Assembly (NCBI RefSeq): GCF_005405925.1
Contig: NZ_BJHV01000002.1
Coordinates: 66,558 to 130,557, forward strand
From: Streptomyces antimycoticus
Lineage (GTDB): Bacteria; Actinomycetota; Actinomycetes; Streptomycetales; Streptomycetaceae
DNA: 64,000 bases
Reading direction: 5' to 3'
The position numbers and the translations under genes are program-made. Below the pieces are notes generated by a model, which searched no databases, was not told where the DNA came from, and saw only the letters and a list, made by a program, of their open reading frames with translations. Below are positions 1-64,000 of this stretch, one piece after another (the stretch's first letter is position 1; the number at the start of each line of letters is the position of its first letter).

Positions 1-2
1 TC

Positions 3-527
3 CTGCGCGAGTTCACCCGCGATGACGTCGACGCTGTCCTGGCGATCATCGGTGACGACACCGTCACGACATGGCTGTCCTTCGACAGCCGCGATCGTGC
101 CCAGGCCGTGGCGATGATCGACGGCACGATCGAGCGCGCTCGGCATGAGCCCCGGACCGAGTTCTATCTCGGGGTGACCAACCACGACGACAACCGCGTA
201 CTCGGGTTCGTTCGGATCGGCCTCTCCGGCGTCCAAGCCGGAAAACTCGGCTACGCAATCGCAGCAGCAGAATGGGGCCGCGGCTACGCCACAGACGCGG
301 CCCGCACCCTGATCGGGTACGCGTTCACAGAGCTGGGCCTGCACCGGATCAGTGCGGCGATCGGGCCCGAGAACGCAGCGTCGATCGCCATGATGGAGAA
401 GCTCGGGTTCACCCGGGAAGGAGTGCTGCGCGACCACGTCTTCACGAACGGGTCCTGGCGGGACAGCGTGCTGTACTCCCTCCTGGAGCACGAGTGGCAA
501 CCCCAGAGCGGGGGTGGGGGGCGGTGA
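3..527 (+). CDS. GNAT-family N-acetyltransferase, RimJ/RimL type (5' truncated by window edge)
   Basis: The reading frame is open from base 3 with no start codon before the window edge, so the N-terminus lies outside. The visible ~174 residues have the GNAT layout. An early strand-helix reads LREFTRDDVDAVLA. The acetyl-CoA loop region is AEWGRGYATDAARTLIGYAF, which resembles the Q/R-x-x-G-x-G/A motif. The end has the typical ENAASIAMMEKLGFTREG segment of RimJ/RimL-like enzymes that acetylate N-terminal or small-molecule amines. An internal ATG at 108 is not the real start because homologous sequence continues upstream of it. The family is clear; the substrate cannot be told. It has no operon partner in view. 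Confidence 0.85.
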   Translation: MREFTRDDVDAVLAIIGDDTVTTWLSFDSRDRAQAVAMIDGTIERARHEPRTEFYLGVTNHDDNRVLGFVRIGLSGVQAGKLGYAIAAAEWGRGYATDAARTLIGYAFTELGLHRISAAIGPENAASIAMMEKLGFTREGVLRDHVFTNGSWRDSVLYSLLEHEWQPQSGGGGR

Positions 528-962
528 CAGTTCAGAGACCGGCCGCTGACGCCGTTCTGCGGGGACCGTACGTCCAGGCTTCCCGCCTGACGGGAGGCGT
601 GGACAGCGTTCTGCCCGTCGGGCGGGAAGAGCGACAACGTTCGTCCGCACTCCTTGGTTTTCACTCTCAGGATCTGTTCAGATCGCCGCTAAGTAGCGTC
701 GGGATTTCATCGGGGAGGTGCAGCGCACGGATGAGCCATGTGATTCGGCACGTCGATGTTCTGGTCGATCCTGACGTCCGTGCTGCGCGGTCGCAGCGTG
801 CGGAGGGTGGTCCGGCAAGCGGCCGCCGGGCAGTCGGTATTCCTGACATGGAGTCACTTGATGTCTGCTCGCAGGAACTTTGCAGCTGCGGCGACACGGG
901 TCCCCTGGGGGCTCAAACACCCCAGCGGGGGAGTATCGTGTCTCCGGCATTGATCAAAAAGA

Positions 963-1004
963 GTGGCCCCGTCGACCGGCCTTGGACAAGCCGGGAGGGG
1001 CCAC
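963..1004. terminator. Stem-loop, possible terminator
   Basis: GTGGCCCC at 963-970 pairs with GGGGCCAC at 997-1004 around a 26-base loop that can itself fold. It lies 435 bases after the acetyltransferase. No T run follows. The stretch 528-1078 otherwise holds no gene I can support. Confidence 0.3.
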
Positions 1005-1078
1005 ACGGCCGAAGGACCTCTGTGGTGGTGGTCCCGAAGCCTGCCGAGCACCCTTATAGCCATACGAAGGTGATCGAC

Positions 1079-1234
1079 ATGACACAGGGTACCCGTACCC
1101 AGTCCCAGACACACAGCACCCCGCCGTGGGGTCAGCGACGCATGCGTGAGCGCTGGCCCGTCGGCGGGGTGTTCGCGTTCGATCCGACCCCTGCGCCGAA
1201 GCGCCCCTCTGTTGAGGGGGTCGGGATGAGGTAG
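1079..1234 (+). CDS. Small hypothetical protein, 51 aa
   Basis: This is a short open frame with a good local context. GAAGG at 1066-1070 is a plausible ribosome site 8 bases before the ATG, and TATAGC at 1055-1060 could be a -10 element. The product is basic and has no membrane segment. It contains RMRERWPVGGVFAFDP near the middle and ends in VEGVGMR. The same frame stays open far upstream, so the start is a choice based on the ribosome site. I do not recognise a family. It could be a leader ORF or a fragment, and its expression is unproven. Confidence 0.4.
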   Translation: MTQGTRTQSQTHSTPPWGQRRMRERWPVGGVFAFDPTPAPKRPSVEGVGMR

Positions 1235-1731
1235 GTCGTCGGCCGCGTCCGCGTGGTGGTTACCAGTCACCTGCGGATCCTGCGGCCCTTCACGTCACCG
1301 CTCCGGCTACCAACCGGGGCGAGGGCTCGATCTTCCGGCACCACCCGGTCGATCTGAGCGAGTCAGGTTCCTCCCAGAACCACGAAGCACCGTTTGGGGC
1401 TTCGTCATGCCCTCCCGACTGCTCGAAGGGACGTCGTCATTGTGCACGACCGCTTTGCCTTTCGCCAGCCCAGTTATGCCCTTTTCACCCATGTTTGCCG
1501 GTTGAGTGCTTCCCGTCTGGCGGAATCTCACAGCCCGTTTTGCCTGGAACATCCTGCTGGGCGAGGCGATCGGGCGACCGGTGTCACACCGCGGCGGACC
1601 AGTAGCAGGTGTGAGGACCTCTCCCGCTTTCACCGTCCTGCTCGGTCTCTGTCCACAGGCGATCCGTTCGAGGCTCGCCGCATGATCTTTAACGCGTTGT
1701 TGTCGCCTGCCCGCGCTGTGCGGGCGGGCCG
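1235..1731 (+). other. Non-coding leader of the winged-helix gene
   Basis: About 500 bases hold no gene I can support. Just before the next ATG, CCTGCCCGC (1706-1714) and GCGGGCGGG (1720-1728) form a hairpin with one mismatch whose loop ends 3 bases from the start codon. It would cover the ribosome-binding region, so it could limit translation. CTGTCCACA near 1648 is one base from the actinobacterial DnaA box TTGTCCACA, but a single box is weak evidence for an origin. Confidence 0.35.
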
Positions 1732-3204
1732 ATGAGTGCCGTGGCGGTGGATGCCGCCGCGTGTTCGCCGGTCGACGGCGGCGTCGTGTCTGTGCTGCCT
1801 GAGTTGTGGGTGCCGGAGGCGCGGCAGTGGTTGTTGACGTCGTCGGGCCGGGTGGCTGCCGATGGTTACTCCTGGATGCAGGCGGTGCATTGGGTGGCGG
1901 GGTCGGGGTTGTATGAGCCGCGGCGGTACCGGTCGCACGGGCCGCGTGCGTTCGGCCCGACGACGGTGTGGATCGCGCAGCTGCTGACGGATCTGTCGCC
2001 GTGTCGCCCGGGGATCGGGTATCTGATGCGCCGTACCGGCCTGTCGGAGCGGGCGGTGGAGTATCACCTGGCGATGCTGCGGGAGACCGGGCTGCTGGCC
2101 TGGCGGGTGCGCGGGACGCGGGTGCGCGGGGAGCGGGCGCGGGCGAGCGAGTACGCGTGGATGATTCCGCTCGAGTTCGACCGGGCGCTGGGGATCCGTA
2201 CGTCCGGTGAGGGCCCCGCGCGCCGGGTGACGGGGATCGCGGAGAGCGGCCGGGAGCTGGTGGCGAAGCTGGCGCGGAAGGCGGCCCGGAAGGTCCGCAG
2301 GCCGCGCTCGAGGAAGCCCGCGACGGCCTCCCGGAAGGGGGCTGCTGGTGCGTCTGTGACGGCTGTTTCGGGTGGGCCGCGTTGCACCCCAATGGGGGAT
2401 AGTCCTGCTGGTGTTTCTGGTGCGGGTGATACTTCGTTCCCCCCTGAGAGCAAGCTCGCACGCGGGGCCAGCAAGTCCCCCACCCAGAAGAAGTCCACGA
2501 ACAAGGCCGATGGTCGGCGAAGGCTGAACAAGGTCGGCCGCCGCTACCAGCTGGCGCGTGAGCTGACCGAGGAGCTGGACTGGCTGCGCGGCTGCGCGGT
2601 GCCCCGGATCGCCTGGGTGGCCCGCCATGTCGCGGACGCCGGCTGGACGGTGACCGATATCCGCGGCTGGCTGCACTTCCGGGGCGAGGCAACCCGGGTC
2701 CGCCGGGGCTCCGGTCTCCTCGCGGTGCTGCTGCGGGACGCGGAGAAGATCTTGGACACGCCGGCCAAGCGCGCGGCCGTGGTCGAGGACTGGCGCAGCG
2801 CGCAGGAAGCGGCCCGCCGTCACCGCATCCGGCAGGTCCGTACCCGCACCGAGCGGTTCGACGGCGACTGGCAGTCCCCGACCAGCCAGCGGGTGCAGCG
2901 GCAGGTCGCCCAGGCGTTCGCCCAGGTCCGCGAGGCGGCATGCGGCGGCCACGAAAGGGACCAGGGCGCCGCCGTCGACGGGGTGGGGCAGTCCGGGCTA
3001 CTGGAGTTGACCGAGCAGGAGCGCCAGGAGCAGCAGGACGCGGCCTGGGGCGAGTTCATGATCGGTGAGACGACTCTCGTCGAGGGCGCTCTCGCCTTCG
3101 GGCGGCCCGTCGCGGAGCGCATCTACGGAGCTGAGCTGGTGTTCCGTGTCGAACGGCTGATGAGCGGCGCCCGCAGCTCTCTGATGACCATCGGACGACG
3201 GTAG
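1732..3204 (+). CDS. Winged-helix protein, putative plasmid replication initiator
   Basis: 490 aa. Residues about 75-135 form a winged helix. The recognition part is GYLMRRTGLSERAVEYHLAM, followed by a basic wing (RVRGTRVRGERAR). A central 150-230 region is Arg/Lys/Ala-rich and low complexity. The C-terminal half is helical, with AVLLRDAEKILDTPAKRA and IRQVRTRTERFDGDWQSP. Proteins of this build are common on Streptomyces plasmids and integrated elements, often upstream of a DUF721 gene as here (9-base gap, same strand). I infer a replication-initiator role from the HTH plus this context. A transcriptional regulator is the alternative. The long reverse-strand frames across it are mirror artefacts of its GC bias. 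Confidence 0.7.
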   Translation: MSAVAVDAAACSPVDGGVVSVLPELWVPEARQWLLTSSGRVAADGYSWMQAVHWVAGSGLYEPRRYRSHGPRAFGPTTVWIAQLLTDLSPCRPGIGYLMRRTGLSERAVEYHLAMLRETGLLAWRVRGTRVRGERARASEYAWMIPLEFDRALGIRTSGEGPARRVTGIAESGRELVAKLARKAARKVRRPRSRKPATASRKGAAGASVTAVSGGPRCTPMGDSPAGVSGAGDTSFPPESKLARGASKSPTQKKSTNKADGRRRLNKVGRRYQLARELTEELDWLRGCAVPRIAWVARHVADAGWTVTDIRGWLHFRGEATRVRRGSGLLAVLLRDAEKILDTPAKRAAVVEDWRSAQEAARRHRIRQVRTRTERFDGDWQSPTSQRVQRQVAQAFAQVREAACGGHERDQGAAVDGVGQSGLLELTEQERQEQQDAAWGEFMIGETTLVEGALAFGRPVAERIYGAELVFRVERLMSGARSSLMTIGRR

Positions 3205-3213
3205 GAGGCCGCG

Positions 3214-4062
3214 ATGACCGAGGCGAACATGAACTGCGGCAGCGAGTCGGCCAGCCCCGGGAACGAGAAGGCGTCCGGCGTCGATCTGACGCGGGTCGCG
3301 CTGCACGCCGCGCGGGCCTCGGCACGCAAGCGCGGTGCCGTATCCGAGGCCCGTACGCCCCGCCGCCGTAGCCGGGTGCGGCGGGACGGGCGGGACCCGC
3401 AGGGTTTCGCGGCCGTGCTGCAGCAGTTGATGGCCGACCGGGCCTGGGAGGTCCCGGCCGCCGGCGGCTCGGTGTTGGACCGGTGGCCCGAGATCGCGGC
3501 CACGGTCGCCGGGCGCCTGGCCGAGCACGTCCAGGCCGTCGCCTTCGACGCCGACAGCGGACGGCTGGATGTGCGGGCGGACTCGGCCGCGTACGCGACC
3601 CACATCCGGCTGATGACCCCTCGGCTGATCGCCACGGCCAATGAGGCGGCCGGCCGCGAGGCGGTCCGCTCGATCCGCGTCCTGGCCGCCGGTGCACCCT
3701 TCCCGCTCGCCAGCGGCTCGAGCCCCGCGTCGTCCCCGCCGGTGCCGGAGGCGCCGGTCCGTACGCGGGAGACCGCGTCGCCGGGCTACCAGGAGGCGCT
3801 GGCGGCCCACCAGGCCAGCAGGCCGGAACGGGTCCTCGACCCGAGGACTGCGGTCGCCATCGAGCGGCAGAACGCAGGCTCCTTGATGCGGGAGCCGGAG
3901 GAGGCGTTCGGCGATGGGCAGGCCGCGATCGAAGAGCTGCGGGCGAAGGCGGCGCGGGCGGCGGCCGCGGACAGCAGCCGTATTCGCGCGCTGCGGCGGG
4001 CCCGTGCTGAGCGAGCTGGCTCCGCGGCTGCTGCCGCGCCTCGAGAGGCCCGTACCGCGTGA
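3214..4062 (+). CDS. DUF721/DciA-like protein, putative helicase-loading partner
   Basis: 282 aa with a perfect TAGGAGG ribosome site immediately downstream of the preceding stop, so the two genes are an operon. Near residue 20 is the GVDLTRVALHAARASARKRG helix typical of actinobacterial DUF721 proteins, then a basic stretch. The DUF721 core spans about residues 65-155 (GFAAVLQQLMADRAWEV, WPEIAATVAGRLAEHVQAVAF, DVRADSAAYATHIRL, then RLIATANEA). DciA proteins of this fold recruit the replicative helicase DnaB. The C-terminal 120 residues are Ala/Arg-rich and probably disordered. Pairing with a winged-helix gene supports a role in starting replication of this replicon, which is an inference. 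Confidence 0.75.
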   Translation: MTEANMNCGSESASPGNEKASGVDLTRVALHAARASARKRGAVSEARTPRRRSRVRRDGRDPQGFAAVLQQLMADRAWEVPAAGGSVLDRWPEIAATVAGRLAEHVQAVAFDADSGRLDVRADSAAYATHIRLMTPRLIATANEAAGREAVRSIRVLAAGAPFPLASGSSPASSPPVPEAPVRTRETASPGYQEALAAHQASRPERVLDPRTAVAIERQNAGSLMREPEEAFGDGQAAIEELRAKAARAAAADSSRIRALRRARAERAGSAAAAAPREARTA

Positions 4063-4206
4063 TGACTGTGCGTGCGGGAGATGTGTACAGGCCGGTGATA
4101 TTGGAGGTGTTGGGGTGATTGGATGGCCGGGTGTCGGTGTCGGCGTGTGGTCGTTGAGCACGCTGTACGTGACTGGCGGAGTAGCGAGGCGAGGGGGAGG
4201 TAGCCG

Positions 4207-4953
4207 GTGAGCGATCGAAGCGCCATTGAGTGGACCGAAGCGACGTGGAATCCCACCACAGGGTGCGACCGAGTCTCGGAGGGCTGCACCAACTGTTACG
4301 CCCTTGCCCTGGCCAAGAGGCTCAAAGCGATGGGCGCGCCGAAGTACCAGAACGATGGCGACCCGCGGACCTCCGGCCCCGGGTTCGGTGTCACGCTGCA
4401 CCCGGACTCACTGGATGTGCCCTACGGGTGGAAGAGCCCTCGCACCGTGTTCGTGAATTCCATGAGCGACTTGTTCCATGCGCGGGTGCACCTCGACTAC
4501 GTGCGGCAGGTCTTCGAGGTCATGGCCGACACCCCGCAGCACACCTACCAGATCCTCACCAAGCGGGCTCGGCGCCTGCGCCAGCTCGCCCCGAAGCTGG
4601 ACTGGCCCCCGAACGTGTGGATGGGCGTGTCGGTCGAGTCGGAGGCCGAACTGCCCCGCGTGGATGACCTGCGCCAGGTCCCGGCCGCGGTGCGGTTCCT
4701 TTCCTGCGAGCCGCTGCTAGGACCGCTGCCCGGGCTGGACCTGGAGAGCATCCACTGGGTCATCGCCGGCGGTGAGTCCGGCCCGCGCCACCGCCCGCTG
4801 GACACGGCCTGGGTGACCGGCATCCGCGACACCTGCCAGGAAGCAGGAGTGGCCTTCTTCTTCAAGCAATGGGGAGGCCGCACACCCAAGGCCGGCGGCC
4901 GCGAGCTCGGCGGCCGCACCTGGGACGAAATGCCCAGCTCAGTCGCCGCCTGA
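4207..4953 (+). CDS. DUF5131 family three-Cys-motif protein (phage Gp37/Gp68-like)
   Basis: 248 aa; GTG start with GGGGAGG about 7 bases upstream. The N-terminus IEWTEATWNPTTGC opens the family's signature, with cysteines at residues 20, 27 and 30 in the pattern C-x6-C-x2-C. This resembles a radical-SAM-type iron-sulfur site. Later blocks VFVNSMSDLFH, QILTKRA, VWMGVSVE, LSCEPLLGP, GGESGPRHRP and FFKQWGG are all conserved in the family. Known members are found in phages and bacterial islands, usually beside a TcmP gene. Here TcmP is convergent, 54 bases away. The biochemical reaction is unknown; nucleic-acid modification or defence is inferred. Confidence 0.9.
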   Translation: MSDRSAIEWTEATWNPTTGCDRVSEGCTNCYALALAKRLKAMGAPKYQNDGDPRTSGPGFGVTLHPDSLDVPYGWKSPRTVFVNSMSDLFHARVHLDYVRQVFEVMADTPQHTYQILTKRARRLRQLAPKLDWPPNVWMGVSVESEAELPRVDDLRQVPAAVRFLSCEPLLGPLPGLDLESIHWVIAGGESGPRHRPLDTAWVTGIRDTCQEAGVAFFFKQWGGRTPKAGGRELGGRTWDEMPSSVAA

Positions 4954-4962
4954 CGCTGCTAC

Positions 4963-4998
4963 GAGGCGGCCGCCGTGGTGGTCCACGGCGGCCGCCTC
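4963..4998. terminator. Bidirectional terminator between convergent genes
   Basis: GAGGCGGCCGCCGTGG (4963-4978) and its exact complement (4983-4998) form a 16-base-pair perfect stem with a 4-base loop. It sits in the gap between two convergent stop codons, so it can end both transcripts. Confidence 0.75.
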
Positions 4999-5007
4999 AC
5001 GGCGTGA

Positions 5008-6153
5008 TCAGGCCGCGGGGCGCACGATCAGCTCACGGGTCCGCTTCTCGCCCACGCCGGTGCTGGGCGTCTTGCCCTGGCTGTGGAGAAGCTTCACCGC
5101 CTTCCGGGCAGCCGGCTCGGTGACCTGCCCGTAGTAGGTGCCGAACACCTCCAGCGTGTGGTCGACCAGCTTCACCGGCCGCCTGGTGCGCAGCAGCAGC
5201 GTCTCCAGGTTGCGGGCCATGGCCGGCACAGCTTCCTTCTCCACCGTTGCCGGATCAGGCCGCTTCAGCGAGGCAGCGGAGAACAGTGCATCGTCCTCCC
5301 GCAGCTCGAGCGTCTTCCACCACTCGTCCCTGGCGCGCGCCACCGCGTCCCCGAAGACCCACAGGCCATACGGGCTGTGGGTGGCGAAGACCAGGTGGTA
5401 GACCGGCTTCACATGAGAGTCGGCGGCGACCGGGACCGACTGCACCGACATGCCGGTCTGCTGCTCCAGGCGCCGGGCGTACTCCGCCGCCACAGCCTCC
5501 GCCGCGTCCTGCTCGGAGGCGGCGCCGCTGAAGTACTCGCGCCACCACCGGCCCCCGCACACGGCGTCGAACCGCTCCAGGCTCTTCTCATTGCCCTTGG
5601 GCGAGGAGACATGGCCGCCCAGGCGCCGAACCGCCATCATGCTGAAGTTCATCAGCAGCTCCGTCGCCGGGCGGGTCCCTGGCCGCCGCCGTGCCAGGAC
5701 GTCCACCAGACGTTCCATCGGCAGACACAGCCCGCACGGGTCCAGGAACAAGAACAGCGGAACGCCCCTCGCCCGCAGCACCACATCGTCCAGGACGCCG
5801 TCGACCTCCCCGCGGTGCGCCCGCGCGTCAACGCCGCGGGCCCGATAGGTCTGGAGGACTTCCAGCAGGCGCTCGAAGGACTTGGCTTGCTCCTCCACGA
5901 AGAAGCAGGACAGCTTCAGCCCGCGCGACCGGTAGTAGGAGGCGACCCGCAACGCGATCTCCGCCGAGCCTGGCTCACCGCTCTCGTACCGGCCCTCACC
6001 CGCGTATCCGTCCAGATACACCACTCGCTTGTCCTGCGACTGCCTGCTCGTCATCCCTCCGAACGGAGGTATGTAGCGCCGCAGCAGCTCATGCTTGAAC
6101 ACGCTCGGCAGAGCTTTCCCCTGCCAGTAACTCCCGTTCGTCCCGGTCGACAT
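5008..6153 (-). CDS. tcmP: Three-Cys-motif partner protein TcmP
   Basis: About 381 aa. The N-terminus runs WQGKALPSVFKHELLRRYIPPF, then VVYLDGYAGEGRYESGEPGSAEIAL, a methyltransferase-like glycine-rich loop. FFVEE follows, then PLFLFLDPCGLCLPMERL, the DPCG motif of TcmP proteins. The family is defined by co-occurrence with three-Cys-motif (DUF5131) proteins, and that gene is the convergent neighbour. I chose the ATG at 6153 because GGAG precedes it by 8 bases; a GTG at 6162 is also possible. The fold suggests an S-adenosylmethionine-dependent enzyme, with substrate unknown. Confidence 0.88.
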   Translation of the reverse strand: MSTGTNGSYWQGKALPSVFKHELLRRYIPPFGGMTSRQSQDKRVVYLDGYAGEGRYESGEPGSAEIALRVASYYRSRGLKLSCFFVEEQAKSFERLLEVLQTYRARGVDARAHRGEVDGVLDDVVLRARGVPLFLFLDPCGLCLPMERLVDVLARRRPGTRPATELLMNFSMMAVRRLGGHVSSPKGNEKSLERFDAVCGGRWWREYFSGAASEQDAAEAVAAEYARRLEQQTGMSVQSVPVAADSHVKPVYHLVFATHSPYGLWVFGDAVARARDEWWKTLELREDDALFSAASLKRPDPATVEKEAVPAMARNLETLLLRTRRPVKLVDHTLEVFGTYYGQVTEPAARKAVKLLHSQGKTPSTGVGEKRTRELIVRPAA

Positions 6154-6655
6154 GGCCCCCACTCCGTGTCCCCTCCACTACTTTCTGTTGCAGATGGTGA
6201 ACCACCCACCAAGGACCGGCAAGACCCCCATCACGTCATATGACAGGTGACAAGGGACTTTCTCAGCGATCACGGTCGCCGCCAACGATCGACCGCCGCC
6301 ATGTCTGCCGAACGCGCCAACGGTGAGATAGTGCGCGGCCGGTCTGAGTCGAAGGCACCGGTCGCCGATGGACATCTCCTGGCCCTGCCCACACGTCACG
6401 TGCGGGACGCTGGCTCGGGCCCTGTCATCTCCGCCGCGACGATGGCCGCTGCCAGCCGAACTCGAAAGTGGATTGCCGGCGGCAGACATCCGCACCTCAA
6501 GCCGCCCTGGCACGGCCGCAAGCGAGGAGCACCTTCATCTGCACGTCATCCCCGCCCGGTGAACGACACCCCACCTCCAACCGACGGCGACAGCGGCTGC
6601 GTGCTCGCAGTGTCCGGAGCCGCTGGAGCCCAGTAGTCGGCCGGAGATGGACCCC

Positions 6656-6685
6656 AGGGGTCGGTGTCCGCAGACACCGACCCCT
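6656..6685 (-). terminator. Hairpin terminator
   Basis: AGGGGTCGGTGTC (6656-6668) and its exact complement (6673-6685) enclose a 4-base loop. It lies 72 bases past the stop of the reverse-strand membrane gene and probably ends that transcript. The rest of 6154-6655 holds no gene I can support. Confidence 0.6.
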
Positions 6686-6757
6686 AGCTCGTGCGTGGGT
6701 ACGCGATCCGCAGACGATGGCGTAAGTCATGGCGGACAACATGCGCGTGTTTTCGGT

Positions 6758-6967
6758 TCACAGCGTCGTGAGGATGAACGTCAGCAGTGCCAGCGACAGA
6801 GTCGCGCTGCCTCCAAAGGCCAGGGCAGCACGCAGCAATGTGGCAGCGTAGGTGGCTCCGTCGATACGAGCGAGCAGGCCAGCTGCTGCTCCCACGAGGA
6901 CGCAGAACAGGGCAACGACTGCGAGAAGCAGGAGCAGGAGCATCAGGTGGACAGGCGCGGTGTTCAT
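6758..6967 (-). CDS. Small membrane protein, 69 aa, divergent from the NACHT gene
   Basis: The ATG at 6967 is preceded by GGAAGAAG at the right distance; the longer frame upstream has no sign of coding. The product has two hydrophobic segments. The first is MLLLLLLAVVALFCVLVGAAAGLL (about residues 9-32) and the second is about residues 40-67, containing ALAFGGSATLSLALLTFIL. No other domain is seen. It shares an 87-123-base divergent promoter region with the XRE-NACHT gene. Small membrane proteins next to STAND NTPases recur in this window (47.6 and 56.3 kb), so a functional link is possible but inferred. Confidence 0.65.
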   Translation of the reverse strand: MNTAPVHLMLLLLLLAVVALFCVLVGAAAGLLARIDGATYAATLLRAALAFGGSATLSLALLTFILTTL

Positions 6968-7090
6968 GTCTTCTTCCCGGGACGATTGACGACGGTGGCG
7001 TCGGTGAATTTCGCCGTTCTGGTGTTCACCGGGGTTCAGGCTGAACAAAGATGATTGAAGACGGTCGCTCGAGAGACGGAGAAGCAGGAC

Positions 7091-10000
7091 ATGGGGGAGG
7101 GGCACGAGGATCCGTTAGCGGAACTCGCGCTGCAGCTGCGCCACCTCAGGGCGCAGCGAGGTCTGCAGATGGGTGGATTGCAGCAGCGGACGGGACTGGG
7201 TCGCACAACAGTGAGCCAGGCCCTGAACGGCTACAAGGTGCCCTCAGAGGCCACGCTGTTTGCCCTGGCGAGGGCGTTGGGCACGGACGTGGAGCCGTTG
7301 CTGGCCTTACGCCAGGCCGCCATGCGCTTACCACGCTCGCGTGACGATTCTCCGAGGAGAGTTGTTCGCAGGCCGGGACGACCGACGGTGCAGCCTTCGT
7401 TCGAGGAGCGGTACCTCAGCTATGTGGCGGAGCGGCATTCCCAGCTGACCGTCGTAGGGCTGAACCTAAGCCGGCCCGAACGTGCATGTTGGCCGCTTGA
7501 CGCGGCGTACTTGAGCTTGGAACTGGCGGAACGACGGGAGGACTGGCCTGCAGACAGCGAGGAAGCAGACCGGCCCTCCGTCGTAGTGAAGCGTGCCGAG
7601 CAGGCCATGGCCCACTGCCGACGGGTGCTTTTGCGAGGGCTCGCCGGCAGCGGAAAGACAACGCTGCTGCAGTGGCTGGCTGTCGCCACGGCTCGTGATG
7701 AGCTGCCGGAAGAACTGGCGGGCTGGCGAGGGCAGGTTCCGTTCGTCCTGCCACTGCGGACGCTGGTGAGGCGTGGTCCCCTTCCGGAACCGCATGAATT
7801 TCTGTCCGCGGTCGGAACACCCCTGGCCGCCTCCCAACCAGAGGGCTGGGCCGATGGGGTGCTCTCCCAGGGTAAGGCCCTCGTCCTGGTCGACGGCATC
7901 GATGAAGTTCCCCAGGAACGTCGGGGTCCCACTCGGGACTGGCTCGAGCAGCTCTTGGCTGCGTACAAGGACGCGCACTTCGTGGTCACCACGCGGCCGT
8001 CAGCTGTTCCCGAAGGCTGGCTGTCCTCGTCGTGCTTCACCGAACTGTCGGTGCGGCCCATGAGTGTAGCCGACACCGAAGTCTTCGTTTGCCGATGGCA
8101 TACCGCCGCCCGGCAGAGTGCAACGACCGAGGCCGAACGGTCACAGTTGCATGATCTCGAAGCAGCGCTCCGGGTGACAGCACGTGCTCAGCGTGATCTG
8201 GCGCAGTTGTCCAGCACCCCCCTGATGTGTGCACTCATTTGCGCGTTGCACCGAGACCGCCGCGGCCATCTGCCTCACAGCCGTATAGAACTCTACGAGG
8301 CGGCACTGTCGATGCTGCTCGTGCGCCGTGACATCGAGCGCAGCATCGACGTCCCCGAAGGCATCCAGCTCACCGAGCATCAGAGCATTCAGCTTCTTCA
8401 GCGTCTGGCTTACTGGCTCATCCGCAACCGCCAGACAGAGATGGACCGGGCGACCGCGCTGGCCCTGGTCAGCGACGCGCTGCCGGCCATGCAGGCCGTG
8501 GCCGAACAGGGCACTGCCGACCAGGTCCTGACGCACCTAGTCGGCCGCAGCGGGCTCCTGCGCCAGCCCACCGCGGACACCATCGACTTCGTGCATCGGA
8601 CTTTCCAGGACTACCTCGGAGCCAAAGCCGCTATCGAAGCCCACGACTTTCCTCTGCTGGTCAACCATGCCCATGACGACCAGTGGGAAGACGTCGTACG
8701 TATGGCCGTCGCCCACGCCCGGCCCACCGAGAGCGCTGACCTTCTCCGCCGCCTCGTCGACCGCGGTGACGCCGAGGTCGAGCACAGGAGCAGACTCCAT
8801 CTCGTGGCAGCCGCCAGCCTGCAGTACGCCACAGAGCTCGACCCCGACGCGCGCAGGCTGGTCGAAGAGCGTGCACGCGTCTTGTTGCCTCCCCGTTCCC
8901 AGGAGGAGGCGGATGCGCTTGCCGCGCTCGGACCGGGCATCCTGGACCTGCTGCCGGGGCCCCAGGGCCTGGAATACGACGAAGTGATATCCGTCATCCT
9001 GACTGCAGCGGGCATCGGCGGCGACCATGCCTACGCCTTCCTCCGCCGCTTCGCACAGTCGCTGCCTCCTGATTCGGCCTCCTACGCTCTAGCCGATAGC
9101 TGGAAGCACTTCGATGCCGACGAATACGCTCGCGACATCCTGATTCGCTTCCGGGACCACCTATCTCTGAGTGTGAGGACCCATGATCAGCGCAACGCAT
9201 TGCGATTCCTGAAACCCATCACCAGCGTCACATTTCGAGAAGCATTCACCGAAGACGAAATCACCGAGCATCTCTCACCCGAGCACATCCGGAATCTGCG
9301 GATCTACTCCGGTCAACTGCTCACAGAACTGAAATTCATCCGCGAACTCCCTGCCCTAACGGAACTCGCCCTCTCCGACTGCATCCAGCTCACACACATT
9401 GAAGACCTTGCAGGGCTCCCGTTGTCCGACTTGAGTCTCCTGCACCTGCCGGACGAATTCTCCTTCGACGCGCTGGCTTCTTTGTCCGGAATCACCGAGC
9501 TCTCTCTCTACACGCGCCTGCCCTGGGAGAGCATGGCAGAAATGCCAGCACCGGAGGGCCTCACCAGACTGTTTCTGGGCGCTTCGATCGGCACACCTCT
9601 GGCCGGTCTCTCCAGGTGGCAACAACTGCGAGAGCTGGTGATCAACACCGGGCCTGACAAGGGAGAGTGGCAAGAGATCTCCGCACTGCCTCGTCTGACT
9701 GAACTCGGCATAGCGGATTACGATCTCACCCAGGCCGTTCCCATACACAGCGTTACCTCCCTCCGGCTTCTGCCAGGCTCAGACGTACAACTGAATCTGG
9801 TTTCGGACCTCTTCCCCAACCTCAAGCATCTCTTCATCAATAACCTTAGGTCACAACTGGTCACCATCGATATCACCCCTTTGAGTAGGCTCAAGGGACT
9901 CGAGATCTCTATCAGCTACCCCAATGGCATTACCGGCCTCGAACGATTCACCGCAGACGCAGTCATGCTGAACCCGCGCCCCCGGACAGCAGTCACCTGA
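7091..10000 (+). CDS. XRE-NACHT-LRR protein (bacterial NLR-like)
   Basis: About 969 aa. An XRE-type helix-turn-helix at residues ~10-55 includes LQQRTGLGRTTVSQALNGYKVPS. Residues ~180-330 are a NACHT NTPase: Walker A is GLAGSGKTT, Walker B is LVLVDGIDEVP, and the sensor-like VVTTRPSAVPEG follows. A helical middle section follows, with HRTFQDYLGAKAA typical of NACHT proteins. The last 240 residues are leucine-rich repeats (LPALTELALSDC, LAGLPLSDLSLLHLP, LSGITELSLYTRLP). I chose ATG 7091 because GGAG lies 9 bases before it; an in-frame TTG at 7055 is weaker. Bacterial NACHT proteins are known anti-phage sensors. The N-terminal DNA-binding domain instead of a toxic effector is notable and could mean self-regulation. 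Confidence 0.85.
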   Translation: MGEGHEDPLAELALQLRHLRAQRGLQMGGLQQRTGLGRTTVSQALNGYKVPSEATLFALARALGTDVEPLLALRQAAMRLPRSRDDSPRRVVRRPGRPTVQPSFEERYLSYVAERHSQLTVVGLNLSRPERACWPLDAAYLSLELAERREDWPADSEEADRPSVVVKRAEQAMAHCRRVLLRGLAGSGKTTLLQWLAVATARDELPEELAGWRGQVPFVLPLRTLVRRGPLPEPHEFLSAVGTPLAASQPEGWADGVLSQGKALVLVDGIDEVPQERRGPTRDWLEQLLAAYKDAHFVVTTRPSAVPEGWLSSSCFTELSVRPMSVADTEVFVCRWHTAARQSATTEAERSQLHDLEAALRVTARAQRDLAQLSSTPLMCALICALHRDRRGHLPHSRIELYEAALSMLLVRRDIERSIDVPEGIQLTEHQSIQLLQRLAYWLIRNRQTEMDRATALALVSDALPAMQAVAEQGTADQVLTHLVGRSGLLRQPTADTIDFVHRTFQDYLGAKAAIEAHDFPLLVNHAHDDQWEDVVRMAVAHARPTESADLLRRLVDRGDAEVEHRSRLHLVAAASLQYATELDPDARRLVEERARVLLPPRSQEEADALAALGPGILDLLPGPQGLEYDEVISVILTAAGIGGDHAYAFLRRFAQSLPPDSASYALADSWKHFDADEYARDILIRFRDHLSLSVRTHDQRNALRFLKPITSVTFREAFTEDEITEHLSPEHIRNLRIYSGQLLTELKFIRELPALTELALSDCIQLTHIEDLAGLPLSDLSLLHLPDEFSFDALASLSGITELSLYTRLPWESMAEMPAPEGLTRLFLGASIGTPLAGLSRWQQLRELVINTGPDKGEWQEISALPRLTELGIADYDLTQAVPIHSVTSLRLLPGSDVQLNLVSDLFPNLKHLFINNLRSQLVTIDITPLSRLKGLEISISYPNGITGLERFTADAVMLNPRPRTAVT

Positions 10001-10238
10001 GTCGCGCTCGGGTCAGGTTCCGCTACATATACCCGACCTGTCTTCCGTGCAGACTCGTCGCCTGAGGCACCATTCTGAGACCAATTCGGGCCCCGCCGCC
10101 CGAGCAACAGGGACGCGACGGCAGCGGACTGTGCCTGTCCCTCAACGGAACTCTGGGGGCAGGTGGTGTGAGCTGCTTCCGGCAGGGTGCGGGTTATCCG
10201 GTCGCGCATCGGCCGTAGCTCCTGGCCTTGGTAGCCGG

Positions 10239-10467
10239 TACCTCCTGGCAACGCGGCTGAAGCAGCTGCACGAGCAGAGCGCACCCCACACCGAGACCGA
10301 AACGGCCGCAGCCGTGCGGTGGAGGACCGGCTGCGCGAGCTCGCTACCCGGCCCCTCGATGGCGACACGGCCGGGGCGGTGATCGCATGACCACCGAGCT
10401 GAGCGGCGCCGACCTCGCACGCCAGGCCCTGGTCGCCGCCCGCGAGCAGGCGAAAGGGAGGACATAA
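10239..10467 (+). pseudogene. Remnant of a replication-module junction (rep C-terminus and DciA-like N-terminus)
   Basis: A frame from 10239 reads YLLATRLKQLHEQ and runs to a TGA at 10382. Five bases later an ATG (10387) starts a 26-aa frame, MTTELSGADLARQALVAARE, that stops at 10467. The second piece matches the opening helix of DUF721/DciA-like proteins, including GVDLTRVALHAARASARKRG of the intact gene at 3214. The first piece resembles a sequence near 22,977. Together they look like the end of one gene and the start of the next after deletion. This is a judgement from short similarity. Confidence 0.5.
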
Positions 10468-10723
10468 CACCCTGACCAAGGGGACAAGGAGCCCGCAGGG
10501 CTCAGAGGAACTCACGGGATGTTGCACAGACCGGCGCCCGTAAACCGGATGTCCCCTGATCGGGTGGCCGCCGGGTCGAGGGCGGGCGTGTCGCGGCGGC
10601 CAAATGCGACTCTCCGTATGCGCACGAGAACACACGCCGTGAGCGGTATTTGGGTCGCTCGACCGTGCTGCGGTGACCACTCTCCGCTGCCTACCCGTTT
10701 CCGATCAGTCTGGATGCCGACAC

Positions 10724-11212
10724 ATGAGTAAAGCGTTTCTCGCTGCACGGCGGCTGGCCAGGTATGCAACTGTGCCCGCAGCCGTGATGCTTGCCCTGAC
10801 CGCGGCTCCGCCCGCGCAGGCGGAGCCGTTCCCGCCGTACTCCAAGTTCCAGATCTCCTACTGGACGGATCCCGCCCGCTGCGTCGGGTGGGCCAACGCC
10901 GGCGGCAGCTTGGACGCGTTGGAGAACCATGCGTGCGACGCTCGTGCGACCTGGACCTACAACCGGGCCACCCAGCAACTGATCAGCAACGACAACCGCT
11001 GCGTGGACGAGTGGATCGCGGGGATCCTGGAAGTCAAGTCCTGCGACACCAACCGCGCACAGCAGCGCTGGGAGGTCACCTACACAACTGACGGCTACTA
11101 CGTGATCCACCAAGCGGAAAACAGCCGTGGCCTCTTCTGGATGTGGACCCACGCCACCGGCGGGGGATCTACTTGGGTCGCCAACTGGACAGGTTCGCGG
11201 TCCGCGACGTGA
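10724..11212 (+). CDS. Secreted ricin-B-like (beta-trefoil) lectin
   Basis: 162 aa from the ATG at 10724. The N-terminus is a Sec signal: basic KAFLAARRLAR, a hydrophobic core, and an A-Q-A site near residue 34. The mature part has a ricin-B-like layout with WTDPARCVGWA, ENHACDARATWTYN, QLISNDNRCVDEW, then SCDTNRAQQRWEV, where QQRW is the QxW motif. It probably binds sugars outside the cell. Only one to two trefoil repeats are evident, so it is a short member. A terminator follows at 11,240. Confidence 0.7.
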   Translation: MSKAFLAARRLARYATVPAAVMLALTAAPPAQAEPFPPYSKFQISYWTDPARCVGWANAGGSLDALENHACDARATWTYNRATQQLISNDNRCVDEWIAGILEVKSCDTNRAQQRWEVTYTTDGYYVIHQAENSRGLFWMWTHATGGGSTWVANWTGSRSAT

Positions 11213-11239
11213 GCTGAAGACTGCTGAAAATCTCGCGTT

Positions 11240-11273
11240 CTGGCCCCGGCTCGGTGGAGTCGGGGCCAGTTTT
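11240..11273 (+). terminator. Rho-independent terminator after the lectin gene
   Basis: CTGGCCCCGGCTC and GAGTCGGGGCCAG pair over 13 positions (one G-T) around the loop ggtg, followed by TTTT at 11,270-11,273. Confidence 0.8.
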
Positions 11274-11387
11274 GTAGGCATGCAAGGCGAATGGGCCGGG
11301 GAGACGGCTGTGAGTGCCAACCCCGGCGGACCGCCATCCCGGAAAATGTGGCGGGCCCGGCCGGTACCCGCCGCCGTCGACCCGGAC

Positions 11388-11448
11388 CTGCCGAGTGCGG
11401 ACATCCGCATCGGGTACGCCCGCTGCTCGCACCTCAGCCAAGAATTCG
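11388..11448 (+). pseudogene. N-terminal scrap of a serine recombinase
   Basis: The translation LPSADIRIGYARCSHLSQEF matches the opening strand of serine recombinases, including the catalytic-serine region GYARCS. Similarity is lost after residue 20. It has no start codon of its own and is in frame with the next gene, so an automatic annotation would wrongly fuse it to that gene. Confidence 0.5.
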
Positions 11449-11525
11449 CCAGGTGTGACCGGCGGGCGTTGTCGTCCCAGCCGACGAAGCGCAGTGTGTC
11501 GGTGTCGAGCCGTAGCGTAATGTTC

Positions 11526-12266
11526 ATGAATCTCAGGTACATACCGCCTGTTGAGGCGGAACGCCTCCGGCAGTTGCCGACCCGGGATATCGCGCTCCTT
11601 CTGCTGAAGCACCTTGCCGGCACCCCCGGCTATCTGCAGTACACAGGGACGATGATGTCGGCACGTCAGGCGTTCCAGGACGAGCCGGACACGAACACGC
11701 TCGTGGAACGACTGTCCGATGCCTGGTGCTGGCTGGAGGCGCATGCACTGCTGACCCGGGAGCCCAGCCAGTCCGAGGCGTTCCGTCGGGTCTCCCGCGA
11801 CGGTATGGACCTGGTGAACGACCCGCAGGGCATCACGCGGTTCGAGGCCCGCGAGCGGCTGTCCGGTCCGCTGCACCCGGCGCTGGAAGGAACGGTGCGC
11901 ACCAACTTCCACCTGGGCGACTACGAGACGGCGTGTTTTGCCGCGATGAAGGCGGTCGAGGTCGCCGTGCGGGACGCCTCCGGACTCGATAACTCCCTGG
12001 TCGGCGTGCCCTTGATGCGTGCGGCGTTCCAGCCGTACAGGAACGGCAAGGGCGGGCCGCTCGCCGACGCGGGTGCCGAGGGCGGAGAGCAGGAGGCAGC
12101 GTCCGCGTTGTTCGCTGGCGCCATGGGGGCGTTCAAGAATCCGTCCAGCCATCGCACTGTCGACTTCGACGACCCGATCGAGGCGGCCGAGATCATCCAG
12201 TTCGCGGACCTGCTGCTGCGGCAGGTCGAACGCGCCAAGCGCCGTCAGGCCGCAGCGGCGGTGTAG
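11526..12266 (+). CDS. TIGR02391 family protein (Ymh-like)
   Basis: 246 aa. The C-terminal two-thirds carry the family signature: FHLGDYETACFAAMKAVEVA, DASGLDNSLVGVPLMRAAF, FAGAMGAFKNPSSHRTVDFDDP, EAAEIIQFADLLLRQVE. Such proteins are common in mobile and defence regions; the activity is unknown. The start is uncertain: ATG 11,520 and 11,526 are adjacent, no Shine-Dalgarno is seen, and a TAGCGT sits just upstream, so it may be leaderless. Upstream in the same frame lies recombinase debris, which I exclude. A C-terminal fragment of a relative occurs at 53.1-53.4 kb. Confidence 0.75.
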   Translation: MNLRYIPPVEAERLRQLPTRDIALLLLKHLAGTPGYLQYTGTMMSARQAFQDEPDTNTLVERLSDAWCWLEAHALLTREPSQSEAFRRVSRDGMDLVNDPQGITRFEARERLSGPLHPALEGTVRTNFHLGDYETACFAAMKAVEVAVRDASGLDNSLVGVPLMRAAFQPYRNGKGGPLADAGAEGGEQEAASALFAGAMGAFKNPSSHRTVDFDDPIEAAEIIQFADLLLRQVERAKRRQAAAAV

Positions 12267-12273
12267 GCCGGTC

Positions 12274-12513
12274 TCATCGCTCGACTTCACGCCGGGCGAG
12301 CTCCTTCAGTTCCATGCGCGCGGCCGGTGTGCCCGACGGTCCACACCAGTACGGGTGCCCGGCGATCTGCGCCGACAGCTCCTGCAGGCGACGGCGGTCA
12401 CTCGTGGTACTCGCCGTCGGACTGGAGTCGGCGAGCCGCCAGTACGTGCGGTACCAGGCGGTCTGCGCCTCCACGAGGTCGAGGGGGAAGTCATGCTGAC
12501 CCATGCCTTGCAT
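12274..12513 (-). CDS. Small conserved actinomycete protein, 79 aa
   Basis: Convergent with the TIGR02391 gene, 7 bases apart. The product opens with HDFPLDLVEAQTAWYRTYWRL and ends IAGHPYWCGPSGTPAARMELK. The pattern DFPxDLxxAQ ... HPxW also appears in the 116-aa protein at 29,290, and a truncated copy lies at 33,461, so this is a small paralogous family in the window. No signal peptide or membrane segment is seen. Function unknown. Confidence 0.65.
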   Translation of the reverse strand: MQGMGQHDFPLDLVEAQTAWYRTYWRLADSSPTASTTSDRRRLQELSAQIAGHPYWCGPSGTPAARMELKELARREVER

Positions 12514-12699
12514 TAGATCTCTTGTTCGAATTCCAGGGCAACCAGACGCCCCCAGGGGGCGTGCAGCAGGAGGTCGGTGCGGGAGGTCTCCGGTTGATAT
12601 GCCTGCGTGCTCGAGGGCAGATGGAGCCCTGGTGCCGCGTATCCACTTTGGGGTGACAGCCCTGGGAAATGAGCGTTCGGCCCGGCGGGGCGGTCCACG

Positions 12700-13398
12700 G
12701 TGACGGTCATGATGATTCGACGCTGGGCCGCTGCGGCGGCCGCCATGCTGGCAACCGCCGGATTCGTGGGTCCCGCCTCTTCCAGCAGGGCTGTGCCGAG
12801 CACGCCGGGTACGGCATCCTCCGCCGCTCTACCTGTATCGACGATGGAGCTCCCGGAGCCTCCGACGGCCGAGGAGGCCCGGGCGGAGCTGGGCCAGTTG
12901 ACCGTCGCACCCGAGGTCGACGTCCCCGGATACAGCCGGGCGAAGTTCCCCCACTGGGCCACCCAGTACGGCAGCTGCGACACCCGCGAGATCGTCCTCG
13001 CCCGGGACGGCGATCAGGTCACCCAGGACGGTCAGTGCCGGGCCACGGCTGGCAGCTGGCGCTCGGCGTACGACGGCGCGGTGCCCGACGCGGCGTCCAA
13101 GGTGGACATCGACCATGTCGTGCCGTTGAAGGAGGCTTGGCGGTCCGGCGCCTCGCAGTGGACGACCGCGGATCGCCGGGCCTTCGCCAACGATCTCGCC
13201 CATTCCCAGCTCATCGCCGTCTCCGCCCGCTCCAACCGGGCAAAGAGCGACAGGGACCCCTCCGATTGGCAGCCGGACCTGGCCAGCTACCGCTGCACGT
13301 ACGCCCGCGCGTGGATCTCGGTGAAACACGCCTACGCCCTCACCACGGACGAGGAAGAACGTGCCGCGCTGACCGGCATGCTCGACACCTGCGCCTGA
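12700..13398 (+). CDS. Secreted HNH nuclease, copy 1
   Basis: 232 aa. Residues 5-30 are a signal peptide (MMIRRWAAAAAAMLATAGF). The mature part has GYSRAKFPHWATQYG and paired cysteines. It also has SAYDGAVPDAASKVDIDHVVP (D138, H139), FANDLAHSQLIAVSARSN and RAKSDRDPSDW, the HNH layout of secreted DUF1524-type nucleases. It probably cuts extracellular DNA for nutrition or competition. A GTG start is given; ATG 9 bases later is equally good. The 65 bases upstream are nearly repeated before copy 2 (25,449), so the control region was copied with the gene. Copy 3 (36,797) is more diverged. Confidence 0.85.
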   Translation: MTVMMIRRWAAAAAAMLATAGFVGPASSSRAVPSTPGTASSAALPVSTMELPEPPTAEEARAELGQLTVAPEVDVPGYSRAKFPHWATQYGSCDTREIVLARDGDQVTQDGQCRATAGSWRSAYDGAVPDAASKVDIDHVVPLKEAWRSGASQWTTADRRAFANDLAHSQLIAVSARSNRAKSDRDPSDWQPDLASYRCTYARAWISVKHAYALTTDEEERAALTGMLDTCA

Positions 13399-13406
13399 TG
13401 CGCCTC

Positions 13407-13441
13407 GGCCCCGGCGCGCTGGCGTGTCCGCGCGCCGGGGC
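13407..13441 (+). terminator. Hairpin terminator after HNH copy 1
   Basis: GCCCCGGCGCGC and GCGCGCCGGGGC flank a 10-base loop just past the stop codon. Confidence 0.65.
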
Positions 13442-13498
13442 TGGCCATCCACAGCCGCCCTGCCACAACCGCGTGCTCATCGCTCATACACTGGGTGC

Positions 13499-13867
13499 AT
13501 GTCCGCTATGCCTGCCGCCGAGCCGTCACCGCCTGCTGCCGAGGTGCTGCGGCAGCGCTATGTGCGAAGGCTTCCCGACGCGCTCGGCGAACTGGCCGGG
13601 CCAGCGTACGGCTCCGTCCAACTGCCGCTGCATGTGGCGTGGTCGGGTCTGACGCGGTTCGATCTTGACCGGCCACGGTCGCGGATGAGCATGTACCGCA
13701 CCGTGCTGGCCGAAGGGCAGCATGATGACCTGATCACCCTGCTGAACCGGGACCTCCTGGTCGCCCAGTGGCCCGCGCTGCGCACGCTGATCAGCCGCGC
13801 CATCCGCGACGTATGGGAAGAGGCTTTCCCCGAGCTGGCCGCCGCCCGGCCGGCAGCCGCAGCGTGA
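13499..13867 (+). CDS. 122-aa protein paired with AbiEii-like gene, copy 1 (candidate antitoxin)
   Basis: The product has no signal or membrane segment. Its body has VRRLPDALGELAG, LPLHVAWSGLTRFDLDRPRSRM, YRTVLAEGQHDDLITLLNRDLL and LRTLISRAIRDVWEEAFPEL. A GTGA overlap with the next gene shows tight co-translation, and the pair is repeated at 37.6 kb with about 90% identity by eye. The order short protein then nucleotidyltransferase is that of AbiEi/AbiEii-type toxin-antitoxin systems, but this protein lacks the usual AbiEi winged-helix look, so the antitoxin role is an inference. The ATG follows CATCGCTCATACA with no Shine-Dalgarno; that block is conserved before both copies and may be a -10 for a leaderless message. 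Confidence 0.75.
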   Translation: MSAMPAAEPSPPAAEVLRQRYVRRLPDALGELAGPAYGSVQLPLHVAWSGLTRFDLDRPRSRMSMYRTVLAEGQHDDLITLLNRDLLVAQWPALRTLISRAIRDVWEEAFPELAAARPAAAA

Positions 13868-14529
13868 ACCTCAGCGACCTGCACCGTCGGCTCCTCTCCG
13901 ATGTCCTGGCCATAGGCACCCCCTACCCCCTGGTCATCACCGGCGGGTACGCCGTGCAGGCGCACGGTCTGGTCGACCGGCTCAGCCAGGACCTCGACGT
14001 CGCCACGGAGAACCCCGCTCCCATGGCAGAGATCACCCACATCCTCACCGCCGGGCTGACTGAGCGCGGCTGGCAGGTGCGGGAAATCGGCGTCGACCCG
14101 CTCTCCGGCCGCCTCGTCGTCACGGACCCCGGCAGCGGCGGGGAGTGCGAGGTCGACATCCTCAAAGAGGCCTTCTGGCGCCCGCCCACAGTGACCGAGC
14201 ACGGCCCCGTCCTTGCCCTGGACGACGTCATCGGCACGAAGGTACGCGCGCTGGCCGACCGCGGCGCCGTGCGCGACCTCATCGACGTCCACGCCGCCTC
14301 CCGCCTCCACACCACCGCCGACCTGGAAACACTCGGCCGCCGCCACGCCCGCGACGAATTCTGTCTCGAGGATCTCCAAGCCCGCCTGGCGGGCGCGGAG
14401 TGGTACGAGGACGAGGAATTCATTGCCTACGGGCTCACCGAGACGGACACGGCCACTTTGCGAGCCTGGGCTCGGGACTGGGCCGGCGATCTCGCCCAGC
14501 GCCTGCATGAGGACACCCAGGACGACTGA
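13864..14529 (+). CDS. AbiEii/AbiGii-type nucleotidyltransferase, copy 1
   Basis: 222 aa from the GTG that overlaps the previous stop (GTGA). The nucleotidyltransferase motif is clear: VITGGYAVQAHG (G27-G28), then LSQDLDV with D43 and D45. A third acidic residue is D98 in CEVDILKE. ALDDVIGTKVRALADRGAVRDLIDVHAA matches the helical part of AbiEii and MNT-type toxins. Family members transfer nucleotides to tRNA or proteins and stop growth in phage defence. A near-identical gene lies at 37,982. Confidence 0.85.
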   Translation: MNLSDLHRRLLSDVLAIGTPYPLVITGGYAVQAHGLVDRLSQDLDVATENPAPMAEITHILTAGLTERGWQVREIGVDPLSGRLVVTDPGSGGECEVDILKEAFWRPPTVTEHGPVLALDDVIGTKVRALADRGAVRDLIDVHAASRLHTTADLETLGRRHARDEFCLEDLQARLAGAEWYEDEEFIAYGLTETDTATLRAWARDWAGDLAQRLHEDTQDD

Positions 14530-14770
14530 CCAGCCGCAGCGGGAACGGTGGTCTCACCGGCAGCCACCAACGAGGCTCCATCTGCTCCGCCGGCGCCGGG
14601 AGTAGTACGCCAACGACGTCTGCGCCGGATACGCATGCGGTCGTCCGCTTCGTCCGGGGCCTGCCCATTGGTGCCACGCCTGCGACTCGCAAGCCGGCGA
14701 GCGGCCGGATGGCGCGGCTGCGCCCGAGGCACTGGTCCGCACGATAGACGTCTGGTCGCGGGCCCCGCTG

Positions 14771-14959
14771 TCAGCTGCCGGGGTGAGCGGCGGTCTTCAG
14801 CCTCCATCCATTACCGGTGCAGCGATCCGGCAGAGGAGGGAATCGGTGGCCCTTGACGTCCGTGCTGTATTCATGTGAATCGCCGCAGTTGCACTCATAG
14901 ATCCCGGACTCCGGCACGATCTCTCCTGGGTGATGGACGGTGCCGTTTTCATCGCTCAT
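14771..14959 (-). CDS. 62-aa protein with CxC and a further Cys, copy 1
   Basis: Starts [21 protein letters not shown], then [13 protein letters not shown] and [13 protein letters not shown]. The three cysteines and histidines could hold a metal, but no known family is recognised. A copy with very few changes is at 38,727, also on the reverse strand after the AbiEii gene, so it travels with that module. Similarity between the copies continues upstream of the start to about 15,020, and the frame stays open there ([14 protein letters not shown]), so a longer N-terminus is possible. Confidence 0.6.
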   Translation of the reverse strand: MSDENGTVHHPGEIVPESGIYECNCGDSHEYSTDVKGHRFPPLPDRCTGNGWRLKTAAHPGS

Positions 14960-15199
14960 GTGTCTTGTGTACGGCAGGACCGCGCGGCCTGCGATCCAAA
15001 CGTGCTGTACGAGGTTGTCCGGGGCCATCGTCCCTGGCGGCGCGTCACGACCAGATTTCCGTTCGCTCTGTAGCCCTCCTGGCCGGGGACGGGCCGAGCT
15101 CTATGCCAGCCCCGACGAGCTGTCCGACGCACTACGGCACATCGACCAGACCGGGCCCGCCTGAGCAGCCTGCTGCCTCCCCCGTAGCGGCAGGCAATC

Positions 15200-15239
15200 A
15201 GAAGCCCCGGCAGGCCAGCCACGGTCTGCCGGGGCTTCT
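15200..15239. terminator. Isolated strong hairpin
   Basis: AGAAGCCCCGGCAG (15,200-15,213) and its exact complement (15,226-15,239) flank a 12-base loop. No intact gene ends here. It may be left from a lost gene. The surrounding 14,960-15,747 holds no gene I can support. Confidence 0.5.
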
Positions 15240-15747
15240 CCACACGGGGTCTCTTACGGCCCTGGGGGCTGGCTGCACACGGCCACATGATGCGGAAGCC
15301 GCGGTTGCGGTGATGTCCGCGGCTGGGCTTGGGGCGTGGTGTGCGGGGAGCTCCCGCCCGGCACGGGGAGCTGGGCGGGAGCGGTGCGGTCCCCTCCGGT
15401 TGTTCTTCAGCACAAGGGGACAGCGCTGCCCTCCAGATGGGAAGGTCCGACGCCTCGGGAGGCGTCTGTGTTCCATGGTGCGCTCTGCTCGCGGTGTTGC
15501 AAGGAGAAGTACGTTTCCGCCATCAAAAGTGCTAGGAGAGGCGCTTTTTGATCTCGCGGGCGACCGGGATGACGTAATGCGCACGACCTTAGTGCTCTTC
15601 GGCCCCGGTGGCATTGTTCCGTAACACCAAGATCACGTTGAGTGGCAGCTGGTTGGCGGACCATGCTGGCGTCGTCCGGCTCCTCCGAGGCGCTTCAGCA
15701 CCGCCACGGAAGCCTTGACCAGAGGTAGGTCCAATCGAGAGGGAGAG

Positions 15748-15984
15748 ATGAGTAGAAAGCAGGTGTTGGCCGTTGCCGTGCTGGTGGCGGTCTTCGCGTG
15801 GAGCACGGTGATGACCGTGCTGGGGCAGCTCGCGGCCGTGGTCACGCTGCTGCCCTCGCTCGGACTGCTGGTCCAGCAGATCGTCACCGCTCTGGGCGGT
15901 ATGGAGACGCGGCGTGACGCTGCTGCGGACCCCTCGCCGGCCGCCACGGCCGGTACGGCCGGGCATGGGGAGCTGCCTCGATGA
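15748..15984 (+). CDS. Small membrane protein, 78 aa
   Basis: ATG with GAGGGAGA directly upstream. Residues ~5-48 form two hydrophobic segments (VLAVAVLVAVFAWSTVMTVL and LAAVVTLLPSLGLLVQQIV). A 25-residue polar Ala/Thr tail follows. The stop overlaps the next start (ATGA), so it is the first gene of a three-gene operon with the regulator and the AAGAG-type protein. The second version of this set (30.6-32.2 kb) has its small membrane protein last instead of first. Confidence 0.7.
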   Translation: MSRKQVLAVAVLVAVFAWSTVMTVLGQLAAVVTLLPSLGLLVQQIVTALGGMETRRDAAADPSPAATAGTAGHGELPR

Positions 15985-16880
15985 CACCGTCCTTCGTGCC
16001 GGAGCAGTCTGACGGGGAGCCGCCGAGTAGGCGCGGCCGCAAGCCGGAGTCGATCGGGGAGAAGGTGGGCGGCTCCCACCGCGCATGGCTGGAATCGGTC
16101 CGCAGCCGACTCTTCGCCAGCGGCCTCACCCTGGATGACCTCGTCAACCGCTCCGGATACTCCAAGTCGCGCATCTCCGAACTCTTACGCGGCAAGGGCT
16201 ACTACCCGGGCTGGGCGATCACCTACAGCGTCGTCTGCTGCCTGGACCTTCCCATCCTGCCGATGCGCCGGCTGTGGACAGCCGCCGCCCGAGAAGCGAA
16301 TAAAGACACCACCTGGATCGAAAACCGTATACACGCAGTCCAGCCGTTGCAGCCGGAACAGCCGCCCGTGGCTCACCAGGGCTTCACCGAAGCCGTCCGC
16401 CAGCCCTACACCGACTACGCCCGTGTCTTCCTCCAGACCGGCCAGCGCGCCCGGTGGGTCGTCTCGGAGGCTTTCGACATCCTCTGGCTCGGCTGGGATG
16501 AAGCCACCGCCAGCCCCAATGTGCGCCGCCACGCCTGGTGCCTGCTGCGCTCCCGCGTCATGCTCCGCGCGCCCCGCCACGAGGGATATCCCGACCTGCG
16601 CGCCGCGGCGTTCTCCACCCTCGCCCAGAGCCAGACCGACGACCTCGCGGTCCGCTTCGCCCAGATCGGCGAACAAGCGGGCTTCTTCAATGCCATGGGC
16701 CGCTTGCCCGATGACCAGCTCGACGTCACCGTCCTGCGCTATCTGTGCGGCATCAGCGAGGACGCCATCCCCACCGTTGTCGGCCTGTCCCCGGCCATCA
16801 CTCACGCGATGGACCACCACGCCCGAGGGGCCCTGGAACGCATCTACCACCATCACGAGACCCGGAGTGATCACCCGTAA
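15981..16880 (+). CDS. XRE-type regulator with sigma-region-4-like C-terminus
   Basis: 299 aa. Residues ~35-80 are an HTH (LTLDDLVNRSGYSKSRISELLRGKGYYP). Residues ~125-290 look like an RNA-polymerase sigma fold: YTDYARVFLQTGQRARWVVSEAF, a long helical middle, then RLPDDQLDVTVLRYLCGISEDAIPTVVGLSPAIT, which resembles region 4. Sigma-like modules fused to an XRE domain recur in Streptomyces accessory DNA. It probably controls transcription of its own small operon. It overlaps both neighbours by 1-4 bases, so translation is coupled. Confidence 0.75.
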   Translation: MTPSFVPEQSDGEPPSRRGRKPESIGEKVGGSHRAWLESVRSRLFASGLTLDDLVNRSGYSKSRISELLRGKGYYPGWAITYSVVCCLDLPILPMRRLWTAAAREANKDTTWIENRIHAVQPLQPEQPPVAHQGFTEAVRQPYTDYARVFLQTGQRARWVVSEAFDILWLGWDEATASPNVRRHAWCLLRSRVMLRAPRHEGYPDLRAAAFSTLAQSQTDDLAVRFAQIGEQAGFFNAMGRLPDDQLDVTVLRYLCGISEDAIPTVVGLSPAITHAMDHHARGALERIYHHHETRSDHP

Positions 16881-17868
16881 TGGCTTCCATCGACCACCTC
16901 CTCGCGCGGGCATTGCTCCTGAAAGACCCCCAGGTCCCTGCGGACACCGTCCCCTATGAAGACACCGCCTACCCTGACTTCCCTCCCGACGGCTCGCCGT
17001 TGCGGGACAGCTGCGGCCGCGATGTGAGAGACGACACCGCCATGAGCAATCTGCAAGCCCTTTGCGAAGTGGCGGTCAACCGCTCCACCCCCAGCCAGCT
17101 CACCGATTTCATTACCGAACAGCTGCCCGCCCCCGCGCCGCCTGGATCCTGGGCTGTGTCCTGCACCTTGCCGATGCCGAAGAGGGGGCACGCTTTTGGT
17201 GGCAGTACGCCGCTGGCGCCGGCGACGACGCCGCCGCCTACTGTCTCTACCTGCACTGCCTCGTGCTCGGCGACAGCTACGCGGCCGCCCTTTGGCGAGA
17301 ACAGACCAGCCTCGACACCCCACCCCACGATTTCGACGACACTAGCGTCCCCACCGTCCTGCGCATCCTCAGCCGCCTTACCCCTGCCGCCAACCGCAGG
17401 CACTCCGAAGCCACCACCGCCGTCATCGGCTACGTCGCCGCTGCCGTCGCCGCCGGCTACGCCCGCAATCCCGGCTACGAAATCCCTCTGCCCGGACCCG
17501 ATTTCGCGCGGCACGTCGAACGCATTCTGGGCACGAACCCGGCCGCTGCACGGTCCTCCCGGCAAAGAAAGCAACCGGCCACTACCCTGCCCAACCGCCC
17601 CCTCCTCGACTCCAGCACCGCCGACCACCCCGACGAAGTGCGAGCCGAAGAGCCGGAGCGGGTTCTTATGGAGGTCGCGGCTGCTGACGCCGAGTCCGCA
17701 TCAGCCTTCAAGGAAGCATTCAAGGAGGCAATGGCCGCCTGCTGGGACAGCGTCGCCGACCTCACCGGCAGGGAGATGGACCAGCACGGGGCGCGGCTTC
17801 GCTACTGCCTGGACCGGCGCCCGCCCCTCCGCTCCCGCCACGCCTCCCGCCCAAGAGCCGCGACCTGA
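16880..17868 (+). pseudogene. FWW-AAGAG protein, frameshifted near 17,125
   Basis: The start overlaps the regulator stop (TAATG). The first ~82 residues read in one frame (MASIDHLLARALLL ... NLQALCEVAVNRSTPSQLTDFITEQL). The rest reads in the next frame (AAWILGCVLHLADAEEGARFWWQYAAGAGDDAAAYCLYLH ... to 17,868). The joint falls in GCCCGCCCCCGCGCC, a C-rich run, so a sequencing error is as likely as a real mutation. The FWWxxAAGAGxxAAAYCLxL block is shared with the 224-aa protein at 31,229, which is also downstream of a sigma-like gene. Function unknown; a partner or anti-sigma-like role for the regulator is an inference. Confidence 0.6.
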
Positions 17869-17988
17869 GCCACTGGCCCACGCCGCTCTGGCCACCGGAT
17901 GACGACACAGTGGCTCCGTGAGCGCGCCCCATGGGCGCGCGGGGTGTGACGCGGGCCGGAGCAGTTCAGACCCGGCCCGCCGCCGGGG

Positions 17989-18237
17989 CTACTCGTCCTC
18001 TCCTTGGCCGCAGTGAGCGCCCGGGAGAACCGCAGCAAGGCCGACCAGGATCCCCGCGAGGATTGCCCACGGATCTGGGGCGCTGCCTGGTTGGTCGAGG
18101 ACTGGAGGGCCTGAAGTCGTGACCGTGGTCGGCTGGCTCGCTCCTGGGGGTGCCAGCTCCGCCCCGAGTTCGACCTGCTCCTCCTCCAGGCCGAGGTCGA
18201 GGACGCGGCCTGACCTCCTCCAGTACCCGATACTCAC
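17989..18237 (-). CDS. Possible small membrane protein, 82 aa
   Basis: GTG start. The C-terminal part PWAILAGILVGLAAVLPGAHC is a single hydrophobic segment after a polar, Pro/Thr-rich stretch. There is no clear ribosome site and no relative in the window. It may be spurious. Confidence 0.3.
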   Translation of the reverse strand: MSIGYWRRSGRVLDLGLEEEQVELGAELAPPGASQPTTVTTSGPPVLDQPGSAPDPWAILAGILVGLAAVLPGAHCGQGEDE

Positions 18238-19151
18238 GAGGCCGGGAAGCGCCTTACTGCGGGTCGGGGCGACCCCTGCCGGTCCACGGCGGTCAATTGC
18301 ACTTGCGATAGCCGATGACGGTCAACCTGCACCGAGCTGATGGGTACTCAGCGCCGGGTGGTATCCGCGTATCGAACGTGTGCGGACTGGCGGGTCTGCT
18401 CTCTTGGCCGTTTGCGGGGACGCGCCCTGCCGGGAATTTGCGGCCGCGGCCGTTTCCGGCGCGCCAGGCATGTGCGATGCCCATCGCTCTGAAACTAGTT
18501 GTTTAATTCGCTATTAAATTACGCGCTATGAGATTTGGTCATCCTCGCCAGTTAATCGGCCACCTTGCTTCTTTCCGGGTGTGTCATGTTCGGACGGGGC
18601 GCCGGGTGTGCACCGGGCTGTGACACATAGGCGAGGGCCCCGCGGGGGCGAGCGGTAGGTGGGCTGGTGCGTACCCGACCCGGAAAGCTGCCTGGGCCTC
18701 GTAGGGCCCGATCCAGGTCGTAGTCGGCGGCGGATGGGCTGATGGTGTTGTGTGCGGTGCCGTCCGATCCTGGGGGTGTAACTAGGCAATGACTGTGCGT
18801 TTTCGGCCATTGTGGCTGCAGGAATCCGCGTGAGCTCTGCGAAGGACGAGGGGGTTCCGGGTTGTAACTCGGCTATGCGCAACCTGGTGCCGACCTGGAT
18901 TGATTCGGCATCCACCTCCCTGAGTGAGAGCTGCAGCCGCTTACGAATACATTCGAACGACACGAAAAATAGTGCGACACTCGCACGCTTTTGGTCGATA
19001 TCTAACGTGATCATCGCCGTGAATCAGTCATGTGGAGATATGTTCGGGCGGCGATCGCGAGCACGACAGCGCTGCACCGGGGGAAAGCGAAAGGTGCTTC
19101 CTCCGTCATGCCTGCATGGCTGATGTCATGCGCAGGACACGGGAGATGAGA
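18238..19151. other. Gene-poor stretch with an AT-rich core
   Basis: About 900 bases without a gene I trust. 18,495-18,545 is unusually AT-rich for this DNA (ttgtttaattcgctattaaa and following), and 18,940-19,020 is mildly so. These may be promoters or scars of an insertion. A reverse frame at 18,526-19,014 has no coding character. Confidence 0.4.
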
Positions 19152-19553
19152 ATGCACATGCACCAGAGAGCCGTTGGTCTCGTCGCCGGGGCCTTACTGC
19201 TGGGATTCGCCGGCGCAGTCCCGGCCCACGCCGAGGGCAGCCGCACCACGTACTTCAGCGGCTGGCACCCCGGAAACGAGTCCTCCCGCTGGAGTGACAA
19301 CAACACCGACGGTGTCAGTACCTCGGTGACGCTCAGTGGCTGTCACACCGACGGGGCCGATGGGTTCAAGAAGGCCAACCTGAAGCTGTGGAAGAACCGC
19401 GACCTGCTGCCCGACGATGACAAGGGCAGCCGCACCAACAGCTGCGGCAAGTCCGCCTGGGGTGACCAGTCGTCTGGTAAGTACTACTTCGAGCTCTTCA
19501 GCTTCAACACGGGCGGCACCATGAGTGCTAACAGGGTGGTCATCGCCTACTAG
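19152..19553 (+). CDS. Small secreted protein, ~133 aa
   Basis: The start at 19,152 has GGGAG 6 bases before it; several ATGs lie within 30 bases, so the exact one is uncertain. The signal peptide is QRAVGLVAGALLLGFAGAV with a site after AHA. The mature ~105 residues are polar: TTYFSGWHPGNESSRWSDNN, VSTSVTLSGCHTD, NLKLWKNRDLLPDDDKGSRTNSC. The two cysteines may form a disulfide. No family recognised. Confidence 0.7.
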   Translation: MHMHQRAVGLVAGALLLGFAGAVPAHAEGSRTTYFSGWHPGNESSRWSDNNTDGVSTSVTLSGCHTDGADGFKKANLKLWKNRDLLPDDDKGSRTNSCGKSAWGDQSSGKYYFELFSFNTGGTMSANRVVIAY

Positions 19554-19678
19554 AACCCGAAGACCGTACGGCGCATCTTCACCGGTGCCCCGGCGCGGCA
19601 GGATCTGCCTGCCGTGCCGGGGCCCTCCCGCTCCGCTCCTCACTACAGCCTCCTCGGGGTCACCCCTGGCGGCGGATT

Positions 19679-20440
19679 GTGCGGCTCATGGCCTTGGAAT
19701 TCCGCGGTGTCTCCTTCCGGTACAACCGGAAGACGACCGTGCTCGACAGCTTCGACCTTCGCGTCAGCAGTCCGGCGACGGTGCTGCTCGGCCCGAACGG
19801 GGCGGGGAAGTCCACGCTGATGGCGCTGGCCGCTTCCCAGCTCAAGCCCCTGGACGGCACGGTCACCTGGAAGGGCCGCAGCCCCACCGCCCGCAGGGAT
19901 GTGACGGCGTACCGGAAGGCAGTGGCCTGGCTGCCGCAGCACATCACGCCCGTGCCGGGGCTGACGGTGCGGGAGCAAGTCGCCTACGCCGGCTGGCTCA
20001 AGGGCATGAACCGCACGGATGCCTGGAAGGCTTCGGCCGTCACGCTGGGCCGCGTCGGCCTGGACAAGCTCGCCGACCGCCGCAGCCACCAGGTCTCCGG
20101 CGGCCAACTGCGCCGGATGGGCATCGCAGGAGCCCTCACCCACCACAGCGAGCTCATCCTCATGGACGAGCCGACCGCAGGCCTGGACCCCACCCAGCGC
20201 AAGGTCTTCCGGTCCTTACTCGAGCAGCTCGCCGATGACGTCCACATCCTCGTCTCCACCCACCAGACCGAAGACCTGGCCGACCTCTACCAGCACGTGG
20301 TCGTCCTGGACCGGGGCACGGTGCGTTTCCACGGCACCACCGCCGCATTCCACGCCATGGCCGACAACGCCGACAACGTCCAGGGCCCTCGCGAGCGTGC
20401 GGAAGCCGCCTATGCCCAGCTCGTGGGCGAGGAGATCTGA
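19679..20440 (+). CDS. ABC transporter ATP-binding protein
   Basis: About 253 aa (GTG start; ATG 19,688 also possible). All ABC motifs are present: Walker A LGPNGAGKST, a Q-loop region WLPQHITP, signature VSGGQLRRM, Walker B ELILMDEPTAGLDP, and switch histidine STHQTEDL. It is a drug/lipid exporter-type ATPase. The next gene starts 2 bases after the stop and encodes a membrane protein, followed by a second, so the three genes form one transporter operon. Substrate unknown; self-protection or export of a small product would fit. Confidence 0.88.
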   Translation: MRLMALEFRGVSFRYNRKTTVLDSFDLRVSSPATVLLGPNGAGKSTLMALAASQLKPLDGTVTWKGRSPTARRDVTAYRKAVAWLPQHITPVPGLTVREQVAYAGWLKGMNRTDAWKASAVTLGRVGLDKLADRRSHQVSGGQLRRMGIAGALTHHSELILMDEPTAGLDPTQRKVFRSLLEQLADDVHILVSTHQTEDLADLYQHVVVLDRGTVRFHGTTAAFHAMADNADNVQGPRERAEAAYAQLVGEEI

Positions 20441-20442
20441 CC

Positions 20443-21711
20443 GTGCTGCTTCGTACCATCGTCCGCGTCTCGTCCGGCACCCGCCTCCTGCCGTTTCTGG
20501 CCGGCTTCATCGTCATCGCCCTCGGTGACAACTTGTCCGAGTGGGTCACGCCCCACTACTGGCTCTCCGCCACCGGCACCGCGACCCTCGCGCTGTCCTT
20601 CGTGGGCCCCGCGTGTGCCGGAGCCGGAGCCTGGGAAGGAAGCCGGCTCAGGCGCGCGCGCATCTCCGACCAGAACGCGGTCCGATCGCCTCTGGCCATC
20701 GCCTTCCCCCTGCTGCTGCCGGTGTTCGTGATGGGCGTGGTCGGCATGGCCGCGGCCCTGCTCGTCTCCGCGGCCGCCGCCGACGTTGGCTTCGGCATGC
20801 CCAATCCCGGCATCCTCGCGGTCGAAGCGGTGCTCATCGCGGCCAACACCCTGGTCGGCTTCGTCATGGGCCGTCTGTGGGCTCCGATCATCGCGGTGCC
20901 GGTCACGCTGATCGCGAGCTTCGTCGCCAACGCCTACCCGGTCTCCTGGAGCATCGTGTGGATCCGGCACCTCGTGGGCGGAGGACTCCAGGACTGCTGC
21001 ATGCTCGACCAGAGCCTGGACGTATGGGCGCTGGTGAGCGCGGGAGCATTCGGTACCGGGGTCTGTCTGTCCGCCGCCCTGCTCATCCAGTACCGGAAGG
21101 CCGTCCCCGCCATCGTCGCCGCGGCCGCGCTGCTCGCCGCAGGGTTCGCAGGCGGTGCCGCCTCCGCCCACGGCATGGGGGCGGACCCCGTGACCTCCCG
21201 CCCGACCAGCGACCTGGAGTGCGACCACGGCCGGCCCCGCATCTGCCTGTGGCCCGAGATGGACCACCAAGCCGACATGGTCCGCACCGAGACACGCAAG
21301 GCCGTCGCAAGGCTCCGCCGGGCCGGCGTCGTAATGCCTGCCACACTGACCATGGCGGACCGGCCCCGCTCTGACGAGACCAAGCTGGCCATTGGCCCCG
21401 GTATCACCGCCGTCGGTGTGCCCACAGGCGTGGCGGCAGGACTCCTCCCGAAATCTCCTGCCTGCGCGGACAACGGAGAGCGCTACCCGGGCGCTGACGC
21501 TTACGGCCCCGTCGGAGCGTGGCTTTCCCTCACCGCCGGCGCCTCAGCCCGAAGCCTCACCAACCGGGTCGCACCGCCGGAACTGGCCCTGGCTCAGCAC
21601 GTCCTCAAGCAGTCCCGACAGGACCAGCTCGCCTGGTACGAGCGCAACACCCACGCCATGCGATCATGCAACGAACGCCCCCAGTTGGGCATCGACGGGA
21701 GCCACGGATGA
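20443..21711 (+). CDS. ABC transporter membrane subunit with large C-terminal extracellular part
   Basis: 422 aa, GTG start 2 bases after the ATPase gene. Hydrophobic segments cover roughly residues 12-235 (LPFLAGFIVIALGDNLSEW, PLLLPVFVMGVVGMAAALLV, VEAVLIAANTLVGFVMG, VPAIVAAAALLAAGFAGG and others), about six helices. After them is a ~180-residue soluble tail with CDHGRPRICLWPEMDHQADMV and paired cysteines, likely outside the cell. This tail is odd for a simple permease and may bind substrate. It overlaps the next gene by ATGA. Confidence 0.75.
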   Translation: MLLRTIVRVSSGTRLLPFLAGFIVIALGDNLSEWVTPHYWLSATGTATLALSFVGPACAGAGAWEGSRLRRARISDQNAVRSPLAIAFPLLLPVFVMGVVGMAAALLVSAAAADVGFGMPNPGILAVEAVLIAANTLVGFVMGRLWAPIIAVPVTLIASFVANAYPVSWSIVWIRHLVGGGLQDCCMLDQSLDVWALVSAGAFGTGVCLSAALLIQYRKAVPAIVAAAALLAAGFAGGAASAHGMGADPVTSRPTSDLECDHGRPRICLWPEMDHQADMVRTETRKAVARLRRAGVVMPATLTMADRPRSDETKLAIGPGITAVGVPTGVAAGLLPKSPACADNGERYPGADAYGPVGAWLSLTAGASARSLTNRVAPPELALAQHVLKQSRQDQLAWYERNTHAMRSCNERPQLGIDGSHG

Positions 21712-22301
21712 ACTGGTGGCTGAAGGCCCGCGCCGTCCCCGCACTGGGCGTCTCCGTCGCAGTGACCAATGCGGTGGGACTCCTCATGGGCAACGCCGAA
21801 CTTCCCGTGCCCGTGCTGACCGGTCAGTCCGGACACTTCCTTGTCGGCCACCTCATCACGCTGCTGCCTGCGGTGATGCTGCTCTACGGCATGGGGCGCG
21901 GCGACCTACGTGTCGAAAGCGTCGCCTGCCGACCCGTGCGGAGGTGGGACACCGCACTCGGCTCGGCGGCCGCCGCCACCGGGGCGGGGACGGCAGCCCT
22001 CTGCTATGCCCTGGGGGCTGACAGCATCGCCTTGGTGCTGGGACGCAACATCGCCGGATACGTCGGCCTGGCGCTGCTGCTGTTTCCCTTCCTCGGCCAC
22101 CGCATCGCGGCCGTCACCGTCGCCGTCGTGCCCCTTGTGTGCGCGGCGGCCGGCTGGAGGAGCGGCGGTCGCCCCGCGCCATGGGCCTGGATCCTGTACC
22201 CCGCGAACTCCCTGGCCGCCCCGCTCATCACGGCAGCCATCGTCCTTGCAGGCATTCTCGTTTGCCTCACCCGACAGGACCCGTTGCGATCCACTCACTG
22301 A
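21708..22301 (+). CDS. Membrane protein, third gene of the ABC operon
   Basis: 197 aa starting at the ATGA overlap with the previous gene. Five to six hydrophobic segments are seen (VPALGVSVAVTNAVGLLMG, VGHLITLLPAVMLLYGMG, TALGSAAAATGAGTAALCYAL, NIAGYVGLALLLFPFLG, ITAAIVLAGILVCL). It is probably the second permease-like component of the transporter. A long upstream extension of the frame inside the previous gene is not coding. Confidence 0.75.
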   Translation: MNWWLKARAVPALGVSVAVTNAVGLLMGNAELPVPVLTGQSGHFLVGHLITLLPAVMLLYGMGRGDLRVESVACRPVRRWDTALGSAAAATGAGTAALCYALGADSIALVLGRNIAGYVGLALLLFPFLGHRIAAVTVAVVPLVCAAAGWRSGGRPAPWAWILYPANSLAAPLITAAIVLAGILVCLTRQDPLRSTH

Positions 22302-22328
22302 GGAAGCCATCAGTACAGCTGAACCCGA

Positions 22329-22865
22329 CTACTTTCGATCGCTGGCGAGACGTGCGGTGGGTTCGCCGCGCATCAGGTCGGGGCGGGCATCGGCGATCGC
22401 GAAGGCCCGCCTGAGCCCTTCTACCAGTGGCCGGTCGATGTGGTAAAGCCGTGCCCGATCGTTCCGCTGGAGCAGCCGGGATGCGTCGGTCGGGCCGATG
22501 CGGCGCTGTACGGCCTTGATACTGGTCAGGGTCCCGCCGAGTTTCGCCGCGGGGATCGGGGTGGTCGGGTGGTTGGCGAAGTACTGCTGCACTTCGTCGA
22601 ACGAGGTGGTGCCGCCCAGGTCGGTGATCCGGCGCAGCACCGTGCGGGCCCCGGGCATCAGTGAGGCGATCACCTGGAAGAGTGTCTGCTCGCTCCAGCC
22701 GTCACCGATGTCGTCGCTGCTGAGGTCCTGCGGGTCGGGACGCGGGTCGACGGCTGGTGCTTCCGGCCAGTCGGCAGGGGCGACGGGACGCAGCCCGTAG
22801 GCAGCCTGCACAGCGGCAATCGCCTGCTCGTAGGTGTCCATCTCAGTGTCGATCGTCAACCGCAC
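22329..22865 (-). CDS. Conserved hypothetical protein, 178 aa
   Basis: Opens RLTIDTEMDTYEQAIAAVQAA. A middle part, LFQVIASLMPGARTVLRRIT, EVQQYFANHPTTPIPAAKLGG and LTSIKAVQRRIG, looks like a winged-helix fold. It ends with ARLYHIDRPLVEGLRRAF. No signal or membrane segment. I believe similar proteins occur in Streptomyces accessory DNA but cannot name a family. Convergent with the ABC operon, 27 bases apart. Confidence 0.6.
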   Translation of the reverse strand: MRLTIDTEMDTYEQAIAAVQAAYGLRPVAPADWPEAPAVDPRPDPQDLSSDDIGDGWSEQTLFQVIASLMPGARTVLRRITDLGGTTSFDEVQQYFANHPTTPIPAAKLGGTLTSIKAVQRRIGPTDASRLLQRNDRARLYHIDRPLVEGLRRAFAIADARPDLMRGEPTARLASDRK

Positions 22866-22876
22866 AACGCCCCCTC

Positions 22877-23104
22877 GTGATCGCTGCCAACATTCTTCCC
22901 CAGCCGCCCCACGCCCTCAGCTCGGTCCGAGCCGGGGCGGACTGCGGCGAAGGCCGCCGACACCGCACCGCGCAGTACCTCCTGGCGACGTCGTTGGAGC
23001 AGCTGCGCGAGCAGTAGGCGGCGCGGACCGAGCAGGCCACGGCCGCGCCCGTGCCGTGGTCGGACCCGCTGCCTGATCCTGAAGAGCGGCTATTCGCTCG
23101 CTAG
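22877..23104 (+). pseudogene. Remnant with rep-like tail, related to 10.2 and 33.2 kb
   Basis: The phrase tgatcgctgcc-Pu-acattcttc occurs here and near 33,249. The frame continues to TAQYLLATSLEQLREQ and a stop. That ending resembles YLLATRLKQLHEQ near 10,239, which there precedes a DciA-like start. I read it as a decayed 3' end of a plasmid replication gene. Confidence 0.4.
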
Positions 23105-23135
23105 CAACCCTGCGAGTGGCGTGACATCACGGCGG

Positions 23136-23618
23136 TCACCGGTGGCGGGGTCGTCTGTCCCTTGGCGACTCGGGTCCATCGCTGTCGGTGGGCTCGGCGG
23201 TGGCCGGGCGGCGGCCTGCGGTGGCCAGGCCGATCATCGCTGTCAGCAGCGCGAGTACCTGGCTGATCAGCCCGATCCAGGTGGTGAGCAGTGCTGCCGA
23301 GTTGACCATCACCTGCTGTGTGTCCTGGGCCAGTGGGCCCGACGCGGGGCCGGGTGTGGCGGGCGCGGACGGCGGGGAGGTGGGTGGGGATGTGGCGGGT
23401 GAGGTCGGCGGTGTGGTGGGCGGTGAAGTCGGCGGGCTGGACGTGGTGTCCGTGTCGGTGGGGCTCGGGGTGACCGTCCGCGTGGGGTGCACCGTCAGCA
23501 CGGTCAGGCCGCCCGCCGACAGGAGCGTGCCGATGCCCATCAGTGCGAGGGTGATCAGCAGCAGGGTGGCTGGGAGCTTGAGGACGGCGAGGGTACCGGC
23601 TTGCGGAAGACGCCACAT
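23136..23618 (-). CDS. Membrane protein with a Pro/Thr/Ser linker, 160 aa
   Basis: The first helix is VLKLPATLLLITLALMGIGTLL (residues ~13-34). A second hydrophobic region lies near residues 105-130 (AALLTTWIGLISQVLALLTAMIGLA). Between them is a repetitive TSPPTTPPTSPATSPP linker, probably extracytoplasmic. A short polar tail ends the protein. The repetitive linker makes its own DNA quasi-periodic. No partner gene is evident. Confidence 0.6.
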   Translation of the reverse strand: MWRLPQAGTLAVLKLPATLLLITLALMGIGTLLSAGGLTVLTVHPTRTVTPSPTDTDTTSSPPTSPPTTPPTSPATSPPTSPPSAPATPGPASGPLAQDTQQVMVNSAALLTTWIGLISQVLALLTAMIGLATAGRRPATAEPTDSDGPESPRDRRPRHR

Positions 23619-23755
23619 GGGGCCACTGTACGAACGCTATGTACGGATACGATCACGTTGTGTTGCGCCTGTCGGGGCAACGCCGGGACCGCTCCCGGGT
23701 CCTCGTCAAGACCTGCGCGTCCGCCAACGGCGGCGTCCACAGCTCGGCCGCGGCC

Positions 23756-24759
23756 TCATGTGCCCTTCTGCGAGGTGGGCATGGTGATGTCGTCGTAGGA
23801 CTCCAGGGGGGTCCAGCGCCGTGCTGCCCGCACTCCGGCGGGGAGTCGGTCGGCAGCTGGCAGGGGGCCCAGGTCCAGGCCGGTGAGGTTGGCGATGTCG
23901 GCCACAGGTACCTGGAAGGTGCGGAAGGCGCCGAGCGGGGAGGGTCGCCTGCTCGCGCGGCTTTGGCCATGGCTTGGGCGGCGGCGTTCTTGGTCAGGTC
24001 GGGGCTCTGGTCCAGCACGTAGGCGGTGGCCGCCAGGTCCCCGTCGTGCATGAACGCGGCGACCTTCCAGAACCGGAGCGGTACCTGGATGCCCCGGTAG
24101 GGCGGATCGGAATCCTCGAGCACCGGCCCGGTGAAGACCGTCAGCTTGCGGTCGAAGTCTTCCGCATGGTCGAGCAGGAAGTTCTCCAGCCCCTGCCAGA
24201 GCTTCTTGCCCTGGTTGAAGATGTCCATCTGCGGAGCGGCGTTCGTGTAGTGGAACGTGTCGCTGTTCGCTGTGGACGCTTCCGCGCCCCATACCGGGTC
24301 GAGTCTGCGGACCAGGTGGCCTTTGTCCAGGGGGTTGTCTTCGTAGACGGGGTGGCCGGCCTGCTGGGCTTCGGGGAGGCGGGGGTCGAAGCGCCAGTCG
24401 TCGTTGCGTGGCACATCGATGAGGTTCGCGCCGTCGATCGTGACGGCTGTTGCCGCGGCCAGCCGCCGGTCCGGGCGGAAGACGACGCTGAAGTTGGTGT
24501 ACGGGAGGATCACCGTTTCGATGCCCGAATCGGCAGGCACGGGCAGCGGTACAGTCGTTCCCAGGAAGCGGTCGTTGTAGCCCTTGCGGTCCGCCAGGGA
24601 TCCGCGGCTCACGGTCTCAGCGTTCGGCGGGGGATCGGGGGAGTGGCCATGCCGCTCTACGTACCGCACCATCGGGGCTCGCGCGCGGACGCTGCCCGTC
24701 ACCTCACCTGAATGGCTGTAGAGCAGGTTCGACCTGAACTTCGTCGAACGTCGACGCAT
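23756..24759 (-). pseudogene. DNA/RNA non-specific endonuclease, frameshifted near the C-terminus
   Basis: The ATG at 24,759 has GAAGGG upstream. The catalytic block is YEDNPLDKGHLVRRLDPVWG, with D-K-G-H at residues 145-148, a variant of the family's DRGH. N-T-F-H-Y-T-N-A-A-P-Q follows, as in Serratia-type nucleases. There is no signal peptide. Near 23,938-23,941, in a run of four C on the coding strand, the frame changes. The natural ending FQVPVADIANLTGL to SQKGT (stop 23,756) lies in the other frame. The uncorrected frame runs on to 23,653 without similarity. It could be a sequencing error, in which case the nuclease is intact. Confidence 0.7.
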
Positions 24760-24883
24760 GAGCGCTCGGCCCTTCTCGCGCTCATCGCATCCCAGCTCTT
24801 CCAGGAGTAAGTACCGTTCCCCGATCGTGTGGTTTCGCCTACCGGCGCCCGGCCGAGCGGAGCGGTGGTCTTTCAATGGGGGC

Positions 24884-25276
24884 GTGAACCATCTTTCCCG
24901 CGGCCTGGTGGCCGCCGCGCTGACCGTGCTCCTACTGACCGCCGCGGCGCCCGCTGCCGCGCCGGCTGCCACGTCGGCAGAGATCGACTGCCCCGGCGGC
25001 TACGTGTGCATCTACCCCGAGACCAACTTCGGCGGGCAGCCGTGGGTGAAGCGGGCTGTCGACGGCAGCGTGAAGGACCTGCCCTCCGCCATCCGCGACC
25101 GCGGCAGCTCGGTGCGCAACAACTCCGACCGCACGGCCCGCGTCTACGAGAAGCGCAACTACTCCGGCCGGTGGGTGTGCGTCACCAAGAGCGGCGGTTC
25201 GATCCACGACCTACGTGGCTACAACCTCAACGACCAGACGCGCTCTCTGCGCATCAACCGCAACGACTGCGGCTGA
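24884..25276 (+). CDS. Secreted peptidase-inhibitor I36 / beta-gamma-crystallin-like protein
   Basis: About 130 aa from a GTG preceded by GGGGG. The signal peptide is LVAAALTVLLLTAAAPAAAPAA. The mature part reads CPGGYVCIYPETNFGG, then RSSVRNNSD-type and VYEKRNYSGRWVCV blocks. The last block is LRGYNLNDQTRSLRINRNDC. This is the two-motif, two-disulfide pattern of I36 metalloproteinase inhibitors (SMPI-like). It faces away from the nuclease gene on the other strand. Confidence 0.8.
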   Translation: MNHLSRGLVAAALTVLLLTAAAPAAAPAATSAEIDCPGGYVCIYPETNFGGQPWVKRAVDGSVKDLPSAIRDRGSSVRNNSDRTARVYEKRNYSGRWVCVTKSGGSIHDLRGYNLNDQTRSLRINRNDCG

Positions 25277-25448
25277 CAAGTCATCCGGTCCGCGTGGCGC
25301 CTCCCGAGCAGGAAGGACGGCTCGCCGAGGACCAACTATGTCCCGTATCCCGAGCGCCTTGAGGACAGATGGAGTCCAGATGCCGCACATCCACTTTGGG
25401 GTGACAGCCACCGGAAACTGAGCGTTCGGCCCGGAGGGGCACGTCACG

Positions 25449-26147
25449 GTGACGGTCATGATGATTCGTCGCTGGGCCGCTGCCGCGGCCGCCATGCTGA
25501 CAACCGCCGGCCTCATCGGTTCCGTTCCTTCGAGTTGGGCTGCATCGAGCACCCCGAGTACTGCGTCTTCCGTCGCCGGTCCCGTGTCGGCGACGGAGCT
25601 CCCAGAACCGCCGACTGCTGAGGAGGCCCGGGCGGAACTAGATGATCTGACCGTCGCACCCGAGGACCATGTGCCCGGCTACAGCCGGGCGAAGTTCCCC
25701 CACTGGGCCACCCAGTACGGCACCTGCGACACCCGCGAAGTCGTCCTCGCCCGGGACGGCGATCAGGTCACCCAGGACGGTCAGTGCCGGGCCACGGTCG
25801 GCAGCTGGCGCTCGGCATACGACGGCGCGGTGCCCGACGCGGCGTCCAAGGTGGACATCGACCACGTCGTGCCGTTGAAAGAGGCATGGCGGTCCGGCGC
25901 CTCGCAGTGGACGACCGCGGACCGCCGGGCCTTCGCCAACGACCTCGCCCATTCCCAGCTCATCGCCGTCTCAGCCCACTCCAACCGGGCAAAGAGCGAC
26001 AGGGACCCCTCCGATTGGCAGCCAGACCTGGCCAGCTACCACTGCACGTACGCCCGCGCGTGGATCTCGGTGAAACACGCCTACGCCCTCACCACCGACG
26101 AGGAAGAACATGCCGCGCTGACCGGCATGCTCGACACCTGCGCCTGA
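25449..26147 (+). CDS. Secreted HNH nuclease, copy 2
   Basis: Same length as copy 1 (232 aa) and nearly identical after residue 60, including VDIDHVVPLKEAWRSG and FANDLAHSQLIAVSAHSN. Differences concentrate in the signal peptide and the linker behind it. The upstream block, from ccacatccactttggggtgac to the start, is also shared with copy 1, so the duplication included its control region. Here the downstream neighbour is a methyltransferase gene instead of the AbiEii module. Confidence 0.85.
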   Translation: MTVMMIRRWAAAAAAMLTTAGLIGSVPSSWAASSTPSTASSVAGPVSATELPEPPTAEEARAELDDLTVAPEDHVPGYSRAKFPHWATQYGTCDTREVVLARDGDQVTQDGQCRATVGSWRSAYDGAVPDAASKVDIDHVVPLKEAWRSGASQWTTADRRAFANDLAHSQLIAVSAHSNRAKSDRDPSDWQPDLASYHCTYARAWISVKHAYALTTDEEEHAALTGMLDTCA

Positions 26148-26154
26148 TGCGCCT

Positions 26155-26196
26155 CGGCTCCCAGCGCGCTGGCGTGTCCGGCGCGCCGGGGAGCCG
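26155..26196 (+). terminator. Hairpin after HNH copy 2
   Basis: CGGCTCC (26,155-26,161) pairs with GGAGCCG (26,190-26,196), with an inner GCGCG/CGCGC arm, just past the stop codon. Confidence 0.55.
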
Positions 26197-26441
26197 GGGG
26201 AGATGCCGCCGGACACCAGGCGATGGCGGCCGTCGCCACTCCGCGCGCCCGCGCGCTCTACCGCTGCCCCTGATACCGCGTCATCATGGCGCGGTTACAG
26301 GAGTGAGGAATATGGAGTAGCCCGTGAGCAAGCATCGCAAACCGGATCCTGATCCGGGCAGGGAACTCCGCCTCCGAACAATTCGGACGGGCAGGTGCCG
26401 CAGCCTCCGCCGCCGGCCGGGACACACCGGAAGTAGCCCGC

Positions 26442-27584
26442 GTGTCCGACTACGACGCCCTGCGGCAGCGGCTGGACAAGGCCATGGACCAGCACGGGCT
26501 GTGGCCCGCCCGCTCGACCTGGACACGGCAGGCCGTCGCCGACACACCACGGCACGCCTTCGCACCGGACCGGCTGTGGCGCTGGGACGGCCGCACCTAC
26601 CAGCCGCTCGACCGCGGCGCCGGCCCCGACCGGTGGGCCGCCGAGGTGTACGGCCGGCCCTTCGACGCGGCCGTCACCCAGATCACCGACGACGCGCCCT
26701 CCTCGAGCCTGTCGTGTCCGTCGATCGTGGTGGACATGCTCGACTCCCTGATGCTCGAACCGGGCCATCGCGTCCTCGAGCTGGGCGCCGGGACGGGTTG
26801 GAACGCCGCTCTCCTCACCTGGCGCGCGGGCCCCGGGCGAGTGGTCAGTCTCGAGGTGGACGACGAATTGGCCCGGCAGGCCAAGGAACGCCTCGACGCG
26901 GCCGACACCGACGCGGCGGTCGTGGCCGCCGACGGCGCCGATGGCTGGCCGCCTGGCGCACCGTATGACCGGGTGATGTCCACCTACGCCGTCGAGCAGG
27001 TGCCCTGGGCGTGGGTAGAGCAGACGCGGCCGGGCGGGAGGATCGTCACCCCGTGGGGGCGGCTGGGGCACGTCGCGCTGACCGTCGCCGACGACTGCCG
27101 CTCAGCGGTGGGGTGGATGCAGGGGCTGGCGACGTTCATGCCCGCCCGCGGCACACCGCCCGCGAGCAGCTGGCCGCATGTGCGCGGCACCGGCCCTGCC
27201 GACGACGAACGCCCCTTCGCACGGGACCTGCACCCGCTGAAGGACGACGCGCACCTGCTGTTCGCTCTGCGCATCCACCTCCCCGACGTGCAGATCAGCA
27301 CGGGCGTGGACGACGACGGCGTGAACGTATGGATCCACGACGGCGTCGCCTCCTGGGCCACCCTCACCACACTCCCCGACGGGGAGGCCCGCGCGTGTCA
27401 GGGCGGGCCGCGGCGCCTGGCCGACGAACTGGAGCCCGCCTGGGACTGGTGGCTGGCTGAAGGACAGCCGACGCTGTACGACTTCGGCATGACCGTGGGA
27501 CCCGAGCGCCAGTACGTATGGTGCCGGGATGCGGCAACGGGGCCGCGCTGGCCGCTCCAGGCCCACGGCCGGGCCGCGGTGTAG
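26442..27584 (+). CDS. Protein-L-isoaspartate-O-methyltransferase-like SAM methyltransferase
   Basis: 380 aa; GTG start with GGAAG 8 bases upstream. N-terminal helix LRQRLDKAMDQHGLW, then SSSLSCPSIVVDMLDSLML. The SAM loop is VLELGAGTGWNAALL and the acidic motif II is VVSLEVDDELA. The core matches PCMT-like enzymes, often fused or paired in Streptomyces with peptide (lanthipeptide-type) systems. The extra C-terminal ~170 residues are of the kind seen in the actinobacterial branch. Just upstream, a short frame from GTG 26,324 (MSKHRKPDPDPG) and the in-frame stretch ASEQFGRAGAAASAAGRD suggest a lost or frameshifted small upstream ORF. Confidence 0.8.
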   Translation: MSDYDALRQRLDKAMDQHGLWPARSTWTRQAVADTPRHAFAPDRLWRWDGRTYQPLDRGAGPDRWAAEVYGRPFDAAVTQITDDAPSSSLSCPSIVVDMLDSLMLEPGHRVLELGAGTGWNAALLTWRAGPGRVVSLEVDDELARQAKERLDAADTDAAVVAADGADGWPPGAPYDRVMSTYAVEQVPWAWVEQTRPGGRIVTPWGRLGHVALTVADDCRSAVGWMQGLATFMPARGTPPASSWPHVRGTGPADDERPFARDLHPLKDDAHLLFALRIHLPDVQISTGVDDDGVNVWIHDGVASWATLTTLPDGEARACQGGPRRLADELEPAWDWWLAEGQPTLYDFGMTVGPERQYVWCRDAATGPRWPLQAHGRAAV

Positions 27585-27705
27585 AGGCCACTCACTGGGC
27601 TTCCGTCCGGCCGCCGATCACCCCATCGTCGGTCCGGCCCCTACGGTCCGCCCAGCCCGGCGGGCAGGAGCTGGCCGGGGCGGGGAGTCTGTCAGGATGG
27701 TGGGC

Positions 27706-27972
27706 ATGGCGAATGAGACGGCGACGCACGATGAGCGGCTGCGGGACCTTGAAGCGGAAGCATTCCGCACCGGCCGGACGCTTGCGGAGCACAGCGAGCA
27801 GCTGGCGACGATTCGTGAGCAGCAGCGTACGGCGTTCGGGAACATCGACTCCCTCGCCAACGCCGTCGGCGCGCCGGGAGACCGGTCGATAACCGAGCGT
27901 CTGGACACGATCGAGCGCGTCCTATTCGCCCTTGCCCGCGCGCAGGGCATCGACCCCGACACCGCTCCCTGA
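27706..27972 (+). CDS. Small coiled-coil protein, 88 aa, shorter paralogue
   Basis: Reads MANETATHDERLRDLEAEAF, LAEHSEQLATIREQQRTAF, NAVGAPGDRSITERLD, LARAQGIDP. It is a heptad-rich helical protein. The paralogue at 54,847 is almost the same but has ~17 extra residues (around AVDTMGDAIGSMERLL) that are missing here, so this copy has an internal in-frame deletion. The ATG at 27,697 is an alternative start. Function unknown. Confidence 0.65.
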   Translation: MANETATHDERLRDLEAEAFRTGRTLAEHSEQLATIREQQRTAFGNIDSLANAVGAPGDRSITERLDTIERVLFALARAQGIDPDTAP

Positions 27973-28072
27973 CCCAGCCGAACGAGGTCGTCACCTGACG
28001 GGCCGCTAGCTCGCGGTGGCGCAGCTCGTCAGCCAGGATCCGAACGCCGGCTGAAGGCGTTTCTCGCCAGAC

Positions 28073-28108
28073 AGGGCCCGAACCCCGGCTGGCCGGGGTT
28101 CGGGCCCT
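28073..28108. terminator. Strong hairpin between convergent genes
   Basis: AGGGCCCGAACCCC (28,073-28,086) and GGGGTTCGGGCCCT (28,095-28,108) are perfect complements with an 8-base loop, followed by CTTTCT. It can serve the coiled-coil gene and, in reverse, the Ku gene. Confidence 0.75.
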
Positions 28109-28189
28109 CTTTCTGTGCCGACTGCCGCTGCGCTGCGCGCAGGTAGTCACGGCGGGCCGGGTCCCGGCCGTGGCACCGCCCGCGGTCGG

Positions 28190-29125
28190 TTACGACGCCG
28201 GCCTCTTCCTCGAGGTCTTCTTCGCGGCCGTCTTCTTCCCGCCCGTGCTCGCCTTCTTCGCAGAAGTCTTCTTCGCGGCCTTCTTCTTCGGCGCCGGCCG
28301 CTGCCCGCTGATCTCATGCACCTCGGCTTCGTCGCCGGTGTCCTCGCCGCGGCTCTTCTTGGCGGCCCGCACGCTGTCCTGTAGGGCGGCCATGAGATCG
28401 ACCACCTTGCCCTTGGGCTCGGCTGGCGCCTCTATCTCGGGCGGCTCGACGCCCGCGGTCTTGGCCTCGATGACGGCTTCCACCGCCGCGCGGTACTGGT
28501 CGCGGTACTGGCTGATGTCGGTGCCGCCGATGGCCTCCATCAACGCCATGGCTTCCTCGACCTCCGAGTCGGAGATGTCGACAGCCCTGGGGGCGAGTCC
28601 TTCGGCCGAGCGGATCTCATCCGGCCAGTGCAGGACCTGGAGGACGATAGCGTCGCCGACTACTCGCAGTGCGCCGAGCCGCTCGCGGTTGTGCCACGCG
28701 AACTTGGCGACAGCGACCTTGTCGCTGCGCTGGAGGGCTTCCCTGAGCAGCACGTAGGGCTTGGCGGCGACGGCGCCGTCGGCTTGGAGGAAGTACGGCT
28801 TGCCGAAGCGGATGGGGTCCAGCCGTTCGGCCTCGACGAAGGCTTCGACATCGATGGCCTTGGCGGTGGGCAAGGGAAGGTCGTCGAGTTCCTGGTCACT
28901 GATGGCCACGAGCTGATCTTTGGAGGCTTCGTAGGCTCGCCCGATCTCGTCCGGGTCGAGTACGCGGTCTTCGATCTCGCAGACCTTGCGGTTGCGGATG
29001 CGGCCGCCGTCGGCGGTGTGGATCTGCCGGAAGCTGATCGAGTGGTCCTCGGTCGCGGGCATGACCTTGATCGGAATCGTCACAAGGCCGAAGGACACGG
29101 CTCCAGACCAGACAGGGCGTGGCAT
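28190..29125 (-). CDS. ku: Ku protein (non-homologous end joining)
   Basis: 311 aa. Starts RPVWSGAVSFGLVTIPIKV, the signature opening of bacterial Ku. YFLQADGAVAAKPYVLLREAL, VAVAKFAWHNRERLGALRV and LVLQVLHWPDEIRS-type blocks follow. The tail after residue ~270 is Lys/Ala-rich (KKKAAKKTSAKKAS). Such tails help DNA binding. Ku rings hold broken DNA ends for ligase LigD, which is not in the window. A copy in accessory DNA of a linear replicon may protect or rejoin ends. Streptomyces often has several Ku paralogues. Confidence 0.93.
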   Translation of the reverse strand: MPRPVWSGAVSFGLVTIPIKVMPATEDHSISFRQIHTADGGRIRNRKVCEIEDRVLDPDEIGRAYEASKDQLVAISDQELDDLPLPTAKAIDVEAFVEAERLDPIRFGKPYFLQADGAVAAKPYVLLREALQRSDKVAVAKFAWHNRERLGALRVVGDAIVLQVLHWPDEIRSAEGLAPRAVDISDSEVEEAMALMEAIGGTDISQYRDQYRAAVEAVIEAKTAGVEPPEIEAPAEPKGKVVDLMAALQDSVRAAKKSRGEDTGDEAEVHEISGQRPAPKKKAAKKTSAKKASTGGKKTAAKKTSRKRPAS

Positions 29126-29277
29126 GGCGTACCTCCCACCAGCCCCCCTGGGGTCGACTCCAGCGTAGATCAGCCTGGTGGGGTAGCCGGGCCACGGCTA
29201 CGTCATCCGGCTCTCCCCTCCCTGTGCGCGGCGACACTCCGGGCGCTGCACCACCGCCCCAAAGAATCGAACAGGTT

Positions 29278-29283
29278 TATGAT
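29278..29283 (+). promoter_or_regulatory. Candidate -10 (TATGAT) for a leaderless message
   Basis: TATGAT ends 6 bases before the ATG at 29,290 and no Shine-Dalgarno is present. That spacing fits transcription starting at the start codon. The -35 is not clear. Confidence 0.45.
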
Positions 29284-29289
29284 TCGGGC

Positions 29290-29640
29290 ATGGCCAGAGC
29301 CTACGACTTCCCTGAGGACCTGCTCACCGCGCAGGAAGAGCTTCACCAGGTCGTCCACGCCCTCAGGGCGCTGTACGACCGCCTTCCGTGGTCCGTCGAG
29401 CCCCATCCGGGCTTCCACGACCCGGAGTACTGGCGCCCGCGACAGCGCCCCGCGACTGACGGCTGGTCCGAGGAAGACCGGGCGGAAGTACACCGGCTGC
29501 GGGCCCAGCAGCAGGAGCTGAGCATCAAGATCGTCACGCACCCCTTCTGGACGAAGTTGGAGGGCCTGGACCTCGTCACCGCACGGACGGTGCTCAAGTA
29601 CGTCCACGACACACCCACCGCCGACAGGCCCGCCGCGTAG
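29290..29640 (+). CDS. 116-aa protein of the DFPxDL/HPxW family
   Basis: Begins MARAYDFPEDLLTAQEEL and later has VTHPFWTKLEGLDLVTAR. These two landmarks are shared with the 79-aa protein at 12,274-12,513. An insertion in the middle (LPWSVEPHPGFHDPEYWRP) makes it longer. It is soluble and helical. Two bases separate its stop from the next GTG, so it forms an operon with the DUF6233-like gene. Function unknown. Confidence 0.7.
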   Translation: MARAYDFPEDLLTAQEELHQVVHALRALYDRLPWSVEPHPGFHDPEYWRPRQRPATDGWSEEDRAEVHRLRAQQQELSIKIVTHPFWTKLEGLDLVTARTVLKYVHDTPTADRPAA

Positions 29641-29642
29641 CG

Positions 29643-30164
29643 GTGACGGACGCCTTCAGCCCCGACAGCCCGGACCCGGACGCCCCCGGACCGCCGGCAT
29701 GGGCCGAGCTCGCTGACGGCCAGAGCGTCACGGCCCAGGTCATCGGCCGCATTCATCGCCCCGGCACCGGAGGCGGCTGGTGGTACGAGCTCCGCCTGCC
29801 CATCTGGGCCGAAGCGCAGCTCCCGGACCGCATCACGGTCGTACCCGACTCGGTCGTCTTCTGTGTCCCCGCTCGCCTGCTCACTCCCATCGAGGACATC
29901 GACTACTCCGGCGTGCCGACCCGGCGGGAACGCCCGCCAGGCCGACCGCCCCGCTCCATCCCCGCCGCCCCGGCAGGCCGGTGGAGCGTGCAGCACCTGC
30001 CCGCGCCCGTTGGCGGCCCCGGGCGCCGGGTCATCCACCACGAGTCGTGCTGGATACCGACCGGCGACCCGGACCTCACGCTCGACCAGGCGCTGCGCGA
30101 GCTCGCCCGACCGGGCAGCGAAGCATGTGCCGCCTGCGACGCCCGTCACCTCCCGCGGTCCTGA
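29643..30164 (+). CDS. DUF6233-like protein, 173 aa
   Basis: N-terminus acidic and Pro-rich, then a small beta-rich domain (WYELRLPIWAEAQLPD, VVPDSVVFCVPARLLTPIEDIDYSGVP). It ends with RRVIHHESCWIPTGDPDLTL, ALRELARPGSEACAACDARHL. The His/Cys and the CxxC near the end resemble DUF6233 proteins that are frequent in Streptomyces accessory DNA. It may bind zinc. Probably co-transcribed with the gene upstream. Confidence 0.6.
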   Translation: MTDAFSPDSPDPDAPGPPAWAELADGQSVTAQVIGRIHRPGTGGGWWYELRLPIWAEAQLPDRITVVPDSVVFCVPARLLTPIEDIDYSGVPTRRERPPGRPPRSIPAAPAGRWSVQHLPAPVGGPGRRVIHHESCWIPTGDPDLTLDQALRELARPGSEACAACDARHLPRS

Positions 30165-30420
30165 AGTCGCGTTTCGTTGGTTCTCCGCTTGACGGCGGGG
30201 AGGTGAGACCTTGTCAGCCCCTGTCCCAGGTTCAGCGACAACCCGGGCGGTGTGCTCGGCGTTGTCGCCCGGAGAGACGGGGTCGTTCGTTCCGGTCTGC
30301 GCGACGCCTGCTCGTATGTGACGTCGGCCACCTACGTCGCCGATCCTGGCCGCCCCCGTGAGTGGCGCATCTGCACTTGCGCTGGTCAGGGCTTTGATCA
30401 CGTGTCATGTATTTTCACAT

Positions 30421-30462
30421 AAAACTACTTACTGTGCCTGCCAGAGATCACTGAGTAGTTTT
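30421..30462. repeat. Inverted repeat in an AT-rich gap
   Basis: AAAACTACT (30,421-30,429) and AGTAGTTTT (30,454-30,462) are exact complements separated by 24 bases, and a further T run follows on the + strand. It could be a terminator or a regulator's operator for the sigma-like gene at 30,630. The rest of 30,165-30,629 holds no gene. Confidence 0.5.
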
Positions 30463-30629
30463 TCTCGGGTTGCGGATGCGTGGTTCGGTCCGGAAATCGC
30501 TTAGGTGGAACACAAGGCCCAAGAAGCCTTCGACGTACACCCGTTGTGCGCCGTGTCCACCCCAACCTCGACGAAGAGGAACCGTGCGATGGATGTCCCC
30601 GCGATGCGTGACGCTGCCGGGAGGCCGAT

Positions 30630-31232
30630 GTGATCGGTGACAGCACTTCCGAAAGCGCCGCGTCTCCGGACGCAGGAGCGCCTCAGCCGGTGCGCGTTCC
30701 GCTGCAGCTCCCGCTGGACTTCGAGGCCTTCTACCTCGGACATCAGGAGCTCTTCCACGACTACGCCGAGACCCAGCTCGGCGGCCGCCGCGCGGCCGAG
30801 GAAGCGATCCACAAGGCCTTCCTCGAGATCCTGGCGAGCTGGGACCAACTGCTGCAGGAGGGCAACCTGGAGCAGCGCGCCTGGGCGGTCGTCCGCCGGA
30901 TCGTGGGACGGAGGCTGGAGACCGAGGGACGGCCGCCGGCGTTCGTCATCAACGGCCCGATCGAACAGGCCCTGCGTGCCGCCCGGGACAAGCTGAGGGT
31001 CATGCAGAGCGGCACCGGACTGTACGAGGCGATAGCCGAACTTCCGCCCCGCCAGTTCGACGTGGTGGTCCTGCGCTACATCCTGGAATACCCCACCGCC
31101 CGGATCGCCTGGTTCATGGGCCTGAGCGACCGCACCGTGGACTACCACTGCCGCAAAGCCAAGGAACGTCTGCGAGTGCAGCTGGGACTCCCCGCCAAAT
31201 CCCAGGAAGCCAAGGAAGGAAACGGACAGTGA
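30630..31232 (+). CDS. Sigma-70-like (ECF-type) regulator
   Basis: 200 aa, GTG start with GGGAGG upstream. Residues ~30-95 resemble region 2 (FEAFYLGHQELFHDYAETQLGGRRAAEEAIHKAFLEI). Residues ~125-185 resemble region 4 (AIAELPPRQFDVVVLRYI, PTARIAWFMGLSDRTVDYHCRKAKERL), a clear HTH. The next gene overlaps by GTGA. The same order, regulator then AAGAG-type protein, is seen at 15.98-17.87 kb, which suggests a functional pair. Confidence 0.8.
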   Translation: MIGDSTSESAASPDAGAPQPVRVPLQLPLDFEAFYLGHQELFHDYAETQLGGRRAAEEAIHKAFLEILASWDQLLQEGNLEQRAWAVVRRIVGRRLETEGRPPAFVINGPIEQALRAARDKLRVMQSGTGLYEAIAELPPRQFDVVVLRYILEYPTARIAWFMGLSDRTVDYHCRKAKERLRVQLGLPAKSQEAKEGNGQ

Positions 31233-31903
31233 CCGCTCTCGATACCCTCCTGGCCGATGCCGCCATCCCCACGTCTTCCCGGTCTTTCGACGTCGCGGCC
31301 GGTCTTCGCCGACTGGCCGCCGACGCCGCCCTCACCTCCCCGAACCCGGACCTGGCCCGCGCCGCCCAGGCCCAGCAGCGCCTGAGCGTGGTCTCGCGCT
31401 GGGTCCTCAACGAGCCGGGGGCGGCCAGCCACGTCGACCGCCTGGCCGAGGATCCCGCCCAGGCCGGGGAAGAGCCGGACCCCGTCGCGGCCGCAGAGCA
31501 GCTGGACATCGACGGCGCCCTGGTATTCGGCTGCCTGCTGTATCTGACCGGACACCCCGAAAGTGCCGAATTCTGGTGGAAACTGGCCGCGGGCGCCGGC
31601 CACCGCGCCGCCGCCTACTGCCTCCACCTGCGCCACTACGAGCTCGGCGAGGACCGCGAGGCCCAGCACTGGTTCCACCAGCTCATCCAGTCCATGGACG
31701 ACGGCGCGGATGACGGCTTCTTCGAAGCGCTCGAGGTCGTCGCGAAGTACGTGGGCGCGAACGGCTCCACGGCCAGCGCGCCGACCGGCTGTCTGGAAGC
31801 CGAGGTCGAGCGCCTGGCATCCCGCGCACCAGGCTGCGGCATCGTCCACCGCCCCGACCGACGCCTGGCCGACCGGCTCCACCACTTCGCCAGCCGCCGC
31901 TGA
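31229..31903 (+). CDS. AAGAG-motif protein paired with the sigma-like gene
   Basis: 224 aa. A helical N-terminal half is followed by the block EFWWKLAAGAGHRAAAYCLHLRHYELGE, which resembles a Sel1/TPR-like repeat and matches the frameshifted protein at 17.1 kb. The C-terminus has PTGCLEAEVERLA. No signal peptide. GTGA overlap with the upstream gene implies coupled translation. Possible role: partner or anti-sigma-like regulator, inferred only from the repeated pairing. Confidence 0.7.
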   Translation: MTALDTLLADAAIPTSSRSFDVAAGLRRLAADAALTSPNPDLARAAQAQQRLSVVSRWVLNEPGAASHVDRLAEDPAQAGEEPDPVAAAEQLDIDGALVFGCLLYLTGHPESAEFWWKLAAGAGHRAAAYCLHLRHYELGEDREAQHWFHQLIQSMDDGADDGFFEALEVVAKYVGANGSTASAPTGCLEAEVERLASRAPGCGIVHRPDRRLADRLHHFASRR

Positions 31904-32013
31904 CACACCCCGAAAAGCACAAGGAGCCCAGATCACCGACCCCCGGTTCCGAGGCCAACGGGTCGGGACGGGCCCCTCGCGACAATGCACCCCGCAGAAG
32001 AGGAGCACCTTCG

Positions 32014-32199
32014 GTGAACCATAGCTTCAATCCCGAACTTTCGGGAGGTAAACGACGAACCGGCCGCCTCGTGCGCTGGCTCGCCCGGCGTCGGCGCACC
32101 ATCGCCACCCAGGTCCTGCGTGGTGCCTGCTACGGCGTCGGCACCGGCGCCGTCGGCCTCGCTTTCTGGTGGATCGAACGATGGGCCGAGCACCACTGA
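32014..32199 (+). CDS. Small membrane protein, 61 aa
   Basis: GTG start with AGGAG upstream. A strongly basic N-terminus (KRRTGRLVRWLARRRRT) is followed by one hydrophobic helix (YGVGTGAVGLAFWWIERW). It is third in the second sigma/AAGAG module. The corresponding small membrane protein is first in the other module. Confidence 0.6.
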   Translation: MNHSFNPELSGGKRRTGRLVRWLARRRRTIATQVLRGACYGVGTGAVGLAFWWIERWAEHH

Positions 32200-32413
32200 C
32201 ACAACACAACCACGTGAGATGAGGGCCGGATTCCCAGACCGCCCGCACCGGATCCGCTTCGACGCCCGCTGAGGCGGACCTGCGGCCAGTTTTCTTGGTC
32301 ACGGTCGGGTTAGCCGGATGTTAGCGGGGCGGCGACGTTGCGGTAGTGGCCCCGGCCAGAGTTGTTGTCGCACCGAGCAGACCACGACACCGACCTCTCC
32401 CGGGGGACCCGAA

Positions 32414-33148
32414 ATGCGCTCCAACACCACCGCCCGCAGTGCCCGCCGTCGCACTCTCCGCGTCGCCGCCGCGGTCCTGACCGCGGCTGCCGCCCTGACC
32501 CTGACGGCCTGCAACGACTCGGACGCCGGCGACAAGAAGTCCGTGGGCCAGGCCGATACGGCCCCGGCCGGGTCCGGTGGTTCCTCGGGTTCCTCCGGCG
32601 GTGCGCAGGGTTCCGACGCCAACGCCAAGGAGGGCTCGGAGGGGGGCGCCGCGAAGGACCAGTCGGGCGGCGGGCAGGCCGGCAGCGAAGGCGGCGGCAG
32701 TGCGCACACGGGCGTCGAGCGCTGCCGGACCGAAAACCTGGAAGCCGCCTTCGCCACGGGCCAGGACGCGCTCCCGGTGCCGGAGGAGGGCGCGGACGGC
32801 TCGACGACCGCCACCATCGTCCTGATGAACAAGGGCTCCTACTCCTGCAAGATCGGCGGCTTCCCCGGTGTGGACCTGACCTCGATCAACGGCGGCGAGC
32901 GCTGGTCCCTGGCCCGCTCCTCGCAGAAGTGGAGCTCCCTGGAGGTGGAGGCCGGCCAGAGCACCGAGTTCACCCTCAACCTCGCCTTCACCAAGGAGAA
33001 CGAGGGCTTCTACCAGCCGGCCTGGGTCGAGATCACCCCGCCCAACGAGACCAAGGCCCTCAAGATCGAGTGGCCCTGGGAGACCGACACCCTCGTCGAC
33101 CAGCGCAGCGCCACCCACCCCGGCACCTTCGTCAACCCCATCGGCTGA
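32414..33148 (+). CDS. DUF4232-like lipoprotein
   Basis: 244 aa. Lipoprotein signal with lipobox L-T-A-C near residue 33. A ~70-residue Gly/Ser/Ala linker follows, then a compact domain with CRTENLEAAF, TIVLMNKGSYSCKIGGFPGVDL and WSSLEVEAGQSTEFTLNL, typical of DUF4232 proteins of Streptomyces. Anchored outside the membrane; function unknown. A terminator follows. Confidence 0.82.
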   Translation: MRSNTTARSARRRTLRVAAAVLTAAAALTLTACNDSDAGDKKSVGQADTAPAGSGGSSGSSGGAQGSDANAKEGSEGGAAKDQSGGGQAGSEGGGSAHTGVERCRTENLEAAFATGQDALPVPEEGADGSTTATIVLMNKGSYSCKIGGFPGVDLTSINGGERWSLARSSQKWSSLEVEAGQSTEFTLNLAFTKENEGFYQPAWVEITPPNETKALKIEWPWETDTLVDQRSATHPGTFVNPIG

Positions 33149-33184
33149 CCAGCTCACAACTGCGCCATGAAGATCCACTACCCC

Positions 33185-33215
33185 GCTGCCCTGGTGTGTG
33201 ACGCACCAGGGCAGC
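33185..33215 (+). terminator. Terminator after the lipoprotein gene
   Basis: GCTGCCCTGGTG and CACCAGGGCAGC form a 12-base-pair perfect stem over a 7-base loop. Confidence 0.75.
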
Positions 33216-33225
33216 GGACTATCCG

Positions 33226-33300
33226 CTCCACGGCCCGCGCCCCCTTTGTGATCGCTGCCGACATTCTTCTCCCGCGCCCCACCCCCAGCTCCACGTGATC
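33226..33300. repeat. Copy of the repeat seen at 22.88 kb
   Basis: The stretch around tgatcgctgccgacattctt is shared with the remnant near 22,880. Similarity fades within about 60 bases. The nature of the repeat is unclear; it may be a gene end. 33,216-33,460 holds no intact gene. Confidence 0.35.
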
Positions 33301-33460
33301 GGCTGCGTTGCCATCACCACCTGCGCCTGGGCGGTTGATCACGCAGCTTGCTATGAGCCGGCCCTGTCCGTTCAGAGAGGGTGGGGCACCCGCGTCTTCG
33401 CCGCCGGAACTATCCGGGCGCGGAACGCACGGACCAATGCCTCCGCTCGGGCGGTGAGTC

Positions 33461-33620
33461 TCATCGCCCGGCCTCACGCCGGGCGAGCTCCTTGAGCTCC
33501 ATGCGCGCGGCCGGTGTGCCCGCCGGTCCACACCAGTACGGGTGTCCGGCGATCTGTTTCGCCAGCTCCTGCAGGCCTCCTGCAGGCGTCGGCGGTCCCT
33601 CGTGGTGCCGGCTGTTGGTG
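33461..33620 (-). pseudogene. 3' fragment of the 79-aa family gene
   Basis: The C-terminal part LQELAKQIAGHPYWCGPAGTPAARMELKELA matches the end of the protein at 12,274-12,513. The N-terminal half (HDFPLDLVEAQ) is missing and upstream sequence is unrelated. A longer open frame exists but only this part is recognisable. Confidence 0.55.
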
Positions 33621-33804
33621 GTTCCTACGCCTCGTGCATCTGCCCCAGGACTCTGTGCGGGGGCGTCGCGACCGGGACCGAGCGCGCTGACTGCCCTGAG
33701 CACCGCCTCACTCCCACTCAGGCGCTGCACTGGGCGGCCGAGTGTCCCAGTAGGCGGCGCGCGGAGCCCCTTGGTCTGATGGCGCGCGGGGCACTGGGCC
33801 TGGC

Positions 33805-34461
33805 TCAGCGGGCCACCCTGCCGTACTTGTCCGGCTTGGGGACTGGTGCCACGGATTCCGGGGCCGGGTATTGGGGCTGCTTCTGGCAGGCCATGGCGGA
33901 CGTGACCTTCTTCGCCGTGGCGATGAGCAGCTTCGCGTGGGAGTGAGCACTTACCGTGACGGCGTCGCGCAGCGTGAACTCAAGCGCGTACCTGTCCCCG
34001 GTCCGCCTCTCGTTCAGCCCGCAGCGCACCTCGAGTGACCCCGCGCTGCCGCCGATGGGCTTGCCCACACTGGCGCGGACTGAATCACCACCGGGAACCG
34101 GGTGTGCGACCCATGCGACGTCGAGGGACATCAGTTCCTCGCCCCTCCCGTTCTCCAGGAAGCACAGGTCGTGGCCGGTCCCCCAGGTGGTCTCCTTGGA
34201 CAGCCCCGCAGCGGCCTCGGCGGGGCTCTCGGACTTCACCGGAGTGACCCGGTCGACGCCCGACCGTGCCGCCTCGGCGGCGATCTTCTTGTCGAATACG
34301 CCGCCGCACGCTTCCTCCAGACGGACTTCAGCGGACCTGTCCTTTGCGGAGGCGTCGTTGCCCTCGCTCTTCTCCCCGTCGCCGCCGCAGCCTGCCAGCA
34401 TGAGTGCGGACGCCAGTGCGCAGGCGGCCAGGAGAAGACGACGGAAACTGCGTGTCAGCAT
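33805..34461 (-). CDS. Lipoprotein, 218 aa
   Basis: Signal LLLAACALASALMLAGC with the lipobox cysteine at residue 25. A polar linker is followed by a domain with EEACGGVFDKKIAAEAARSG, HDLCFLENGRGEEL and LEVRCGLNERR, with four cysteines that could pair. No family recognised beyond lipoprotein. The stop is followed on the other side by 33,620-33,804 with no gene. Confidence 0.75.
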   Translation of the reverse strand: MLTRSFRRLLLAACALASALMLAGCGGDGEKSEGNDASAKDRSAEVRLEEACGGVFDKKIAAEAARSGVDRVTPVKSESPAEAAAGLSKETTWGTGHDLCFLENGRGEELMSLDVAWVAHPVPGGDSVRASVGKPIGGSAGSLEVRCGLNERRTGDRYALEFTLRDAVTVSAHSHAKLLIATAKKVTSAMACQKQPQYPAPESVAPVPKPDKYGRVAR

Positions 34462-34537
34462 GGCGCCCTTTCACATGCGGCGGTTGGCCGCCGCTCCCTG
34501 TGAGTTGGCGCCGAGCCCCGCGGGGTCTGACTGAACT

Positions 34538-34756
34538 TTACGGAACAGACAGCCTTGGACCACTCGCGGCCGCCGCGGTGACCGACGCCTGACCGTTCTC
34601 GCGGCGGGCTCCGGCCTCAGTTCTTTTCGATTCCTGACCTGCGCGAACCCGTCTCCGGGGATCAGAGGCAGGTACCCAGAGCGCGCGACCGAGGAAGTAC
34701 GTCGCGGCCATGCCGGCGAAGATGAAAGCGCCCCAGCCCAGGGCCAGTACGACGAC
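34538..34756 (-). CDS. Possible small membrane protein, ~72 aa
   Basis: One hydrophobic helix (VVLALGWGAFIFAGMAATYFLG) near the N-terminus, then a basic tail. The GTG start is a guess, and no ribosome site is evident. It lies upstream of the lipoprotein gene on the same strand. Confidence 0.4.
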   Translation of the reverse strand, partial: VVVLALGWGAFIFAGMAATYFLGRALWVPASDPRRRVRAGQESKRTEAGARRENGQASVTAAAASGPRLSVP

Positions 34757-34900
34757 GTCGCTCCGTCGGTGTAACGCGAGAACGGTTGATGCCGAGTTCA
34801 GGCAACAGATGTTGATCAAGCGGGTCCAGAATGTTGTCGAGTTCCGAGAACGGCTCGCCGAAAAACGGCGTTGTCAGTGGGTTCTGCCAGGGTGTGCTTC

Positions 34901-35401
34901 GTGGATGAACTGGTGGAGCGTGTCGACTGTCAAGATCGTGTCCTGGGAGTGGTCACCCGTCGGCAGGCCATCCGGGAGGGTTGGCTGCTTCGAATCGCCT
35001 CGACGGTGTGTCGTGATGAGCGTGGCCGGATCCTCGTCCATCGGCGGTCGGAGCAGCTGTCGCGCTTCCCCGGGCTCTATGAGGTCATGGCCGGTGGCGC
35101 CGTGGATGTCGGCGAATCCTATGAACAGGCTGCCGCGCGGGAGCTGGCCGAAGAGCTGGGCATCCGTGGCCTGCCGCGCTTGCTGTTCAAGTTCATCAAC
35201 CGCAGCGGCTTGAGCCCTCACTGGCTCGGCGTGCATGAAGCCGTGGTTCCGGACGCTGTGACCCCTGATCCCGATGAGGTCGCCTGGCATGGCTGGCTGA
35301 CCGAGTCGGAGCTTCACTCGGCCCTGTTGGAGTGGCGCTTCACTCCCGACAGCCACGAAGCCTTCAGCCGGTATCTCGCGTTCCGGACCGCGCAGTCCTG
35401 A
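34901..35401 (+). CDS. NUDIX hydrolase
   Basis: About 166 aa. The NUDIX box is complete: GGAVDVGESYEQAAARELAE followed by ELGI, with the R-E-L-x-E-E core. The N-terminus DRVLGVVTRRQAIREGWLLR and VHRRSEQLSRFPGLYE are typical of the isopentenyl-diphosphate-isomerase-like NUDIX branch (YfcD type). GTG 34,901 follows CCAGGG by 8 bases; upstream TTG/GTG codons in frame are less likely. The substrate is not predictable. Its stop directly abuts a toxin remnant. Confidence 0.85.
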   Translation: MDELVERVDCQDRVLGVVTRRQAIREGWLLRIASTVCRDERGRILVHRRSEQLSRFPGLYEVMAGGAVDVGESYEQAAARELAEELGIRGLPRLLFKFINRSGLSPHWLGVHEAVVPDAVTPDPDEVAWHGWLTESELHSALLEWRFTPDSHEAFSRYLAFRTAQS

Positions 35402-35640
35402 CCTTTCTCGCCGACCTGGCGGTGGGCGCGTTCGGCGCCACGGGCCTGATGCGGGAGGACCTGCAGCGCATGGGCGCCCTGGTCCGCCAGTACGCGTCCC
35501 TGCCGCTCGGCGGCACGGACGCGTCCGTCATCGCGGTCGCCGAGCGGGTCAAGACACTGCGCATCGCCACAACCGATAGGCGTCACTTCACCGTGGTGAG
35601 GACGCGGCGCGGGGAAGCCTTCACCCTCTACCCGGCGTAG
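35401..35640 (+). pseudogene. C-terminal half of a PIN-domain (VapC-type) toxin
   Basis: The frame reads LTFLADLAVGAFGATGLMRED, LVRQYASLPLGGTDASVIAVAE, LRIATTDRRHFTVV, LYPA. GTDASVIAVAERV and ATTDRRHF are the third and fourth acidic regions of a PIN nuclease. The N-terminal DxD part and any VapB antitoxin are missing. The break coincides with the end of the NUDIX gene, so insertion of that gene or a deletion probably cut it. Confidence 0.7.
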
Positions 35641-35654
35641 CTGCTACCCCATCT

Positions 35655-36681
35655 GACCTGCGGCGGTTATAAAATCCGACCGCAAATCAGCGTCTCGGTC
35701 ATCTCCCGTTCGGCGAGCCGGAGCGCCTCCAGCTCTTCCTTCGCCTTCTTCGTCTTCGACCCAACCCGCTTGCAGAACATCAGCGCCAGCTCATCCCGCA
35801 CACGCATCCGGGTCTTGTGCGCCAGGCATGCCATCAACGCGACCCGCTTGACCGGCGTGTACGCCTTCAGTTCGGACGCGTCCGCCGCGTCGGCCTCCCC
35901 GGCGAAGTCCGTGACCTTCCGCGGTGCGACGCCGTCCGTCCACGCCCGCTGTCGCCCAGCCCGTCCAGCCAGTCCAGCTGCGCGATCAGCCGCTTGAAGT
36001 GCGACCAGGTTGGACTCTGCGCGAACTTCTTCAGCCGGTTGTACTGCGTGGTGCCGTCCGCGTCGCGCTCCTCCAGCAATCGCAGCAGCCCCGCCCGCTC
36101 CACCGCGCTCATCCGGTCATGGATGCCCGCGCAGATCGACGCATGACCTCCATACGGACGGTCGAGGCCATCGCGTCCAAGGTGGAGAACGCCGACAGCT
36201 CCAGCCCGGCCCCACGACCTTCTCCAGCGCGATGTTGATCAGATCCGCCGGGGCGGTTCTTCGCCGCGGCCTCACTCCGGATCGACGCCTCGGCGATCCG
36301 GCGGGCCTCAGCCTGGTTGTAGACCACACCGACCCGCTGCCGCACCAGGCCCCGGTGGTTCTTCGCAGCCTTCACCGCCTGGTACACCGGCAGCGTGCCC
36401 TCTGGCAGCTCCACCGCCCGCCGGACAAGGTCCACCACCATCTCCGGGACGTCCTCCAGCCTGGGAAACACCCCATGCGCTGGTAGGACTTCAACCTCAG
36501 CAGCAGCGCCAGCAGATGCTCGTCGCAGTCCGTGACCTCCACGCCCACGTGACCTCATCGCGTGTCGGCGAGAAGAACAGATGCAGCTCATGCACGGTGA
36601 GCCGACACCACCAGTGCCCCGGTCGCCAACCCGGTCGCGGTCCTGGAGGAGGCCGGGCCGCCCGTACTGGGCACACAGCAC
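35655..36681 (-). pseudogene. Decayed Tn3-family transposase fragment
   Basis: Several frames on the reverse strand join to one transposase-like sequence. It includes LPAHGVFPRLEDVPEMVVDLVR, VYQAVKAAKNHRGLVRQRVG, DLINIALEKVV, AFSTLDAMASTVR and NRLKKFAQSPTWSHFKRLIAQ, then KAYTPVKRVALMACLAHKTR and KEELEALRLAEREMTETL. This is the N-terminal part of a Tn3 transposase; the DDE core is missing. There are at least three frameshifts. It is not the same element as the intact Tn3 at 43.8 kb. Confidence 0.65.
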
Positions 36682-36796
36682 CCGTTGACTGTTTGTTATC
36701 AGTTCTTCACCTTCAGTGCTCTACTCGCATAGATTCCCTCGGGCCAGGATGGGGGCGCTTCTTCACCTCACCCTTCGGCACAGGAGTCGATACGCC

Positions 36797-37438
36797 ATGC
36801 GCAAGAACGCTCGCCGTAGCATCCTCGCCGGCTTTGTGGCCTCCGCGACCGCCGCTCTCACCTTCCTCGGCACCACTCCTGCCCAGGCCGCACTGCCCAC
36901 GCCGGTCAGCGCTGCCACCGCCCGCTCCTACCTGGCCTCCCTCACCGTCGCAACCGAGCACTCCAGAACCGGCTACAGCCGGGACCTGTTCCCGCACTGG
37001 ATCACCATCAGCGGCGCCTGCAACACCCGCGAGACCGTCCTCAAGCGCGACGGCTCCGGCGTCGTCACCGACTCCTCCTGCGCCGCCACCAGCGGCAGCT
37101 GGTACTCCCCCTACGACGGCGCCACCTGGTCCGCCGCCTCGGATGTGGACATCGACCACCTCATCCCGCTCGCCGAGGCATGGGACTCCGGCGCCTGGAA
37201 CTGGACCACCTCCAAGCGGCAGGCCCTCGCCAACGACCTCACCCGCCCCCAGCTGCTCGCCGTCACCGACAACGTCAACCAGTCCAAGGGCGACCAGGAC
37301 CCCGGCACCTGGTGGCCCTCCCGCACCGCCTACAAGTGCACCTACGCCCGCGCCTGGGTCCAGGTGAAGCACTACTACGGCCTCAGTGTCGACTCCGCCG
37401 AGAAGAACTCCCTGTCCTCCGTTCTCAACGGCTGCTGA
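36797..37438 (+). CDS. Secreted HNH nuclease, copy 3 (diverged)
   Basis: 213 aa with signal RRSILAGFVASATAALTFLG and a site after AQA. The core GYSRDLFPHWITISGACNTRE, SPYDGATWSAASDVDIDHLIP, LANDLTRPQLLAVTDNVNQSK matches copies 1 and 2 at all catalytic positions but with roughly half identity. So it is an older paralogue. Like copy 1 it sits directly upstream of the 122-aa/AbiEii pair, so the gene order is conserved even though the nuclease sequence is not. Confidence 0.85.
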   Translation: MRKNARRSILAGFVASATAALTFLGTTPAQAALPTPVSAATARSYLASLTVATEHSRTGYSRDLFPHWITISGACNTRETVLKRDGSGVVTDSSCAATSGSWYSPYDGATWSAASDVDIDHLIPLAEAWDSGAWNWTTSKRQALANDLTRPQLLAVTDNVNQSKGDQDPGTWWPSRTAYKCTYARAWVQVKHYYGLSVDSAEKNSLSSVLNGC

Positions 37439-37475
37439 CCGCTCGAGCGGCATCCCAACCCGGTTCGCAATTCCG

Positions 37476-37514
37476 CAATCCGCCTCGCCGGGCGCAGCCG
37501 GCCGAGGCGGATTG
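37476..37514 (+). terminator. Terminator after HNH copy 3
   Basis: CAATCCGCCTCG (37,476-37,487) and CGAGGCGGATTG (37,503-37,514) are exact complements with an inner CCGG arm. Confidence 0.7.
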
Positions 37515-37616
37515 CCGCCTGTGCGCTGTCCATCTGTCGCCGTTGTCGTCCTGTCCGTCGCTGGCGTTCTCGCCGGGGCGAAGCTCGGGTCGCCTTGCAT
37601 CGCTCATACTGGTTGC

Positions 37617-37985
37617 ATGTCCGCCATGCCTGCTGCCGAGCCGTCGCCGTCCGCTGCCGAGGTGCTGCGGGAGCGGTATGTCCGCAGGCTGCCCGCCTCG
37701 CTCGGCGAGCTGGCCGGGTCGGCGCACGGCAGGGTGCAGTTGCCGCTGCATGTGGCCTGGTCGGGGCTGACCCGGTTCGATCTTGACCGGCCACGGTCGC
37801 GGATGAGCATGTACCGCACGGTGCTGGCCGAAGGGCAGCACGATGACCTGATCACCCTGCTGAACCGGGACCTCCTGATCGACCAGTGGCCCGTCCTGCG
37901 CACGCTGATCAGCCGCGCCATCCGCGACGTGTGGGAAGCCGCGTTCCCCGAGCTGGCCTCGGCTCGCCCGGCAGCCGCAGCGTGA
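37617..37985 (+). CDS. 122-aa protein paired with AbiEii-like gene, copy 2
   Basis: Same length as the protein at 13,499 and nearly the same sequence, including SRMSMYRTVLAEGQHDDLIT. The preceding CATCGCTCATACT and the ATG context are conserved too, with no Shine-Dalgarno. A GTGA overlap links it to the nucleotidyltransferase. Candidate antitoxin by position only. Confidence 0.75.
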   Translation: MSAMPAAEPSPSAAEVLRERYVRRLPASLGELAGSAHGRVQLPLHVAWSGLTRFDLDRPRSRMSMYRTVLAEGQHDDLITLLNRDLLIDQWPVLRTLISRAIRDVWEAAFPELASARPAAAA

Positions 37986-38647
37986 ATCTCAGTGGCCTGC
38001 ACTGCCGGCTCCTCTCCGACGTTCTGGCCATCGGCACCCCCTATCCGCTGGTCATCACCGGCGGATACGCCGTGCAGGCCTACGGCCTGGTCGACCGGCT
38101 CAGCCAGGATCTCGACGTCGCCACGGAGAACCCCGCGCCCATGGCGGAGATCACCCACACCCGCACTGCCGGGCTGGCCGAGCGCGGCTGGCAGGCGACA
38201 GAGGTCGGCGTGGACCCGCTCTCCGGCCGCCTCGTAGTCACCGATCCCGCCAGTGATGAGCAGTGTGAGGTCGACATCCTCAAAGAGGCCTTCTGGCACC
38301 CGCCCACCGTCACCGAGTACGGCCCCGTCCTCGCCCTGGACGACGTCATCGGCACGAAGGTGCGCGCGCTGGCCGACCGCGGCGCCGTGCGTGACCTCAT
38401 CGACGTCCACGCCGCCTCCCGCCTCCACAGCACCGCCGACATGGAAACGCTCGGCCGCCGCCACGCCCGCGACGAGTTCTGCCTCGAGGATCTCCAGGCA
38501 CGTCTGGCGGGTGCGGAGTGGTACGAGGACGAGGAATTCATCGCCTACGGTCTCACCGCCACACAGACGGCCACCTTGCGGGCCTGGGCCGGGGACTGGT
38601 CCGACGACCTTGCCAGGCGCCTGCACGAGGAGACCAGTGACGACTGA
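37982..38647 (+). CDS. AbiEii/AbiGii-type nucleotidyltransferase, copy 2
   Basis: 222 aa, GTG start overlapping the upstream stop. GG and DxD motifs (VITGGYAVQAYG, LSQDLDVATEN) and the third Asp in CEVDILKE are all kept, so both copies may be active. Differences from copy 1 are scattered substitutions with no frameshift, which suggests selection on both. Followed on the other strand by the 62-aa Cys protein, as in copy 1. Confidence 0.85.
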   Translation: MNLSGLHCRLLSDVLAIGTPYPLVITGGYAVQAYGLVDRLSQDLDVATENPAPMAEITHTRTAGLAERGWQATEVGVDPLSGRLVVTDPASDEQCEVDILKEAFWHPPTVTEYGPVLALDDVIGTKVRALADRGAVRDLIDVHAASRLHSTADMETLGRRHARDEFCLEDLQARLAGAEWYEDEEFIAYGLTATQTATLRAWAGDWSDDLARRLHEETSDD

Positions 38648-38726
38648 CCAGCGATAGCCGGGGAGCGTTTGGGGCAACGAGCCTGAGGGTGCCCGTACGG
38701 GCCGCGCTTTGTCGCGGGCCTGACTG

Positions 38727-38915
38727 TCAGCTGCCGGGGTGAGCGGCGGTCTTCAGTTTCCATCCGCTGCCGGTGCAGCGATCCGGCAGGGGAGGGAATC
38801 GGTGGCCCTTGACGTCCGTGCTGTATTCATGCGAATCGCCGCAGTTGCACTCATAGATCCCGGACTCCGGCACAATCTCTCCCGGGTGATGGACAGTGCC
38901 GTTTTCATCGCTCAT
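38727..38915 (-). CDS. 62-aa protein with CxC, copy 2
   Basis: [49 protein letters not shown]. It differs from the copy at 14,771 at only a few residues. Upstream the open frame joins IS630 transposase debris, so the longer frame is a chance fusion. Confidence 0.6.
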
Positions 38916-38984
38916 GCGTCTTGTGTACGACAGGACCGCGCGGCCCGCGATCCAGACATGCCGTACGAGGTTGTCCGGGATCCA

Positions 38985-39670
38985 ATCGAAGAGTCGGTAC
39001 AGCGCGGTCCGTTCGCTCACTGCCGACCCCCGGGCTTCGGGATCGAACGCGGCGAACAGCGTGGTCAGGCCGTTGCGGACGTAGTCGTGGGGTGCGCCGC
39101 TCGGGCATGTCCGGCATTATCGGCAGCACCGGCTGGGACCGGTCCAGGGCCTGGATCTGCGACTTCTCGTCCGCCGAGAGGACTACCGCGCCGTCGGGAG
39201 GGTTGAAGTATAGCCCGACGACGTCGTAGACCTTCTCCACGAAGAACGGGTCCGTGGACAGCTTGAACGTGTCCGTCAGGTCCGCTTGAGCTGGAACTTC
39301 CGCCAGATCCGGCCGACGGTGGACTTGGACAGGCCGCTGTGCTCGGCCATCGACTTCCGCGACCAGTGCGTGGCGTTCTTCAGGAGCTCCTCCAAAGTGG
39401 CGGCCACGACCGCCTCCACCTGGTCAACGCTGATAGTGGGTGGTCGGCCCGGCCGGGGCTCGTCGGCCAGGCCCTCCAGCCGCTCAGCGAGAAACCGGCG
39501 CCGCCACTTGCGGACCGTATCCGCGGAAATCCGCAGTTCCCGAGCCACCTGGACGATGGGCGGGAGGTCAGGGCCCGCACACGCCAGCACGACCCGCGCC
39601 CGTAACGCCAACGCCTGGGCGGAGTTCGCCCGCCGGGTCCAGCGTTCCAGCACAACGCTCGTCACCGCCC
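38985..39670 (-). pseudogene. IS630-family transposase remnant
   Basis: Reading on the reverse strand from 39,670: [63 protein letters not shown]. After a one-base loss near 39,285 it continues [42 protein letters not shown], then [16 protein letters not shown]. These are IS630 blocks including the first catalytic Asp. Both ends are missing: the 5' end meets the AhpD-like gene and the 3' end meets the duplicated module. Confidence 0.75.
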
Positions 39671-39684
39671 AGCAGCAGCAAGCG

Positions 39685-40245
39685 TCAGGCAGCCTTGAAG
39701 GGCACCGCGGGGAAGGGGTTCGGCACGTCGAGTGCGACGTGGATGTAGTTGGTGAAGACATTGAGGGCGACCTGGCCGAGCGTCTCCACGATCTGCTCGT
39801 TGCTCCAGCCGAGCTCACGCAGCGCGTCGATCTCTGAGCGGTCGATGTGGCCACGGTTCTCGATCACCGACAGCACGAAGCCGAGCAGAGCAGCAGTCTT
39901 GGCGTTGGTCGACTCACCGATCTGGGCGGCCGAGAGCTCTTCCTTGGACAGGCCGGACTTGCGGCCGAGGCCGGTGTGGACGGCCAGGCAGTACTCACAC
40001 TTGTTGGTGTTGGCGACCGCGACGGCGATCTGCTCGCTGACCTGGGCACCGAGAGAGCCCTGACCGTAGGCGCCGAAGGCGGTCCACATGGCCGTCAGGG
40101 TGGCGGGGGAGTTGGCGACCGCCTGGAAGCCCGGGGGCACTGCACCGAACACACTGTGGATCTGGTCGAGTTGTTCCTTGACCGTGCCGGTGGCGGTCTC
40201 GCGGTCGATGAGGGGGACGATCTGCTGGGTAGCGGACGTAGACAT
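39685..40245 (-). CDS. Carboxymuconolactone decarboxylase/AhpD-like protein
   Basis: 186 aa. The peroxidase-type motif NKCEYCLAVHTGLGRKSGL gives C-x-x-C plus the downstream His. SEIDALRELGWSNEQIVETLGQVALNVFTNYI is the typical end. This family reduces peroxides or organic hydroperoxides with the CxxC pair. It is divergent from an AraC-type regulator, which probably controls it from the ~130-base gap. The IS630 remnant starts 15 bases after its stop. Confidence 0.88.
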   Translation of the reverse strand: MSTSATQQIVPLIDRETATGTVKEQLDQIHSVFGAVPPGFQAVANSPATLTAMWTAFGAYGQGSLGAQVSEQIAVAVANTNKCEYCLAVHTGLGRKSGLSKEELSAAQIGESTNAKTAALLGFVLSVIENRGHIDRSEIDALRELGWSNEQIVETLGQVALNVFTNYIHVALDVPNPFPAVPFKAA

Positions 40246-40374
40246 GGAGGTTCTCCTTGAGTCGGGATGAAGCGCCCTCGGTCTGGAAGGCGATGGTTTA
40301 AGTGTTCACCAGATCGACAGACGAGTGGGCACTCAGAGTCGCGACTTCATTGCAGATCGTCTAGGCTTCGACGG

Positions 40375-41223
40375 GTGTCCGGAAATGACTGCATCTCGCC
40401 GCTCCTCCAGCACTTCCGCATCCGCACGCGGCTGTTCCATGCCGGGCCTTTGTGCGGCACCATCCCTTTCGCCGCCCAACCGGGCCGCGGGTTCCTCCAC
40501 GTCATGCGGGGCGGTGAGCTGGAGGTCAGCTACCAGCTTGGCGGCCCACGGAAGCGGGTGCAGTTGTCGCAGCCGACACTCCTGTTCTACCCACGACCCT
40601 TGGAGCACTCGTTTCAACACGATGCCACCGGGGAGTCGGACTTCGTGTGCGCCAGCCTGGAGTTCGACGGTGGGATCGACCACCCGCTGGTTCGGACCTT
40701 GCCGCCCGTGGTGATGGTGCCTCTCGCAGAGATAGAACCACTAGCACCCGCCATCGAGATGCTCTTCGCCGAGGTCGACAACGACGAGTCAGGCAATGGC
40801 CTTCTCGTCGACCGGCTCTTCGAGGTCGTCCTCATCCAGTTTTACCGCTGGATGCTGGACCGTACCGAGGAGTTGTCCCTCCCTGCGGGACTCTTCCGCG
40901 GGTTGTCTGACCCGCGGCTAGCGCTGCTTCTGATCGCGATCCACGAAGATCCCGGTGCTGACTGGAGTGTCGCCACCATGGCCGCCAAAGCGGGCCTCTC
41001 CCGCGCCGCGTTTGCCGCGCTGTTTAGAGAGCTGGTCGGTCAGACACCCCACGATTACCTCACCGGATGGCGGGTCACGGTCGCCCAGAAACGTCTACGG
41101 GCAGGCGAGTCCGTGGCGCGTACGGCCAATACGCTGGGCTACACCAGCGCCGCGGCATTCTCCAGGGCCTTCTCCCAACGCACCGGCCTCTCGCCACGCC
41201 AATGGCTGCTGGAGGCCGGTTGA
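40375..41223 (+). CDS. AraC-family regulator (cupin N-terminus)
   Basis: 282 aa from GTG 40,375; TAGGCT just upstream could be the -10 of a leaderless message. The N-terminal ~150 residues form a cupin (RGFLHVMRGGELEVSYQL, FYPRPLEHSFQHD). The C-terminal ~100 have the two AraC HTHs (WSVATMAAKAGLSRAAFAALF, ARTANTLGYTSAAAFSRAF). Such proteins sense small molecules and often regulate a divergent AhpD or dehydrogenase gene, as here. Confidence 0.85.
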   Translation: MSGNDCISPLLQHFRIRTRLFHAGPLCGTIPFAAQPGRGFLHVMRGGELEVSYQLGGPRKRVQLSQPTLLFYPRPLEHSFQHDATGESDFVCASLEFDGGIDHPLVRTLPPVVMVPLAEIEPLAPAIEMLFAEVDNDESGNGLLVDRLFEVVLIQFYRWMLDRTEELSLPAGLFRGLSDPRLALLLIAIHEDPGADWSVATMAAKAGLSRAAFAALFRELVGQTPHDYLTGWRVTVAQKRLRAGESVARTANTLGYTSAAAFSRAFSQRTGLSPRQWLLEAG

Positions 41224-41269
41224 TGAGCGGATCTCGCCAGGAACAGGCCCAGTCGCGCGAGGCGGCTCG

Positions 41270-41460
41270 GACGCCTGCGGTTGGCGGTCGGTGAGCCAGT
41301 AACCCACTGCCCGGTCCAGCGTGTCGCCGTCGATGCGGGCCAGCAGCCCGCGGACCGTGGTCTGCGGGGGCAGAGCTCACCGGGGCTGGAGCGGATCAGG
41401 GCGGATACCGAGGCGGTCGAGCACGTGCGCGCCGAGCGTCGGCGATCCACTCACCAACTG
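41270..41460 (-). pseudogene. ISAs1-family transposase fragment
   Basis: On the reverse strand: SPTLGAHVLDRLGIRPDPLQ, then TTVRGLLARIDGDTLDRAVG and YWLTDRQP. This matches the N-terminal region of ISAs1 transposases. The DDE core is absent. Confidence 0.65.
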
Positions 41461-41579
41461 CCAGCGGCGGGGTCGCTTGGGCCAGTACGGCGCACGGGTA
41501 TGGCGGCGAGAGCGTGGCGTGCCCCGCGCGGATCGCGTGGGTCCGGCACCTCCGCCAGCCGCCCAGCAGGCCCGGGCGC

Positions 41580-42215
41580 CGCGTCGCGTGCGGCGGTGCC
41601 GCTGTCGAGATGGCTGCACAGCGCTGCCAGGACGGGGGCGGGGTGTTCGACCGTGACGAGGTGCGCCGCCTCGGTGAGGCTCGCTCCAGGAATCCGGTCG
41701 GTCAGGAAGTCGGGCATGATCGACCGGTGTGGCGAAGTCGTCGCGGCCGGCGACCACCCAGGTGGGCGCAGTGATGCGGGGCAGTTCGGCACGGAGGGCG
41801 AACAAGGCCAGCTGCTCCGCAGCTCGCGGTGTAGGCCGTGGCCTCGGTGGCCGGGAGGTCGGCGACCATCGTCCTGGCGGCGGGATCGTCCGCGAAGGGC
41901 GGGGTGAATCACCGGCCGGCCGTGATGTCGGCAACGGGAGCGATGCCCTCGGTCCGGACGAGGCGCGCGCGTTCGTGCCAGCCGTCGGGCTTGCCGAAGC
42001 GCGCCGGGGTGCAGATGAGCGTGAGCGAGGTGACGCGCTCGGGGTGGTTGACGGCCAGCCACGTGCCGACAGCTCCACCAAATGAGATCCCGGCGTACGC
42101 GAACCGGTCGATGCCGAGCCGGTCCACGAGGGCGAGGACCAGAGCGGCGACGTCGCCGACGGCGGGTAGTAGCCCGGCGGGGGAGCCGCCGTGCCCTGGT
42201 AGGTCTACCGGATCA
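41580..42215 (-). pseudogene. Alpha/beta hydrolase (PcaD-like) with frameshifts
   Basis: On the reverse strand: MDRLGIDRFAYAGISFGGAV with the nucleophile elbow G-I-S-F-G-G, NHPERVTSLTLICTPARFGKP, a stop, then in other frames VVAGRDDFATPV and AAHLVTVEHPAPV, the Asp and His regions. Blocks keep the order of 3-oxoadipate enol-lactonase-like proteins. At least two frameshifts are present and the N-terminus is gone. Confidence 0.65.
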
Positions 42216-42349
42216 CCTGACGGTCACGAGTCAGGGCCGCCGCCTGCGGCTCCCACACGGACAGCGAGGTGCCGAGGGACAGTCCGCGTATCAATGGAGG
42301 CGCGGGAGTGTTCAATAAACGGCGGTTCCGATGATCAAGGAGATGCCAG

Positions 42350-42607
42350 ATGAGTGAGACCGTCGTCGCGACCGGGGCCGTGGAGGAGCCGGCTGTCGCC
42401 GCGGCTGCGGAGGCGATGTCGGACGACCAGTTGATCGGGATGCTGGTGGACCGGGCCCGCAGCGAGGGCCTGCAGCTGACCGGTGAGGGCGGGCTGCTGC
42501 AGCAGCTCACCAAGCGGGTGCTGGAGTCCGCCCTGGAGGGCGAGATCACCGATCACCTCGGCTACGACAAGCACGATGCCGAGGGCCGCAACAGCGGCAA
42601 CAGCCGT
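42350..42607 (+). pseudogene. 5' part of an IS256-family transposase
   Basis: The frame starts MSETVVATGAVEEPAV and contains LTGEGGLLQQLTKRVLESAL and ITDHLGYDKHDAEGRNSGNS, the conserved opening of actinobacterial IS256 transposases. Similarity stops at 42,607, where the ISL3 element begins. GGAGTGTTCAATAAACGGCGG just upstream may be the IS256 left end. Confidence 0.75.
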
Positions 42608-42806
42608 AATGGCCTTGTTCACGAGTGTCGGGTTCTGGCACAGATCTTGGGGAGCCGTCGCAGAGCGTTACCGCGATGTTCGATTGTGAGGAGACAGGGT
42701 CGCGTGAGACCGCGCACGCCTTGTCGTCCGGCGATCAGAATTGACGCTCCCTCAGGTGTCTGCCCATCGCTGCTGCGGTCAGTTGTGGATGGCGATGGTG
42801 CTGGTC

Positions 42807-43815
42807 ATGCAGACCTATGCAGCGTTCTGGGACTCGCTGGTGTTCGACGGGATCGACGCTGTGGACGTCGAGGCGGTTACGGCCGCGTTCGGCACGGCCG
42901 AGGTGGTGGCGAGAGGCCGCGCGGCCGGGGCGGCTTGTCCGGACTGCGGCCGCTTTTCGGACCGGGTCCACGACCGTTACCAGCGCACGCTGAAGGACCT
43001 TCCGCTCGCTGGGCAGGGCTTTGTGATCCGGCTGACGGTCCGACGCTTCATCTGCGGGTCGGCGGACTGCCCGCGCCGAACGTTCGCTGAGCCGTTCTCG
43101 CGGCTGGCCGCCCCGCACGCACGGTTCACCACGCGGCTCAACGCCGCCCTGGAGCGAGTTGGGCTCGCGCTGGCCGGGCGGGCCGGCGCCCGGCTGGCTG
43201 CCCAGTTGGGATCCGGCGCGGGACGGATGACCTTGTTACGCAGGGTCATGGCACGGCCCGATCCAGAGTTCAGCACACCGCGCATGCTGGGCGTGGACGA
43301 CTTCGCGATCCGTCGCGGCCAGACCTATTCCACCGTCTTGACCAGCGTCGAAGACCATCGCGTGGTCGATGTGCTCCCGACCCGTGAAGCCGGGCCGCTG
43401 GCCGCCTGGCTGATCCGCCACCCCGGCGTGGAGATCATCTGCCGGGACCGGGCGGGCGCCTACGCCGAGGGTGCCCGCCGCGGTGCCCCCGACGCTCTGC
43501 AGGTCGCCGACCGATTCCATCTATGGCAGGGCCTCGGTCGAGCCGTGGAGACCTGCGTCGCTGCCCATCGCGACTGCCTGCGCAATTCGTCGCCCAGCGG
43601 CATGTTGCCGGAGGCCACCCGACTGGCTTCCGGCAGGCCGCAGGACGACTCGGTGCCCGCCGGTCGGCGGGCGGAGCGGAAGAAGGCCGCACACGCCCTG
43701 GTCCACGAGCTCCTTGCCCAAGGTCACTCACGCCGGGCGATCGCCCGGCACCTGGGCTGGGGCCTCAACACCGTGCTCCAGTACGCGAACGCCGCCCGCT
43801 GGCAGGACACAATCC
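42807..43815 (+). pseudogene. ISL3-family transposase, split by the Tn3 transposon
   Basis: The product has the ISL3 zinc-ribbon (CPDCGRFSDRVHDRYQRTL, FICGSADCPRRTFAE), then MLGVDDFAIRRGQTYSTVLT with the first catalytic Asp, ICRDRAGAYAEGARRGAPDA with the second, and ADRFHLWQGL. The frame is cut at 43,815, inside the codon for the R of QDTIR. It resumes at 51,109 (RENRPRPSRLDPYKPYLERR) and stops at 51,200. The start is uncertain; ATG 42,807 is one option. The C-terminus after 51,200 is also missing. Confidence 0.8.
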
Positions 43816-43851
43816 GGGGTGCCGGTAAGAACGCTGTCACCAGCCGCAAAC
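43816..43851 (+). repeat. Left terminal inverted repeat of the Tn3 element
   Basis: 36 bases identical to the complement of 51,068-51,103. Preceded by the AATCC target copy at 43,811-43,815. Confidence 0.92.
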
Positions 43852-43858
43852 CGCTGCT

Positions 43859-44547
43859 CTACTCCGCCGGCTTCAGGGGTCGGGGCAGTTCGGCTGCGGC
43901 TGTCGCCTCGGCGAGCGCGACCCGCCCGCCCTTCAGCTCGGGCACGTACTTGTAGATCGTGTTCCTGCTGACGCCCAGGAGCTTACGATGGACGTGACGG
44001 TGTTCCCTGGGCGGGTGAGCAGGTCCCGGGCGTGACGCACCTGTTCCTCGGTCATGGCCGGCGGGCGGCCCAGCCGGGCGCCGCGGGCGCGGGCGGCGTC
44101 CAGGCCCTCGTTGGTGCCCTGCACGATGAGTTCCCGGATGAACTCCGCGAGTGCGGCGAACACATGGAATACCAGGCGCCCGCCCGGCGTGGTGGTGTCG
44201 AGGGCCTCGTGTAGCGAGGTGAAGCCGACGCCGCGCTTGCGCAGGCCGGAGACGATCGCGATGAGGTCCTGGATGGAGCGGCCGAGCCGGTCCAGGGAAG
44301 GGACGACGAGGGTGTCTCCTTCGCGGAGGTAGTCGAGCGCCTTCCACAGTTCCTCGCGCTCGGCGTTCTTGCCGGACTTCTTGTCGGCGAAGATCCGGAT
44401 GCAGCCTGCTTCGGTGAGTGCGTGGATCTGCCGGTCGAGCAACTGTCCCTTCGTCGATACGCGGGCGTACCCCACGAGGGCGCCGGTCCGTATGGTGGGG
44501 ACGGGGGTGAGGAGATCGGCGGTGTCGTCGTCGGAAGGCGTCTGCAC
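43859..44547 (-). pseudogene. Tn3 resolvase (serine recombinase), one-base frameshift
   Basis: GTG 44,547 start. Core: LVGYARVSTKGQLLDRQIHAL with the catalytic Ser, FADKKSGKNAEREEL, VPSLDRLGRSIQDL, GGRLVFHVFAALAEFIREL. The natural end, KLLGVSRNTIYKYVPELKGG to PLKPAE at 43,859, is in another frame. One C seems missing near 43,986 (SIA-KLL becomes SIVSSW). The DNA-binding HTH sits after the shift, so as written the protein could not bind res. A sequencing error is possible. Confidence 0.8.
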
Positions 44548-44670
44548 CCGCGAGATCGTACAGAAAAGGGTGCTGCTGAAGTTCTTGAGCACGCCGACTT
44601 TCTGACACCGTTTTACGAGCATGATCCGGCGCCGGTCCGGCCGCGAACCCCGGTTAATTGATCTTGCTCA
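44548..44670. promoter_or_regulatory. Likely res site and promoter of the Tn3 element
   Basis: The only gap between the resolvase start and the cargo. It holds partial dyads (for example acggtgtcagaaag and aagggtgctgctgaag on the + strand read) and a short AT-rich run (ttaattgatcttgctcatcaatcg). By position, res should be here. I cannot resolve subsites by eye. Confidence 0.4.
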
Positions 44671-47541
44671 TCAATCGGTCGATTGCTGAACGCCACTTGC
44701 CTCCCGCTGCCACCAGGCAAGGTTGTCTCGGACATCGAGGGTGTGGGGGTGGTCCGGGCCGAAGATCCGCTCATGGTCGACCAGCAGCTCCGCGTAGGCG
44801 GCGGCGGCAACAGCCGCGTCCCCGGCTTCCCCTCGCCACCAGGCAAGGTCGTTACGGGTGGCGAGAGTCTGAGGGTGGTCAGGGCCAAGGACCCGCTCCC
44901 GATCAGACAGCAGCTCGGCGAACGCCGTCGCCGCGTCAACCGTGTCCCCAGCTTCCCCTCGCCACAACGCCAGATTGGCTCGGACGGTGAGGGTGTGGGG
45001 GTGGTCCGGGCCGAAGATCCGCTCATGGTCGACCAGCAGCTCCGCGAACGCAGCGACAGCGCCAGCTGTGTCCCCCGCCGCTCCCCGCCACCAGGCAAGG
45101 TCGTTACGGGTGGCGAGGGTGTCGGGGTGGTCCGGTCCCAGCAGCCTCAGGTAGTCGGCCAACAGCTCCTCCAAGGTGGTGACCGTGCCGGCCGCGTCTC
45201 CCGCCTGACCTCGCCAAACAGCGAGTTTGGCCTTGGTAGCGAGGGTCTCGGGGTGGTCGGGGCCGAGGATCCGCTCCTGATCGAGCAGCAGCTCCGCGAA
45301 CGCAGCGACAGCGCCAGCTGTGTCCCCCGCCGCTCCCCGCCACCAGGCAAGGTTGGCTCGGGTTAGGAGGGTGTCGGGGTGGTCGGGGTCCAGCAGCCTC
45401 AGGTAGTCGGCCAACAGCTCCTCCAAGGTGGTGACCGTGCCGGCCGCGTCTCCCGCCTGACCTCGCCAAACAGCGAGATTTACCTTGATAGCGAGGGTCT
45501 CGGGGTGATCCGGACCCAGCACCCGTTCTTGATCAAGCAGCAACTCCGCGCACGCCATTGCCGCGCCAGCCGCGTCCCCGGCTTCCCCTCGCCACCAGGC
45601 AAGGGCGAGACGGGTGGCGAGAGTCTGGGGGTGGTCGGGGCCGAGGATCCGCTCCTGGTCGAGCAGCAGCTCCGCGAACGCAGCGACAGCGCCAGCCGAG
45701 TCCCCCGCCCTTCCCCGAGAGTAGGCAAGGTTGTTCCTGGTGGTGAGGGTGTTGGGGTGGTCGGGGCCGAGGATCCGCTCCTGGTCGAGCAACAGCTCCG
45801 CGAACGCTGTCGTGGCGCCGACCACGTCCCCCATCCGCCCACGCCACCGAACTAGGTTGGTCCTGGTGGTGAGGGTCTGGGGATGGTCGGGTCCGAGAAT
45901 CCGTTCCCGATCAAGCAGCAGCTCCGCGCACGCCGTCACCGCGCCGACCACGTCCCCCGCCTCTCCCCGAAAGAGAGCAAGGTCGTTGCGGGCGGCGAGG
46001 ACGTCGGGGTGATCCGGGCCCAGGCGGTTGCCTGCGGTGTCGACCAAGTGCTGGAAGTGCTCCAGGGCGGCCGCGAGCTGGCCAAAATTTCCGAGGCTCT
46101 GGCCCATACAGAAGAGGACTACATGCACGCCGTCAGCGGAGTGGTAGAGGAAGTCCTCGGCGTGTTGGGTGAGCGCGTTTACGTTGTCGCGCAGGGACCG
46201 CGCCAGAGCGGTGTCGTGTCCAGTGTCGGGCCACGCATCGAAGAGGGCATCAGCCGCGGCGCGGGCCAGAACGTCAAGTGCTGGGCTGGTGAAGGCTTCC
46301 AGGGTGGCGCGTTGGATGAGCTGGTGAATGCGCATTGAGTGCTGCGGAGACTCGGGATCGTGGTCGATGAGGCTCAGACGGTGCAGAGCACGGAGTGCGC
46401 CCCAGACGTCCAGCTCCGTCACTTCATCCACGGTGCTCTGCTCGGCTGCTGCCTGGGTACGGTACTGAGCAAGATAGGTTCGGGCAGGCTCACTGGTCAG
46501 AACGCTCTGGGGAATGCCGTTCGGATCCAGCATGGCGGCGAGCTGAAGCGTGGGGCGGGCGAGGCCGGCGGGGTTGAGGTTGTCAGCGCGTTCGATCGAC
46601 AGCGACCAGGTAGCGCTCACGGTGGTGTCCTGGTCGTCTGGCAGCATGCCGAGCTCGGGCAGCATGCTGGCGAGGCTGGTGGCGCGGTCAGCGAGTCGAC
46701 GGCGGTAGCTGGGGCACTGCCGGTGGGTACATCGCGAGCAGCCGACGGGAATATCGGCATCGACGATGTAGGTAGCAGCCTGCGAGAGGGCTAGCGGCAG
46801 GTAGCCAAGGTCCTGGGCCAACGCACGGATTTCGTCTGTGTCATCGTGCCGTCCGTGTTCGGCCAGGAAGTCAACCAGATAGGCGACTGCCTGATCCGGA
46901 GTGAAAACCCCGAGGTCAATCCGATGACCAGGTAGAGCGGCATCGCGGCGCCGCGTCGTGACCACCGTGCGGCCGTACGGGCTCTTCGCCGGCCACAACC
47001 CGGCCACGTCATCAGGGTCGGCGACATCGTCGAATACGACCAGCCACCGGCACACGGTCTCGGATCCTGGCGGCTTAGGTTCAAGCCATCTCAGGAACGC
47101 ATGTGCGGATCGCTCGGGGTCACCAGGTTCGAGGGCAAGGAGTTCTTCGCCAGCCTGGGCGAATGCGGAGACGATCGCGGAGCGGCTGCTGGCGCTGACC
47201 CAGACCAGCACATCCAATTCGCCCCCAATCCACGCCTGCCGCGCGTAGTGGGCGGCGAACTGGGTCTTGCCGACGCCGCCCGTGCCCCGTAGCACCTGAC
47301 ACAGCACCGCGGTGCCGCTGTTGGTGACCGCAGCCCGCAGTTGGTCGATCTCGTCTCGTCCCTGGAAGGCCGCAGCTTCGCGGGGAAGGACACCGACCTG
47401 GTGCGGCCACGGGACCGGCTCCCGCCCATGCACGTGCACGGTCGTGATGTCACCGCTGTGGTATCCGCTGATCGATACTCCTGCTGGCCCGGAAGTCGCT
47501 TGACCCGTGTCCCGAACCTCGATACCCCGCCGTCCTGCCAT
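44671..47541 (-). CDS. NB-ARC/TPR NLR-like protein, cargo of the Tn3 element
   Basis: 956 aa. Residues 8-31 carry a short motif (TGQATS ... VSISGYHS) that is repeated in the upstream membrane protein. The NTPase follows: Walker A LRGTGGVGKTQ (~86-94), Walker B WLVVFDDVAD (~166-175), VVTTRRRDAALPGH, and GLP-like LGYLPLALSQAA. A Cys cluster (C-SRC-THRQC) follows. A winged helix comes next (WGALRALHRLSLIDHD). From ~480 on there are 11 TPR/kinesin-light-chain repeats of 42 residues, each with ERILGPDHPxTL. One 84-residue pair occurs twice in tandem. Family members are STAND sensors; many act in phage defence. No effector domain is fused, so the partner may be the effector. Confidence 0.88.
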   Translation of the reverse strand: MAGRRGIEVRDTGQATSGPAGVSISGYHSGDITTVHVHGREPVPWPHQVGVLPREAAAFQGRDEIDQLRAAVTNSGTAVLCQVLRGTGGVGKTQFAAHYARQAWIGGELDVLVWVSASSRSAIVSAFAQAGEELLALEPGDPERSAHAFLRWLEPKPPGSETVCRWLVVFDDVADPDDVAGLWPAKSPYGRTVVTTRRRDAALPGHRIDLGVFTPDQAVAYLVDFLAEHGRHDDTDEIRALAQDLGYLPLALSQAATYIVDADIPVGCSRCTHRQCPSYRRRLADRATSLASMLPELGMLPDDQDTTVSATWSLSIERADNLNPAGLARPTLQLAAMLDPNGIPQSVLTSEPARTYLAQYRTQAAAEQSTVDEVTELDVWGALRALHRLSLIDHDPESPQHSMRIHQLIQRATLEAFTSPALDVLARAAADALFDAWPDTGHDTALARSLRDNVNALTQHAEDFLYHSADGVHVVLFCMGQSLGNFGQLAAALEHFQHLVDTAGNRLGPDHPDVLAARNDLALFRGEAGDVVGAVTACAELLLDRERILGPDHPQTLTTRTNLVRWRGRMGDVVGATTAFAELLLDQERILGPDHPNTLTTRNNLAYSRGRAGDSAGAVAAFAELLLDQERILGPDHPQTLATRLALAWWRGEAGDAAGAAMACAELLLDQERVLGPDHPETLAIKVNLAVWRGQAGDAAGTVTTLEELLADYLRLLDPDHPDTLLTRANLAWWRGAAGDTAGAVAAFAELLLDQERILGPDHPETLATKAKLAVWRGQAGDAAGTVTTLEELLADYLRLLGPDHPDTLATRNDLAWWRGAAGDTAGAVAAFAELLVDHERIFGPDHPHTLTVRANLALWRGEAGDTVDAATAFAELLSDRERVLGPDHPQTLATRNDLAWWRGEAGDAAVAAAAYAELLVDHERIFGPDHPHTLDVRDNLAWWQREASGVQQSTD

Positions 47542-47568
47542 ACCGCTCCCCCCTGCCGACGCCCTGGG

Positions 47569-47913
47569 CTACTTCTCGCTGTATCCGCTGATGGCGTCGC
47601 CATCTCCGGTCGCTTCTGCATCGCCTGTCCGCTCGACAGTGACGGGGCGCGCAGATCCGCTCCCGTGATAACCCGTGACCGCGTTGCCTTTGCCTGCTGT
47701 CTTAGCGGTACTGGTTTCGCGAACAACGATGGCTGATTGACTGGCGCCAGGGAGCGCTGCCCAGATTCCGATGCCTACCGCTGCCACACCTGCGAGAGCG
47801 GAGGCCACCGTCGCGATCCGGCTTGCTGTCTCCCACTGCGAGACGGCGAACATCCACCCCAGGACAGCGACCACCACGCACGTCGCGACCAACACCACGC
47901 GCTTCAAAGTCAT
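47569..47913 (-). CDS. Two-helix membrane protein sharing a motif with the NLR, 114 aa
   Basis: Two hydrophobic segments (VVLVATCVVVAVLGWMFAV, residues 6-24; IATVASALAGVAAVGIGIWAAL, 33-54) are followed by a ~60-residue tail. The tail has the motif twice: RETSTAKTAGKGNAVTGYHG (65-84) and RTGDAEATGDGDAISGYSE (95-113). The same pattern, T-x-A-x-x-x-G-x-x-(V/I)-(T/S)-G-Y, opens the NLR 27 bases downstream. Shared motifs between an NLR and an adjacent membrane-active protein are the hallmark of amyloid-type signalling pairs, in which the sensor seeds the effector. I infer this role. Confidence 0.75.
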   Translation of the reverse strand: MTLKRVVLVATCVVVAVLGWMFAVSQWETASRIATVASALAGVAAVGIGIWAALPGASQSAIVVRETSTAKTAGKGNAVTGYHGSGSARPVTVERTGDAEATGDGDAISGYSEK

Positions 47914-47966
47914 CCCGTCATCGTTGCTCAGGCTGAGTCGCGATGGGAGTGCTTTGGCCGAGCCCC

Positions 47967-50900
47967 TCATCTTCCGATGTGCGGGGGGCCATGCACAGTG
48001 ACGGCAGTGAGGTTCAGGCGGGCGTCCATGTCGAGGTTGACCTCGCCGTACGGGCGGACGTGGGACCAGAACAACGGGGTCAAGCCGCGCCGATCGGCGG
48101 GGGTGAGGAGGTCGGCCCACTCCGGTTCGCCCAGGATGTCCTGGAGCATCAGGGTGTTCACGAAGACCAGGGCCGACTGCAAAATTCGCAGGCACAAGAC
48201 GAACATCTCCTGCTCGTCCCGTCGGTTCGAGACGATCTCCCCGCCCTTGCCGTAGGCGATCACACTGTTGGCGCCGTTGGAGGACTCCATCACGTTCAGG
48301 CCCTCCTCGATCTCCCGCTGGAGATCCCGAAGCCGCAGATAGCGGGCCACGAAGATGGTCTTCTGCGCGCGGCCGACCTCCAGCATCGCCGCGTAGGTGA
48401 GGTGGGAGGCGTTGCGGGTGAAGCGGCGCAGGATCGCCTCGGTCGACGCAGTCCGCGTACGGATCGCGGTCGCATACTTGATCATCTGGTCGTACTGCTG
48501 GGCGATGAGTTCCCAGCGGATCGGGCGGGTCAGTGCAGGCGTGAGCGCCGGGTAGGCGTCCGTCTCGCCGGCCACCGGCCGGTACAACTTGGCCTTGTTG
48601 ATCCGCTTGATGCGCGGCAGCAGGTCGAAGTTCAGCAGCCTCGTGATGCCGAACCCGATTTCCGACTGGCCGTGGCTGTCCGTGTAGTTGGCCTCGACGT
48701 CCATGGTGGTGCCGTGCCGCATGGCGCCCTCGACCATCGCGGCGACCTCGGAGGCCGTGCAGTTGATGAGCTGGGAGTGGATGGCCAGGGACTTCTTCTC
48801 CACGTGCCAGTAGATGAGCACCCCGCGGCCGCCGTAGCGCGAGTGCCACTCGGTGAATAGATTCTGGTCGTAGGCGCGCACGTGGGTGGAGTCGGAGGCG
48901 ACCGCGGTCGAGCCCTGGCCCCACACCTCGGTGCTGCGGGCGGCGAAGGTGGCGTTCGCGATCTGGATGGCGATGGCGCGGGCGGCCTCGGCGGACAGGT
49001 ACCGGCGGCGTACGTAGCGCAGTTCGTCCTCGGTGTGGCCGTGGCCGCCGGAGGCGACGGCCTTGATCCCGGTGTTCGTGCCGTAGGCGTAGATCACCAA
49101 CAGCAGGCGCTCGGCCAGGACCTCCGCCAAGAGACTGCCGCCTCCGGAGACCGAGGTGACCGCGTCCAGGCAGCCGGTGCGCAGCACCGCTTCCTTGAGC
49201 ATGTCGATGAGCGGCACGATGCCCCACCGGCGCTGTACCTCGCTCTTGATCCTGCGCAGGTTCTTCGGCTCGGGCTGGGCCTCGGCCGGAGTCAGCCGGA
49301 TCGCCCCGGACTTCCGCTCGGCGATGTCCAGCCAGCTCAAGCGCGGCATCCCATCGTTCAGCAGCGTCAGCTCGGTGGTCATCTGCTCGCGCAGCTCGTC
49401 GATGAAGTCGGCCGCGTCCAGCGGCTTGCGCAGCTCGCGGTAGTTCTCCTCGCGCCGCTCGGCGAAGTCCTGGGGCAGGTCCTCGTCGGGGTTGCGCCAC
49501 TTATCGGCGCCGACCACCCAGACCTCCTTGCACTTGAGCTGGTCGCGCAGGGCCTGGAAGGCGACGACCTCGTAGACCATGCGCACCACCCGGCGTCGGC
49601 CCCGCTTGTCGGTGCGGTGGACGACCTCGGCCCAGTCCCCGCCCATCGCCTTGTGCACCGGCACGGTCTCGCCCAGCGGGTAGTACGTGGTGTTGCCCGC
49701 CGCCGCGTACCGGGCCACCAGCGCCAGCGCCTCGATCACCGGCCGGTGGGTGTGGTTGGACGAGCGGAACTCCAGCACGTCCAGCAGCTTGATCAGCCCG
49801 CGCCGGTAGTGGTTGGTGTACGACGCCTTCAACGTGGTCTGCACCGTGCGCCGGTAGACCGGTCCGCGGGTCTTGAACTCGTGCACCAGCTCCCGCAGCG
49901 TCTGCTCACCGCCGGACACCGCCGGGTAGACGACCTCGCGGACCGTGCCCTCCGGCTCACCGATTGACGCCTCGGCGAGCTTGAAGAGGATGTTCTCCTT
50001 GCCCGACACCTTCTTGAACGCGTTGACCAGCTGCTCGGTGACCTTCTTCTCCGCCCGCGCCCCGATCCGGTGCACCGTGGAGATCAGCAGCTCCACCAGC
50101 GTGTCCGTGATCTCCCGCTCCCGCTCGTGCAACAGCGCGGCCAGCAGCGTCACCCGCAGCGGCAATGGGTGCGTCCGCAGATGGGACGGGGATTCGACCG
50201 CGGCCCGCGCCCGCCACCCGGCCGCCACCTTCGGCGCGACATCGGAGAACAGGTCTGCCGGCAACCCGACCGCCCTCACCGCGAGCAGCTTGTCGATCTC
50301 GGTGAGCATCGTCTCCAGACTCACATTGCCCGGAGCCTCCTTGATCTTCCCCAGGACCGGCGGGCCGTCCTCGCCCTCACCGGCACCGGCTTCACCGAGT
50401 ACGGCGTCGTCCTCCTGGACGGCGCCCGCGACCAGGGCGACTCCGCTCCGTGCTCTCCACCGTGAGCCACGCCGAGATCCTCGCCGTCAGAGTCTCCTCG
50501 GCCACGCGCAGCGCGGCGCCCACGATCCGGTCGCACCGCCCCGGAGTCGGCGGCTCGATGCTCTCCGCGCGGCAGCGAGCGAGCAGTTCCACCTGTACCT
50601 GCTCTGGCCGCCGCTCCTTGCACGCGACGTGCTCGGCGAGCCAGCCGGTCAGCTTGTCCGCGTCCGCAACGCTGCACTCCCGAAAGCCCAGGTGCCCTCG
50701 GATCTGGGCGCGGTGGTACTCGACCGTCCGGCCGCTCCACTCGTACGCGTCCAGTTCGGCGGCGGGTACCTGTACCTGCCGGGCGACGAACTCCACTACC
50801 TCGCCCGGCAACTCGAACCGGCCCCGAGGAAACCGGCCGTGCTGCGTATAGAACTTCAGCAACACGGCGAAGCCCAGCCGCGTCGCACCGCGCTTGCCGG

Positions 50901-50976
50901 ACACAAGCGCCTGCTCGTCCTTCAACAGCGTCCAGTGCTCGACCAGGTCGTCCAGGTCCAAAGGGGTACGGGCCAC
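47967..50976 (-). CDS. tnpA: Tn3-family transposase TnpA (one-base frameshift near 50,451)
   Basis: About 1,000 aa in two frames. The N-terminal part reads DLDDLVEHWTLLKDEQALVSG to RISAWLTVEST (50,976-50,450). The next frame continues SGVALVAGAVQEDDAVLGEAG to the stop at 47,967. The catalytic core is seen: VASDSTHVRAYDQN (Asp), EANYTDSHGQSEIGFGI (Asp), IEEGLNVMESSNGANSVIAYGKGGE (Glu). This is a full-length Tn3 transposase except for one extra or missing base, so it may be active if the shift is an error. GTG 50,324 could start a shorter product without the N-terminal end-binding domain. Confidence 0.85.
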
Positions 50977-51067
50977 GGTCGTCGATCGTCCTCTCGGGGC
51001 CTCGCCCCGCGCAGCTGTACGACCCCGGACTCACCCACACGGGTGACGCTCTCGCAAGATCACCGCC

Positions 51068-51103
51068 GTTTGCGGCTGGTGACAGCGTTCTTACCGGCAC
51101 CCC
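51068..51103 (-). repeat. Right terminal inverted repeat of the Tn3 element
   Basis: Exact complement of 43,816-43,851, followed by the second AATCC at 51,104-51,108. Confidence 0.92.
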
Positions 51104-51108
51104 AATCC

Positions 51109-51200
51109 GCGAGAACCGGCCCCGGCCCAGCAGACTGGACCCCTACAAGCCCTACCTGGAGCGGCGATTCGCCGAGGGATGCACCAGCGTCACGCGGTAG
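51109..51200 (+). pseudogene. Displaced 3' part of the split ISL3 transposase
   Basis: Continues the frame interrupted at 43,815: RENRPRPSRLDPYKPYLERR, FAEGCTSVTR, then TAG. The usual ISL3 C-terminal ~120 residues do not follow. Confidence 0.75.
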
Positions 51201-51379
51201 CTGCCGAACCGACTGGCGCGTGGACCGTTCCCCAGACCCGCCACGCCGCCCGCCCCGCCCCGGAGAGCCCCGACGGTGCCATCAGTGGCACCACCCGCCC
51301 CGACCGATGGGCAGCGCACCCGTACGAACGCTCAACCTCGGCCCCGAACAGTGACATGGGCCTCGGCGGCGGGGCGGAG

Positions 51380-51545
51380 CCCAGTTGGCGAACTCATGTG
51401 CGCCGAAGTCGAGTGCCTTCTCACGGTCGTCGGCGCGTCCGGTGCCGATGACGTAAGCGCCGGCCTCACGTGCGAGCCGGGTCACCATTCGTTCCGACTG
51501 CACCGGCGGCGCCATGGGCGAGGACGGTCGCGACGGCCTGCGCAT
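51380..51545 (-). pseudogene. Fragment of a zinc-type alcohol dehydrogenase/quinone reductase
   Basis: MVTRLAREAGAYVIGTGRAD and KALDFGAHEFANW match the Rossmann part of quinone-oxidoreductase-like enzymes. The GxGxxG strand and both ends are gone. Confidence 0.6.
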
Positions 51546-51740
51546 TCACGATGCACGCGGCTCACTGGGCCGCTGCCGGGAGGTGTAGTCGATTCCGGTC
51601 ATCCAACGGGTTCAGACGATCTGCAATGAAGTCGCGAGCATGAGTATCAATTCGTCCGTTGGCCTGGTGGATGCTTGAGTCATCGCCTTCAAGCCCGAGG
51701 GCGCTCCATCCAGCTCACTGTTCAGTGGAGAGTGATTCGC

Positions 51741-52511
51741 ATGTCCACCTTCGAAGGCAAGAAGCTCGTCGTGATCGGCGGCGCCAGCGGCATGGGCTTC
51801 GAGACCGCGCAGCAGGTGATCGCGGAGGGCGGCAGTGCGGTCATCGTCGGCCGTCCGGGTCAGAAGCTCGACGATGCCGTGGCAAACCTGTCGCGCTCGG
51901 GCAGTGCGTGGTCGATCGCGGCTGATCTGACGGACTGGGGTCAGGTCGTCGAGGCGCAGAAGGAGCTGGCGGAGAACCACTCCGACGCCACTCTCCTCGT
52001 GAACTCGGCGGGGTTCTTCCTGCCCAAGCTGTTCCTCGACCACGAGGTCGCGGACTATGACTCCTATCACGATCTGAACAGGTCGACGTTCTTCCTGACG
52101 CAGACTGTCGTGCGGGGCATGATCGCTGGTGGCCAGGGCGGGGCGATCGTGAACGTCGGCAGTATGTGGGCGCACCAGGCCCTGGCCATTACGCCCGGGT
52201 CGGCCTACTCGATGGCCAAGGCGGGTCTGCACGCCCTGACGCACAACCTGGCCGTGGAACTCGCGGGCGAAGGCATCCGGGTCAACGCCGTGGCGCCCGC
52301 CGTCACCGACACCCCGCTGTTCGCGAAGGTCTTTCCTTCTGACCAGCTGCACGCTTCGCTGGAGCAGCTCGCCGGTCTGCACCCGCTGGGCCGAACGGGC
52401 ACCCCGAGGGACCTGGCCTCCGCCATCACCTTCCTCCTCTCGTCGGAATCGAGCTGGACCACCGGTGCCATCCTCAACGTCGACGGCGGAGTCATGGCAG
52501 GCCGCAACTAA
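51741..52511 (+). CDS. Short-chain dehydrogenase/reductase
   Basis: 256 aa. Cofactor loop VIGGASGMGFETA (TGxxxGxG type), D-L-T after the second strand, LLVNSAGFF (NAG motif variant NSAG), catalytic Ser in NVGSMWAHQA, and YSMAKAGL (YxxxK). It ends ILNVDGGVMAGR, the usual classical-SDR finish. NAD(P)-dependent oxidation or reduction of an unknown alcohol or ketone. The start is chosen at the ATG that begins MSTFEGKKLVVIGG. It stands alone between two decayed genes. Confidence 0.9.
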   Translation: MSTFEGKKLVVIGGASGMGFETAQQVIAEGGSAVIVGRPGQKLDDAVANLSRSGSAWSIAADLTDWGQVVEAQKELAENHSDATLLVNSAGFFLPKLFLDHEVADYDSYHDLNRSTFFLTQTVVRGMIAGGQGGAIVNVGSMWAHQALAITPGSAYSMAKAGLHALTHNLAVELAGEGIRVNAVAPAVTDTPLFAKVFPSDQLHASLEQLAGLHPLGRTGTPRDLASAITFLLSSESSWTTGAILNVDGGVMAGRN

Positions 52512-52586
52512 AAACTGGCGGTGAGGCCGCCGCACCGAGCCTGGCGCGACCACCGGCCCGGGTGCGGGGCTGCACCCGCATAAGGG

Positions 52587-53087
52587 CTATGTGGGTGCCG
52601 GTGCCGGGCGCAGCGACGCGAGCGGGGAGCGCCGGCCTTTCTCCACCGAGCGCAGCTCCTCCCAGTCGGCTGCGGGGTGGGCGGGAACGACCGCGTCGGC
52701 GGATGCCGTGGTGTAGAGCGCGGCGTCGACGGCCCCGGCCCGGCTCGTGCCGAAGCGGGCCTCGATCGACTGCGGGGAGCGGACCCAGCCGAGCCAGACC
52801 ATGAGGGCGAAGTCGGCACGGCGCACCCCGAGCCGGGCCGCGGCCTGCTCGGGTCCGAGCGGAGTGTTGGCAACGACCAGGTCCGGCAGGGCCTCGCGTT
52901 GACAGACCTCCGCGACCTGGCCGGGGTGGTGAAGCGTCCCGGCCGGGCTCGCGCTCAGATCGACCAGGAGGCTGCGGTCGACGAGCCGTCGCACCACGAA
53001 CGCCGTCACGTTCGCCTTCTCGCCGATCACGTTCGGGGTGCCGAGCGGCCACTTCCGCGAGTCGGTGGGAGCCGCCGCTCGGGCCAT
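52587..53087 (-). CDS. Hypothetical protein, ~166 aa, plasmid-type
   Basis: Reads ANVTAFVVRRLVDRSLLVDL, HPGQVAEVCQREALPDLVVA, PLGPEQAAARLGVRRADFAL, VDAALYTTASADAVVPAHP and ends GRRSPLASLRPAP. The middle looks like an HTH recognising part (GPEQAAARLGVRRADF). Similar proteins lie near integrases and transfer genes in Streptomyces. The N-terminus meets the TIGR02391 fragment, so it may be cut there. Confidence 0.55.
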   Translation of the reverse strand: MARAAAPTDSRKWPLGTPNVIGEKANVTAFVVRRLVDRSLLVDLSASPAGTLHHPGQVAEVCQREALPDLVVANTPLGPEQAAARLGVRRADFALMVWLGWVRSPQSIEARFGTSRAGAVDAALYTTASADAVVPAHPAADWEELRSVEKGRRSPLASLRPAPAPT

Positions 53088-53388
53088 CAACGTCCAGGCC
53101 CAGGCGAAGCTCGGACGAAGGGGTGTCTCCGAGGCGAAGCTCCTCTCCAACGCTTTCTCAACCAACAGCCCCACCGCTGGGCACCCGCGGCTGCGACTGA
53201 GCCCTGACGACGGGGGCGACACCTTCAAAAACCGCCACGACGGTGCTGGAAACTTCGCACGCGGCGTCTATTCAGCTATCCGCAGCCCCATCGCGCATGA
53301 AGAAGGAGATGAGCTGGAGGAGAGCGAGGCTCTGGAACAGCTGGCCGCGTTCAGCATCCTGGCAAGGCGGTGGATGCTGCCACGGTAG
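53068..53388 (+). pseudogene. C-terminal fragment of a TIGR02391-like protein
   Basis: LLSNAFSTNSPTAGHPRLRL, TFKNRHDGAGNFARGVYSAI, RSPIAHEEGDELEESEALEQ, LAAFSILARRW: the terminal RNP-x-AH type motif of the family. The N-terminal two-thirds are missing. The complete relative at 11,526 is only distantly similar. Confidence 0.6.
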
Positions 53389-53649
53389 AAACGGCGCCCT
53401 GAGGACATCGGCCAAGAACACTCGCCGGGCTGGAAGGCCGGCGGGCAAGACGAAGGCCCTGGGTGTGAAGCCTGAGGCCTCCTCGGTGCCGGTCCGGCTC
53501 AGCAGTCGGTCACGCCCACTCCATGGCGAGCTTCTGCAGGGCGGCCAGCTGATCGCCGGTGAGTTTGTCGCGCATGTCTTGGTGTTGGAGACCCTAAGGG
53601 CATCTCTGCTGGCGCATGGCCTTCATCCCCCACGAAGAGGACTAAGTCG
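53389..53649 (-). other. Gap with a possible helicase-associated-domain scrap
   Basis: On the reverse strand 53,585-53,510 reads RDKLTGDQLAALQKLAMEWA and a stop, like the end of a helicase-associated repeat protein. Too short to be sure. Nothing else is seen. Confidence 0.3.
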
Positions 53650-54230
53650 GTGACGGCACCCGACCTCGAGCGTATCCGCTCCGAGATCATCGCTGACCCT
53701 GAGAACGCCTGGGCCACAGCGGCGAACTATCAACCGATATACGTTGCCGACGAGGCAGCTCGAATCGTGATCGTGGGACAAGCACCCGGTCGCAGGGCAC
53801 AAGAGTCGCGTATCCCGTGGAACGACCCGAGCGGAGCCCGCCTTATCGAGTGGCTCGGAGTCGACGAAACAACGTTTCGCGACCCAGCACAGTTCGCCCT
53901 CCTCCCAATGGACTTCTACTACCCCGGCAAGGGAGCCCACGGTGACCTTCCCCTCGCCGGGACTTCGCCGCCCGATGGCACCCGCGGATCCTCCAGGGCA
54001 TGCCCCACATTCAACTGACGCTGCTCGTCGGTAGCTATGCACAGCAGCATTACCTTGGCACTCGCGAACCGCTCACGGCGACAGTTCGACGGTTCGCGGA
54101 CTACCTCCCAGCGGTCCTGCCGCTCGTGCACCCCTCCCCGCTCAACTTTCGATGGCTTGCCAAGAACCCCTGGTACGAGGCAGAGGTCCTCCCCCAACTA
54201 CGCCAATGCGTCCGAGCGGCTCTGGCCTGA
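53650..54230 (+). pseudogene. Uracil-DNA-glycosylase-family protein, frameshifted near 53,955
   Basis: GTG start after AAGAGGA. First part: ARIVIVGQAPGRRAQESRIP (the GQAPG active-site motif), WNDPSGARLIEWLGV, MDFYYPGKGAHGDLP. The natural end is in another frame: HIQLTLLVGSYAQQHYLG, YLPAVLPLVHPSPLNFRWL, NPWYEAEVLPQLR. HPSPLN is the second UDG motif. One base is missing in a CCCC run, so sequencing error is a real option. If intact it would remove uracil from DNA. Confidence 0.75.
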
Positions 54231-54429
54231 CAGACGTCCCAGGACGACAAGCGCACCCGGTGCCCGAAGGGGACGGGAACAGGAGTGGACCAAGAGGGCC
54301 GGGCTTAGCCTCGATCCGCCGGCCGATAGTGGGTCCGGCAGACGGGCATGACAGCGCGGGCGCGCTCTGACCTGGGGCGGTGGGACTTCCTACGGCTCCA
54401 TTGCACCCGATCGAGAGAACACCCGCGAG

Positions 54430-54660
54430 ATGCAATCTTCCCATGCCGCTTCGGCGGTCTCTGCCAGATTCGATGACCGGAACCTGGTCGCGGACGCGGG
54501 GCTGCCTCCGGCGGTACGCCTTGCTGAGCGCGGTCGGCTGTCTGCGCTGGTCCACGAGTCAGTAGGCATCCGCGGTGCCGACAACAGCGGCGGGGCGAAC
54601 CCGGTGGCGAAGGTGACATCGCTGGTCGCGGCGATGTGCGCGGGGGCGGACAGCATCTCC
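54430..54660 (+). pseudogene. N-terminal fragment of an IS1380-type transposase
   Basis: MQSSHAASAVSARFDDRNLVAD, AGLPPAVRLAERGRL, NPVAKVTSLVAAMCAGADSI match the opening of IS1380 transposases. Similarity ends at about residue 77; the open frame continues to 54,732 without it. Confidence 0.65.
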
Positions 54661-54846
54661 CGCAGACGCCGCCCCGGAGCAGCCCTGGCAGGGGCCACCG
54701 CTGCCGCCCTTCCCGTCGCCCGGCCCGGGTGAAGACGGGCGGCGGGGCGCGCTGCGGCGGTGACTGAAGCGCGCACGTCGAAGGGCGTGAGCACCGGCGG
54801 GCCCAAGCTGCCGGAAGCGACTGATCCAAGGCACAGGCCTGAGACA

Positions 54847-55164
54847 ATGGTGGGCATGGCGAAGGAGGCGGCGACGTACGACGAGCGGCTGCGGGACCTG
54901 GAGGCGGAGGCGTTCCGCACTGGGCGGACGCTTGCGGAGCACAGCGAGCAGCTGGCGACGATCGGTGAGCAGCAGCGTACGGCGTTCGGGAACATCGACT
55001 CACTCGCCAACGCCGTCGGAGCGCCGGGAGACCGGTCGATCACTCAGCGTCTGGACGGGATTGAGCGTGCCGTTGACACGATGGGAGATGCCATCGGCTC
55101 GATGGAGCGTCTTCTGGTCGCGCTCGCGCGGGCTCAGGGCATTGACCCGGACGAACTCGACTGA
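54847..55164 (+). CDS. Small coiled-coil protein, full-length paralogue
   Basis: 105 aa. MAKEAATYDERLRDLEAEAF to IERAVDTMGDAIGSMERLLV, LARAQGIDPDELD. Nearly identical to the shorter copy at 27,706 except for the extra ~17-residue heptad segment. The upstream sequence around atggtgggcatggcga is shared as well. Twenty-three bases separate it from the next small gene, so they may be co-transcribed. Confidence 0.7.
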   Translation: MVGMAKEAATYDERLRDLEAEAFRTGRTLAEHSEQLATIGEQQRTAFGNIDSLANAVGAPGDRSITQRLDGIERAVDTMGDAIGSMERLLVALARAQGIDPDELD

Positions 55165-55187
55165 GCACGGAGGCGAGGAGTAGTCGC

Positions 55188-55415
55188 ATGACGGCCACCA
55201 AGCACCTCGCCACCCTGCAGTTCAGAGCGGATGGCCCAGCAGTCGAGGCCGAATGGACCGTCGTCGTCACTGCCCAGCGTCGGTACGCGGAGTGGGTCGG
55301 GCTCTACGGAACCGACCCGGCTGTAGTGATCAAGCTCATCGAGGAGACCGGCGGCCGCCGCCGCGTTCGCAAGACCTGGGCGGCCCAGGGCGAGACTGAG
55401 GAACCGGCCACTTGA
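55188..55415 (+). CDS. Small conserved protein, 75 aa
   Basis: ATG with GAGGCGAGGAG upstream. Reads HLATLQFRADGPAVEAEWTV, YAEWVGLYGTDPAVVIKLIEE, RRRVRKTWAA. A compact alpha/beta product without membrane segment. It resembles small proteins found next to plasmid genes, but I cannot name a family. Confidence 0.6.
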   Translation: MTATKHLATLQFRADGPAVEAEWTVVVTAQRRYAEWVGLYGTDPAVVIKLIEETGGRRRVRKTWAAQGETEEPAT

Positions 55416-55996
55416 GCGTCCGCCGCAGCGTGACGCCGCTCCGGGGCTGATGGGCTCCGGACATGTGGGGGTAGCGGCTCGGGGCGGCCGTGGTGATGTC
55501 GGAGCAGCTGGCCATCGCGAGGCCCGCGGCCCCCCGCATCCCGACCCGAGGAGGAGAATGCGAACGTGTAGTGATGAATAAGTAGCGCTGAGTAAGTATT
55601 TTCCGGTTCCGCCCAGCCCGCGAACCGGGAGTACTCAAGCGGGCGGCGCCGCGGTGCACTCCACCCAGACCACCGGGCCGCTACTGCTCTCCCGCACCGG
55701 ACGCGGCCTGGCCCGCGTCACCCTCCCCGCCGCTGCGCAACGTCGCCGCCACGCACCCCGACCTGAAGGAGATCACGCCCGCCCTGCTGCCGGACGCCGT
55801 CGCGTACCCACCCTCGCCGTTCGCCGACGAACAGCAGATCGTCCACGGTTTATCTCAGCGACTGCTGCGGCCTGCCAGCCTGAGCAGGCGCTGGAGCCGG
55901 GTCTCAGTTCACGATGACCGCTATCTGGACGAGGCCTCGCGTCGGCGTGCACGCGGACTATCCCGTGGGTGAGCAGGACTCGGAACACGTCCAGTG
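55416..55996. other. Gap with unrecognised coding-like debris
   Basis: 55,730-55,970 can be read as LRNVAATHPDLKEITPALLP, DAVAYPPSPFADEQQIVHG without a start; I do not know its family. 55,575-55,605 is mildly AT-rich (tagtgatgaataagtagcgc). No intact gene. Confidence 0.35.
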
Positions 55997-56814
55997 CTAC
56001 GAGACCGTGGTGATCTTCAGGGATAGGGTCGGTGCCCAGGGGGCTTCAACGATCTGAGCGCGAACCAGTCTGCCCTTGTCTGTGATCACACAGATCGAGT
56101 TGCCTGCGATGATTCCGGCCTCCTCCACTGCATTCGAGTGCATGAGGACCTCTTCGAGTCCGCCTCCGTTCGCGACGGCTTCGCAGGCTTCCTTGCTGAA
56201 CGGTTGGCGCTTCGAGAGGACGCCGGCGTGGCTGTCTCGCGCCGTCCCAAATTCGACCGGGGAGCAGCCGTACCAGTTCATATCCGCTGGTGCGGCTGCG
56301 TCCTCGGCGTCGGGCTCGGTCCTGTCGACTCGGGTGACGAAGGGGTACGAGTCAAAGTCGATGTGGCTGGCGTAGTCGCATGTGCTGTCGCCGTTGAGGC
56401 GGAGAGGAAGCGGCTCCCCGGGAAGGGCTTTGCTGGGTCGATGCTCGGCTCGGACGGCTTCGCTGAGGCGCTGGCCGAGGGAGACGGTGAGCTCGGCTCG
56501 GGGGCGGCCTCGGCCTGGCTGGAGGTGCTGGCGCTCGGCTTGCTGTCAGACCCCGACGCACCGTTGTCCCCGCCGCTGTCGCCGCCTCCTCCTCCGGACA
56601 ACGCTGCCCAGACGCCGATACCAGCTACGGCCAAACCGAATAAGCCCCCGATGAAGGCCCCCACCACCGTTCCTCTGCCGCCGCCGTCCAGATCGTGGTC
56701 GTGGTAGTGGCGCAGCCGCTGCCGCAGGCTCCGTCGACCGGGGCTCCCGCCAGCCGGTGGCGGGGCGGGCGGGTCCGCCGGGGAGTTGCTGTTCGTGTCG
56801 TCCGGCGAGGCCAC
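55997..56814 (-). pseudogene. Single-pass membrane protein next to the STAND gene, frameshifted
   Basis: The first frame (56,814 on) has a basic N-terminus, one helix (GTVVGAFIGGLFGLAVAGIGVWAAL) and a Ser/Pro/Ala linker. Near 56,396 the similarity moves to the next frame: NGDSTCDYASHIDFDSYPFV, then NWYGCSPVEFGTARDSHAGV, NSICVITDKGRLVRAQIV to the stop at 55,997. Membrane helix plus linker plus Cys-containing outer domain is a common Streptomyces layout. One base separates the two halves, so a single indel or error would join them. It lies 145 bases downstream of the STAND gene on the same strand. Confidence 0.6.
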
Positions 56815-56959
56815 TGCAGTCGTCCTCTCTGTCAGGGGGATCCCGGAAGTGTATGACGGGGTGCACAGAAAGCGACTGCGTTGTTACGCCATAGCCCGGC
56901 GTAATCGGTCAAGGCCCGCCGAGCCGGTTGGACCGATCGGCCGTGTGAGGCGAAGTCGT

Positions 56960-59641
56960 CTACTGGGTGGCGCGCAGGTGGTCTTGACGGGCGATGACCA
57001 GGGCGCGCCAGCGTTCTCGGACGGTGTGTGCGTCGTAAAGCCACTGGATGGTGCTTCCGGCGGGTTGGGGCAGGTTGCCCATGGCGGTGGCGATGTCGAC
57101 GTAGTAGGTGAAGTCGCCGTTGGCGGTTGCTTCGCGCAGGCGGTCGAGGGTGGCGGTGAGGTCGTGTGGTGCGTCGCGTACGGCGTGGTGGAAGGCGAGG
57201 GCGGTTTCCAGGAGTGGGGTGAGCCAGGCGAGGCCGGCAACGGTGATTTCGGTGCGCAGCATGGTGGCGCGGTCGGTGACGTCGTGGTCGGTGCCGGCGT
57301 CGCGGAGGAGGGCGGCGACGTGAGCGTAGAGGGTGGTGGCGCGTTGGTCGAGCGGGGCGAGGTACTGGTGGGCGAGGGCGAGTTCGTCGTCGGCGCGGTG
57401 TGGGTCGGTGAAGGCGGTGACCAGGGCGAGGAGGGTCTGGGCGATGGCTCGCTCGCCGGGGGCGTTGTGCTGTTCGGCTTCGGTCCGTGCGGCTTCGAAG
57501 GCGGCGATGGCGTTGTCGATGTCGCCGTGGGGCCATCTGATGTGGGCCAGGACGCGGTGGTGGCGGCCTTTCCAGCCCAGGGTGGGGATGGCGGCCAGCG
57601 CGGTGGGGAAGTCGCCCCGGATGCGGGCGAGGTTGGCCAGGCCGCGGTGGGCGCGTGGGGCGAGCCGGCCGTCGGCGTCGGCGACCTGGCGCATGCCGTG
57701 CGCGGCGGCGTCGGTGCGGCCGAGGTCTTTGTGGGCTTTCGCCCGGTAGTACAGGGCGAGTTCGGTGAGTTCGCCGGAGAGTAGGCCGGTGCTCAGGACG
57801 GCGGTGAGGCGTTCGGCGGTGCGTTCGCGGTGCTCGTGCTGGCGGCGGGCGATGGCGGTGAGGAGCTCGGCCAGGGCGTCGGCGGGTGTGTCCGGGCCCG
57901 GCTGCGGCTCGGTGCCGGGGGAGGGGCTAGGGGTGTGGGTGGGTGGGGCGAGGGGTTCCCAGACGGAGTCGGCGGTGTAGGCGAAGGCGGCCTCGGTGAG
58001 CCAGCCGAGGTCGCTCAGGTGGTGGTCGCGAGCCAGGCGCAGGCCCTGGCGCAGGCACGCGACGAGGAGGGTCCGGCTGGGGAGGAGGGTGCTGGTGTCC
58101 TGCCATTGCCGGCCGAGGGCGGCGAGGGCGCGTTCGGCGGCTCGGTGCCAGTCGGCGGGGGTCCAGTGGTCCTCGGTGTGGTCGTCGGCGCGTAGCGCGG
58201 TGCGGATGGCGCCGTGCAGGTGGTAGGGCCAGATCGCGTGTGGATCCTCGGTGATCATCGGCCGCTCGACGAGCCGGCGTGCCGCCGCCTGGTGGGCCAG
58301 GCCCGCCGCTTGGGTGGCCAGGTCGAGGTCGAAGGCGTCCAGCAGGCTGGCGCTGCGCAGGACATGGCGCTCGTCGACAGTGAGGTCGGAGAGGGTGCGG
58401 GCGATGAGGGCGGGGAAGGTGTGGTCGAAGTCGGCGAGGGTGGGGGTGCGGCCGGTGCGGCGGATCTCCAGGAAGCGTGCGACGGCCAGGTCCAGGTGGA
58501 GCGGCAGGCCGTGCGAGCGCTGGGTGATGACCGCGCGGATGTCAGGGCCGATCAGCGGCCGGCCGTTGTGGGTGAGGCGGTGGGCGAGGTAGGTGTCGCA
58601 ATCCTGCTCGGAGAAGTCCCCGATCAGGTGCTGGCGGGCGCCGCCCTGCCCGGTGGCCCGGGCCGGCCGCCCGGAGCGGGCGGCCAGGCCGGGCCAGGCG
58701 GCGGGGCCGGTGTAGTCGAGCTGGCCCTGGAGAGCGTCGTCGGCCCACTGAAGACGGTTGCGGCCGCTGATGACGAAGAAGCAGTTCGGCATGAGCCATA
58801 CCAGGCGTTGCAGGAGCCGCTCGGCGTCACGGTGGCGGTCGCCGGTGTCCTCGAAGGTGTCCAGCAGGATCACCGGCGTGACCTTTCTGTCGGCCGGGAG
58901 CTGGGCGAGCTCCCACGCCAGCAGGTGCGGATAGAAGGACAAGGTGTCCAGATCGGGTTCGGCCTCCAGCAGGTCGGCCAGCCGCGCGCACCCGGCGAGT
59001 GCGCGGACGGTCTGCCGGCGCTCCCGCAGCGCCCGCACCAGGGAGCCGGTCACCTGGCCGACCGCGGACCCGACGGTGCCGGGCAGGAGCAGGGCCTGGG
59101 CGACGTCGGACAGCGCGGACTGCATCTGCTGCGGCAGCGCCCGGCTGAATCGGGAGGTCAGCCCGCCGCGGTGCAGGTACTCCTCCAGGGGCTCGCCGGG
59201 ATGCTGGTGCTCCCAGTACCGGCGCAGCGCCACGTCGAAGGCGGGCAGGGGGCCGAGCTCGGCGAGCGCGGCCCGGATCGTGAGGACGATCCGTTTGAAG
59301 TCGGTGCTGGCGGAGCGGGCGAGGTCGATGCGTACGGGCCAGATCCGCTCGCCGGACCAGGTCGGGGCGCCCCACTGGGCGGGCCGGCGTCCGGCGTCGG
59401 CGAGCGCGGCCTCCAGCTTGCGCGACAGCGTCGTCTTGCCGATGCCGCCGGCACCGTGGAACACGAGCACGTTGTCGCGGGGCGCCTCGAGGTCCTCAAC
59501 GTCGAAGGCCGGATCAACGGTGTGGCGCAGGTGCTCCTCGAGGGCGGTGGCGACGAGGCTCCACTGGATCTGCCGGTTAGTGAACGCCTCATTGCTGCCC
59601 ACGGGGTCATTGGAGCTGAACAGCGCCCGAAGGTCGGCCAT
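56960..59641 (-). CDS. STAND NTPase with C-terminal TPR-like helices
   Basis: 893 aa. P-loop VLVFHGAGGIGKTTL (60-72), Walker B VTPVILLDTFEDTGD (~258-272), sensor-like NCFFVISGRNRLQW and the helical end of the NTPase (HGLPLHLDLAVA). After ~480 the protein is helical with TPR-type spacing (AAERALAALG, ELALYYRAKAHKDLGRTDAA, AHRGLANLARIRGDFPTALA, DIDNAIAAFEAARTEAEQ). No HTH or enzymatic effector domain is recognised at the N-terminus. Likely a sensor ATPase; defence or signalling is inferred. Unlike the NLR at 44.7 kb its repeats are degenerate. Confidence 0.8.
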   Translation of the reverse strand: MADLRALFSSNDPVGSNEAFTNRQIQWSLVATALEEHLRHTVDPAFDVEDLEAPRDNVLVFHGAGGIGKTTLSRKLEAALADAGRRPAQWGAPTWSGERIWPVRIDLARSASTDFKRIVLTIRAALAELGPLPAFDVALRRYWEHQHPGEPLEEYLHRGGLTSRFSRALPQQMQSALSDVAQALLLPGTVGSAVGQVTGSLVRALRERRQTVRALAGCARLADLLEAEPDLDTLSFYPHLLAWELAQLPADRKVTPVILLDTFEDTGDRHRDAERLLQRLVWLMPNCFFVISGRNRLQWADDALQGQLDYTGPAAWPGLAARSGRPARATGQGGARQHLIGDFSEQDCDTYLAHRLTHNGRPLIGPDIRAVITQRSHGLPLHLDLAVARFLEIRRTGRTPTLADFDHTFPALIARTLSDLTVDERHVLRSASLLDAFDLDLATQAAGLAHQAAARRLVERPMITEDPHAIWPYHLHGAIRTALRADDHTEDHWTPADWHRAAERALAALGRQWQDTSTLLPSRTLLVACLRQGLRLARDHHLSDLGWLTEAAFAYTADSVWEPLAPPTHTPSPSPGTEPQPGPDTPADALAELLTAIARRQHEHRERTAERLTAVLSTGLLSGELTELALYYRAKAHKDLGRTDAAAHGMRQVADADGRLAPRAHRGLANLARIRGDFPTALAAIPTLGWKGRHHRVLAHIRWPHGDIDNAIAAFEAARTEAEQHNAPGERAIAQTLLALVTAFTDPHRADDELALAHQYLAPLDQRATTLYAHVAALLRDAGTDHDVTDRATMLRTEITVAGLAWLTPLLETALAFHHAVRDAPHDLTATLDRLREATANGDFTYYVDIATAMGNLPQPAGSTIQWLYDAHTVRERWRALVIARQDHLRATQ

Positions 59642-59816
59642 GTGATGTCCCCCCAGAAGTGATCACCTGCGGATCCAAATCTATGCCGCGGGCGGTGGCC
59701 GGCGGCAGCCCGGCGGGGGTATGGGGACTGAGAAGAGCCGGTGGTGAACTGGATCCGGCCCAGGTCCGAGAATGATCTTTTGCCAGCGGTTCCCGAACAC
59801 CCGAGGTGGTTTTCCC

Positions 59817-60143
59817 ATGCACGACCCCGCATCCTCGCCGTCCTCTCCTGACCGACCGCCTCAGCCGGGGCAGGCCCCCGGTCCGGGCGACGAGACCCCC
59901 GGGTATGAGGTGGCGCACGACATCGTGGGGCTGGTGATCGCCTGGTACAGCCGGGCGCTGCTGCTCGCCCGGCGCTCCGGTGACCAGCAGCGCCTGGAGG
60001 AGCTGAAGATGCAGCGGCAGAAGTGCGTGGAGGACCAGCAGCGGCTCCAGGACGCCGGGCCCAAGGAGATCGCGCGGATCGCCGCCGAATACGCCACACG
60101 CCTGAAGGAACTGGAAGCTGCCGAACCAGGTCCCGAGTCGTAG
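59817..60143 (+). CDS. Small helical protein, 108 aa
   Basis: ATG after GAGGTGG. Disordered Pro-rich start, then YEVAHDIVGLVIAWYSRALL and a long charged helix (EELKMQRQKCVEDQQRLQDA, IAAEYATRLKELEAAEP). Possibly a coiled coil. It is divergent from the STAND gene and convergent with the zeta-toxin gene. No family recognised. Confidence 0.6.
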   Translation: MHDPASSPSSPDRPPQPGQAPGPGDETPGYEVAHDIVGLVIAWYSRALLLARRSGDQQRLEELKMQRQKCVEDQQRLQDAGPKEIARIAAEYATRLKELEAAEPGPES

Positions 60144-60189
60144 CCGCGAGGGGCCGCGGACCGGTTCGGGTGCCGGGCCGCGCGGCCGG

Positions 60190-61890
60190 TCAGGTGGGCA
60201 CGGGCAGCGCGGTGGCGGGGGCAGCGGGCATGTCGAGCTGTTGCGGCCGGTGGGCGGGCATCAGCGGACAGGCCAGCCCGGCGATCGCGACGAGGTCGTC
60301 GCGGTACTGCGGCATCGCTGTGTGCAGCCAGCGCTGGGTGGCCCAGAACCCGGCGGCTTCCTCGGAGGTGTAGGGGCGGTAATGCTCCGCGGTCACGGCG
60401 AGGCCGGATGCGGGGCGCCGGGCCCAGCGCCCTTGGTCGGTCAGGTGGTTGCGGTAGAGAGGGTGGGCATCGCGTCGCATCACCACCACCTCGTCGACCA
60501 CAGTCATCTGCTCGGCCAGGGCCACCGTCTCGGGCAGGACTGTGAAGCAGGCGTTGTGCCCGGCGCCGGTGGTGAACCGCGCGGGAATGCCCTGCTGGTT
60601 CAGGTGGGCATACCGGGCGGCCGTGCCCTGGCGGGAATCGGCCTCGCGGACCGCCAGGGCCGCCAGTTGCACGCGGTAGCCCGCCTGCCGGTCCACGGCC
60701 GCGCGGGCGGCGAACTGGACAGCGCTTTCAGGGGTGATCTCGATGACCATGTCCCCGCGCCGATCGCGCACGTGCGCTTCGGCCCATGCCTGCCAGGCCC
60801 GGTAGTCGGTGCGTATCCGCGCCGAAGCCGTGCGCGGCTCCTCACGCAGCAGCTGCAGGTAGTCCGGATGAGCCTGCTTGAAGATCTCGCCCGTAATGTG
60901 CACGGGATCGCGCAGGCTGCGCAGGATCATCTGGGCGATCCGCGTCTTCCCGGCGCCCGGCTGGCCCATCACGTAGACGACGACCGGCTGTTCCTGGCCG
61001 GTGATGGGCCCGAGGGACGGCACGATCAGCTCGTCGTAGATCCACTTGTGCTCCTCGACGGAGAGCCGGTGGTAGTCCACCCCGGGCGCGTCCCGGCGGG
61101 GCTGGGCGATGCGCCGGAGCGGCTCGGCCAGCGCGGCGGCGCGCTCGGAGTTGCGGCGCACCGCGAGCGTCCAGTCCTCCGGCAGCGCGGGATCGGCCAG
61201 GCGCCGGTCGGCGTCAACGAGTTGTCGGCGGATCCGCCCCGTCTCCCTGGCACCCCACGGCCGGCGCCACTCGGTGAGCACCGCGCCCGGCGCGTCTGCC
61301 GGGCGGAGCAAACGCCCGCTGGGGCCGAGTTCGTTGTCGTAGATGACGTCCAGCGCCGTCTCTTCGCCGCGCCGGATGACGAACAGGCGGTGCGCCAGGT
61401 GCGCGGCCTCCACCGCCCCGAGGGCCGGGGTAAGCGCGTCGGCGCATGTGCCGTGGTTGTCCCAGGAGACGTACCGGGGCGCAAGTCCCTCCCGGGCCAG
61501 GCGCAGAAACCGCTCCAGGGCGCTGAGTTCGCTGACCGCCCAGGACACGGCCAGGGCCACGACCTCCACCCAGTAACCCGCCTCCCGGGACGCGAGGACA
61601 CCGGCGAGAAAGTCCTCCGGGCGGGACAGCGGTACCTCCACGACCGCGTCATAGCGGCCCTCGCGCGCCGCGGCCTCCACGGCGGCCTGCCACCGGTACG
61701 TCTCCGGCCGGACCCGCTCCCCGGCGGTGCGCACGTCCTCGGCCAGGTACTGGCTGTAGTGGGGGTGGAGGGTCTTGTAGGTGTCGCGGTCGACCCGCAC
61801 CGCCCCGCCTCGCGCCGCCAGCGCGGCGTGCACGAGGTCGATGACCGTGGTCTTGCCGCTGCCCGGCTGCCCCAGGACGTACACCACCAC
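60190..61890 (-). CDS. Tandem double zeta-toxin-like kinase
   Basis: 566 aa with two P-loop kinases. Domain 1 has VVVYVLGQPGSGKTTVIDLV near residue 1, then RVDRDTYKTLHPHYSQYLA. Domain 2 has VVVYVMGQPGAGKTRIAQMI (~301-320), then ITGEIFKQAHPDYLQLL. Both have the zeta-type FVIRR/VVMRR strand after. Zeta toxins phosphorylate UDP-N-acetylglucosamine-type sugars. The GTG start given leaves no room for the first strand; the frame is open back to ~62,020 (VGDWAEEVLANTVLPGVLEG), without a good start, so the true start may lie across a frameshift. No epsilon antitoxin is seen. Confidence 0.8.
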   Translation of the reverse strand: MVVYVLGQPGSGKTTVIDLVHAALAARGGAVRVDRDTYKTLHPHYSQYLAEDVRTAGERVRPETYRWQAAVEAAAREGRYDAVVEVPLSRPEDFLAGVLASREAGYWVEVVALAVSWAVSELSALERFLRLAREGLAPRYVSWDNHGTCADALTPALGAVEAAHLAHRLFVIRRGEETALDVIYDNELGPSGRLLRPADAPGAVLTEWRRPWGARETGRIRRQLVDADRRLADPALPEDWTLAVRRNSERAAALAEPLRRIAQPRRDAPGVDYHRLSVEEHKWIYDELIVPSLGPITGQEQPVVVYVMGQPGAGKTRIAQMILRSLRDPVHITGEIFKQAHPDYLQLLREEPRTASARIRTDYRAWQAWAEAHVRDRRGDMVIEITPESAVQFAARAAVDRQAGYRVQLAALAVREADSRQGTAARYAHLNQQGIPARFTTGAGHNACFTVLPETVALAEQMTVVDEVVVMRRDAHPLYRNHLTDQGRWARRPASGLAVTAEHYRPYTSEEAAGFWATQRWLHTAMPQYRDDLVAIAGLACPLMPAHRPQQLDMPAAPATALPVPT

Positions 61891-62132
61891 CGGGCGGGCC
61901 TGAGGAACCGCACCCTCCAGGACGCCGGGCAGGACGGTGTTGGCGAGGACCTCCTCGGCCCAGTCGCCGACCGGACCTGGTGCAGGAGACCCGGCCGGGC
62001 CCGCTTCCGGGGCCGCCCCCGTACTTCAGACGCCGAGTCCGGCGCCTTGCCCGATCCGTCCACTGTCCCCTCCTGCTGGCGTCTGTGCTGCTCCGCGTGA
62101 CGTCAAGATCACCCTACCAGAATGATTCGATC

Positions 62133-62153
62133 AGGTTAAAGAAATAGGTTAAA
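62133..62153. repeat. Direct repeat AGGTTAAA in the tap promoter region
   Basis: AGGTTAAA at 62,133-62,140 and 62,146-62,153, one helical turn-like spacing of 13 bases start to start, and a partial AGGTAA at 62,159. The gap is the divergent promoter of the zeta gene and tap and is much more AT-rich than its surroundings. Likely a regulator site, perhaps for Tap itself. Confidence 0.5.
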
Positions 62154-62198
62154 TATCGAGGTAAGGGCTGCTAGTGTTCGGGGTGGAGGTACAGAGAT

Positions 62199-64000
62199 AT
62201 GGCAACTGAGGAAGAGCTGTTCGCGTCGGTCGACGCGCTACTGGAGGAGGAGCCGCAGCTCCCGCCCCCGGCGGAGCGTGCCCGGCTGCGCGAGGCCGCC
62301 GGTATCACCCAGGCCCGCCTCGCGGCCGCGCTGAAGACGTCGACGCAGACGGTGAAGAACTACGAGAACGGCCGCTCCGAGCCGAAGTCGCCGCGCCTGG
62401 AGGCATACCAGCGACTGCTGAACGGCTGGGCGGCGAAGTACCCCGCACACGGCGCCCCCGCCGCTGCGCCCGCCCCGGCCGCCGCGCCGCAGCCGGAGGT
62501 ACCGGAGACGTTCACCAGCCCCGCCGCCACCGAGACGCAGACCACCGCACCGGTGGAGACCCCGGCCGTCCAGGCCGCTCCCGAGCGTCCCGCCCGTCCG
62601 TCCGCGCGCCCGGCGACGTCGTCGCGGCGTCCGGCGGCGAAGAAGGCCGCGAAGCCCGCCGTCGACCCGCGGTTCCCGCACGGCCCGCTCGCCGTGCTGG
62701 ACGGCGACGGCTCCGCGTACGGCACGGGCGGCATCGTCCTCGACTGCCCGGCCACCACCGTGCCCGAGCTGGTCGAGTGGACGCTGCGCGAGTCCGGCCT
62801 CGGTGCCGCGAAGCTCAACCGCTACGGCAAGGACAGCGACCCGCTGATCGTGCTCACGGCGGCGGCCGCGGTGAAGCTCGGACTGCCGGAGCGCCTGGAG
62901 GGCCACGAGCAGCGCCGTTCCCTGCGCCTGCCCGAGGACCACCCGGTCGTCAAGCAGGTAGCGAAGGCGAAGTGGCAGCTCACACAGCGCGGGTTCGGCC
63001 CGTGGGCGCGCATCTACCGCAAGGCCCAGGGCCGCGAGCGGCAGTGCGTGCAGCTGGCGATCCTGTCCTGGGACGCCCTCGATGCCCGCTCCTGGCCGGG
63101 CGTCTCCGAGATGGCGCCGGCCGACATCGCCCGCGTCCTGGGCGTCTACGCGACCCGGGTCATCACCCCGCGCGGCTCCACGGCCGTCTCCGGGCTGGAA
63201 CTGATGACGGCACTGCGCCCGCCCACCAAGGCCGTGCAGGACCCGACCACCGGGAACTGGGTGTCCGGCTACAACTCCGGCTCGCTCGGGACGGAGCCGA
63301 TGGACCCGGCGCCGCCGGAGGCCACCGCCGAACACCCCGTCGTCGTTCAGTCCGGCTGGACCGGCGGCTTCCTCAACGAAGAGGCCTACCAGTGGGTGCG
63401 GCCGGTGGACTTGCTCACCGATGAGGAGTGCCTGCTGCCCTTCGCGATCGGCCTGGACCTCAACACCGCGTTCCTCGCGGCCGCGGCCCGCCTGGTCGTC
63501 GGCCTGTCCGCCCCCGACCACTTCCACACCCCACAGTTCAACCCGAAGATCCCCGGCTCCTGGCTGGTCGACCTGAGCCACATCGAACTGGACCCGCGCC
63601 TGCCGTCGCCCTTCACACCGACCGGCGAGCGCCCGACCGGTCCGGCCTGGTACCAGACCCACACCGTCGCCTACGCCCAGGAACTCGGCTACGACGTCCA
63701 TCCCCTCGAGGCCTACCTGCGGCGGGACACCGGCGCGTACCTGGACCCGTGGCACGACCGCCTCAAGAACGCGTACGTCGACACCCTCGCCGACCTCGGC
63801 GTCACCCGGGACCTGGACGACCAGCAATTCCTCGCCGCGATGGAGCGCCACAAGGACCTCGACCCTGCCCTGGCCGCCGTTCTCTCCGCCATCAAGGCCA
63901 CGGTCAAGGGCGGCGTCGGCAAGCTGCGGGAGCGCCCCCAGGGCAAGCACTACAAGGAGGGCGAGCGGTGGCCGGCCCTGGAGCGGCCGACCTGGCGCCC
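62199..64000 (+). CDS. tap: Telomere-associated protein Tap (3' end outside window)
   Basis: At least 600 residues, open to the window end. ATG with GGAGG 9 bases upstream. Opens ELFASVDALLEEEPQLPPPA, then an XRE-type HTH, AGITQARLAAALKTSTQTVK followed by NYENGRSEPKSPRLEAYQ. An Ala/Pro linker follows, then LAVLDGDGSAYGTGGIVLDC, WARIYRKAQGRERQCVQLAI and SWLVDLSHIELDPRLP, as in Streptomyces Tap. Tap binds telomere DNA and the terminal protein Tpg, which caps ends of linear replicons. A tpg gene would be expected just downstream, outside the window. Long reverse-strand frames here are mirror artefacts. Confidence 0.9.
   Translation, partial: MATEEELFASVDALLEEEPQLPPPAERARLREAAGITQARLAAALKTSTQTVKNYENGRSEPKSPRLEAYQRLLNGWAAKYPAHGAPAAAPAPAAAPQPEVPETFTSPAATETQTTAPVETPAVQAAPERPARPSARPATSSRRPAAKKAAKPAVDPRFPHGPLAVLDGDGSAYGTGGIVLDCPATTVPELVEWTLRESGLGAAKLNRYGKDSDPLIVLTAAAAVKLGLPERLEGHEQRRSLRLPEDHPVVKQVAKAKWQLTQRGFGPWARIYRKAQGRERQCVQLAILSWDALDARSWPGVSEMAPADIARVLGVYATRVITPRGSTAVSGLELMTALRPPTKAVQDPTTGNWVSGYNSGSLGTEPMDPAPPEATAEHPVVVQSGWTGGFLNEEAYQWVRPVDLLTDEECLLPFAIGLDLNTAFLAAAARLVVGLSAPDHFHTPQFNPKIPGSWLVDLSHIELDPRLPSPFTPTGERPTGPAWYQTHTVAYAQELGYDVHPLEAYLRRDTGAYLDPWHDRLKNAYVDTLADLGVTRDLDDQQFLAAMERHKDLDPALAAVLSAIKATVKGGVGKLRERPQGKHYKEGERWPALERPTWR

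What the first reader, a model, noticed from the sequence alone, without database searches (positions are those of the whole stretch)
44671..47913. NLR and adjacent membrane protein share a repeated short motif: candidate amyloid-type signalling pair
The motif T-x-A...G-x-x-(V/I)(T/S)GY appears once at the NLR N-terminus (VSISGYHS) and twice in the tail of the two-helix protein (AVTGYHG, AISGYSE). In known bacterial NLRs, amyloid signalling motifs shared with a neighbouring gene connect sensor to effector. Here the partner would be a membrane protein with two transmembrane helices, which could permeabilise the cell membrane.
Basis: partly seen in the sequence, partly recalled or inferred. Interest (0 to 1): 0.9.

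Follow-up and report, generated by a model that had tools for sequence, protein, structure and literature searches.

The report
Transposon-borne NLR and membrane effector pair
A bacterial immune-type sensor and a tiny membrane protein next to it share a short motif that probably passes the alarm from one to the other by self-assembly, and in this bacterium the pair sits inside a jumping gene.

Summary
Confirmed, and not chance. The NLR (NB-ARC+TPR, 956 aa) carries one copy, and the 114-aa two-helix membrane protein two copies, of a motif [VA]xxTGxAxA(x)GGxAx[TS]G. A profile built from effector tails alone scores in 44 of 89 downstream large frames against 2 of 847 others, both NLRs adjacent in another arrangement. 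Among 30 loci with NLR bodies homologous to the window's (itself included), the motif stands in 9 of 9 with the two-helix neighbour and 0 of 21 others; 14 of those have a Bell-type effector with another tail. On the NLR-body tree, effector and motif were exchanged together repeatedly. AF2 models two sets of beta strands in the tail, and likewise on a different, helical effector with the same motif. It works like, and most likely belongs with, the bacterial amyloid NLR signalosomes (BASS/Bell); the two-helix effector and the vehicle differ. The pair is cargo of a Tn3-family transposon (43816-51103, matching 5-bp duplications), in a slot that holds another NLR/effector pair in a near relative. 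Fibrils, membrane damage and defence were not testable.

The parts
47569..47913 (-). Two-helix membrane effector, 114 aa (P0001)
   Evidence: translation; 32 homologues; alignment; hydropathy; model
47755..47817 (-). Second predicted membrane helix (residues 33-53); A44, G47, W51 invariant in the 33-row alignment
47830..47907 (-). First predicted membrane helix (residues 3-28)
47665..47727 (-). Effector motif copy 1 (residues 63-83)
47578..47637 (-). Effector motif copy 2 (residues 93-112)
44671..47541 (-). NLR (STAND NTPase), 956 aa: N-terminal motif, NB-ARC, DUF7779, TPR array
   Evidence: Pfam; NCBIfam NF040586 438 bits
47458..47517 (-). NLR-side motif copy (residues 9-28)
46936..47295 (-). 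NB-ARC match (residues 83-202), with GTGGVGKT P-loop
   Evidence: sequence
43816..43854 (+). Tn3-family terminal inverted repeat, 39 bp (38 of 39 identical to the other)
51065..51103 (-). Tn3-family terminal inverted repeat, other end
43811..43815 (.). Target-site duplication AATCC, left
51104..51108 (.). Target-site duplication AATCC, right
43933..44622 (-). tnpR, serine resolvase
   Evidence: PF00239 143.5 bits
47967..50324 (-). tnpA, Tn3 transposase DDE part
   Evidence: PF01526 399 bits
50392..50976 (-). tnpA N-terminal part (DUF4158), in another frame than the DDE part
   Evidence: three of the four 95% relatives have one frame of 1012-1030 aa
44694..47990 (-). Cargo slot: the stretch in which related Tn3 elements differ (approximate limits)

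Best explanation
A two-gene immune-type signalosome. The NLR body (NB-ARC switch, TPR sensor) is thought to oligomerise on an unknown trigger; its N-terminal motif then nucleates a beta-solenoid or amyloid-like stack that templates the two tandem motif copies in the (presumably cytoplasmic) tail of the two-helix membrane protein, clustering its helices and damaging the membrane, which kills or stops the cell before an invader spreads. Shown here: shared motif, conserved adjacency and gene order, motif and effector exchanged together on homologous NLR bodies, a beta-strand model of the tail, and carriage in a Tn3-family transposon. Inferred: activation, templating, amyloid nature, membrane damage and a defence role.
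For: Motif in the next large frame downstream for 46 of 65 effectors; effector-only profile: 44 of 89 downstream large frames against 2 of 847 others, both adjacent NLRs. Motif in 9 of 9 homologous NLR bodies with a two-helix neighbour (the window counted) and 0 of 21 others (Fisher p 7e-8). On the tree of 27 of those 30 NLR bodies the two effector labels need 6 changes, well-supported branches force at least 5 changes of the two-helix label against all other rows, and one clade is rejected (p-AU 0.0015). Nearest case: L169 has 73% body identity to the window's NLR (275 of 376), alignable only from residue 40 on, with a Bell-type effector and another N-terminus. The tail motif occurs on three kinds of effector domain: two-helix, Bell-type helical and a further helical one. 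Partners include NB-ARC and NACHT/NPHP3_N NTPases, so the motif, not the NTPase class, is the common link. AF2 gives beta strands in two repeats of the tail on both effector types (block pLDDT 68-79; 72-91). Matched pairs have more similar motifs than mismatched ones (43.5 against 39.7, p 4e-4, 46 of 47 pairs).
Against: Pair-specific matching weakens when permuted within NLR clades (p 0.060, 0.0076, 0.0046 at three cut-offs). 19 of 65 effectors had no partner by the rule; for 12 of them another sign of a partner was seen (weak motif, other arrangement, short frame), for 7 none (L064, L071, L082, L085, L090, L093, L095), and L082 and L085, which have no motif copy, are probably not members. At lower cut-offs a few unrelated frames score too (4 of 847 at 6 bits, 5 at 4 bits). 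The membrane part of the model has low confidence (pTM 0.33), and no solved structure matches. PADLOC has no match for the effector and only a weak methyltransferase match in the NLR's TPR region (E 0.0013). tnpA of this copy is split between frames.
Confidence: 0.7

Rival explanations
1. The motif is a homotypic beta-type docking module that joins NLR and effector one to one or in a small ring, without prion-like fibril growth; the effector may act by recruitment.
For: The tail is predicted as a short beta unit; the exchange data ask only for specific pairing.
Against: Six Bell-type relatives carry RHIM-like tails, and fibrils of the RHIM-related bacterial motif BASS3 are mentioned in PMC7885112 (passages). 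This is by analogy only.
Confidence: 0.2
2. The pair is an addiction or stability module of the Tn3 transposon: the NLR restrains the membrane protein, and loss of the element frees it.
For: It sits between tnpA and tnpR in two elements; at least six toxin-antitoxin gene pairs are reported in Tn3 transposons (PMC7157771, passages).
Against: Of the loci held only L067 (= L040), L004 (= L028) and a short piece in L085 matched this tnpA or tnpR, a search that sees only relatives of this Tn3; cargo in sister elements is of other kinds (by eye); a large NTPase would be an unusual antidote.
Confidence: 0.08
3. The NLR belongs to the FxSxx-COOH peptide system named by NCBIfam and the small protein is an accessory of that system.
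For: NF040586 matches the NLR with 438 bits against a cut-off of 300.
Against: The best stretch covers residues 53-445, not the motif; the effector's C-terminus (SGYSEK) is no F-x-S-x-x end. No search for such a peptide gene was made.
Confidence: 0.03
4. The shared motif is a chance or composition effect of Gly/Ala/Thr-rich actinobacterial termini.
For: The motif is short and of low complexity.
Against: 0 of 5000 shuffles, 2 of 847 control frames (both adjacent NLRs), 0 of 21 homologous NLRs without the two-helix effector.
Confidence: 0.01

Closest known systems
Bacterial amyloid NLR signalosomes with BASS motifs and Bell effectors (Dyrka et al. 2020; paper not held; described here from passages of PMC7889193, and PMC8086366)
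   Same: Adjacent NLR and small membrane-type effector; motif at the NLR N-terminus and effector C-terminus; filamentous actinobacteria; a Bell-type helical domain carries the same motif.
   Different: The effector is a two-helix protein with a hydrophobic part of about 56 residues, not a helical bundle; two tandem motif copies on the effector side; carried by a Tn3 transposon. Which BASS number the motif has, and whether the 2020 paper lists two-helix effectors, could not be checked.
HET-S/NWD2 of fungi (mostly recalled; HET-s r1/r2/r0 motifs are named in PMC8086366, passages)
   Same: Two pseudo-repeats on the effector, one copy on most NLRs; beta strands predicted per repeat.
   Different: The tail profile matches no sequence of a solved structure and the model no solved fold; the effector domain differs.
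Two-membrane-helix effectors of other conflict systems, e.g. SLATT (PMC7159879, passages)
   Same: Small two-helix membrane protein predicted to form pores.
   Different: SLATT is described there as nucleotide-signal-responsive; here the link is a motif shared with an NLR. The two were not compared by sequence.
Tn3-family transposons with embedded toxin-antitoxin pairs (PMC7157771, passages)
   Same: Two-gene conflict-type module inside a Tn3 transposition unit.
   Different: NLR plus membrane effector, in a slot between tnpA and tnpR; [quoted passage not shown]

Membership tests
[quoted passage not shown]
   27 bp apart in the window; effector stop to NLR motif 17-210 bp in the 46 pairs
BASS/Bell-type amyloid NLR signalosome | Related motif at the NLR N-terminus and the effector C-terminus | tested here: met
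BASS/Bell-type amyloid NLR signalosome | Motif falls in one of the ten named BASS families | tested here: inconclusive
   family profiles not available; 93 of the 120 listed Bell-type relatives (of 215; ranked by likeness to a query with this tail, so biased) carry at least one copy, and 6 others a RHIM-like tail
BASS/Bell-type amyloid NLR signalosome | Peptides form fibrils and the NLR side seeds the effector side | not testable with these tools
   no experiment
[quoted passage not shown]
   by prediction the window's effector has two hydrophobic helices and no bundle; the Bell-type protein is modelled with five helices
NLR (STAND NTPase with repeat sensor) | NB-ARC or NACHT NTPase followed by repeats | tested here: met
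   NB-ARC 30.1 bits over cut-off 23.5, TPR_12 203 bits
Tn3-family transposon | tnpA with DDE_Tnp_Tn3 domain, resolvase, 38-40 bp inverted repeats, 5-bp duplication | tested here: met
   the transposase is split between frames, so activity of this copy is open
RHIM/BASS3 motif | G-(I,V)-Q-(I,V)-G core (PMC7885112, passages) | tested here: not met
   no such core in the window's three motif copies

The most novel reading that the evidence does not exclude
A class of two-helix membrane effectors, distinct from Bell, wired to NLRs by a tandem beta motif; effector and NLR N-terminal motif are exchanged as a unit on related NLR bodies near a breakpoint at about NLR residue 40, and such pairs sit in an exchangeable cargo slot of a Tn3 transposon family, so that amyloid-type immune signalling spreads as interchangeable mobile modules.
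Probability: 0.5. Interest if true: 0.75.

Novelty: new variant of a known kind. Interest (0 to 1): 0.62.

Why it matters
It gives a minimal, 114-residue effector with a natural exchange series (related NLR bodies, two different motif/effector sets), which makes the open question of how an NLR hands its signal to a membrane effector through a templated motif directly testable by motif swaps. It also shows that at least some such pairs travel as transposon cargo.

Tried and rejected
Viral contigs: no relative of the effector (single-protein query, close relatives only). Two weak hits in the own genome: L002 overlaps an aldehyde-dehydrogenase-like gene by eye, L003 (2 stops) was not followed. 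Family libraries: weak matches of the effector to DUF998, DUF4131 and STM3941 lie under their cut-offs and were not used. PADLOC: none for the effector, one weak match for the NLR. Structure searches: Foldseek found 0 matches for the two-helix model and none at E <= 0.001 for the Bell-type model (193 weaker ones); VIA-align had nothing to compare. Naming the BASS family: the 2020 paper is not held and the passages seen of open papers give no consensus. Pair-specific covariation is only moderate. The motif profile that included NLR copies is partly circular, so the control counts rest on the effector-only profile. Papers were searched; apart from the passages cited I saw only their listings, and in these no two-helix amyloid effector of NLRs and no Tn3-borne NLR; the key paper and most subscription journals are missing. 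PMC12261475 and PMC8195603 were seen in passages and not used further.
Full report
Observation. The NLR has NB-ARC, DUF7779 and TPRs (TPR_12 with 11 stretches) and matches NCBIfam FxSxx_TPR with 438 bits. The 114-aa partner has two hydrophobic helices and a tail with two motif copies; the NLR has one copy at residues 9-28. The match is not chance: 0 of 5000 shuffles, 0 of 99 control N-termini, and a profile without close relatives gives 12.8 bits against a shuffle maximum of 10.1.

Family. A search of 5.8 billion proteins gave 32 relatives of the effector; helices and the two repeats recur, with A44, G47, W51, A99 and G105 invariant in 33 rows. 24 loci came from genome contigs of Streptomyces, Amycolatopsis, Micromonospora, Nonomuraea, Saccharothrix and other actinobacteria, and 43 of 199 genomes of the window's genus have a match. 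The tool does not name that genus; it is Streptomyces by inference (a Bell-type protein from one of its genomes is identical to one of Streptomyces vinaceus). With the tails alone, 13 of 394 genomes of the class and 4 of 296 of the phylum match at E <= 1e-4. In one search the tail columns also hit the N-termini of ~1000-aa frames next door, without being asked to. I fetched wider stretches and examined 65 loci (24 + 40 + the window; L005 and L097 are the same place). By a fixed rule, 46 of 65 effectors have a motif-bearing frame of at least 250 aa just downstream, the motif starting 17-210 bp after the effector's stop. With the profile built from 146 effector repeats only, 44 of 89 downstream large frames (which include spurious overlapping frames) score at least 8 bits, against 2 of 847 other large frames; those two are NLRs that stand upstream (L010) or divergently (L017); at 6 bits it is 48 of 89 against 4 of 847. 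Of the 19 effectors without a partner by rule, seven have a large frame next door with a weaker motif by eye (L008, L018, L060-L063, L083, in part read on the shorter stretches of the same places), two an NLR in another arrangement (L010, L017), three the motif in a frame under 250 aa (L059, L070, L086), and seven show no motif-bearing partner.

Partners. Of 16 partner frames scanned, six have a NB-ARC, NACHT or NPHP3_N match over the curated cut-off, six a match under it (E <= 0.01), L009 and L016 (1265 and 1195 aa) only weak TPR-like matches, and the short frames L005 and L022 none. With the window's own NLR this spans NB-ARC and NACHT-like classes.

A natural swap experiment. I took the window NLR's body without its N-terminus (residues 60-420) and searched 150 genomes of the genus: 37 have a match, 50 matches, 30 loci fetched. 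The TG motif (at least 7 bits, effector-only profile) stands at the NLR N-terminus in 9 of 9 loci with a two-helix neighbour, the window being one, and in 0 of 21 others; 14 of the 21 have a Bell-type neighbour without the tandem TG tail, and 7 no effector that I could find in the 1.5 kb held. Of the 14 Bell tails, 13 as printed are of the type GxGGLAAGxDVxIxADxGSIAAGVIHGG or near it (L173 was printed in a broken frame), and their NLRs begin with a different stretch, e.g. HASDHSMTVGYVADGG in L169. A tree of 27 of the 30 bodies (three left out as too short) needs 6 changes between the two effector labels; starred branches force at least 5 changes of the two-helix label against all other rows, and a single clade is rejected, p-AU 0.0015. 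14 of 24 inner branches are open, so the exact number is uncertain. L169, sister to the window's NLR and L168 with full support, is 73% identical over the body, alignable from residue 40 on, yet has the Bell-type effector and another N-terminus. So effector and motif change together while the NLR body stays.

Same motif, other effectors. L089, L092 and L096 carry the tail on a helical domain. A search with L096's gave 215 relatives, 120 listed: 91 have two or more TG copies, 2 have one, 27 none; the list is ranked by likeness to a TG-tailed query, so these shares are biased. Among the 27, six end in a RHIM-like stretch by a lenient pattern of my own (IQVG in two, FQVG, FQTG or VQAG in four), and others in GGLAAG-type tails. 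The domain fits the published description of Bell (small helical bundle with a hydrophobic helix; PMC7889193, passages), and AF2 models it as five helices plus the tail, mean pLDDT 87. I therefore take it to be Bell, by inference, and the TG motif to be of BASS type; its number could not be checked. A third helical effector with the tail is in G095.

Structure. AF2 on 33 relatives models helices 3-28 and 33-53 and strands in both repeats of the tail (62-84 and 91-113; block pLDDT 68-79), overall pTM 0.33. The Bell-type protein gives a similar strand pattern for both repeats at higher confidence. I saw the secondary structure, not the coordinates; that each repeat is one rung of a beta-solenoid is my reading. 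No solved structure matches. This fits, but does not show, an amyloid of the HET-s kind.

Pair matching. Over 46 of 47 pairs, matched motifs are more similar than mismatched (43.5 against 39.7, p 4e-4), but within NLR clades the effect is p 0.060, 0.0076 and 0.0046 at three cut-offs: suggestive only.

Vehicle. The pair lies inside a Tn3-family transposon: 39-bp inverted repeats, 38 of 39 identical, at 43816-43854 and 51065-51103, flanked by AATCC on both sides; tnpA, effector, NLR and tnpR follow each other on one strand. It appears to interrupt an ISL3-like transposase frame. tnpA is split between two frames here, while three of four 95% relatives have one frame of 1012-1030 aa. Of 392 genomes of the genus 60 have a related tnpA at E <= 1e-100. 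Of 23 loci examined (20, L067, L004, the window), 7 have both repeats and matching duplications (window, L067, L128-L131, L140); L132 and L143 have two repeats without matching duplications, the rest one or none in the stretch held. Against the window, the tnpA side is 82-93% identical in DNA in the six others and similarity stops at the tnpA end (about 47965-48004); the tnpR side is 86-87% identical in L130, L131 and L140 and stops at the NLR's end (about 44688-44695); in L067 it runs on into the NLR at 71%; L128 and L129 share only the repeat there. In L067 the slot holds another two-helix/NLR pair (effector 40 of 101, NLR 538 of 927 aligned residues identical), both with the motif; in L131 a Bell-type protein with the other tail; in L128, L129, L130 and L140 other cargo, judged by eye. 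L004 keeps fragments of a more distant Tn3 on both sides of its pair. Three of 72,556 plasmid records have a match; one linear plasmid holds a 95.6% identical effector beside a DUF4158 gene and NB-ARC and TPR genes. The window is the last 64 kb of a 130,557-bp contig.

Judgement. Signalling link: very likely. In how it works, one of the BASS/Bell-type NLR signalosomes: likely; its effector is by prediction not a Bell domain. Amyloid, membrane damage and defence: inferred.

Noticed in passing
window 56960-59641 (-): A second P-loop (GGIGKTTL) STAND-like protein of 893 aa, outside the Tn3 element (by eye).
   Followed up: no
window 60190-61890 (-): A protein with two P-loop halves that looks like a zeta-toxin-type kinase (by eye); a zeta toxin gene is also annotated near the related pair on plasmid NZ_CP108830.
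   Followed up: no
window 42741-43955 (+): ISL3-like transposase frame that runs into the Tn3 end at 43816, apparently interrupted by it.
   Followed up: partly
L131 (G129) 11000-13130: The Tn3 slot holds a Bell-type protein followed by a membrane protein whose N-terminus resembles the NLR-side stretch of the other class (SIIASNGSLAFG), where an NLR would be expected (by eye).
   Followed up: partly
L163/L165 (G095): A third helical effector domain with the TG tail motif, upstream of a frame with two motif copies.
   Followed up: no
L005 (Streptomyces specialis): The NLR reading frame ends after 285 aa beside recombinase-like frames (by eye); the effector is intact.
   Followed up: no
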